Program-made: the position numbers and the translations under genes
The notes under the pieces: model-generated
Database searches by the model: none
What the model was told of the DNA's origin: nothing
What the model saw: only the letters and a program-made list of their open reading frames with translations
In this document: positions 1 to 20,620 of the stretch, one piece after another
How the letters are laid out: the number at the start of each line of letters is the position of its first letter
Position numbering within the stretch: position 1 is the stretch's first letter
Virus record (IMG/VR): IMGVR_UViG_3300025646_000481
Location: 1-20,620 of that record
Length of the DNA stretch: 20,620 nucleotides
DNA from: a virus
Direction: 5' to 3' (one strand)

Positions 1-2
1 TA

Positions 3-164
3 TTACTTTTATTTACTGTTAGTAAACGTAATCTTCTACAGTCTATTTTAGAAGATTGTAAAAGTAGATATTGCGAACATCATGAAGAAATAGTAGAAAG
101 TTATCTTAATGAAATTGATTTAGCATTGGATAAAGTTGAACTTGATAAATATTTAAAACTATGA
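3..164 (+). CDS. C-terminal fragment of an unknown protein
   Basis: An open frame enters from the left edge and gives 53 residues before a TGA stop at 162-164. Its start lies outside the window. The visible part is hydrophilic and looks helical, with a short Cys/His-containing stretch (CKSRYCEHH, residues 19-27 of the fragment) and a Glu/Leu/Lys-rich end. I do not recognise the family. The stop overlaps the ATG of the next gene as ATGA, a translational-coupling arrangement also used repeatedly downstream, which is the main reason to think this frame is real and cotranscribed with the DnaA-like gene. Confidence 0.5.
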   Translation, partial: LLLFTVSKRNLLQSILEDCKSRYCEHHEEIVESYLNEIDLALDKVELDKYLKL

Positions 165-472
165 TACACCCACAAATTTATGTAGGCTTAAAATTAAAGC
201 CAAAACAAGTTAATTTAATATCCATTTTCGAAATGGTATGTGAAAAATTAAACGTACACCCAAAGGAAGTAAAAGGGCGCACCCGATTTGAAGAAATTGT
301 AAGGGCTCGAATTGTTTACTCAATTTTAGCGCTTAATAGTGGTTACAACTTGCGAGAGGTTGGAACATTGATAAACCGCCATCATGCGAGTATTATCCAC
401 TACAAAGAGGAATTTAAGTACATGAAGTACAATCCGAGATTAGAAGAGGATTTTAATAAATGTAGGGTATGA
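161..472 (+). CDS. DnaA domain IV-like (C-terminal DnaA helix-turn-helix) protein
   Basis: This 103-residue protein resembles only the C-terminal double-stranded-DNA-binding domain of the replication initiator DnaA. Residues 44-85 follow the domain IV pattern: a helix around EEIVRARIVYSILALNSGY, a second helix with LREVGTLI, and NRHHASIIHY (72-81), which lines up with the DnaA signature RDHTTVLHA that reads the DnaA box. There is no AAA+ ATPase domain (no Walker A or B). Family knowledge: such isolated DnaA-C proteins occur in phages of Bacteroidota and may bind origins or promoters. Inference: a phage replication or transcription factor, or a competitor of host DnaA. The ATG overlaps the upstream stop. 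The central Asp of RDHTT is His here, so box specificity may differ. Confidence 0.75.
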   Translation: MIHPQIYVGLKLKPKQVNLISIFEMVCEKLNVHPKEVKGRTRFEEIVRARIVYSILALNSGYNLREVGTLINRHHASIIHYKEEFKYMKYNPRLEEDFNKCRV

Positions 473-546
473 TAGTGCTATATTACATTTTATTTAAGAT
501 ATTTGTTACTTATTTAGAGATATTAGATTTTTTCAAAAAATATTTT

Positions 547-554
547 TAACTTTG
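547..554 (+). promoter_or_regulatory. Putative -7 box TAACTTTG
   Basis: TAACTTTG is an exact match to the Bacteroidota -7 element TAnnTTTG and sits in the 156-base gap before the membrane-peptide gene. No clear -33 TTG element is seen 17-23 bases upstream, so the call is weak. A transcript from here would begin near 560 and meet the hairpin at 576-603 within about 20 bases. Confidence 0.35.
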
Positions 555-575
555 TAACTCATGTTTTAATTGTTT

Positions 576-610
576 AAGCTCGGGGACGTAAGCGCCCCAG
601 CTTTTCTTTT
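576..610 (+). terminator. GC-rich hairpin with T-tract (terminator or attenuator)
   Basis: AAGCT (576-580) pairs with AGCTT (599-603) and GGGG (582-585) with CCCC (595-598), with one bulged C and a 9-base loop, followed by TTTTCTTTT. This is the strongest GC-rich element in an AT-rich gap and has the shape of an intrinsic terminator. It separates the DnaA-like gene from the operon starting at 629. Because a -7-like box lies just upstream, it could also act as an attenuator for that operon. Confidence 0.65.
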
Positions 611-628
611 AAAACCAAAATAAAAAAC

Positions 629-820
629 ATGAAAAAAGCATTAATTTTTTTAGCTAAAATATTACTATTCCTGATTTGGTTTAGTGATAGGGCTTTACAC
701 TTGATATTACCACATCGAGAACATCCAAAGTTTAACGATTGGTTTAAAGTCTGGAATACTGTTAAATACAGCTTTATAAGGTTAATTATTATTGGAATTA
801 TAATTTTTATATTTGTATGA
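629..820 (+). CDS. Small two-helix membrane protein, unknown function
   Basis: A 63-residue basic, hydrophobic protein. It has two predicted membrane segments, roughly residues 4-18 (ALIFLAKILLFLIWF) and 48-63 (SFIRLIIIGIIIFIFV), joined by a charged loop containing LPHREHPKFNDW. The size and two-helix topology would suit a small holin or membrane effector, but there is no neighbouring endolysin and no family I recognise, so no function is assigned. It is preceded by an A-rich leader and ends in ATGA overlap with the ParB-like gene, making it the first gene of a tightly coupled four-gene unit. Confidence 0.6.
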   Translation: MKKALIFLAKILLFLIWFSDRALHLILPHREHPKFNDWFKVWNTVKYSFIRLIIIGIIIFIFV

Positions 821-1395
821 AAACCGAAATGGTAAAAATATCGGAGGTTAAAAACAATCCGAACAACCCCAGAGTAATAAAGGACGATAAATTTGAGAAA
901 CTTGTAAGGAGTATTAAAGAGTTTCCAAAAATGCTCGAAATTCGTCCCATAGTAGTCAATGATGATATGATTGTATTGGGTGGAAATATGCGATTAAAAG
1001 CGTGTAAAGAAGCTGGGTTAAAAGAAGTACCGATTATTAAAGCCAGTGATTTAACCGAAGACGAACAAAGGCAATTTATTATAAAGGATAATATAAGCGG
1101 TGGCGAATGGGATTGGGAAATGCTTAATAGTGAATGGAATACTGAGGATTTAGAAGATTGGGGTTTGGATATGCCTACATTCGGTGATGAGGTTGATTAC
1201 TCAATATTGGATGATGAAAATATTGACGACATAATTGACGACATGACTGCCAACGTAAAAAAAGCTATCCAAATTGAATTTGAATTAGAGCATTATGAGG
1301 AGGCAAGTGAATTAGTTAGATTTTGGAGAGAGCAAAAGGCTTATGTTGGAGGGATGATTATGGAGTATTTAAAAGCAGAAAAAGATAAATTATGA
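817..1395 (+). CDS. ParB-like N-terminal domain protein
   Basis: A 192-residue protein whose first 100 residues form a ParB/sulfiredoxin-like domain: VKISEVKNNPNNPR (6-19), a helix with KLVRSIKEFP, RPIVVNDDMIVLGGNMRLKA (43-62) with the family's GG.xR signature, and EVPIIKA. Family knowledge: this domain hydrolyses CTP in chromosomal ParB, while phage single-domain versions are frequently encoded beside DNA-modification enzymes. The second half is acidic (DYSILDDENIDDIIDD, 127-142) and ends in a helical segment. It lacks the ParB central helix-turn-helix, so it is not a partition protein. It overlaps both neighbours by ATGA, tying it to the FkbM and dioxygenase genes. Likely role, by inference: a DNA-associated or recruiting partner of the modification enzymes. 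Confidence 0.82.
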   Translation: MKTEMVKISEVKNNPNNPRVIKDDKFEKLVRSIKEFPKMLEIRPIVVNDDMIVLGGNMRLKACKEAGLKEVPIIKASDLTEDEQRQFIIKDNISGGEWDWEMLNSEWNTEDLEDWGLDMPTFGDEVDYSILDDENIDDIIDDMTANVKKAIQIEFELEHYEEASELVRFWREQKAYVGGMIMEYLKAEKDKL

Positions 1396-2072
1396 AGCTG
1401 AATAAATTAGAGTATAACCGAATACAATTTTACGCAAGAGAAAAAACGAGTGATGAAAAAACATTTGATGAGGTAATTGTAAGGAATGTTTATGAAAAAA
1501 AGTATTTCAAGATTAAACCAAAAGAACATTGGATTGATTTAGGGGGCAATGTTGGTGCATTTACCTTAAATGCTATTTCAAAAGGTGCAACAGTTGATGT
1601 TTATGAGCCAGACCCATTTAATTGCAAAATGATTGAAAAAAATCTAAAGCTAAATAACATGGACGCCAACATACACAATTTAGCAGTTGTAGCCAATGAC
1701 ATGAAAAAAATGACGATGTACGTTGGAAACAATATGCAAGTCTGGAGGAACAGTTTATACAAAAATTGGGGAAATCAAAAATTTACTGTTAATTGCATAA
1801 ATTTCAATGATGTTATAAAGCAGGAACATTGTGTTAAAATGGATATAGAGGGAGCAGAAATGCCAATATTAGAGGCCATGAACGTAATGCCTAAGAAGAT
1901 GGTTTTTGAATGGAGCTTTGATATTGATATTTCACTTACCAGATACCGAGAAATTGTAAAGAAGATGGAGAAAAATTACCCAAATGTTCATGCTCCAAGT
2001 TATTCAAATGATTTTGTTGAATGGCAAAAAAGTTGGTTTCCAGCTTGTGCAAATGTTTTTAGTTACAGATGA
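1392..2072 (+). CDS. FkbM-type SAM-dependent methyltransferase
   Basis: A 226-residue Rossmann-fold methyltransferase. Motif I for S-adenosylmethionine is DLGGNVGAF (49-57), the acidic ribose-binding residue is in VDVYEPDP (Glu72), and the FkbM hallmark KMDIEGAE is at 149-156. Family knowledge: characterised FkbM enzymes are mostly O-methyltransferases of sugars or small molecules, not classical DNA methylases. The usual DNA-methylase motifs (DPPY, or PC with ENV) are absent. It overlaps ATGA with the ParB-like gene upstream and the dioxygenase downstream, so the three are probably made together. Inference: it may methylate a hydroxyl introduced by the dioxygenase on DNA; alternatively it modifies a surface glycan or small molecule. 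The substrate is unknown. Confidence 0.83.
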   Translation: MKLNKLEYNRIQFYAREKTSDEKTFDEVIVRNVYEKKYFKIKPKEHWIDLGGNVGAFTLNAISKGATVDVYEPDPFNCKMIEKNLKLNNMDANIHNLAVVANDMKKMTMYVGNNMQVWRNSLYKNWGNQKFTVNCINFNDVIKQEHCVKMDIEGAEMPILEAMNVMPKKMVFEWSFDIDISLTRYREIVKKMEKNYPNVHAPSYSNDFVEWQKSWFPACANVFSYR

Positions 2073-2878
2073 AAAAAGTAGAACTAATAAAAGTAGAACA
2101 CAACGTAAAAATTGGGCAAGAATGTGGAGCATTTACACCAAACGTTACAGAGGATTGTTTTTTAACCGAGAATGGCAAGACAATCGGATTCTTTATTAAG
2201 GACATCAATAATTACTCTAAAAAATTAGCAGATTACATTGCCATAGCAAATAAGGAATTTAACTCTAACAATGTCCCAAAGACAAAAATGGCAAGAGCAG
2301 GAAAATTAAGAGCGTTACAAATGGGCATGAGTAAAGAGGAGGCGCAAAAGATTGATGTCGAGCAAATGAGTTGTATAATTGGCTCAGTACCTCCAAAGGC
2401 ATTAATGATGAGAGAATACCCAACAAGGTCAAGTGTACATAATGAGCCAAAAGCAAAAACATTTGTAAAAGCAATGTTATTAGCATGTAAAGAGGCAGAA
2501 AGCATTATAAAGGATTTGACTCCAGAAATATACAATGAGCAGATTAAACTAATAGAGGAGAATGTACCTAAAAAATGGAGGTTCGGAAAACTATTTACAA
2601 GCTCAATTTCAAATTACAACATCTCGGCTCCTTTTCATAGGGATGCAGGTAACGTTCAAGGATGTGTAAACGTTATTATTACTAAGAAACAAAACGCAAA
2701 AGGAGGTAATTTACACGTTCCCGATTATAATGCAACATTTGATTCATGCGATAACTCAATGCTTGTTTATCCTGCATGGAAAAATGTACACGGAGTAACA
2801 CCAATAGAGCCAACTTTTGAGGGGGGTTATAGAAATAGTTTGGTATTCTATCCATTAAAGGCTTTTAAAAATTTCTAA
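2069..2878 (+). CDS. 2-oxoglutarate/Fe(II) dioxygenase, TET/JBP-like
   Basis: A 269-residue protein with a C-terminal double-stranded beta-helix oxygenase core. Iron ligands are visible as the HxD pair His190/Asp192 (PFHRDAGN) and distal His241 (NVHGVTP); Arg255 (GGYRNSLVFY) is placed to bind 2-oxoglutarate. GGNLHVPDY (212-220) fits the strand between them. The pattern HRD...GGNLxVPxY...HGVTP...RxSLVFY is what I associate with the TET/JBP branch, which oxidises the 5-methyl group of thymine or 5-methylcytosine in DNA. Residues 1-170 are mostly helical with no recognised motif. It is the last gene of the ATGA-coupled set and lies 43 bases before the terminase genes. The oxygenase call is firm; DNA as substrate is inferred. 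Confidence 0.8.
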   Translation: MKKVELIKVEHNVKIGQECGAFTPNVTEDCFLTENGKTIGFFIKDINNYSKKLADYIAIANKEFNSNNVPKTKMARAGKLRALQMGMSKEEAQKIDVEQMSCIIGSVPPKALMMREYPTRSSVHNEPKAKTFVKAMLLACKEAESIIKDLTPEIYNEQIKLIEENVPKKWRFGKLFTSSISNYNISAPFHRDAGNVQGCVNVIITKKQNAKGGNLHVPDYNATFDSCDNSMLVYPAWKNVHGVTPIEPTFEGGYRNSLVFYPLKAFKNF

Positions 2879-2921
2879 AATTACCTATTTTATTAAAAAT
2901 ACAATGATAAAACAGTGATTT

Positions 2922-3266
2922 ATGGCAAAGGAGGATAATTTAAAATCATATAAGCCCGGACAAAGTGGAAACCCAAACGGGAGACCTAAAGGAAGTAAGA
3001 ACAGAAGCACCATTGCAAAGTATTGGTTAGAAGTAAATCAGAAACTTAAAAACCCTATTACTGGGGAGGATGAGACAATGAGCCAAGAGGACTTAATGAC
3101 GTTGGCATTAATCAAAAAAGCAAGAGAGGGTGATGTATCTGCATATAAGGCATTGATGGATTCAGGGTATGGAGCTCCAGTACAACAGATTGAGCAACAG
3201 CAGACCAACATTGACCTTTCTAATCTATCAACAGATGAAATAAAGGATTTACTAAAGGATGAATAA
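2922..3266 (+). CDS. DUF5681 protein, probable small terminase subunit
   Basis: A 114-residue basic protein beginning with the DUF5681 signature YKPGQSGNPNGRPKGSKNR (residues 10-28), a Gly/Asn/Pro/Lys-rich strip often found just upstream of phage large terminases. The rest is helical with LMTLALIKKAREGDVSAYKALMDSGYG (59-85). Its 3' end overlaps the large terminase start by 8 bases. Position and family association indicate the DNA-recognition subunit of the packaging motor, binding the cos or pac site before the large subunit cuts. No classical HTH is obvious, so the function rests largely on context. Confidence 0.7.
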   Translation: MAKEDNLKSYKPGQSGNPNGRPKGSKNRSTIAKYWLEVNQKLKNPITGEDETMSQEDLMTLALIKKAREGDVSAYKALMDSGYGAPVQQIEQQQTNIDLSNLSTDEIKDLLKDE

Positions 3267-4602
3267 AAAAGAAGTAGTTAAGGAAATATTAAGAGCTGAA
3301 CTCTCAAGACGTTTGTTTTGGGAGTTTTGTCTATTTTATGACAAAGAGTTTTTCGGTAAACGATCTTTTTTAAAACAAGTTGCAGACGGTTTCCAATTAA
3401 TCGAGGACGGTAAAATAAACAGCCTTTCGGTATCAATGCCACCAAGAGCGGGAAAATCGTATATAACAACACTTTACAGCGCGTGGGCTTTAGGTAAGAG
3501 CCCACAGGAAACGGTAATGCGTAACACTTGTACGTCTACTTTATACCTAAAATTCAGTTACGATGTGCGAAATGTTGTTAAAAGTGAAAAATTCCAAAAG
3601 GTATTTTCAAACGTTAAATTATCAGACGACAAAGCAAATCTACATGGGTGGAATACAAACCATTCAAGACAGGTTGGATATTTCGGTGCTGGAGTTCATG
3701 GAACAATTATCGGATTTGGTGCTACCAAATTAGCTATTACGGATGACCTTTATCGAGGTTTAGAGGATGCTTTATCTGATACAATTAATGACGGAATATT
3801 GCAATGGAAAGAGGGAACGCATGATACCCGAATTGAGAAAAGTTGTAGCCGAATTGATATTGGTACACGTTGGAGTATAAAGGACGTTATCGGGCAAAAT
3901 ATGGATGCTAACAGGTACGATTTAAGCATCGTTATCCCAGCATTAGATAGTGAGGGTAAATCATTTTGTGAGGACGTTATGAGCACCGAACAATACGAAG
4001 ATATAAGGGGGCGAATAAATCCCGATATTTGGAGCGCTGAATATATGCAAGAGCCAGTCGATTTAAAAGGTAGGCTATTTAGTGGACTTAACAAAGTTCA
4101 AACTATCGATAAAACAAAAATAGAGGGCTACGTTGGTTATATTGATGTATCAGACCAAGGAGCGGATTTTACAGCAATGGCAATAGGTGGAATAATTGGA
4201 AATCAAGTGTATATTGTTGATTACGTATTTACCCAATCAAACACCGATATTACACTACCTTTATGTGCTCAAAAGTTAAATGACTGGGGCGTAAAATATT
4301 GCCGTGTTGAAAGTAATAGTATGGGGGCTATGTTTAGCCGACAACTGCAGAAATTAACTAAAACGCAAATATTACAGGTTAATAACACTACAAACAAGAT
4401 TACAAGGATTATAATGGAAAGCGCCTTTATAATTAACTCCTTTCATTTTTTAGAGGTTAATAGTATAGATTACCACCAATTTATTGGTAATGTAGAAAGT
4501 TTTAGTAAAGAGGGTAAAAACAAACACGACGATGCCCCCGACTGTTTAGCTGGGTTATCAATGTTTTTAAAGGGCTTATTTCCTAAGCTATTCCAATTAT
4601 AG
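3259..4602 (+). CDS. Phage terminase large subunit
   Basis: A 447-residue packaging motor with both domains visible. ATPase: Walker A PPRAGKS (61-67), Walker B LAITDD (158-163) and motif III-like IDIGTRW (199-205). RNase H-like nuclease: YIDVSD with Asp296, VESNSMG with Glu351 and HDDAPD with Asp424/425/428. This order is that of Terminase_6-type large subunits, and the length is normal. It cleaves concatemeric DNA and translocates it into the prohead through the portal. It starts inside the end of the DUF5681 gene, and its last 20 bases overlap, tail to tail, the 3' end of the portal gene on the other strand, which is not the usual terminase-portal arrangement. Confidence 0.95.
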   Translation: MNKKEVVKEILRAELSRRLFWEFCLFYDKEFFGKRSFLKQVADGFQLIEDGKINSLSVSMPPRAGKSYITTLYSAWALGKSPQETVMRNTCTSTLYLKFSYDVRNVVKSEKFQKVFSNVKLSDDKANLHGWNTNHSRQVGYFGAGVHGTIIGFGATKLAITDDLYRGLEDALSDTINDGILQWKEGTHDTRIEKSCSRIDIGTRWSIKDVIGQNMDANRYDLSIVIPALDSEGKSFCEDVMSTEQYEDIRGRINPDIWSAEYMQEPVDLKGRLFSGLNKVQTIDKTKIEGYVGYIDVSDQGADFTAMAIGGIIGNQVYIVDYVFTQSNTDITLPLCAQKLNDWGVKYCRVESNSMGAMFSRQLQKLTKTQILQVNNTTNKITRIIMESAFIINSFHFLEVNSIDYHQFIGNVESFSKEGKNKHDDAPDCLAGLSMFLKGLFPKLFQL

Positions 4603-4611
4603 CCCTTTTTT
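4569..4611 (+). terminator. Hairpin shared by the convergent terminase and portal 3' ends
   Basis: AAAGGGCT (4569-4576) pairs perfectly with AGCCCTTT (4601-4608) around a 24-base loop, and a T-run continues to 4611. On the plus strand it would terminate the terminase transcript. The stop codons of both convergent genes (portal 4583-4585 on the minus strand, terminase 4600-4602 on the plus strand) lie within it. The minus-strand T-rich tail is poorer, so it may work mainly in one direction. Confidence 0.55.
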
Positions 4612-5788
4612 CTTCCTCAGTTAATTCAACTCCAGCCTGTATAATTTTATTAAGTGCATCCGCTTTAGAATTTAGCGCCTGAGCTTTTAAATTCATATCA
4701 TCTTGCAACACCGCAATATGGCTAAAATCAGGCTTTAAATATAAACCTTGCGATGATAATCCTAACTGCTGGCTAATTGTTGAGTACATTTGTTCTGTTT
4801 CAGGGATGATAGTATCTTGGTAAGCCATACGCATTGCTTGTTTAACTTCGTTACCATTTGCCAAAGTACCGCCGTTAACATTTGAAAATAAATTGTAGCT
4901 TAAACCGTAGGCGTCAATTATTGCAATTTTATCTTCTGTTAATTCCTCGAAAAGCATTAAATCTTTAGTTGGGTAACTCATAGGCGTCCAGTTAACATCC
5001 GCCTCAGTCATAACTAATTTATCTTTTGAACGTCTTAACCAATCTTGTTGGATTTCGTTTTTTTCTTCAGGCGTCATTGGTAATGATCCACCCATATCCG
5101 ATTTCTTACTTGATAAAATACCAATTGCACCTATATTTTCCAATATGACATTACGCTTTTTATAAGATGCCATAATATTTGACAATGGATATTTAAGGGT
5201 TTCAATTCTATTTTCAACGTTGATTAAATTGATGCCGTCTGGAGTGTTCATGTACACCATATCTTTAAGCTCAATAGTTTGATATTTTACACTATCGTAA
5301 TAAAATTGAAACTCCTTAATTAAGCCATCCACGTCAATTTGTTCTAATAACTTACCTGTTCCAACTACTTTAATTTTATTCGCTGGTAAAGGCACAATTA
5401 AGTTACGAATATCAAATGAGCGAACAGGACAATAAGCAAAAGAGTTGTTAAATAAACCATCGTTAACACTAAGGCTGTAAATGACATCCGCCCAGCTTTG
5501 TGTTGGATTTGGACTTGCAATTAAATCAAGCGCCCAATGTTGTTCAATTATATTTCCATCTTCGTCGCAAAGTAAAGGCTTACCGCTCGACATCATTAAG
5601 GCACGTTTATTAATTACCGCCCTTAGTTCAGGAATGGTAATATATAAATCGTATGGTTTTGAAGTATCAACCCATTGGGGGGTTGTATTGCCCCAGAATT
5701 GATTAACATTTCGCTGTATCATCTTTAAAAGATTATCGTTTTTCCCCGATGTTGTGCCGAAAAGTGAAGTCCAAAAGTTATCTTGCAT
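4583..5788 (-). CDS. Phage portal protein (HK97-like), inverted
   Basis: A 401-residue portal, the dodecameric head vertex through which DNA is packaged. Supporting features: ITIPELRAVINKRALMMSSGKP (50-71), typical of the portal N-terminal region; a beta-rich wing around 130-180; WTPMSYPTKDLMLFEELTEDKIAIIDAYGLSYNLF (267-301), corresponding to the stem/clip transition; and QDTIIPETEQMYSTISQQL (324-342), the family's conserved helix. Length is normal for HK97-type portals. It lies exactly where a portal is expected, between large terminase and protease, but on the opposite strand. It converges on terminase with a 20-base overlap and diverges from the protease gene, so it needs its own promoter, plausibly in 5789-5854. 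The frame is intact. Confidence 0.88.
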   Translation of the reverse strand: MQDNFWTSLFGTTSGKNDNLLKMIQRNVNQFWGNTTPQWVDTSKPYDLYITIPELRAVINKRALMMSSGKPLLCDEDGNIIEQHWALDLIASPNPTQSWADVIYSLSVNDGLFNNSFAYCPVRSFDIRNLIVPLPANKIKVVGTGKLLEQIDVDGLIKEFQFYYDSVKYQTIELKDMVYMNTPDGINLINVENRIETLKYPLSNIMASYKKRNVILENIGAIGILSSKKSDMGGSLPMTPEEKNEIQQDWLRRSKDKLVMTEADVNWTPMSYPTKDLMLFEELTEDKIAIIDAYGLSYNLFSNVNGGTLANGNEVKQAMRMAYQDTIIPETEQMYSTISQQLGLSSQGLYLKPDFSHIAVLQDDMNLKAQALNSKADALNKIIQAGVELTEEEKRAIIGIA

Positions 5789-5820
5789 AATATTTTTTTA
5801 AAAAATTGTTATTTTTTTTT

Positions 5821-5828
5821 CAAAAATA
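5821..5828 (-). promoter_or_regulatory. Putative -7 box TATTTTTG for the portal gene
   Basis: Read on the minus strand this is TATTTTTG, an exact TAnnTTTG match, 32 bases upstream of the portal ATG (5788-5786). A -33 element is weak. The portal gene must have its own minus-strand promoter, or read-through from further right, because every neighbour is on the plus strand. Confidence 0.45.
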
Positions 5829-5837
5829 CGTATTTTT
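5822..5837. repeat. Perfect 16-base palindrome in the divergent intergenic region
   Basis: AAAAATACGTATTTTT is its own reverse complement, centred at 5829/5830. Each half contains most of a TATTTTT -7-like box, one facing the portal gene and one facing the protease gene, so the two putative promoters are mirror images. It could be an operator for a dimeric regulator or simply two abutting promoters. AT-rich DNA makes short palindromes common, but 16 perfect bases in a 66-base regulatory gap is notable. Confidence 0.6.
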
Positions 5838-5854
5838 ACCAAAAAATTTGTATA

Positions 5855-6601
5855 ATGAGTAAACTAATTAATGGTTATAATCTAAAATCACTTACTGAAA
5901 TTAAAGATATTTCGTTGGGAAAGCGTGAAGTTGCTATGTATTTAAGCAAGTTCGATGTGTTAGATAGTGATAAAGATATTATAAAAAAAGGTGCTTTTGC
6001 AAGGAGTTTAAAAGATAGGGGAGTTGATAGCCCGAGCAATAGAAAGATTGCATTTTTACGCCATCACGACTGGCAACAACAGATTGGTAAATGGCTAAAA
6101 TTAGAGGAAAATGATTTAGGTTTATTTGCCGTTGGTAAATTGGGTACTTCAACAATGGGCGAAGATGCATTACGAGATTATGAAGAGGGAATAATTAAAG
6201 AACACTCGATTGGATTTCAATACATGACTGATAACGTTCGAAAAGTTGACAATACAGACGGCTCATTTCACTATGAAATATTTGAAGTTAAACTTTATGA
6301 GGGTTCGGCGGTTACTTTTGGAGCAAATGAGTTTACAGAGGTTTTAGCCATTGGAAAATCTGAGAATAAAGTCCAATTAGTTGAGAAACTAAGTAAAGAA
6401 ATTGATATAATAACTAAAGCATTGATAAATGGTAGAGGTACAGATGAACGCCTTTATAATTTGGAAATGAAACTAAAATACTTAAATTCGCGTTTAATCG
6501 ACCTTGCAATGATGCAGAGTGCTATTAGTTCCAAAGCACAAGCGGAGCAAATCGACAATAAACCAAATTTTGATTGGAACAAATTAAATAATTTATTGTA
6601 A
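5855..6601 (+). CDS. Prohead maturation protease (HK97-type, peptidase U35)
   Basis: A 248-residue serine protease that removes the scaffolding delta domain of the capsid protein inside the prohead. Visible features are REVAMYLSKFDVLDSDKDIIKKGAF (24-48), the catalytic-His region AFLRHHDW (66-73, His70 or His71) and the catalytic Ser region KEHSIGFQ (115-122, Ser118), followed by YEGSAVTFGAN, typical of the family. The C-terminal 70 residues are helical and may have a scaffolding role. I chose the ATG at 5855: the longer reading from a TTG at 5783 would cross the whole portal/protease intergenic gap and add an implausible Phe/Tyr-rich 24-residue leader. It starts the co-oriented head operon, 16 bases before the capsid gene. 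Confidence 0.9.
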   Translation: MSKLINGYNLKSLTEIKDISLGKREVAMYLSKFDVLDSDKDIIKKGAFARSLKDRGVDSPSNRKIAFLRHHDWQQQIGKWLKLEENDLGLFAVGKLGTSTMGEDALRDYEEGIIKEHSIGFQYMTDNVRKVDNTDGSFHYEIFEVKLYEGSAVTFGANEFTEVLAIGKSENKVQLVEKLSKEIDIITKALINGRGTDERLYNLEMKLKYLNSRLIDLAMMQSAISSKAQAEQIDNKPNFDWNKLNNLL

Positions 6602-6617
6602 AACTAAAATTTTAAAA

Positions 6618-7844
6618 ATGGAAGAAAATCAATTAACACCCGAACAAGTGGTGGCAAAATTTGAGGGTAAAATTGCAGAGGCTGTAAAGGGCTTCGTACC
6701 TCAATCGGAATTAGATGCGGTTAAATCGCAATTAGAAGCTGTTAAATCTTTAACCGAAAAAAACAGCGGTTCAGATGAATTAAAAGTAAAAATGGTAGAA
6801 CTTGAAAGTTCAATCAAAGCTTTAAAAGAGGCATCTAAGGAAGCTCCTAAAAGTGCTAAAACTTTAGTTAGCTTATTAGCTGAAAAATCGGAAGAAATTA
6901 AAACAGCTTTAAAGTCAAACAAAAAGTTTGAATTAGCATTAAAAGCTCAACAAGACCCAACGGACATTGGTACACGTACCGATTATGCTACTTTCTTACC
7001 GGGTACAATATTCAAACCTGTAAGAGCTACGAGAATTATTGATTTATTCCGTAGAGTTCCTGTATCAACTGAGTATGTGAAATACAGAGAAGAAAACGTT
7101 GTAACTAGAGATGCTAAAGTGGTTGTGGCTTGTGCTACTTCAACAAGTACGACTAAGAAAAGTTGGGTTACTAGAACGGTACAAATCCAAAAAATCAGGG
7201 ATATGGTTGACCTGTGCCTTGATATGGTTGATGACTATGCGTTTGTGGCATCAGAAATTGAGCAGTTAGTTGGGCAGTCAGTGAAATTAAAAGAAGATAG
7301 CGAAATTTTATTAGGTTCGGGAGATATTTTGTCAATCGATGCAATTTCTTCGGAGTTTGATCCTGCAAACGTTTTAGCTCCTTACACTGGTGCGTTTACT
7401 TCTGCAACTTTAGCTGAATTAACTGCTGCAATGAAAGCACAAATTTACACGTTCGGTCAAGAAAATAGCTGGAATGCTGATACTATCGTGATGAATTATA
7501 ACGACTACGTTAAGTTTATGCACCAAAAGAACAGTCAAGGCGATTACTTATTACCAAACTTTGTAATGAGTGGCGATGGCGTTTTAAACGGTATGCGTAT
7601 CGTAACTTCTCCATTAGTAACAGCTAACAGTTTATATGTGTTTGACAGTACTAAAGGCGAAATTTTGGATAGACAAGGTGCAACTTTAGAAATGAGCTAC
7701 GAAAACAACGATAATTTCGAACACGAAATTGTTACTTTAAAAGTTGTTGAGCGTATTCAATTCCACGTTGCACAAATCAACCAAGATGCTTTTATGAAGT
7801 GTTCAGATATTGCAACTGCATTAACAGCAATTACAGCTCCTTAA
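6618..7844 (+). CDS. Major capsid protein (HK97 fold)
   Basis: A 408-residue precursor. Residues 1-110 are charged and helical (ELDAVKSQLEAVKSL, ELESSIKALKEA), matching the N-terminal delta domain that scaffolds assembly and is then cut off by the protease encoded just upstream; the cut is inferred to lie near residues 105-115. The HK97-fold part follows: GTIFKPVRATRIIDLFRRVPV (129-149) for the N-arm/E-loop region, KEDSEILLGSGD (225-236), a spine helix near 264-280, VMNYNDYVKFM (291-301) and GMRIVTSPLV (325-334), a typical P-domain strand. Length and position after the protease are normal. It begins after an A-rich leader with no Shine-Dalgarno sequence. Confidence 0.93.
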   Translation: MEENQLTPEQVVAKFEGKIAEAVKGFVPQSELDAVKSQLEAVKSLTEKNSGSDELKVKMVELESSIKALKEASKEAPKSAKTLVSLLAEKSEEIKTALKSNKKFELALKAQQDPTDIGTRTDYATFLPGTIFKPVRATRIIDLFRRVPVSTEYVKYREENVVTRDAKVVVACATSTSTTKKSWVTRTVQIQKIRDMVDLCLDMVDDYAFVASEIEQLVGQSVKLKEDSEILLGSGDILSIDAISSEFDPANVLAPYTGAFTSATLAELTAAMKAQIYTFGQENSWNADTIVMNYNDYVKFMHQKNSQGDYLLPNFVMSGDGVLNGMRIVTSPLVTANSLYVFDSTKGEILDRQGATLEMSYENNDNFEHEIVTLKVVERIQFHVAQINQDAFMKCSDIATALTAITAP

Positions 7845-7853
7845 TCTTGAACT

Positions 7854-8060
7854 ATGAAAAAGGTAAAACTAATAAGAGATTACAATGGTAAGAAAAAAGG
7901 CGAGGTAATAGAAGTTACCGAACAAGTATCTTACTTTATGTTAATGAACTCTATTGCCGTTTTATCCGATTGTTCAAACTGTGAGGAGTGTGAAGACTGT
8001 AAAAGCAAGAAAAAGAAAACCAAAACAAAGCCCTCTATTGATAAGGGGGCTTTATCTTAA
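7854..8060 (+). CDS. Small head-associated protein with a CxxCxxCxxC cluster
   Basis: A 68-residue protein directly after the capsid gene. Residues 1-37 (MKKVKLIRDYNGKKKGEVIEV...) look like the short beta-barrel type proteins often encoded between capsid and connector genes in siphoviruses, with the sense 'grow a strand, KKGEVIEV, hydrophobic, AVLS'. The C-terminal part is unusual: Cys40, 43, 46 and 49 are spaced CxxCxxCxxC, followed by a Lys-rich stretch (51-59). Such a cluster could bind a metal or form disulphides. The last codons are embedded in a hairpin (8027-8053). Its exact function is unknown; a capsid decoration or adaptor role is inferred from position. Confidence 0.7.
   Translation: MKKVKLIRDYNGKKKGEVIEVTEQVSYFMLMNSIAVLSDCSNCEECEDCKSKKKKTKTKPSIDKGALS
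8027..8053 (+). terminator. Hairpin overlapping the end of the small Cys-cluster gene
   Basis: AAAGCCC (8027-8033) pairs perfectly with GGGCTTT (8047-8053) around a 13-base loop, ending 5 bases before the TAA stop codon is reached. Only ATCTTAA follows, not a T-run, so it would be a weak terminator; it may instead stabilise the capsid-gene mRNA or dampen expression of the downstream connector genes. Confidence 0.4.
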
Positions 8061-8068
8061 ACTTAAAT

Positions 8069-8581
8069 ATGAGCTTACTTAACATTACATATCAAGACTT
8101 CGGAAAGGGCAAATACGAGCTACATAGTGGAATGTATGAAGCGCCTAAAATACAGGCTTATATTGACAAATACGAGCGCCAATACTTAGTTAAATTGCTA
8201 GGTGTTGAATTGTTTAAATTGTTTGAAGCCGATTTAGTTGCTGGTGTTCCTCAAACAGCTAAATATTTAGCGCTTTACAATAGTTTTGAGTATGATGAGG
8301 TTAACTGTGGGATTTATATTTCTGAGGGAATGGTTGAAATGGTTAAAGGGTTTGTTTACTATCAATACCTTAAGGATATGACTAACGTTGTTGCGGTAAG
8401 TGGAAATGTGCGCCAAATGGGGGAAAACTCCGAGAATGTAAGCACACTTAACACTATGATTTATACAAGATATAACGATAGTGTAAGGACTTACAAGGCA
8501 ATACAGAAATTTATTTGCGACAATAATAGTGATTATTTAGATTATAACGGAATTAATATTGGTTTAGCATATTGGTTATGA
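8069..8581 (+). CDS. Putative head-tail connector (adaptor) protein
   Basis: A 170-residue, mainly helical protein, with MSLLNITYQDF at the start, IDKYERQYLVKLLGVELFKLFEADL (32-56), a central helix SEGMVEMVKGFVYYQYLKDMTN (85-106) and NVRQMGENSENVSTLNTMIYTRYNDSV (113-139). The early helical motif 'I..YE..YL..LLG..L...F' followed by a whole-protein helical bundle is typical of gp6-like adaptors that sit under the portal and of their Bacteroidota counterparts. Position after the capsid genes agrees. No catalytic motif is visible. It overlaps the next gene by ATGA. The specific role among adaptor, stopper and neck protein is inferred. Confidence 0.65.
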   Translation: MSLLNITYQDFGKGKYELHSGMYEAPKIQAYIDKYERQYLVKLLGVELFKLFEADLVAGVPQTAKYLALYNSFEYDEVNCGIYISEGMVEMVKGFVYYQYLKDMTNVVAVSGNVRQMGENSENVSTLNTMIYTRYNDSVRTYKAIQKFICDNNSDYLDYNGINIGLAYWL

Positions 8582-9258
8582 TAGAGGCAAGTGAATACGT
8601 AAAGGATTTAGTTTTAAAAATAGATAACACCATACAAGGAAGTTATGACCCCTTAACTGGTAGAACTCTAGTTTGTAACACTAAATGGGCACGTATCGGA
8701 AAGGTAGTTAAAGATGCTGAAGATAAGGAGTATTTGGTTACGGAATTAGTAACAGATGAATATTTGGTTGCTACTCCATTAATCGGAGAAACTAATTTAA
8801 GCGGTTTAATTTATTTGCCTGAGTTGTTTTTTATAACTGGTACTAAAAGAGCTACAAATACCGAGTGGACTATTGCAGATGCTAATTTGAGTAATAAACT
8901 ACCTTTAGTTTGGTTACTTGAAGTAATTAGCGAAACAGGATTTGGCAAAATGTCGGCTGTTGAAAAAGAAATGGATTTACGTTTATTTTTTTTGGATGAA
9001 ACCGACCCAAGCCAATACTATACAGCAGACCACAGGGAGCAAGTAGTTAAGCCAATGCAAAAGCTAATGTTAGAATTTATTAAGGTGGTCGAGATTGAAC
9101 GAACTTATAAGCCGATTGAAAATTACAGATTTAAAACTTTCTCAAGATTTGGCGTGGAAAACGACAAAGGAATGTTACAAAATATCTTAGATGCGAATTT
9201 GTCGGGCGTATCTTTAGAATTAACTTTAACCCGATATAAACTAAAATGTAAATGTTAA
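8578..9258 (+). CDS. Putative neck/head-closure or tail-completion protein
   Basis: A 226-residue protein, read from the ATG at 8578 that overlaps the previous stop as ATGA; a TTG six bases upstream gives only two more residues and is unlikely. It has a mixed alpha/beta N-terminal half with IYLPELFFITGTKR (about 80-93), then EVISETGFGKMSAVEKEMDLRLFFLDETDP and a conserved-looking helix QVVKPMQKLMLEFIKVVE. It ends in LKCKC. I have seen similar proteins only as unnamed Bacteroidota phage neck proteins, so the function rests on its place between connector and tail tube genes. The Cys-containing C-terminus is odd, given that the next protein begins with another Cys cluster. Confidence 0.55.
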   Translation: MIEASEYVKDLVLKIDNTIQGSYDPLTGRTLVCNTKWARIGKVVKDAEDKEYLVTELVTDEYLVATPLIGETNLSGLIYLPELFFITGTKRATNTEWTIADANLSNKLPLVWLLEVISETGFGKMSAVEKEMDLRLFFLDETDPSQYYTADHREQVVKPMQKLMLEFIKVVEIERTYKPIENYRFKTFSRFGVENDKGMLQNILDANLSGVSLELTLTRYKLKCKC

Positions 9259-9270
9259 AAAAAATAAATT

Positions 9271-10179
9271 ATGATAGGCTGTAATTGTAACGTTGGTTTA
9301 TCCAACACAGGAAGACCGAATTGCGTACCTGTATTTGGTATCACTTCGAGTTTTATTATGGTACCGTTATTCGCAAATGACGGAACTAAAAATGGTATTG
9401 ATTTAAGCACGGCTTTACCAACGTGGAGCAACTTAATCAATGAAGCGGATGCATCAAAGCGTTGGTTTCCTTTACCAGCTTTTGAAAATGTAGAATTACC
9501 TAAAGCAGATAGCCAATTTGAAGAGGCTAACAGCGGAAGAATGGTATTCTTAAGACAAGGTAAGCGTTCATTTGCTGGAGAACTTTGGGCTGAGGATAGC
9601 ACACCAACTTTATTAGGTAAGTTACAAGCTGGTAGATGTGTTGACTTCGGAATGTACATTGTTGATGTAAACGGTAATTTAATTGGTTCAGAGGTGGACG
9701 GTTATTTATACCCAATTCCAGTTGACAATCCGAGCTTTGACCCGAAATTTGCATTTGCTACGGATAGCACAACGCAAAAAATTATGTTAGGATTTGACTT
9801 TGACAGATTGTTTGATGAGTCAACTATGTACATGATTACAGTTGAAGAGGCAAATCAAGACTTTACTAAATTAGAGGGCTTGAAAGATGTAAACTTAATT
9901 GGTTTAGCGTGTACAACTACTCAAGCATCATTTAGTGCGAAGTTAGATTACGGTACTGCTTTAAACAAAATTAAGTACGTTGGAGCTACTGCAACTGCTG
10001 ATTGGAGTATTGAAAATATCACTCAAGCGGTAACATTTGCTCCTGATAGCGTTACAGAAAATCCTGATGGCACTTACGTATTGGATTACTCTGTGAGCGG
10101 TACAGCATCGGCAAGTGATGTAATTAAGGTTTCTGTTGTTAAAATTGGTTTTTCGGGTTCTGCTACTGATACAATCTAA
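9271..10179 (+). CDS. Major tail (tube) protein
   Basis: A 302-residue beta-rich protein that would polymerise into the tail tube. The start MIGCNCNVGLSNTGRPNC (1-18) followed by VPVFGITSSFIMVPLFANDGT matches a Bacteroidota phage tail-tube type. Residues 20-225 fit a tube-protein core. The last 75 residues (about 228-302: TATADWSIENITQAVTFAPDSV..., then VLDYSVSGTASASDVIKVSVVKIGF) look like an added Ig-like beta domain that would decorate the outside of the tail. There is no sheath gene next to it, so the tail is probably long and non-contractile. The stop overlaps the next ATG (TAATG). Confidence 0.75.
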   Translation: MIGCNCNVGLSNTGRPNCVPVFGITSSFIMVPLFANDGTKNGIDLSTALPTWSNLINEADASKRWFPLPAFENVELPKADSQFEEANSGRMVFLRQGKRSFAGELWAEDSTPTLLGKLQAGRCVDFGMYIVDVNGNLIGSEVDGYLYPIPVDNPSFDPKFAFATDSTTQKIMLGFDFDRLFDESTMYMITVEEANQDFTKLEGLKDVNLIGLACTTTQASFSAKLDYGTALNKIKYVGATATADWSIENITQAVTFAPDSVTENPDGTYVLDYSVSGTASASDVIKVSVVKIGFSGSATDTI

Positions 10180-10358
10180 TGGAAGATATTAGAGTTGGTA
10201 AACACTCCTTTAATTATAAGGCATTACGCTCGATTAGTCTTGATGTGGCTTTGAGTAGTTTCACACATATTAATCGGGCAATTGTCGAGAGGGCGTGGAA
10301 AATAGCAAATCCAGAAGATAAAAAACCGAAAACCAAAAAAATAAAGGGGGCAAATTAG
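10179..10358 (+). CDS. 59-residue protein between tail tube and tape-measure region
   Basis: A short gene whose ATG uses the last base of the tail-tube TAA stop. The protein begins MEDIRVGKHSFNYKALRSIS, then LDVALSSFTHINRAIVERAW, and ends in a Lys-rich tail. The start-stop coupling, the continuous sensible sequence and the exact fit of its TAG stop within the terminator loop (10343-10370) support a real gene. I do not recognise the family. Its place after the tube gene is where tail-assembly chaperones usually sit, but it is short for one. The Lys codons at the end also form the left arm of the terminator. Confidence 0.6.
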   Translation: MEDIRVGKHSFNYKALRSISLDVALSSFTHINRAIVERAWKIANPEDKKPKTKKIKGAN

Positions 10359-10370
10359 CCCCTTTTTTTT
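10343..10370 (+). terminator. Strong intrinsic terminator inside the tail operon
   Basis: AAAGGGG (10343-10349) pairs with CCCCTTT (10359-10365) around a 9-base loop, and the T-run continues unbroken to 10370. This is the clearest intrinsic terminator in the window. It overlaps the last codons and stop of the 59-residue gene and lies 12 bases before the next gene, so tail tube and upstream messages should end or drop here. Confidence 0.8.
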
Positions 10371-10381
10371 ATCTTTGAAAT

Positions 10382-10825
10382 ATGATAGGAAAAACACCCA
10401 TTGATTTACATTTAAAACGTGCATTGTTGCTCGATAGTGCTAAGGCATGGATTGAAGCAAATACAGATGAATTACGCGAATTAATCGTAAATTTGATACG
10501 TTATAACCAGTTAACGGAACAGGGTGTAAATAGTGAGGGTAATATTATAGGATATTACAGCCAAATGACTGAAATACTATCAGTGGGGCGAAAAAAAAGA
10601 GGGGAGCCGTATGATTTGAACGATACTGGCGAATTTTTTCGAAGTATGTACGTGCAAGTGTTGGCGGATAGCATTGTAGTAAATGCAGATTACGCAAAAA
10701 TGGAGGACCAAAATTGGTGGAATATTAATATTTTAAATTTAACGGATGAAAATTTGGAGGTTTATATTGAGGAAATTAAAGCAAATTACGTTAAGGAAGC
10801 AAGGCGAATATTGGAACTCGATTGA
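10382..10825 (+). CDS. Putative tail-completion or tail-assembly protein
   Basis: A 147-residue protein with a helical N-terminus (LHLKRALLLDSAKAWIEANTDELRELIVNLIRYNQL, 9-44), a Gly-containing middle (EPYDLNDTGEFFRSMYVQVLADSIVVNADYAKMED, 75-109) and IYIEEIKANYVKEARRILE at the end. The DTGEFFRSMYV...I.V.AD..K pattern recalls HK97 gp10-like tail-completion proteins, which cap the head-proximal end of the tail, but this is a weak resemblance. Its location between tube and tape measure would also suit a tail-assembly chaperone. It starts 12 bases after a strong terminator and ends 4 bases before the next start. Confidence 0.5.
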   Translation: MIGKTPIDLHLKRALLLDSAKAWIEANTDELRELIVNLIRYNQLTEQGVNSEGNIIGYYSQMTEILSVGRKKRGEPYDLNDTGEFFRSMYVQVLADSIVVNADYAKMEDQNWWNINILNLTDENLEVYIEEIKANYVKEARRILELD

Positions 10826-10829
10826 TGAA

Positions 10830-11240
10830 ATGCCGTTATACAATTGGATAAAGTGTAATAATGGTAAATTGGAATTTATGCGAAAGGGTAAAGGAACAGC
10901 TAAAGAGGATTTAAAGCATTTTAAGTTGATTTACAACGATTATTTAAAGGAATTTGGATTAGATAAACGTTATAAAAAATATTTGGAAATACAGCGAAAA
11001 AAAGCACTATTACAAAGCCAATATATTTTAACAAATGATAGGTTTAAATTAACAGAAATTGAAATTGAAGACACAAAGTTAAAGGATTTAGAGGTGCATT
11101 TTGGAGACGGAAAAAGCATAGAGGTTATTTTAATGCATTTAGGAATGTATTTAGGCTATAAATTGGATATAAAAACAACAACAGTAAAAGAATATTTTAT
11201 AATTTTAAACGAATATGGCAAATCAAATAAAACGAAGTGA
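10830..11240 (+). CDS. Putative tail-assembly protein upstream of tape measure
   Basis: A 136-residue basic protein, MPLYNWIKCNNGKLEF... I chose the ATG at 10830, four bases after the previous stop; the same frame is open back to 10746, but those 28 residues would lie entirely inside the preceding gene. The middle is helical (EDLKHFKLIYNDYLKEFGLDKRYKKYLEIQRKKALLQSQY) and the end contains KSIEVILMHLGMYLGYKLDIKTTTVKEYF. Together with the 147-residue gene, its size and place match the pair of tail-assembly chaperones that load tape measure in many siphoviruses, but no family is recognised. It overlaps the tape-measure start by 26 bases. Confidence 0.55.
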   Translation: MPLYNWIKCNNGKLEFMRKGKGTAKEDLKHFKLIYNDYLKEFGLDKRYKKYLEIQRKKALLQSQYILTNDRFKLTEIEIEDTKLKDLEVHFGDGKSIEVILMHLGMYLGYKLDIKTTTVKEYFIILNEYGKSNKTK

Positions 11241-14200
11241 AATAGCTGAAGAGGACTTATACAAAGATATAAGAACATCTGCTGAAAAAACAATCGAGTA
11301 CGTAGAGTATTTGAACGAAACACTTAAAGATACAGCTAATGTAATTCAAAAGGAGTTAAAAAAACCTTTGGATAATACCATTGAAAGCATCGAAACTTTG
11401 CAAAAAGGTTCAAAGTTGATGAACGATACAATGGAGCAAAGTATTGCATTAGATAAAGCAAAAGCCGATGCAATTAAAGCGCAATTACAAGCAGAGGCAA
11501 AATTAAAAGCCATCGAAAAAGAAAAGTTAAAATTAAAGGAGCAATTAATAAATGCAACGGATGAAGAGGTAAAGGCAAAAATAAAATATCAAAAAACAAG
11601 TGCGGAACAAAAAAAGATACTTGCAGATGAGATTATAATGAACGATAAAAACGCTGGTACTTTAGAAAAGTTAGCAGCGCAAAGCCGTATTTTAAGACGT
11701 GAAAGGGAGAAATTAAACTTAGAAACAGATGAGGGCAAAAAAAGGTTAAAGGAAATTAATGACCAATTAGATGAAAATAACGAGATTATACGAGAAAATT
11801 CCGACGCTTTAAAGCAACAAAAAATGAACGTTGGTAATTATACCGACAGCATTAAAGAAGCAACAGGGGAATTAGGCGGTTTAATTGGTGGAATAAAGGA
11901 TAGTATTGATAATATTAAGCAACAGGCGAAAGCTTTTATACAACAAGCTAAGGCGGCAGATAGTTCGGCTAAAAAAATGAAAGTTTTAGGCGCGGCAATG
12001 AAAGCTACTTTAATTGGTTTAGCTGTAGCTGGAGTTGGTGCAATTACTTCAGCGTTAAATGAAACAAATGCAGGGTTGTTAGCAATGCAAGGCACAGCCC
12101 AACAGGCGTTAGGAGTAGTTCAACAAGGTGGTAATTGGTTAATGGATGATTTTAAAATATTAGGGTTAAAAATTGAAAGAGCAACTTTACAAGTTCAAGA
12201 ATTTTTTAATGGCTTTACTGATACGCCTGAAATCCAAAAACGATTAAAGGAAATTAAGGAGGAAATAGCGAATATAAATAAAAAAGATTACGACCCGGGA
12301 AAAACAGCCGACAGTATAAAAAAGGCTATTAGGGCAAATATGGAATATGAATGGAGTTTAGCCAAAACGAACGAAGAAATAGAGCGGTTAATGGGTATTG
12401 AAGAAATATTTAGTGACAGAGCTGGGGATATGACAATTAGTTTTGACAAACAACGTCGGGCGCAGGACCAATATAATCAAACGATAACCAAACGTATAGA
12501 GTTGGAAAAAGATTTGGCGAAACAAAACATAGACGTACAAGCAATTAAAATACAATCTCAATTATTAGAAGGTGGTGAAAAATACTCATTACAACAAATT
12601 AAAAATTTAGAATTTTTAGAGAAAGAAACTTCAAGAATGTTAATTAATAATCAAACATTATTAGAACTAGCAGATGCAAAGCGTGAATTAGTAGCTAAAG
12701 AAAGCGAATTAAATAATGCTCAAAAGAAAATGGCAATGGAGCGCAGAAATACCGAAAAAGATGATTTTGAAAAGGAGTTAGATTATGCTATTGATATTTT
12801 CGATGTTCAAAAAACGGTAAATGAACGCGTAATGAACATGGAGCGAACGACTTTAGAGCAGAGAAAAAAAATAATAGCCGATACAAAAATATTGGCAGAC
12901 AGTTCATTTGCAAATCAAATTGATTTAGTCAATAAATACACTAAGGCAAATATTGATTTTGTAGAATTGGTGGAAATGAACGATGAAAAACAGATACGTT
13001 CAACTTTGAAAAAATTCCAACTAAACGAAACTACGCTAACGCGTATAATGGAAATTATAAAAGAACGTAAATTGGTGGAGCAAGATTTTGCAGACTGGAA
13101 AGCAGAAACGGATGCTAAGCAATTAGAAAAAGACCGAGCAATTTTAGACAGTATTCAAAGTATTGAACAAGAAAATTTTGATTTTAAAGCTGAAACTTTA
13201 GATAAAGAACTTGAAAAATTTAAAGAAATAAAGGATAAAGAATTTTTACTAAATAAAAAAATTGACTTAGAGGCAATAGAAAGTTTTAAAAATAGGATTA
13301 ACGAAATTAGGGATTTAAAAATTAAACAACTTAAAGACCAAGCCGAATTTGATGTTCAAATTGCTGAAAAAGAAATTATAGAAGAAGACCAAAAAGCAAA
13401 AAAGATTGAGGAAATTAACAATAAGCTAGTAAATGATATTTTACGCGTTCAATCTGAGGCACTAGACAAACGTTTGGAAATCGACAAAGATACTTTAGAA
13501 AAAGAAAAAGAGTTAATGCAACGTAGAGCAGAAATGCAAGTACAAGCATTACAGAGTTTAACCGACTTAAGCAACGAGTTAACCGACCGTAGAATTGCAA
13601 AAATTGATGAAGAAATTGATGCAAGTCAAAGGAGATTTGATAGCTTACAAACTTTGGCTGAAAGTGGTAATATTTTAGCGAAAGAAAGTATGGCAGAAGA
13701 AGCTAAATTAATGGCCGAACAAAACAGAAAACGTGAACAGTTGGAACGCAGAAAACAACGCATACAATTAGCTAGTACAGTGTTGGAAACGTATTTAACA
13801 AATTCGGCAAATCCAGATGTTAAAAATCCGTTACAAAAAACAATAACCGATACGGTGTTGTTAACTGAATTTATAAAGTCTTTACCAGCGTTTTTTGAGG
13901 GTACAGAAGATACAGGAAAAAACGGTAAAGGAATAGACAACAAAGGTGGTTTTTTATCTGTATTGCACCCGAATGAGCGTGTAATTACTGCCAAACAAAA
14001 TGAATTAATAGGTGGAATGAGCAACGAAGATTTAAGCAAATTGGCGTACAACTACCAAAATGGAATGATACGAAATATAACAGATACGCAAATTGGGAGC
14101 GGTTTTGTTGGGGTTGAAATTTTAGCGAAAAAATTAGATAGTTTGGAGCGTACTATTGCTAACAAGCCTGAGCATACTTTACAAGTTGAGCAAATAATTA

Positions 14201-14271
14201 GCGGTGCAATGGCAATTACTAGGACCACTAAGCAAGGTAACACTAAAATTTATAATCGTTACAGAGTATGA
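11215..14271 (+). CDS. Tail tape measure protein
   Basis: A 1018-residue, overwhelmingly coiled-coil protein, by far the longest complete gene. Residues 1-205 are charged heptad-like helix; 253-280 contain the hydrophobic stretch MKATLIGLAVAGVGAI typical of tape measures; 400-870 is again long Glu/Lys helix (such as DRAILDSIQSIEQENFDFKA). Near the C-terminus GGFLSVLHPNERVITAKQN (911-929) is a signature I know from tape-measure C-termini. It sets tail length during tube assembly and is ejected with DNA, when the hydrophobic part may insert into the host membrane. At about 0.15 nm per residue the tail would be near 150 nm. It overlaps the next gene by ATGA. Confidence 0.92.
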   Translation: MANQIKRSEIAEEDLYKDIRTSAEKTIEYVEYLNETLKDTANVIQKELKKPLDNTIESIETLQKGSKLMNDTMEQSIALDKAKADAIKAQLQAEAKLKAIEKEKLKLKEQLINATDEEVKAKIKYQKTSAEQKKILADEIIMNDKNAGTLEKLAAQSRILRREREKLNLETDEGKKRLKEINDQLDENNEIIRENSDALKQQKMNVGNYTDSIKEATGELGGLIGGIKDSIDNIKQQAKAFIQQAKAADSSAKKMKVLGAAMKATLIGLAVAGVGAITSALNETNAGLLAMQGTAQQALGVVQQGGNWLMDDFKILGLKIERATLQVQEFFNGFTDTPEIQKRLKEIKEEIANINKKDYDPGKTADSIKKAIRANMEYEWSLAKTNEEIERLMGIEEIFSDRAGDMTISFDKQRRAQDQYNQTITKRIELEKDLAKQNIDVQAIKIQSQLLEGGEKYSLQQIKNLEFLEKETSRMLINNQTLLELADAKRELVAKESELNNAQKKMAMERRNTEKDDFEKELDYAIDIFDVQKTVNERVMNMERTTLEQRKKIIADTKILADSSFANQIDLVNKYTKANIDFVELVEMNDEKQIRSTLKKFQLNETTLTRIMEIIKERKLVEQDFADWKAETDAKQLEKDRAILDSIQSIEQENFDFKAETLDKELEKFKEIKDKEFLLNKKIDLEAIESFKNRINEIRDLKIKQLKDQAEFDVQIAEKEIIEEDQKAKKIEEINNKLVNDILRVQSEALDKRLEIDKDTLEKEKELMQRRAEMQVQALQSLTDLSNELTDRRIAKIDEEIDASQRRFDSLQTLAESGNILAKESMAEEAKLMAEQNRKREQLERRKQRIQLASTVLETYLTNSANPDVKNPLQKTITDTVLLTEFIKSLPAFFEGTEDTGKNGKGIDNKGGFLSVLHPNERVITAKQNELIGGMSNEDLSKLAYNYQNGMIRNITDTQIGSGFVGVEILAKKLDSLERTIANKPEHTLQVEQIISGAMAITRTTKQGNTKIYNRYRV

Positions 14272-15980
14272 AGCATTTTTTAAATGGGGTGGAAATAGCA
14301 CCACGAAATGTATTAGAAATTGGATTAATTACCGACTATACTGGCAATCCTGAGATGTTGCAAGTTGATACAGATACTATTATTTTGCCTCGTGAGGGTA
14401 AAGATATAATTATGCAACATATTTTAACACAAGGTGTATTTGAGGGTATTCCGTACACTATTAAATTGGACGGTGTTACCTTAGATTATTATGTAGATTT
14501 AACCGAAAGTTTAAATATTAAAGATTATGAGGTTGAGGTAAAAATAAAGAAGCGTAAAGGCTTTGATAATTTCTTTGAAAATGCGCAAGGTTTGAGCTTT
14601 GAGTTAATGGCAAAAAAAGGAGTTAATTTTGATTTTATCAATATTCCATACTTAATTATTCCCGAAAATCAAACAGAAATAGCACTTACAATTAGTTTGG
14701 CAAGTTACGCATTAACAAAGGAAGCTATACAAGCAACTAAAGATTTGGTTACAGCAACGCGCGACTTAATAGAGGCGGTTACTCCTAATGCAAGTATTCC
14801 ACCTGTTCCGCCAATAGGCGAAATTATATCTTTATCTTTGGCGGTAGTTGCTCAATTAGCGTACACCATTGCTGTTTACGTGGCTTTAATTAAGTTACTT
14901 AATCAATTATTGGCTTTGGTATTTCCAAAAGTTAGATTTTACAAGGGTGCAACCATACGAGAATTAATAAAAAAAGGTTGCGAATTTTTGGGATATACTT
15001 TAGACAGCAAATTGTTAGATGCATGGCAGAATTTAACCATTATGCCAGTGCCATTGATTAAGGAGAAAAAAAGCATTTTCAACTTTATTCAAAATGATTT
15101 AAATTTTAGCTTTACAAAAGGCTATCCAACGGCGCAAGATAGTGTTAGCACTTTAGGAGAGTTGATTAATGCGGTGGAAATTCAATTTAACGCGCGAACT
15201 AAAGTGTTAAACGGAGTTGTACAAATAGAGCGTAGAGATTACTGGAAAAACATTAGTTTAAATACTACTTTACCAGCTTTAACACTGCAAAATGAAAGAC
15301 AAAATCAATATAGATTGAATACGGAAGAGGCGTGGAAGCGTACATACATACACTACCAAGTTGACTATTCCGATGTTCATACCTTAGATGCGTTTGACCC
15401 GACGGATGCCGAATATAGCACCGAGCCTTTGAACGTGATTAATTCCGATTTGGTAAGTATTCGAGGTTTTAACGATGTAAATATTCCTTTTGCTTTAGGG
15501 GTTCGAAAAGGCGAGTTAAATTGGTTGGAGAAATTTTGTAAGGCATTTCTAAATTTAGCTGATGCGGTGGTTGGATTATTTGGAAATAACATAAATTATT
15601 CGGCTTTAATTACCAATAGATTAGGAGTTACCCAAATTAGCCAACAATATTACTCTGTTACAAAGTTGCTTTATGCGGTTAATGGTAGACAACCAAGTAA
15701 CTACATTGATAAGATTAAAGCAAGTAAGATTTATCAAGATTATCATAAAATTAATGAAATAAATATTAACGGTTACAAAATTTATTCCGATGTACCTATG
15801 CGTTTAAATCCACAAGAATTTATATCTTTGTTGGATAACAACTATACTTATATTAATGGTGTGTTGTGTGAAATATTAAGCATACGTTATACGGATGAAC
15901 AATCAAGCGCAATAATAAGCTATAAGGAGCCGTATAATTACGCTGATGGTAAAGTAGAAATTTTAACAATTAATCAATAA
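14268..15980 (+). CDS. Distal tail / baseplate protein
   Basis: A 570-residue protein coupled to tape measure by ATGA. The N-terminal part (1-130: MKHFLNGVEIAPRNVLEIGL..., DGVTLDYYVDLTESLNIKD, EVEVKIKKRKGFDNFFENA) is beta-rich and resembles distal tail proteins of Bacteroidota siphoviruses. Unusually, residues 185-220 are strongly hydrophobic (IISLSLAVVAQLAYTIAVYV, then ALIKLLNQLLALVFP), preceded by a Pro-rich turn. After it come FYKGATIRELIKKGCEFLGYTLDS and a long domain with ALTLQNERQNQYRLNTEEAWKR and a baseplate-like C-terminus. Position after tape measure and length suit a tail-tip hub component. No peptidoglycan hydrolase motif is visible. Exact role inferred. Confidence 0.6.
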   Translation: MKHFLNGVEIAPRNVLEIGLITDYTGNPEMLQVDTDTIILPREGKDIIMQHILTQGVFEGIPYTIKLDGVTLDYYVDLTESLNIKDYEVEVKIKKRKGFDNFFENAQGLSFELMAKKGVNFDFINIPYLIIPENQTEIALTISLASYALTKEAIQATKDLVTATRDLIEAVTPNASIPPVPPIGEIISLSLAVVAQLAYTIAVYVALIKLLNQLLALVFPKVRFYKGATIRELIKKGCEFLGYTLDSKLLDAWQNLTIMPVPLIKEKKSIFNFIQNDLNFSFTKGYPTAQDSVSTLGELINAVEIQFNARTKVLNGVVQIERRDYWKNISLNTTLPALTLQNERQNQYRLNTEEAWKRTYIHYQVDYSDVHTLDAFDPTDAEYSTEPLNVINSDLVSIRGFNDVNIPFALGVRKGELNWLEKFCKAFLNLADAVVGLFGNNINYSALITNRLGVTQISQQYYSVTKLLYAVNGRQPSNYIDKIKASKIYQDYHKINEININGYKIYSDVPMRLNPQEFISLLDNNYTYINGVLCEILSIRYTDEQSSAIISYKEPYNYADGKVEILTINQ

Positions 15981-16198
15981 TGGAAGACGTTTTAAAAAAT
16001 TTACAGAATTTAACAACTCAAATCGAGAAAATCGTGGAAAAACAAAATGAGGTTTATGCCAATTTGGATGATGAAACTTTTGAAAAGGTTAAACAACACC
16101 AAGTTGATATTAACGAAATGATGCGAGATTTAAAATCGGGAAATTTTTTAAAACTAAATAAATTCGTGGAAAAATATGCCAATAATAATAGAAAATAA
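15980..16198 (+). CDS. Small coiled-coil protein between tail-tip genes
   Basis: A 72-residue, highly charged helical protein (MEDVLKNLQNLTTQIEKIVEKQNEVYANLDDETFEKVKQHQ...). Hydrophobic residues fall in a heptad-like pattern over residues 5-40, suggesting a dimeric or trimeric coiled coil. Its ATG uses the last base of the preceding TAA stop and its 3' end overlaps the next gene by 23 bases, so it is embedded in the tail-tip operon. Possible roles are assembly chaperone or trimerising linker in the baseplate. I do not recognise a family. Confidence 0.6.
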   Translation: MEDVLKNLQNLTTQIEKIVEKQNEVYANLDDETFEKVKQHQVDINEMMRDLKSGNFLKLNKFVEKYANNNRK

Positions 16199-18464
16199 TA
16201 ACTACTCAAATGCTTTTGGTTATAGTGGTGCTACTTATACGAGTAATAGTGGAGATAAGACGACTTTAGAGCTAACATTTGCCGAATTAATCAGGGTTAC
16301 AACTTTGAGTAATCCGTTTAGTTTCGACCCTATTTTAAACGTGCTTACAAGTCCAAGTATTAGCTGGGTGGCTGAGGGCTTTAGAGTTGGCGACATTGTC
16401 AAGATTACAAGATACGACAATGTAGGAGCGGTTATAACTACCCACGAAGCAAATGTAACAAGTATAACGGCGTCCGCTTTAAATGTGGATAGTTGGGCGA
16501 CTAACTTATTTTACGATATTTCTGCGAATGATATAATGGAAATAGTGCCGTTGGTAACTTCGGGCGGTGCTGTAAGACGTAGGGATGATTTATTAATTGA
16601 ATTCAATCATGCATTAAATGACCAGCAAGGAAGTAGTACATCATTAATTGATGGAGAGAAAACGCAGATATTTTTTAGCGGTTTATCTTCATTGGTAGGG
16701 ACGCAATCGGGGATTTTAGTTGGTAATCAATCTGGGCAATTCTTGATAGATGCTGAAATTGAATATATCGGGTTAAATTCCGATAATTTCCACCAATATA
16801 CATTAACATTTGAATTTGTAAATTCGGGACTTTATAATCCTGATTGGTTCGCTTTGGGCGACTGTTTAAAGGTTTTTATTCGTGGTTTGTGGTCCTCATT
16901 AAGTGGCGAGGTATTTAACCGCGCTGAATTTACCTTAGATAAACAAGCAAATACTGGATTTATCGGCGAAGCGAATAATATAAGCGTTCCAACTGGCGGA
17001 AGTGTAGTTACTGCAATTACCGACTTGAAATTTAATGAAGTAAATAATGTTGTATTTGAAGTTAACTTAAATGGAACGAATATAAACGATTTGGCAATCG
17101 GTGGAGCTTATTTGTCAATTGATGACAGCTACTACAAAAACAAGCCAACGAGCCAAACAAATTTAACTTACTTACTGCCAACGACAATAATAAGCGCTCC
17201 AAACACTTATACGTCCGAAATTAATTCGGGTGGACAATGGGAAATAACAATTAACTCCATTACTCCAAGCGGTGGCAATGCTATAATTGATGCCGATATT
17301 GAATTTAACGGAACGTTGCAAACATTTTTAGACGCAAGATTGGATGATAGGTTGTTTTATTTTTGGGTAAAAATTGGAAATACTAATCATTTTTTATATA
17401 ACGGACAAGTAAATAAAAGTTTAGAGGTTGGAGGGGCTTTAGTAATGATTAGTGATTTTGGCTTTATCGACCATTCTCAAAATGTAACAAGTGCTAGTGG
17501 CGACTTAACTGGATTTACTGCAGATATTGAGGACGATGTGGCGTATTATGGAACGTTTAATTTAGAAAAAAACAAAACAAGTTACGAAAATATAAATTTA
17601 AGAGTTGAAGCGTACAACACTATTACTGAAGATAGCTTTATTTTACAACAAACTAATTTTAGCTTTAATTCTGTAATTTATCAAAATAGTACAGGTAAAT
17701 TCTTACTTAATTTAAGCGCTCCAATCAATAACGATTTACTAAATACAAGCGAAAAAAAGAACGCATTAGTGCAATTAACAGGTGTTGAAGATGTGAGTAC
17801 GTACGAAGTTAGTATTTACTACCCATTTATCTTAAATTGGCGATATTGGTTGACTTTAAGTGGTGTAAATTCCGATTTTGCGCCAAATTATAATCAAGAT
17901 TGGTTTCCTTATGCAAATACAAGCAATTGGGTTGTTAGGTTTACGGTTGATTTAATAGATGACGGTTTAACATTTACGCACTCAAATGAAATTGGAATAA
18001 ATGATTACGATGCAAATTTCGATATTAATTCAAGTTTAGTACTTAAAAAACAATCGGATAATAGTGTAGTGGGTTATATTCCTGAGGGCGAGTTACTTTA
18101 TATTGAAAGCACTCACGAAAAAACATCAGGAAATTGGGACTTTCAAAAGGTTTGGGGGCAAATTACAGTTGAGCCAAAAGATGGCGCACCGCGTTGGATG
18201 TTATCAACTATTATTGATTATGATAATAACATTAACAACCCTTTAGCACCAATTTCAGGATTAAATGTAAGTTTTGATATAATTTCGGCAAATATTTTAA
18301 ATTTTTCTTGTAAATTTGATGCAAGTAAACTTGATACAAGTAACGGTGTTAAAATTACTGCTAAAGTGAAAGAGGGAAATGAAGATATTGTAATTATAAA
18401 CAAAATTACAAACAACAATGAAGATAAAGTTACTACTAATGATGAACTTAAAATAATGGCATAA
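16176..18464 (+). CDS. Large beta-rich tail-tip / baseplate protein
   Basis: A 762-residue protein, MPIIIENNNYSNAFGYSG..., dominated by short beta strands, Gly/Asn/Thr/Ser turns and few charged helices. Near residues 548-575 it contains YPFILNWRYWLTLSG and SDFAPNYNQDWFPY, Trp/Tyr-rich strands that I associate with baseplate or host-contact proteins of Bacteroidota phages. No enzymatic motif is visible. Position between the distal tail protein and the tail fibre suggests a structural tip component or fibre-attachment protein. It starts inside the preceding small gene. The function is inferred from context and composition. Confidence 0.55.
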   Translation: MPIIIENNNYSNAFGYSGATYTSNSGDKTTLELTFAELIRVTTLSNPFSFDPILNVLTSPSISWVAEGFRVGDIVKITRYDNVGAVITTHEANVTSITASALNVDSWATNLFYDISANDIMEIVPLVTSGGAVRRRDDLLIEFNHALNDQQGSSTSLIDGEKTQIFFSGLSSLVGTQSGILVGNQSGQFLIDAEIEYIGLNSDNFHQYTLTFEFVNSGLYNPDWFALGDCLKVFIRGLWSSLSGEVFNRAEFTLDKQANTGFIGEANNISVPTGGSVVTAITDLKFNEVNNVVFEVNLNGTNINDLAIGGAYLSIDDSYYKNKPTSQTNLTYLLPTTIISAPNTYTSEINSGGQWEITINSITPSGGNAIIDADIEFNGTLQTFLDARLDDRLFYFWVKIGNTNHFLYNGQVNKSLEVGGALVMISDFGFIDHSQNVTSASGDLTGFTADIEDDVAYYGTFNLEKNKTSYENINLRVEAYNTITEDSFILQQTNFSFNSVIYQNSTGKFLLNLSAPINNDLLNTSEKKNALVQLTGVEDVSTYEVSIYYPFILNWRYWLTLSGVNSDFAPNYNQDWFPYANTSNWVVRFTVDLIDDGLTFTHSNEIGINDYDANFDINSSLVLKKQSDNSVVGYIPEGELLYIESTHEKTSGNWDFQKVWGQITVEPKDGAPRWMLSTIIDYDNNINNPLAPISGLNVSFDIISANILNFSCKFDASKLDTSNGVKITAKVKEGNEDIVIINKITNNNEDKVTTNDELKIMA

Positions 18465-18465
18465 T

Positions 18466-20620
18466 ATGGCTGGAATTAAAATACATAATTACCCGATTGA
18501 GCGCACTAGCTTTGGCGATGATGACTACTACGATATTGATTATTGGACTGGAACGGCGTATGAAACTGCTAAAATAAAAGGAAGCGTTTTAAAATCCGCT
18601 TTAGGATATTCCTTTATTGATATTGCGACAATTATAAGCGGTTATACATTGTCGGCAAATGATGCTGGTAAGGTAATTACAAACTCAAATACAGGAGTAG
18701 TTAGGAGTTTAGTAGTTAATAACACATTATCGGGCGCTGGTAATTCGTTTCACGTGAAAGGGCGTGTGGCTATACAACCGTTAACAGGTGTTAATATTGA
18801 TTTACCCGACGGAACTACAATTACAGAACCATCGCAATATAATTGCGAGGCAAACACACACTACGTATTACACCGTAAAGCATCAACTGGTAATGATTGG
18901 GTATTATCAGCAATAAACAAAGATACGTTAACAAATTTAGGGTTATCCGATTTGGAGCAAATGGATTTAGTTCGTGTTTTTGAGGTTTTTGAGAATGGAG
19001 AATTAAAATTTATTACAAATCATGCTAATTCCGACGCTATATTTAGAGTTGGAGAAAATAGTGAGGAACGTTTTGGCGAAATTACGTTAAATTCAGAAAC
19101 GTTCAATCAAACTGTTGCGGTTCAAAATCCAGCAAATGACGGACAAGGAATAATTACAAGTGTTAACCCAAATGTGTTTGATGTTGACAGTAGAGATGAT
19201 ATAACAGACGTTGGCACACGTAGGAATAGGATTTATTTTAATCCTCAAAGTACTACGTTAGAATTTACGGATAGTGGGCGTTTAATTTTAAGAAACAGCG
19301 GAGTTCCTGAAAACATATTTGAAGATTTAAGCCCTACGAAAAAAGGTTTACAATATAATGCTGACTACTCGGCTGATTATACAGATAGAAGCTTAGTTGA
19401 TAAAGAATATGTTGATGATGCTATATCTGCTTATACACCAACTGACTTTGATTATATTGATTTCAATACTGCTTATACTCCAACTCAACAAGAGGGTAGA
19501 TTACATTGGGATGCAGATTATGGTACATTAGACGTTGATTTAGAAGGAAATAATATAAACTTAAAAGTAGGTTTAGATAATTTATATTACATAAAGAATC
19601 AAAGTGGAGCTACAATCAATAAAGGAACTGTAGTTAGAGCTGTTGGTACATTAGGTTCAAGTGGTAGAATACTTGGAGATTTAATGATTGCCGACAATAC
19701 TATACCGCATTATTTTACTTTAGGTATTGCTGGAGAAAATATATTAAATGGTGATGATGGCTATGTTTATGAGTTTGGATTAGTTAGAGGTATAGATACT
19801 ACAGGTACTCCTTATAGTGAAACTTGGGCAGATGGTGATATACTTTATGTAAGTCCTACAATTCAAGGTGGTTTAACAAAAGTAAAACCTACCGAACCTA
19901 ATTTAAAAATTCAAGTTGCAATTGTAATAGATGCAGATGCAAATGGTAGCATTTTTATAAGACCGAGTTTAGGCGAAAAATTAGAAGATTTACATAATGT
20001 TGAAACTTCAGGAGCAACTAATGGTGATTTAATTGCATACAATACTACAGGTGGATATTGGGAATATACAAAAACATTAAACGGTAATTACATTGTTAAT
20101 GGTAATGTTACTGCAACTACATATTATGGAGATGGTTCAAATCTTACTGGAGTTAGTGGCGGTCACGAAATATATAGTCAAACAAGCACAACAGCCTTAC
20201 CTCAACAACCTGCTTTAAGATTTAAAGGTTATTTAGAAGCAACAGATGACGCTGTTAATAGTGAAAGTGTGGTTGATATTGCATCTGGTTCATTGGCAGT
20301 AGCTAATACTTCAAGATTTGATTTAAATGGTAGTGGAGATGTTGATTTAAAAATAGCTCAAAACAAACTACTAACAGGAGATATTAATGGTTTTGCTACT
20401 GAACTTACTGTAACTACGGATAGTATATTAGGTTTAGATACTAATAGTGAAGTTGTGGAATATGAAGTTGTTGAAATTTATAATATTTTAGCACAAACAG
20501 GTGTTATAGCAGATGGACAATTATCATTAACAGATATAAATGGAACATCAGCAAATTTAAAGGCTAAATTTGAAATAAACAGTATTGCAATTAAGAATAC
20601 TACTGCAAATGGAGTTACTA
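18466..20620 (+). CDS. Tail fibre / receptor-binding protein, modular, 3' end outside window
   Basis: An open frame beginning two bases after the previous gene's stop and still open at the right edge (718 residues visible). Part 1, residues 1-320, is a beta-rich tail-attachment region ending in DYTDRSLVDKEYVDDAIS, a common fibre segment. Part 2, about 325-500, is FNTAYTPTQQEGRLHWD..., YYIKNQSGATINKGTVVRA, GYVYEFGLVRGIDTTGTPY and ETWADGDILYVSP, a module I know from many marine phage fibres. Then LEDLHNV and ATTYYGDGSNLTGVSGG (550-566), a repeat-type fibre motif. It binds the host surface. Arg codon use changes sharply near 19430, suggesting part 2 onward was acquired. No chaperone domain is visible before the edge. 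Confidence 0.8.
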   Translation, partial: MAGIKIHNYPIERTSFGDDDYYDIDYWTGTAYETAKIKGSVLKSALGYSFIDIATIISGYTLSANDAGKVITNSNTGVVRSLVVNNTLSGAGNSFHVKGRVAIQPLTGVNIDLPDGTTITEPSQYNCEANTHYVLHRKASTGNDWVLSAINKDTLTNLGLSDLEQMDLVRVFEVFENGELKFITNHANSDAIFRVGENSEERFGEITLNSETFNQTVAVQNPANDGQGIITSVNPNVFDVDSRDDITDVGTRRNRIYFNPQSTTLEFTDSGRLILRNSGVPENIFEDLSPTKKGLQYNADYSADYTDRSLVDKEYVDDAISAYTPTDFDYIDFNTAYTPTQQEGRLHWDADYGTLDVDLEGNNINLKVGLDNLYYIKNQSGATINKGTVVRAVGTLGSSGRILGDLMIADNTIPHYFTLGIAGENILNGDDGYVYEFGLVRGIDTTGTPYSETWADGDILYVSPTIQGGLTKVKPTEPNLKIQVAIVIDADANGSIFIRPSLGEKLEDLHNVETSGATNGDLIAYNTTGGYWEYTKTLNGNYIVNGNVTATTYYGDGSNLTGVSGGHEIYSQTSTTALPQQPALRFKGYLEATDDAVNSESVVDIASGSLAVANTSRFDLNGSGDVDLKIAQNKLLTGDINGFATELTVTTDSILGLDTNSEVVEYEVVEIYNILAQTGVIADGQLSLTDINGTSANLKAKFEINSIAIKNTTANGVT
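19427..19485 (+). repeat. Imperfect 17-base direct repeat in the fibre gene
   Basis: CTGCTTATACACCAACT (19427-19443) recurs as CTGCTTATACTCCAACT (19469-19485), one mismatch in 17, 42 bases apart and in the same codon frame, encoding AYTPT twice. It sits at the point where codon use changes within the fibre gene. Confidence 0.6.

Follow-up and report, generated by a model that had tools for sequence, protein, structure and literature searches.

Why an essential head gene should face against all of its neighbours is the question raised by the portal gene of a 20,620-nucleotide stretch of viral DNA (IMG/VR record IMGVR_UViG_3300025646_000481), which was analysed at its full length and is referred to here as the window. 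The late operons of phages are commonly regarded as fixed blocks of genes that all run the same way. The order of the genes for the large terminase subunit (TerL), the portal, an S78 protease and an HK97-fold capsid protein fits an HK97-type packaging and head module (Table 1), but the co-orientation expected of such a module is broken in the window, as it is in relatives, by a portal on the opposite strand; in the strand map of the 20,620-base record, all other identifiable genes lie on the plus strand. A preliminary description had reported this portal as inverted with an intact frame between plus-strand TerL and protease genes, and open reading frame, Pfam and PHROG analyses confirmed it. 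The stop codons of portal and TerL are convergent, with a 20-bp overlap of the 3' ends, and the starts of portal and protease are divergent and 66 bp apart. Since the differences from its nearest inverted relatives are concentrated at third codon positions (8, 2 and 69 differences by codon position against L062, and likewise a third-position excess against the others), the minus-strand portal gene is evidently under purifying selection. The DUF5681 gene directly upstream of TerL is, judging by its position, probably the gene for the terminase small subunit. Adjoining the terminase genes at 1392-2878, genes for an FkbM-type methyltransferase (PF05050) and then a Tet/JBP-type 2-oxoglutarate oxygenase (PF12851), beside a ParB-domain protein, possibly form a DNA base-modification cassette. 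A 103-aa protein encoded at 161-472 contains only a DnaA C-terminal DNA-binding domain (PF08299, E 4.7e-10).

Table 1. Genes and predicted expression signals around the inverted portal gene of the window.
Feature	Position	Strand	Remarks
DUF5681 protein gene, directly upstream of TerL	2922..3266	+	PF18932, E 3.7e-16
Terminase large subunit (TerL) gene	3259..4602	+	Profile matches; convergent with portal
Terminator-like hairpin AAAGGGCT...AGCCCTTT, then T run	4569..4608	+	-9.0 kcal/mol, at convergent TerL/portal 3' ends
Portal protein gene	4583..5788	-	Intact ORF, 401 aa; Pfam Phage_portal PF04860, E 2.4e-22; PHROG 2662/12
Near-palindrome CAAAAATACGTATTTTTA (TAnnTTTG / TAnnTTTA back to back)	5821..5838	.	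Sole motif match in window, 0.05 expected
Predicted portal-directed -7 box TATTTTTG	5821..5828	-	Exact TAnnTTTG
Predicted protease-directed -7 box TATTTTTA	5831..5838	+	One mismatch to TAnnTTTG; exact in many relatives
HK97-type prohead protease gene	5855..6601	+	PF04586, E 7e-22; TIGR01543; divergent from portal
HK97-type major capsid protein gene	6618..7844	+	PF05065; TIGR01554

The inverted portal is widespread among relatives. A first portal search yielded 10 contigs, in which the portal and any terminase, protease or capsid gene present lie on opposite strands. Alignment searches with terminase, capsid and portal widened the locus set to more than 200 loci among the matches listed, one of the portal searches contributing the best 80 of 362 matches, and the 104 dereplicated portals among these matches comprised 54 inverted and 50 non-inverted ones. 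All fetched contigs, from many metagenomes, whose portal is at least 70% identical to that of the window are inverted among the matches listed; the closest non-inverted portals there, those of L098 and L099, are 68% identical, and the identity of inverted portals to the window extends down to about 55%. The distant relatives (about 25-30%), which include gut phages, Polaribacter phage Danklef, Flavobacterium phage 11b and Bacteroidota MAGs, are all co-oriented. In a fully read relative of 36.6 kb (G003) the portal is the sole predicted minus-strand ORF, and complete-looking relatives likewise use one strand throughout except for the portal, some maps also showing a few short, possibly spurious ORFs on the other strand. 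The comparison with related genomes proposed in the preliminary description thus revealed a conserved inversion instead of close relatives with a plus-strand portal, and the recurrence of the same arrangement in independent metagenome contigs rules out both misassembly and chance. Accidental single-gene inversions can arise and be carried along, but it is scarcely conceivable that a misassembly or a chance inversion in one genome, devoid of selective meaning, would be alike in many independent assemblies, be kept down to about 55% portal identity and coincide with a conserved promoter motif; neutral fixation may have been the cause of the original inversion event. An inverted multi-gene block was also ruled out, since in relatives the cargo between TerL and portal sits on the terminase strand, and the portal alone is therefore reversed. 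No description of an inverted portal was found in the literature searched, which does not prove that none has been published.

In the portal tree, a co-oriented clade of 39 members (SH-aLRT 99) stands against the inverted lineages, and the co-oriented L098 and L122 are nested among the latter. A minimum of 4 orientation changes is needed in this tree since L098 and L122 are unpaired there; in the protease and TerL trees, where the two pair with each other, 2 changes each are needed, as also in a four-gene concatenated tree. All of these were quick-search trees with support by SH-aLRT only. A clean split into inverted and co-oriented members was rejected by the AU test (p 1.7e-89), and one inversion plus one re-inversion, in L098/L122, is the simplest reading. 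With distant outgroups added, which sit on long branches, the base became a polytomy and 3 changes were counted. Alternatively, the inversion may date to the base of the whole group, with two reversions afterwards, and given the long-branched outgroups and the basal polytomy the ordinary orientation is not certainly ancestral and maybe reflects a second reversion. Within the lineage the portal has returned to the ordinary orientation on one or more occasions, and the inverted state has been kept over long evolution. Having at least one reversion in the lineage might bring to mind a phase-variable invertible segment, by which the portal flips on or off the head operon. We regard this as highly improbable, as the switching segment considered in the preliminary description finds no support: the window holds only short imperfect AT-rich pairs and no long flanking inverted repeats, and portals at least 70% identical never face the other way among the matches listed. 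Moreover, no recombinase was noticed nearby, and the portal should be essential whichever way it faces.

How a reversed portal might be expressed is suggested by the spacer between the portal and protease starts, which measures 49-139 bp in inverted relatives and usually holds the near-palindrome CAAAnnTA-NN-TAnnTTTG. This sequence resembles a pair of abutting Bacteroidota -7 promoter boxes that point away from each other and is a candidate promoter. The element TAnnTTTG is the sigma-A -7 box both in Flavobacterium psychrophilum (PMC9723704) and in Bacteroides (PMC7366714). All 12 core bases are matched in 16 of 47 spacers and at least 11 in 26, although these spacers, being related by descent, are not 47 independent trials; among dinucleotide shuffles, 0.3% reach 11 core bases and none reaches 12. 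Across 27 distinct sites the core columns carry 1.1-1.7 bits, values somewhat inflated by the choice of sites at 10 or more core matches, compared with 0.4-0.8 bits at the interleaved free positions and mostly lower values in the flanks. A fixed core with variable interleaved positions is the pattern that two -7 boxes would show. About 7 of the 47 spacers are without a clear palindrome, and in the group of L031, L161, L163 and L167 the minus-strand box is present in a different layout. Single TAnnTTTG boxes occur in the window at chance-level frequency, so that the argument rests on position and conservation and not on the bare box; in 18 records scanned whole, the motif was concentrated at the portal-protease spacer, with four matches elsewhere or unplaced. 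The aligned sites display no conserved block at the distance of a -33 TTTG, and in F. johnsoniae the -33 motif is likewise unidentified (PMC7366714). The separate minus-strand transcript that had been postulated for the portal thereby receives support from the sequence, a sigma-A type -7 box lying upstream of the gene as in most relatives. In the other direction, the protease is presumed to be the first gene of a rightward head and tail operon with a predicted promoter.

Regulators, too, classically act at dyad-symmetric sites between divergent genes, and the palindrome could instead be an operator, flanked by two ordinary divergent promoters and bound by a dimeric repressor or an activator of late genes; in P2, a single activator site is shared by the two divergent late promoters. 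Such an operator seems unlikely to us, since conservation on each strand coincides exactly with TAnnTTTG, the free positions are asymmetric in 8 of 15 sites with 12/12 matches compared by eye, and a lone TAnnTTTG precedes the portal in non-inverted relatives. In these relatives the box is found within 80 bases upstream of the portal in 40 of 41 cases, accompanied by an antisense box in only 2 of 41, and it occurs upstream of the protease in 7 of 38 and upstream of TerL and capsid in 0 of 39 and 0 of 33, respectively. From its presence at the portal and its lack at TerL and capsid, the late head operon of non-inverted relatives would probably begin with the portal, which would have a promoter of its own. 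Among the seven that have a box before the protease are the re-inverted L098 and L122, which keep a -7 box both before the portal and before the protease, and also L130, L139, L176, L192 and L207, which branch deeply or sit on long branches in the co-oriented clade. Of 15 distinct non-inverted promoters, 6 have an antisense box with one mismatch within 4 bp, where base shuffles would give 5%; a pre-existing symmetry of the ordinary promoter was nevertheless set aside, as most of these antisense boxes are in TerL codons and have a different spacing.

We consider it likely that an old, stably inherited inversion of the portal together with its promoter gave rise to one near-symmetric two-way promoter in these HK97-type phages of presumed Bacteroidota hosts. 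The starting order would have been TerL, the promoter and portal, protease and capsid on a single strand, with a -7 box just before the portal. If the portal moved with its own promoter, its -7 box would have come to abut the box reading into the protease; in an ancestor with boxes before both genes an inversion would thus juxtapose them, and a re-inversion with a breakpoint at the motif centre, as presumably in L098/L122, would split them again. Promoter activity, mutual exclusion and the setting of a ratio are what we infer from the observed orientation, its conservation, the motif and the tree. During late expression, RNA polymerase would bind the symmetric site facing either way, producing leftward a short portal transcript and rightward, from the mirror half, a long protease-capsid-tail transcript, and the strength of the two half-sites would set the ratio of portal to head transcripts. 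The half-sites of the window are unequal, the portal half being exact and the protease half having one mismatch. An independent timing of portal expression, which the preliminary description had envisaged, agrees poorly with a portal -7 box directly back to back with the presumed head-operon box. Since RNA polymerase could use such abutting boxes in only one direction at a time, a common timing is favoured, and common timing with a ratio governed by predicted half-site strength is more likely than independent timing. More tentatively, and with considerable doubt, portal orientation could be an evolutionary toggle that leaves expression undisrupted, inversion fusing the boxes and re-inversion splitting them, while polymerase competition sets the portal-to-capsid ratio.

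The interval on the other side of the portal is far less constant. The TerL-portal gap ranges from -20 (window) to +3164 bp in inverted relatives, and the larger gaps hold terminase-strand cargo such as an HNH endonuclease and a carbohydrate-active-like domain, whereas the gap is 32-152 bp in non-inverted relatives except for the re-inverted L098 (936 bp). The gap of L098 carries an extra gene, weakly phosphoesterase-like, and many inverted relatives also have an extra gene there; that of L098 is possibly a further trace of inverted ancestry. In L031, a short part of the cargo gene at 10021-10848 matches the profile of an arabinofuranosidase catalytic domain (PF09206), and the predicted product of this gene may be a receptor-binding or decoration protein. 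The narrow gap of all but one of the non-inverted relatives, against up to 3.2 kb with cargo in inverted ones, would suit an inversion whose purpose is to insulate the portal from the terminase and to make room for cargo between the two; we hold this to be improbable, since the window and its nearest relatives are without cargo in this gap, and cargo therefore looks like a consequence of the inversion and not its reason. Likewise, the possible antisense overlap with TerL pointed out in the preliminary description is unlikely to be the point of the inversion, as the gap is so variable and the 20-bp overlap of the window is not conserved. A minus-strand terminator after the window portal was looked for at the convergent 3' ends and none was found. 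Clear minus-strand intrinsic terminators lie 3' of the portal in L031, L032, L033, L161, L170 and L211, and their presence in several lineages marks the portal as a self-contained unit.

Parts of the module are also exchanged among relatives. Close relatives (L008, L009 and L017; window 4583-4700) have two alternative portal C-terminal tails, ...EEKRAIIGIA or ...ARLELGYPVKEEQERVV, which are exchanged between otherwise similar portals. In L031, L032, L161, L163 and L167 the capsid gene is located downstream of two small head genes and not directly after the protease, and the capsid of L031/L032 is only about 25% identical to that of the window; portal and protease remain together in these five while the capsid is swapped or moved.

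The hosts of the inverted-portal viruses are probably Bacteroidota, to judge by the promoter type and the distant relatives only. A search of bacterial genomes for a host returned only one relative (53% identity), in a MAG labelled Rhodobacteraceae. The co-oriented relative L150 (RFQY01000125.1) lies within a MAG with this label, and since its promoter and relatives look Bacteroidota-like, this contig is probably mis-binned.

Flavobacterium phage 11b and its relatives, with a portal about 25% identical to that of the window, have the same order of TerS, TerL, portal, (others), protease and capsid, but with all genes on one strand. A closer parallel in orientation is P2 (Peduoviridae; late operons PQ and ONMLXY...), whose portal gene (Q) is also divergent from the scaffold/protease-capsid operon (O, N) with a shared intergenic control region. 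Portal divergence per se is therefore not new, and the premise that packaging and head genes are transcribed together, which may stand as the usual case, was too strong as a universal one. In P2, however, the large terminase gene (P) is on the portal strand as the first gene, whereas TerL of the window is on the plus strand and convergent with the portal; a distance of 111 bp that includes an annotated activator site separates the divergent starts of P2, whereas in the window lineage the -7 boxes abut. There is no evidence of common descent of the two arrangements. What sets the window lineage apart from P2 is a portal that moves by itself, -7 boxes directly adjoining each other and repeated changes of orientation within a single lineage. 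For the promoter itself, the nearest counterpart is the bidirectional promoters described by Warman, Grainger and colleagues (PMC12825309), in which a near-symmetric core allows polymerase to bind either way with steric exclusion; the likeness is one of sequence only, near-symmetric core elements being present on both strands of the window within one RNA polymerase footprint. In E. coli, such promoters share a -10 element, with starts mostly 18 bp apart and 10 and 23 bp also common, and are not occupied in both directions simultaneously, competition mattering only at high activity (PMC12825309). The window spacer differs in having two complete, abutting TAnnTTTG-type boxes, with predicted starts about 27 bp apart (taking the box as -12 to -5), and in the conservation of this pair within a phage head module.

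Across the breadth of this phage lineage an essential head gene runs in reverse, with at least one return to the ordinary orientation, and a promoter signature marks the joint. The spacer, found by comparison, provides a conserved candidate for a symmetric promoter composed of Bacteroidota TAnnTTTG boxes, and the lineage as a whole represents a natural comparative experiment in which gene orientation and promoter architecture can be set against portal stoichiometry.
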